The notes under the pieces: generated by a model
What the model was told of the DNA's origin: nothing
Seen by the model: the letters and a program-made list of their open reading frames with translations, nothing else
Database searches by the model: none
Translations under genes and position numbers: made by a program
NCBI GenBank assembly: GCA_017454585.1
Contig: JAFTCU010000072.1
Location: 1-5,180 of the forward strand
DNA: 5,180 nucleotides
Direction of reading: 5' to 3'
Origin: Thermoguttaceae bacterium
Lineage (GTDB): Bacteria; Planctomycetota; Planctomycetia; Pirellulales; Thermoguttaceae
In this document: in pieces, positions 1-5,180 of the stretch
How positions within the stretch are numbered: position 1 is the first letter of the stretch
Layout: every line of letters starts with the position of its first letter

Positions 1-222
1 ACTGACAATTCGGTTCTTGTCAGATTTGGTTATTGATGTTGATCTTATCAACAACCCACTTGTTGACTTTACTCAAATTCTATCAAGGTTCCCGATAAAA
101 TTTTTGTGCTTCATGAAAAATTCATCTAATTGTCAAAGATAAACTTCGGCGACTGGTCGCTCGAATTGGTGCATAGTATAGCACATTTTCATTTTCCCGC
201 AAGGGGGGACGGCCGACTTTTT
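1..222. other. Gene-free left-edge region with short dyads
   Basis: No convincing coding region, tRNA or promoter is visible downstream of the permease stop codon. The stretch holds two clean inverted repeats near the edge: CTGACA (2-7) with TGTCAG (18-23) around a 10-nt spacer, and TGTTGAT (37-43) with ATCAACA (47-53) around CTT. A weaker GCGAC/GTCGC pair sits at 149-160. After the permease stop, the minus strand reads CCC-TTGC-GGG near 196-206, but no T-tract follows, so I do not call a terminator. A 19-codon minus-strand frame (MKMCYTMHQF...) between about 192 and 133 is open but lacks a clear ribosome binding site and is not called. The edge dyads could be operators or a terminator for a gene beyond the left edge. 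Confidence 0.5.
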
Positions 223-1686
223 TTAATTTTTTTGCGTGTCGTCCGTCAAAATGGGGGCACTCGGAGTCACTTCCATCACGGAGTTGCTCTCGACCGGCGC
301 TTCCGGCGTTTCGGGGGTGGTCTGAGTTTTCTGGTTCAACCCAAAGCCGACCGCGTAGCAAAGCATCAGGATGGCAAGCACGTACATTCCCGGCTTGACT
401 TCCTTCCAGCGGCCCGCGCTGATTTTCAGGATCGGGTAGATCACCACGCCGCACAAAATACCGTTGGAAATGCTGTTGAAGAACGGGATCCCCGCCACGA
501 TGAAGAAGGCCGGGATCGACTCGGTCATATCGCCCCAGTCAACGAGCATCACACTTTGCATCATCATGATCCCGACCAGGATCAGCGCACTGGCGGTGAT
601 CGGCGCACAATTCCCCACCGCCATGATCAACGGCGAGAAGAAGAGCGAAAGGAAGAACAGCACGCCGACCGTCACGGCAACCAGCCCGGTGCGTCCGCCG
701 GACTCGATACCGGCCGAGCTTTCGAGGTACGTGGTCATCGTGGAGTGGCCACAGTACGCGCCGAACATCGTGACACCGGCGTCGGCCAGGAACAGGCGCT
801 CAATACGCGGGAGCTTGCCGTCCTTGGCGAAAAAACCGCCCAGGTAGCCAAGGCCGACAAACGTCCCGAAGGCGTCGAAAACGTCCATGAACGTCAGAAT
901 AAAGATGAACGGGAGAAGCCTCCAGAAGTGCGTACACAGCCCGGTCATGTCGAGTTTTCCCACCACTTTCATCGGGTCGGCCGGCTGGCTCATGATCTGA
1001 TCGATCTGAAGTTCACCGACAAAGTAAGCCACCACCGATGCGGCAAACATTCCCAGAAGGATCGCGCCGGGAAATTTGCGGATCATCAGGATCGACGAGA
1101 CGAGAAAACCGGTCAGGAAAATCGCCATGCCGGGCGTCAAAAAAGAGCCAAGCCCGAGCTGATTGTCCTGGATTTGAATGAGCGTAGCGTTGGTCATTCC
1201 CAAAAACGCGATAAAAAGGCCAATACCCGCACAGATCGCCATTTTCATGGAATCGCTCAGGATGAACAGGATCTGCTCCCGGACTTTGAAAAGGGAAAGG
1301 ATGAAAAAGAGAAGCCCAGCCGCGAAAACAACCGCCATGCCGAGCATCCAGACGGCGTCAAGACCAACGCTTGGGCCGAGAACCATCGCACAGGCGGGGA
1401 AAAGCTCCAGCACGACGAAGAAGTTGGTCCCCATTCCCGGAGCCATGGCAAACGGGTAACGTGTGAAAAGGCCCATTGCGATGCTTCCGATCGCGCAGAC
1501 CAGACAGGTCGCGGTGATCAGAGCGGCCTCATCCATGCCCGTGGCCATTCCCGGACCGAAAAAAGTCCCCGCCATCACCGCGGGCTGAACACACAAAATA
1601 TACGCCATTGCGGCATACGTCACACAGCCGGCGATGATTTCACGGGCAAACGTCGTTTTGTTTTCTGCAAGCTTAAAACTGTACAT
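223..1686 (-). CDS. NCS2/AzgA-family purine (hypoxanthine/guanine/adenine) permease
   Basis: This is an inner-membrane nucleobase transporter of the AzgA-like branch of the NCS2 family, whose members take up adenine, guanine or hypoxanthine, usually by proton symport. With the ATG at 1686 the protein has 487 residues, a little above the roughly 430-450 typical of the family. The family signatures appear in order: YAAMAYILCVQP (24-35) in TM1, PFAMAPGMGTNFF (78-90) in TM3, GIGLFIAFLGMTNA (154-167), FMDVFDAFGTFVG (266-278) in TM8, GHSTMTTYLESSAG (313-326) with GGRTGL (330-335) in TM10, and IPAFF...SISNGI (391-410). The TM8 motif reads FDAFGT where most AzgA proteins have FDTIGT, so the exact substrate is uncertain. 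After the last membrane segment (about 433-450) a hydrophilic tail rich in Pro, Thr and Glu runs to residue 487. A TTG start at 1734 would add 16 residues encoded by the upstream repeat and is rejected. No good Shine-Dalgarno precedes the chosen ATG. The family call is firm; the substrate is inferred. Confidence 0.93.
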   Translation of the reverse strand: MYSFKLAENKTTFAREIIAGCVTYAAMAYILCVQPAVMAGTFFGPGMATGMDEAALITATCLVCAIGSIAMGLFTRYPFAMAPGMGTNFFVVLELFPACAMVLGPSVGLDAVWMLGMAVVFAAGLLFFILSLFKVREQILFILSDSMKMAICAGIGLFIAFLGMTNATLIQIQDNQLGLGSFLTPGMAIFLTGFLVSSILMIRKFPGAILLGMFAASVVAYFVGELQIDQIMSQPADPMKVVGKLDMTGLCTHFWRLLPFIFILTFMDVFDAFGTFVGLGYLGGFFAKDGKLPRIERLFLADAGVTMFGAYCGHSTMTTYLESSAGIESGGRTGLVAVTVGVLFFLSLFFSPLIMAVGNCAPITASALILVGIMMMQSVMLVDWGDMTESIPAFFIVAGIPFFNSISNGILCGVVIYPILKISAGRWKEVKPGMYVLAILMLCYAVGFGLNQKTQTTPETPEAPVESNSVMEVTPSAPILTDDTQKN

Positions 1687-1715
1687 GATTTTAATTATGA
1701 ATAGTATTCTGGAGT

Positions 1716-1750
1716 GCGGCAATACAGAAGCCAAAGGCTTCCTTTGCCGC
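1716..1750 (+). repeat. Palindromic repeat unit A
   Basis: The outer stem GCGGCAA (1716-1722) pairs with TTGCCGC (1744-1750). The inner stem GAAGCC (1727-1732) pairs with GGCTTC (1736-1741) around an AAA loop, and an unpaired TACA precedes the inner stem. The 3' arm can instead pair with the spacer: GCCGCC (1746-1751) matches GGCGGC (1759-1764) around a 7-nt loop, so two folds compete at this end. Confidence 0.75.
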
Positions 1751-1820
1751 CTTCACTTGGCGGCCAAAAAATCTGGCGATAAAAAGCGATTTTCTCGTGG
1801 GGAACGTCCAGCATAATTCA

Positions 1821-1853
1821 GCGGCAAACGCCTCTTCGAGGCGGTATTGCCGC
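1821..1853 (-). repeat. Palindromic repeat unit C
   Basis: The outer stem GCGGCAA (1821-1827) pairs with TTGCCGC (1847-1853), identical to unit A. The inner stem is a different sequence, CGCCTC (1829-1834) with GAGGCG (1838-1843). Read on the minus strand, the unpaired bases TAC fall on the same side as in unit A, which sets its orientation. It lies head-to-tail with unit B, only 8 bp away. Confidence 0.75.
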
Positions 1854-1861
1854 AAGGGAAA

Positions 1862-1895
1862 GCGGTGAATGTCGCTTACGCGACTGTATCACCGC
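1862..1895 (-). repeat. Palindromic repeat unit B
   Basis: The outer stem GCGGTGA (1862-1868) pairs with TCACCGC (1889-1895). Relative to units A and C it carries two compensatory changes that keep the stem intact. The inner stem is GTCGC (1871-1875) with GCGAC (1880-1884). The unpaired TACAG side on the minus strand matches unit A. The unit ends in the terminal inverted repeat of the whole element. Confidence 0.75.
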
Positions 1896-1910
1896 ACTCC
1901 GAAATAATCT

Positions 1911-1938
1911 ATTTTACAGTAAAACCAGAAGTTTGCAA
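1911..1938 (-). promoter_or_regulatory. Possible sigma70 promoter for the permease
   Basis: On the minus strand TTGCAA (1933-1938) and TAAAAT (1911-1916) are separated by 16 bp, a fair -35/-10 pair (4 of 6 and 5 of 6 to consensus). It lies just after the amidotransferase stop codon. Transcription would begin near 1904, immediately before the repeat element, leaving the three hairpins in a leader of about 218 nt ahead of the permease ATG. The alternative is read-through from the upstream operon. Confidence 0.35.
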
Positions 1939-1948
1939 TGGGGGAGGT

Positions 1949-2713
1949 TCAAAGCTGCGAGTACGTCCGGTACAGATGATTCATTCTTTCTTCGTCATGG
2001 ATGTAGGTCCCGTCATGTTTTTGGCCGGTGCAGATCAATTGGCCGCGGCGGAAAACCATGAGCCGGTTTTGCGGGGCTTCTTCCCAGCCAGTGTTTTCGA
2101 GCGGGCGCGTGGAGAACAGGACCGTGCCATTTTCTTCCTTTTTGTGCAGGCTGCCGGGGTGGTTGGTGTGCGCGTAGAAGCAATCGCCGTCGTAGAGCAA
2201 AAGGTTCAGCCGATTGTCGGGGGACACGATGGAGCGAACGACCTCTTCCACGATGCGGATCCGTACCTCCTCGCGGTCCGAATCGGGACGTTTGTTGATC
2301 TCGTCGATGATGTAGAGGAGAACGCTTTCGCTGTCGGTCGCACCTTCCTGAAGATGCCGGTAAGGGGCGATCACTCGCGGGTCGAAAAGAGTCCCGTTAT
2401 GCGCCAAAACCCACAGACGGCCGGCTGCGTCGTGTTTCAAAAACGGATGCGTGTTTTTCAGGCTCACCTCTCCGATCGAGGCCTTGCGGATGTGCGCGAT
2501 ACATTGTGCGGTTTCGATGTTTTGGGTCAACAATTCTTTCAGGAACGAACTGTCGGCGGCCTTTTTCGGCTCCTTCCCGATGCTGATCGGATCCTGATCC
2601 AGCAGGGCGAGGCCCCAGCCGTCCGGATGCTCAACACTGTGGCTGAAAAAGGACTCCAGCAGCTCGTTCATTCTGATTTTTTTGTCGGATGTCAAGCCCA
2701 AAAGCTCACACAT
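1949..2713 (-). CDS. Class II glutamine amidotransferase (YafJ/Dug3/EgtC-like)
   Basis: This is a 254-residue cytoplasmic Ntn-type amidohydrolase domain with no synthase domain attached. The start at 2713 is chosen because it puts Cys at position 2 (MCELLGL), the catalytic N-terminal nucleophile of the family once Met is removed. The reading frame continues upstream, but starting there would bury the cysteine. Other glutaminase-site motifs follow: HPDGWG (29-34), IAHIRKAS with Arg76 (72-79), NTHPF (87-91), AHNGTL with the oxyanion-hole Asn106-Gly107 (104-109) and TDSES with Asp127 (126-130). The pattern is very close to E. coli YafJ as I remember it. Relatives include yeast Dug3, part of a glutathione hydrolase, and EgtC, which removes a gamma-glutamyl group in ergothioneine synthesis. 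The gene overlaps the ligase gene by 8 bp (2706-2713) and has its own ribosome site, AAGGAG at 2724-2729. Hydrolysis of a gamma-glutamyl compound is inferred; the fold and catalytic residues are clear. Confidence 0.92.
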   Translation of the reverse strand: MCELLGLTSDKKIRMNELLESFFSHSVEHPDGWGLALLDQDPISIGKEPKKAADSSFLKELLTQNIETAQCIAHIRKASIGEVSLKNTHPFLKHDAAGRLWVLAHNGTLFDPRVIAPYRHLQEGATDSESVLLYIIDEINKRPDSDREEVRIRIVEEVVRSIVSPDNRLNLLLYDGDCFYAHTNHPGSLHKKEENGTVLFSTRPLENTGWEEAPQNRLMVFRRGQLICTGQKHDGTYIHDEERMNHLYRTYSQL

Positions 2714-4034
2714 GAACAAGATACTCCTTCTCTTGCTCCGAGAGGCCGTTTTTTGCCAGTTCAACAAGGCGCTCCGCCCATTCCGCGGCCGTTTTGCCAT
2801 GGTAGATCACAGCGTTTTCCCCCTCGGATTCGATCACGGAGACGGCGTCCTGAATTTTCCCCAAATCGTCCACGTCCGACAATTCCCGGTCGAGAACGTC
2901 CAGATTGGAGCGGGAATACACGATCCCTTTCAGCAGGGCGGCATAGCCGAGAGCCTTGGGGAGCGGCACGCTGTCCGCGACTCGAATTTCGATGTACTTC
3001 TTGATCCTGAAATGAAAAAAGCCCATGGAAATAAAATGCTCGATGAGTTTTTTCCGGCGGATCGTTTCCGACTCATCCAGATAAATCGTACCATCGGCGA
3101 GCAGATCCGTCCCGGTTTTGCTGCCGACGTACTCGGTCCAGCCTTTGTCGGTCAGCAGGATCAGCGGCGTGTTCAGGACCACTTCCGCGATTTTCCCGTA
3201 CCCGAAATCGGGGTCGAGGGAATTCGGGTAAAAACCGGTCCGGGCCGGGTCGAGGTCTTCCCACTCCTGGGTCCTGAGCAGGTGCGGCTTGCCCTGGCCC
3301 CCCGGGAGTGTCGAGTCCTGGTCGCTTTTATTTTCCATCCTAATCATTAGTATCGGCGAAATCTTCTGAAGGATTCGCAATTTTTTGACTAAATCTTCCT
3401 CCGACCGATAATCGACCGAGACTTGCGTCGAGGCCGAGGACCGCATCATGTATTTCCCGTAATTTCCGCTTTCCCTGAAATACGTGTCCATGTACTTGTA
3501 TCTCTTTTTGGGAGAGAGCGGGATATCATCGGGATCAAGCCCCTGCTCAACCAGAGGAAGTAATCCCCTGGCCACGATGCGGTAGCCCCGGGCCTCGAAC
3601 AGCGGTTCCCACAGGGAAAGGAATTCCTGATAAACACGTTCGATCTCATATAGTTCCTGATACGGGCTTATGCTGATTTCAAACTGGCAGGATGGTTCCA
3701 GTGTAATCGTGTATTTGTCTGTAGCGTACCCGACCGGATACCCGTCCGTATGGAATATCTCGGCGCCCAGTTCCCTGCCGACCAGGTTGATAAGGTACGA
3801 AATCTCTTCGAACGGAATCTGAACCCCGCTTCCATCCACGACGAAATGTTCGATTTCGAGGCCCAGCCCCTCGGATTCGGTTTCGCCGCTGCGGATGTAG
3901 TTCTGTATGTCATGCAGCATTTGGGTTTCCCTTCTGGTGGGTTGGCCAGAAGCACGGTTCAAAGCCGGGTTCAAGTTCGAAAAGATTTCTGATGAAAGCC
4001 GCGGATGGACGGCCTGAATTTCTAATGTACTCAT
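2706..4034 (-). CDS. gshA: Glutamate-cysteine ligase (GCS2 family)
   Basis: This 442-residue protein is predicted to join L-glutamate to L-cysteine with ATP, giving gamma-glutamylcysteine in the cytoplasm. The sequence has the landmarks of the GCS2-type ligases (the plant-type, proteobacterial and EgtA clade): GLGLEIEHFVVD (57-67 region) with metal-binding glutamates, LEPSCQFEIS (112-121), the core segment KYMMRSSASTQVSVDY (194-209) and EIRVADSVP (349-357) near the end of the catalytic domain. The length suits a single ligase domain without a fused glutathione synthetase. The ATG at 4034 is preceded by AGGAGGAAGGAG with 8 nt spacing, so the start is secure. The first 38 residues come before the usual domain start and look non-conserved. 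The gene is the first of a two-gene unit and has its own strong promoter and a long leader. No gshB and no ergothioneine partners (egtB, egtD) are visible. Related carboxylate-amine ligases share the fold, so the exact substrate is inferred. Confidence 0.88.
   Translation of the reverse strand: MSTLEIQAVHPRLSSEIFSNLNPALNRASGQPTRRETQMLHDIQNYIRSGETESEGLGLEIEHFVVDGSGVQIPFEEISYLINLVGRELGAEIFHTDGYPVGYATDKYTITLEPSCQFEISISPYQELYEIERVYQEFLSLWEPLFEARGYRIVARGLLPLVEQGLDPDDIPLSPKKRYKYMDTYFRESGNYGKYMMRSSASTQVSVDYRSEEDLVKKLRILQKISPILMIRMENKSDQDSTLPGGQGKPHLLRTQEWEDLDPARTGFYPNSLDPDFGYGKIAEVVLNTPLILLTDKGWTEYVGSKTGTDLLADGTIYLDESETIRRKKLIEHFISMGFFHFRIKKYIEIRVADSVPLPKALGYAALLKGIVYSRSNLDVLDRELSDVDDLGKIQDAVSVIESEGENAVIYHGKTAAEWAERLVELAKNGLSEQEKEYLVHV
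2724..2729 (-). promoter_or_regulatory. Ribosome binding site of the amidotransferase
   Basis: On the minus strand AAGGAG lies 10 nt before the ATG at 2713, inside the last codons of the ligase gene. It supports the Cys2 start and suggests translational coupling of the two genes. Confidence 0.75.
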
Positions 4035-4042
4035 GTGAATGT

Positions 4043-4054
4043 CTCCTTCCTCCT
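4043..4054 (-). promoter_or_regulatory. Ribosome binding site of the glutamate-cysteine ligase gene
   Basis: AGGAGGAAGGAG is a double purine-rich Shine-Dalgarno tract ending 8 nt before the ATG at 4034. It fixes the start. It lies 24 nt downstream of the leader terminator's T-tract, so control by the leader is more likely at transcription than by hiding this site. Confidence 0.85.
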
Positions 4055-4077
4055 GAAAAATGGTTCCTTCTCAGGCT

Positions 4078-4113
4078 AAAACAAAAACCCGAGGTTTGCG
4101 GAAAGCTCCCGGG
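4078..4113 (-). terminator. Intrinsic terminator in the ligase leader (attenuator)
   Basis: Read on the minus strand, CCCGGG (4113-4108) pairs with CTCGGG (4093-4088). An inner GAG/CTC and AAA/TTT pairing shortens the loop. TTTTTGTTTT follows at once (4087-4078). The site lies upstream of the ligase ribosome site and downstream of its promoter, so it must act within the leader rather than end an upstream gene. Its 5' arm also belongs to a longer stem that would prevent it from forming. Confidence 0.72.
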
Positions 4114-4204
4114 CTGATGGCGATTTGACGAAAAGTTTTGAAGTCAGTTTATGAGGCGCGTAAACAAACAAACGCTCCACCTCGCCATCGGACATGCCCG
4201 GGAG
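4106..4204 (-). promoter_or_regulatory. Candidate attenuator/riboswitch leader: 17-bp long-range stem competing with the terminator
   Basis: In the leader RNA, CUCCCGGGC (4204-4196) pairs perfectly with GCCCGGGAG (4114-4106), and GAUGGCGA (4189-4182) pairs perfectly with UCGCCAUC (4123-4116), with an internal loop of 6 nt against 1 nt. The enclosed 58 nt (4181-4124) can form smaller stems, including UGAC/GUCA and a GAGCGU arm against ACG...CUC, giving a possible three-way junction. The 3' arm covers the 5' arm of the terminator, so the long stem and the terminator exclude each other. That is the usual logic of a riboswitch or attenuator. I do not recognise T-box, SAM, TPP, cobalamin, glycine or other common aptamer signatures. 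The ligand or sensing mechanism is unknown; cysteine or a gamma-glutamyl thiol is a guess from the gene controlled. Confidence 0.6.
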
Positions 4205-4239
4205 TTTCGTCGCGTTCGCCAACACATCACCATGTTGTT

Positions 4240-4262
4240 CTGTTTACGTGCCATCTGTTTAC
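4240..4262. repeat. Direct repeat CTGTTTAC x2 in the leader
   Basis: CTGTTTAC occurs at 4240-4247 and again at 4255-4262, a 15-bp period, in the 5' half of the ligase leader (GTAAACAG in the RNA). It could be a protein-binding repeat or chance. Apart from short dyads, I see nothing else defined between here and the second operator-like dyad. Confidence 0.3.
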
Positions 4263-4319
4263 ACCTGCTCCATGAAAACGTTTTGTGGTAATTGGTTCCC
4301 AAAATTGCAGAATTTTCAA

Positions 4320-4342
4320 TAAACTACTTTTTTAGTAGTTTA
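4320..4342. promoter_or_regulatory. Second operator-like dyad or 5' hairpin
   Basis: TAAACTACT (4320-4328) and AGTAGTTTA (4334-4342) form a perfect 9-bp inverted repeat around five T. Its core, read on the minus strand, is CTACTAAAAAAGTAG and resembles the core CTACCAAATTGATAG of the dyad at 4346-4366. The centres are 25 bp apart. As RNA it would form a hairpin about 16 nt into the transcript, so a role in mRNA 5'-end stability is an alternative. Confidence 0.55.
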
Positions 4343-4345
4343 TAT

Positions 4346-4366
4346 TTCCTATCAATTTGGTAGGAA
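4346..4366. promoter_or_regulatory. Operator-like dyad over the transcription start
   Basis: TTCCTA (4346-4351) and TAGGAA (4361-4366) flank a 9-nt AT-rich centre. The dyad touches the -10 box and covers the expected start point near 4358, a classic repressor position. The size and layout recall sites of Rrf2-family regulators (IscR, CymR, NsrR), some of which control cysteine and thiol genes. This match is from memory and no regulator gene is in the window. Confidence 0.6.
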
Positions 4367-4393
4367 TTATATCAAGGAATTTTATTTTGTCAA
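4366..4393 (-). promoter_or_regulatory. Strong sigma70 promoter of the ligase-amidotransferase operon
   Basis: On the minus strand a perfect -35 TTGACA (4393-4388) and a perfect -10 TATAAT (4371-4366) are 16 bp apart. TGA directly before the -10 gives an extended -10 (TGnTATAAT). The predicted start is near 4358, leaving a leader of about 324 nt. A promoter this close to consensus usually needs a repressor, in keeping with the dyad over its start. AT-rich tracts upstream could act as an UP element. Confidence 0.85.
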
Positions 4394-4413
4394 TACCTGA
4401 ACCTCAAAATTTC

Positions 4414-4440
4414 AAAAAAAAGACAAAAATTTTCTATGTC
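4414..4440 (-). terminator. Possible pheT terminator
   Basis: Read on the minus strand, GACA (4440-4437) can pair with TGTC (4425-4422), with further A/T pairing inside, and eight T follow (4421-4414). The stem is weak but the T-run is strong. It lies about 120 nt beyond the pheT stop and just upstream of the ligase promoter, where a terminator is expected. Confidence 0.35.
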
Positions 4441-4497
4441 GCAGAGTACATCAACTGAGAAAAAGTTGGTTCATTCAAAGCCCCATCTAAACATCAA

Positions 4498-4521
4498 GCG
4501 CGGAGTACGAAGCCCCCGCGC
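4498..4521 (-). terminator. GC-rich hairpin downstream of pheT
   Basis: On the minus strand GCGCGGGG (4521-4514) pairs with CTCCGCGC (4505-4498), 8 bp with one G-U pair, around an 8-nt loop containing TTCG. It starts 37 nt after the pheT stop. Only a broken T-tract (TTGATGTTT) follows, so it may be an imperfect terminator or a 3'-end protecting hairpin. Confidence 0.4.
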
Positions 4522-4558
4522 CGTTGGAATGGGTTCAAATTTTTCAGAGATCAGAATT

Positions 4559-5180
4559 TCAGCCGCGGATCGCGATCCCTTCTTTTTCGAGGAAGGCGAG
4601 CCACTTCGTGCGGAAGTCGTCGATGTCCTCGCCGCTCAGGGTACGCTCATCGGAGCCGAGCCACAGGCGCCAGGTGTAACTGCCTTGCGTCTTTTCAAGG
4701 CCCTTTCCTTTGTAGAAATAGACGAAATCGCGCCCCTTCAGAAGTGGGTGCGTGAACTCGGCCAGCTTCGCGTCGAGGGCGGCGTAGCCCTTTCCGATCT
4801 CCCAAACGAGCGAGAAATCCTGCCACGAGCCCTGGTAAACGGGCATTCCGCCGAATTTCTGTTCCGGGAAAAGCGGCTGGTCGAGCTTCCAGTAGTCCAG
4901 CTCGAACCAGACGACCTGGCCGCCTTCCGAGACGATCGTGTTCAGGAATTTGCCGTCCAGAACGCCGAGTGCGCCGACTTTCTTGCCGTCTTTCACGTCG
5001 CCCTGGTAGATCTCGACCCAGTAGCCGTCCTGCATCCACGGAGCCGGAGCGCCGCCGGCCAGTGCCTTTTCCGGCGTGCCGGTCACGAAGGAGAAACTCG
5101 TGCCCAAAAGCTGGGCGAGGTCTTCCAGCGCGCCCTTGATCGTACGGTAGTGGTCCTCAAGCGTGCCGTACGCCGCGGTG
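4559..5180 (-). CDS. pheT: Phenylalanyl-tRNA synthetase beta subunit, C-terminal part (cut by window edge)
   Basis: This is the last 206 residues of the PheT chain of the (alpha-beta)2 enzyme that charges tRNA-Phe. The frame stays open to the right edge, so the start lies outside the window. An internal TTG at 5107 is not the real start. Recognisable parts in order are the IKGALEDLAQLLG segment (fragment residues 14-26), equivalent to the DlKGvvEaLLeaLG region of the synthetase-like core; DGKKVGALGVLDGKFLN with FELDYWKL, equivalent to the conserved dGk.iGvlGelhP...fEldl region; and a C-terminal FDX-ACB (anticodon-binding-like) domain over roughly the last 95 residues, with VYFYKGKGL, RTLSGED and a final IAIRG matching fDvYrGkgl, RTLtdeE and aelR. 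The usual RRDLA box is replaced by SWQDFSL, so the domain is divergent. The gene is GC-rich compared with the AT-rich region after it. The identification rests on motif order and is likely but not certain. Confidence 0.8.
   Translation of the reverse strand, partial: TAAYGTLEDHYRTIKGALEDLAQLLGTSFSFVTGTPEKALAGGAPAPWMQDGYWVEIYQGDVKDGKKVGALGVLDGKFLNTIVSEGGQVVWFELDYWKLDQPLFPEQKFGGMPVYQGSWQDFSLVWEIGKGYAALDAKLAEFTHPLLKGRDFVYFYKGKGLEKTQGSYTWRLWLGSDERTLSGEDIDDFRTKWLAFLEKEGIAIRG

What the first reader, a model, noticed from the sequence alone, without database searches (positions are those of the whole stretch)
4078..4204. Unrecognised attenuator or riboswitch-like leader ahead of a glutamate-cysteine ligase gene
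The sequence shows a perfect 9-bp plus 8-bp long-range stem (4204-4182 with 4123-4106). Its 3' arm is also the 5' arm of an intrinsic terminator ending in TTTTTGTTTT, upstream of the ligase ribosome site. Mutually exclusive folds of this kind are the hallmark of cis-acting transcription control. The long stem is completed before the terminator's second arm is transcribed, so the default would be read-through, and a signal that opens the stem would stop transcription. No familiar aptamer signature is visible. By gene context the signal could be cysteine, gamma-glutamylcysteine or redox state; that part is inference.
Basis: partly seen in the sequence, partly recalled or inferred. Interest (0 to 1): 0.75.

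Follow-up and report, generated by a model that had tools for sequence, protein, structure and literature searches.

The report
Cysteine-sensing attenuator borrowed from Clostridia
Ahead of a glutamate-cysteine ligase gene in a rumen planctomycete lies an RNA on/off switch, very probably read by a ribosome that stalls when cysteine runs short, and it matches an apparently uncatalogued family of such switches on cysteine genes of gut Clostridia, from which gene and switch were probably acquired.

Summary
The 9+8 bp stem and overlapping terminator are real and exactly where stated. The element is probably not a riboswitch but a ribosome-mediated (leader-peptide) transcription attenuator. Gut and rumen Clostridia carry homologous leaders (CCTA-N9-TAGG operator, MCCRM.. 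peptide, region 2 TCCCGGGC, region 3 GCCCGGGAG, terminator) before cysK-like, Cys/Met PLP-enzyme, NlpA, LysR and ligase genes. A sequence model of 12 such non-ligase leaders, found through the operator and a Cys-rich ORF, hits the window leader at E 1.3e-6; a 36-leader model gives 1.3e-7, its only hit in the window. In 37 leaders no permutation of 10,000 pairs regions 2 and 3 as well as the leaders' own. The ligase falls among Bacillota sequences and 292 of 296 relatives of the nearest planctomycete genome lack a match, so gene and switch probably came together. No Rfam family matches the leader. Likely action: a ribosome stalled at Cys covers region 1, blocks a protector hairpin, lets 2:3 pair and transcription read through; otherwise it terminates. 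The window keeps one sensing Cys codon (Cys-Trp, not Cys-Cys). Function is inferred; nothing was assayed.

The parts
4366..4393 (-). sigma-70-type promoter, TTGACA - 16 nt - TATAAT
   Evidence: 12 of 12 consensus matches
4348..4364 (-). operator-like palindrome CCTA-N9-TAGG (extended TTCCTA..TAGGAA 4366-4346), just after the -10
   Evidence: exact match to the pattern found within 400 nt upstream of 22 of 80 ligase loci, shuffles mean 0.32; one mismatch in L001
4144..4254 (-). leader ORF, ATG 4254-4252 to TGA 4146-4144, 36 aa, with purine-rich GGAGCAGG at 4271-4264
   Evidence: same frame open in L001 with a 3-nt in-frame insertion
4219..4224 (-). sensor site: Cys codon TGT 4224-4222, then TGG (Trp) 4221-4219 where the clostridial leaders have a second TGY
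4212..4220 (-). region 1 (protector 5' arm, GGCGAACGC)
   Evidence: predicted to pair with 4175-4168 in window and L001; pairing of this stretch downstream of region 2 predicted in many family leaders
4155..4177 (-). protector 3' arms (with 4219-4212 and with 4252-4240)
   Evidence: 20 of 21 bases of 4175-4155 unchanged in L001
4182..4204 (-). region 2: antiterminator 5' arm, 9 + 8 bases
4106..4123 (-). region 3: antiterminator 3' arm and terminator 5' arm
4078..4093 (-). terminator 3' arm CTCGGG (4093-4088) and U-tract (4087-4078)
   Evidence: terminator also found in L001
2706..4034 (-). glutamate-cysteine ligase, GCS2 family
   Evidence: PF04107; TIGR01436 below its cut-off
1949..2713 (-). 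class-II glutamine amidotransferase-like gene overlapping the ligase end
   Evidence: PF13230; same partner after the ligase in L012, L016 and L048, the three checked

Best explanation
A ribosome-mediated transcription attenuator of the amino-acid leader-peptide type, tuned to cysteine, acquired together with the ligase gene from Clostridia. RNA polymerase starts at about 4359 (inferred from the promoter). A ribosome translates the leader ORF. If Cys-tRNA is scarce it stalls at the Cys codon (4224-4222), covers region 1 and so blocks the protector hairpin; region 2 (4204-4182) is left free, pairs with region 3 (4123-4106), the terminator cannot form, and the ligase and amidotransferase genes are transcribed. 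If Cys-tRNA is plentiful the ribosome moves on, the protector re-forms around region 2, the terminator arms pair and transcription stops at 4087-4078. Shown by computation: anatomy, homology to clostridial leaders, maintained 2:3 pairing, target genes of the family. Inferred: translation, stalling, direction of response, cysteine as signal, and that it still works in the planctomycete.
For: Homology: R1 (36 clostridial leaders; window and L001 not included) has one hit in the window at E up to 10: 4241-4184, E 1.3e-7, and hits L001 at 2.1e-6. R2 (12 of the 15 leaders found through the operator and a Cys-rich ORF; the three ligase leaders left out; region 2 not required) hits window and L001 at 1.3e-6 and 1.1e-6. 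In the L001 genome and 19 of its relatives R1 finds only the L001 ligase leader; in 60 other genomes (five with attenuated clostridial ligase loci, L039's, and their relatives) it finds matches in 36; only 58 candidates a genome were scored, so these are lower bounds. Pairing: 37 leaders (35 of 39 clostridial, those with a terminator found, plus window and L001), own regions 2:3 mean -23.8 kcal/mol against -20.4 permuted, 0 of 10,000; slide control. Geometry: last Cys codon to region 2 is 11 nt in 21 of 31 instances, 12-14 in nine, 27 in one probable false positive, about where a stalled ribosome's leading edge falls (recalled). Sensing: the 12 non-ligase leaders stand before 5 Cys/Met PLP enzymes, 4 NlpA lipoproteins and 3 LysR genes; others before similar genes, before cysK-like then ligase (L017), and directly before ligase. 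Transfer: ligase branch among Bacillota rows; 4 of 296 relatives of the L001 genome, itself included, have a match at E 1e-10, the other three at 26-30% identity.
Against: Only one Cys codon at the sensing site (Cys-Trp) and 17 rather than 11 nt to region 2. Between window and L001, 2 of 17 stem pairs break, 2 become G-U and none shows a double change in register. At equilibrium the window is predicted 93% antiterminated but L001 99.7% terminated. The leader ORF's second half changes mostly by non-synonymous substitutions (my reading). GGAG is 13 nt from the ATG. The protector fold has a modest z-score (-2.10 window, -0.80 L001), and in the shorter fragments L001 forms it only at 0.34 and five of 38 leaders at 0.05 or less. 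L008, a clostridial ligase leader with a single Cys, is hit by R1 but not by R2. Switching on a cysteine-consuming ligase when cysteine is scarce is not obvious physiology. R1's sequences were collected with a motif including region 2, so its E-value is somewhat flattered; R2 was built to check this. Many leaders are close relatives, which helps the permutation and shuffle tests.
Confidence: 0.85

Rival explanations
1. A metabolite riboswitch: the conserved 4300-4205 core is an aptamer for cysteine, gamma-glutamylcysteine or a redox ligand, and the stem and terminator are its expression platform.
For: 4300-4205 is 92.6% identical between window and L001 while the 5' hairpin domain is 72.9%; mutually exclusive folds.
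Against: No Rfam match in the leader at E up to 5 or in 15 homologous loci at E up to 0.1. The part shared with Clostridia is the Cys-codon and region 1/2 stretch of an ORF, with Cys codons at nearly fixed spacing; sequence further upstream is poorly conserved across the family.
Confidence: 0.05
2. A decayed attenuator: brought in with the ligase but no longer sensing cysteine, acting now as a constitutive partial terminator or responding to Trp, Arg or general translation.
For: TGT to TGG at the second sensing codon and a longer distance to region 2; opposite predicted equilibria in window and L001; no other copy found in the L001 genome.
Against: Cys codon, region 1, most of regions 2 and 3 and the terminator are kept in both species although fourfold sites of the ligase differ at 37 of 173; leader SD, region 2 and region 3 change in concert in L001 (GGAG/CTCC/GGAG to GGAA/TTCC/GGAA, pairing only in a slipped register).
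Confidence: 0.2
3. The stem is a chance or non-regulatory structure between promoter and gene.
For: Only two planctomycete leaders could be compared and their changes are not compensatory in register.
Confidence: 0.02

Closest known systems
uORFC-8-2 motif upstream of cysS in Rhodobacterales (PMC8632094; passages seen)
   Same: uORF with tandem conserved Cys codons, terminator with U-run, predicted ribosome-mediated attenuation
   Different: other phylum, other gene (cysS), Cys usually at codons 14-15; whether it shares sequence with this family was not tested
Polycysteine leaderless ORFs of mycobacteria (Canestrari 2020; only the citing passages in PMC13236596 seen)
   Same: Cys-codon leader ORFs as cysteine-responsive attenuators of cysteine genes
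   Different: described in the citing paper as translation attenuation
Candidate Cys leader peptides in Actinobacteria (PMC1262725; passages seen)
   Same: runs of Cys codons before cys operons
   Different: no conserved terminator hairpin found there
Leader peptides replacing T-boxes in Firmicutes (PMC2965389; passages seen)
   Same: regular leader-peptide attenuators occur in Firmicutes, and transfer of attenuators between phyla is proposed there for hisS
   Different: the passages seen name no cysteine family
Classical trp/his-type attenuators (recalled)
   Same: protector, antiterminator, terminator, sensing codons just upstream
   Different: amino acid, genes and sequence
CymR/IscR (Rrf2) control of cysteine genes (PMC3828012, PMC9338935; passages seen)
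   Same: operators at promoters of cysteine genes; an Rrf2 gene occurs in all 6 genomes searched
   Different: binding of CCTA-N9-TAGG by any Rrf2 protein is my inference

Membership tests
Ribosome-mediated amino-acid attenuator | leader ORF with start, ribosome site and sensing codon upstream of the switch | tested here: met
   ORF 4254-4144 with Cys codon 4224-4222; ribosome site weak
Ribosome-mediated amino-acid attenuator | mutually exclusive antiterminator and terminator | tested here: met
Ribosome-mediated amino-acid attenuator | targets are genes of the sensed amino acid | tested here: met
   window: ligase; family: Cys/Met PLP enzymes, NlpA, cysK-like
Ribosome-mediated amino-acid attenuator | translation of the leader and codon-dependent stalling change read-through | not testable with these tools
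   needs reporter or in-vitro assay
Clostridial MCC-type leaders (described here) | homologous core sequence | tested here: met
   R1 E 1.3e-7, R2 E 1.3e-6
Clostridial MCC-type leaders (described here) | regions 2 and 3 pair, then terminator | tested here: met
   window -32.8 kcal/mol matched, mean -24.0 with other leaders' region 3, 14% of which are as low
Clostridial MCC-type leaders (described here) | tandem Cys codons at the sensor site | tested here: not met
   Cys-Trp in window and L001; so filed as a divergent homologue, not as a proven functional member. The comparison leaders were picked with tandem TGY
Clostridial MCC-type leaders (described here) | CCTA-N9-TAGG operator at the promoter | tested here: met
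   4364-4348 exact, but after the -10 instead of over the -35; one mismatch in L001
Riboswitch or T-box listed in Rfam | covariance-model match | tested here: not met
   none in the leader
uORFC-8-2 | upstream of cysS, tandem Cys codons | tested here: not met
   ligase, Cys-Trp

The most novel reading that the evidence does not exclude
A portable two-layer cysteine control cassette (Rrf2-type operator plus Cys attenuator) governs an uncatalogued cysteine regulon across gut Clostridia, and one copy crossed the phylum boundary with its gene into rumen Thermoguttaceae, where it still works although its sensor pair has changed from Cys-Cys to Cys-Trp.
Probability: 0.4. Interest if true: 0.75.

Novelty: new member of a known kind. 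Interest (0 to 1): 0.62.

Why it matters
Amino-acid attenuators are textbook, but in Firmicutes cysteine and methionine genes are usually credited to T-boxes, S-boxes and CymR (recalled). A leader-peptide family on cysteine genes, not matched in Rfam, would add a layer to sulfur control in abundant gut bacteria, predicts small ORFs that annotation misses, and gives clear, cheap tests. Its presence before a transferred ligase in a planctomycete would be a traceable case of a translation-coupled RNA switch moving between phyla with its gene, and shows a change of sensor in the new host.

Tried and rejected
Second reading frame in the leader (GTG 4225 to 4076, 49 aa): the frame ends early in L001 (my reading) and no database candidate shares enough words. 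Leader peptide in the protein database: no candidate. Leader DNA in other genomes: among 296 relatives 6 have a match at E 0.01, L001's genome at 2e-104 and five weak ones; among 396 of the order only L001's at E 1e-4. Of the short matches, L083 and L088 were read and look like chance; the others were not found by that script's seeds. Whole-leader DNA similarity to clostridial ligase leaders is weak (best L044, 16 of 500 shuffles as high; L012 62, L048 242, L008 315, L016 317; L057, which has no such leader before its ligase, 32); the relation appeared only through the non-ligase leaders. Viral contigs: no relative, no exact core match. More attenuated ligases: 198 relatives of the L048 genome (32 with the ligase, 34 matches, 30 loci fetched) and 195 of the L008 genome (3 with it) gave none beyond those known. 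P1/P3 conservation between window and L001 alone: 1 change in 40 paired bases if the broken 4244:4163 pair is counted (one search lists 0 of 38 because that pair and a mismatch were left out); too few changes to weigh. T-box: no Rfam match. The Rrf2 identity of the operator rests on position and palindrome only. Three distant planctomycete ligase matches (L092-L094) were meant as outgroup but were not picked up by the tree script.

Literature: ten searches, of which the listings and the passages of six papers were seen, showed no paper on an attenuator of a bacterial glutamate-cysteine ligase or on MCCRM leaders; the library lacks most subscription papers.

Full report
Place. The window's minus strand holds a pheT 3' end (4559), a perfect sigma-70-type promoter (4393-4366), a leader of about 325 nt, a GCS2 ligase (4034-2706), an overlapping class-II amidotransferase-like gene and a permease gene. 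The closest named relative is L001, a Thermoguttaceae (Planctomycetota) bin from goat reticulum with an 86% identical ligase; the pheT and permease regions align at 95% and 92%. That the window is itself a rumen planctomycete is inferred from this. No genome is held for the window.

The reported structure. The 9+8 bp stem and terminator are exactly as described, and fold better than shuffles. What changes the picture is the 36-codon ORF 4254-4144, in which the Cys codon TGT (4224-4222) lies 17 nt before the stem's 5' arm.

First comparison. L001 keeps the promoter, the ORF (with a 3-nt in-frame insertion), both arms in the main and the terminator. Divergence is uneven: 4239-4205 has no substitution in 35 aligned bases apart from that insertion, 4175-4155 one in 21, while the terminator loop has 5 in 15. 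Of 17 stem pairs two break and two become G-U in register. With only two sequences this could neither prove nor refute the stem; protein searches of 296 relatives and 119 family members and a DNA search of 396 order members gave no third leader.

The clostridial family. Ligase loci (79 besides L001, the best 80 of 132) were screened upstream. L012, L016, L044 and L048 have a Cys-rich leader ORF, CTCCCG, CGGGAG and a terminator directly before the ligase, and L008 a similar layout. 22 of 80 loci have an exact CCTA-N9-TAGG within 400 nt (shuffles 0.32 on average, at most 2 in 50; spacers 3-8 and 10-17 give 0 or 1). Searching a form of that operator in six genomes gave 30 listed matches, no more than its reversed control (31), so at genome scale the pattern alone is weak; but 15 of the 29 loci it brought have a Cys-rich, ribosome-site-bearing ORF just downstream, all in the four genomes of L012, L016, L044 and L048. 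Three are the ligase leaders; the other 12 precede 5 Cys/Met PLP enzymes, 4 NlpA lipoproteins and 3 LysR genes. Scanning the 79 loci by motif gave 31 instances in 25 loci, 27 with terminator and 24 with operator; one (L035) is probably false. Model R1 finds 39 stretches in 79 loci, many of them its own sequences; R2 finds 35 in 76 loci, a few of them second copies of its own (such as L053). In L017 the order is leader, cysK-like gene, ligase; in L003 leader, the last third of a cysK-like gene, ligase, which suggests how a cysK leader came to stand before a ligase.

Membership of the window leader. R1, built without window or L001, scores only the leader in the window, E 1.3e-7. Because R1's sequences were collected with a motif that included region 2, R2 was built from the 12 operator-derived non-ligase leaders alone; it scores window and L001 at about 1e-6 and misses L008. 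At genome scale R1 gives L001's genome E 4.7e-4, for the ligase leader alone, and nothing in 19 of its relatives.

Pairing. Each of 37 leaders' region 2 was paired with its own and with every other leader's region 3: mean -23.8 against -20.4 kcal/mol, 0 of 10,000 permutations as low (four of 39 clostridial leaders were dropped because no terminator was found). Individually not every leader prefers its own partner, and several (for instance L031 at 2079, L054 at 1458, L182) do worse than the mean of foreign ones. On the MAFFT alignment A4 of 38 leaders the window's 17 pairs hold in 77.1% of cells; sliding drops this to 23-47%. Helix 1 is mostly invariant G-C with 90% of cells paired; the second helix is paired in 60%, varies, and is absent in some leaders.

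Protector. Before region 3 is made, window and L001 share 43 predicted pairs at probability above 0.2, among them 4252-4240 with 4167-4155 and 4219-4212 with 4175-4168, which enclose region 2. In 38 leaders cut at the Cys start, region 1, the CGAATG stretch after the Cys codons, is paired downstream of region 2 with a mean probability of 0.60 (0.66 window, 0.34 L001, at most 0.05 in five), for instance GTCGAATGC with GCGTTCGAC, and GGCGAACGC with GCGTTTGTT in the window. This offers a reason for the near-invariance of CGAATG. No shuffled control was made for this point, and the predicted partners differ between subgroups.

Mechanism. The 11-nt spacing from the last Cys codon to region 2 (21 of 31) is region 1, which a ribosome stalled at Cys would cover (footprint recalled). 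That gives the classical logic: stall, protector blocked, 2:3 forms, read-through; no stall, protector and terminator. The direction of response and the signal are inferred from anatomy and target genes, not measured.

Origin. The ligase tree (90 rows, midpoint root, no planctomycete outgroup) puts window, L001, P0002 and P0003 together (100/100), next to P0006/P0007 of unknown origin (100/99), within a 27-row group (98/96) in which every other named row is Bacillota, among them L008 and L017. With 292 of 296 relatives of the L001 genome lacking a match at E 1e-10 and three others at only 26-30% identity, transfer of ligase and leader from Clostridia is the simplest account. An Rrf2 gene is present in L001's genome and in the five clostridial genomes searched, in two places (G407 C6, G405 C27) starting next to an operator match, so a transferred operator could be read by a local protein; that is conjecture.

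Known or new. Cysteine attenuators are described in Rhodobacterales, mycobacteria and other Actinobacteria (passages). This family is not matched in Rfam 15 and was not seen in ten searches of an open-access library. I therefore call it a new member of a known kind, found far from its home phylum.

Noticed in passing
window 1702-1910: About 210 nt with inverted ends (GGAGTGCGG..CCGCACTCC) and internal hairpins between amidotransferase and permease genes; L001 has a different inverted-repeat stretch at the same place. Looks like a small mobile or REP-like element.
   Followed up: partly
L003 1535-1879: Last third of a cysK-like gene between the Cys leader and the ligase: a possible intermediate from leader-cysK-ligase to leader-ligase, or an assembly fault.
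   Followed up: partly
L039, -72 to -30 before the ligase match: Different small ORF with Cys-Cys (MLWNGTCCMLYSQ) ending near the ligase ribosome site, without terminator: possibly translational coupling.
   Followed up: no
leader peptides: 19 of 30 MCC leader peptides end with a Cys codon before the stop (..RC*); the window leader does not.
   Followed up: no
window 4343-4319: Small hairpin at the 5' end of the transcript, with one pair changed on both sides in L001 (4341:4321); may protect the 5' end.
   Followed up: no
L001 4303-5446: In L001 two other ORFs, one of them a YbjQ-family gene, lie between pheT and the leader; the window has none there.
   Followed up: no
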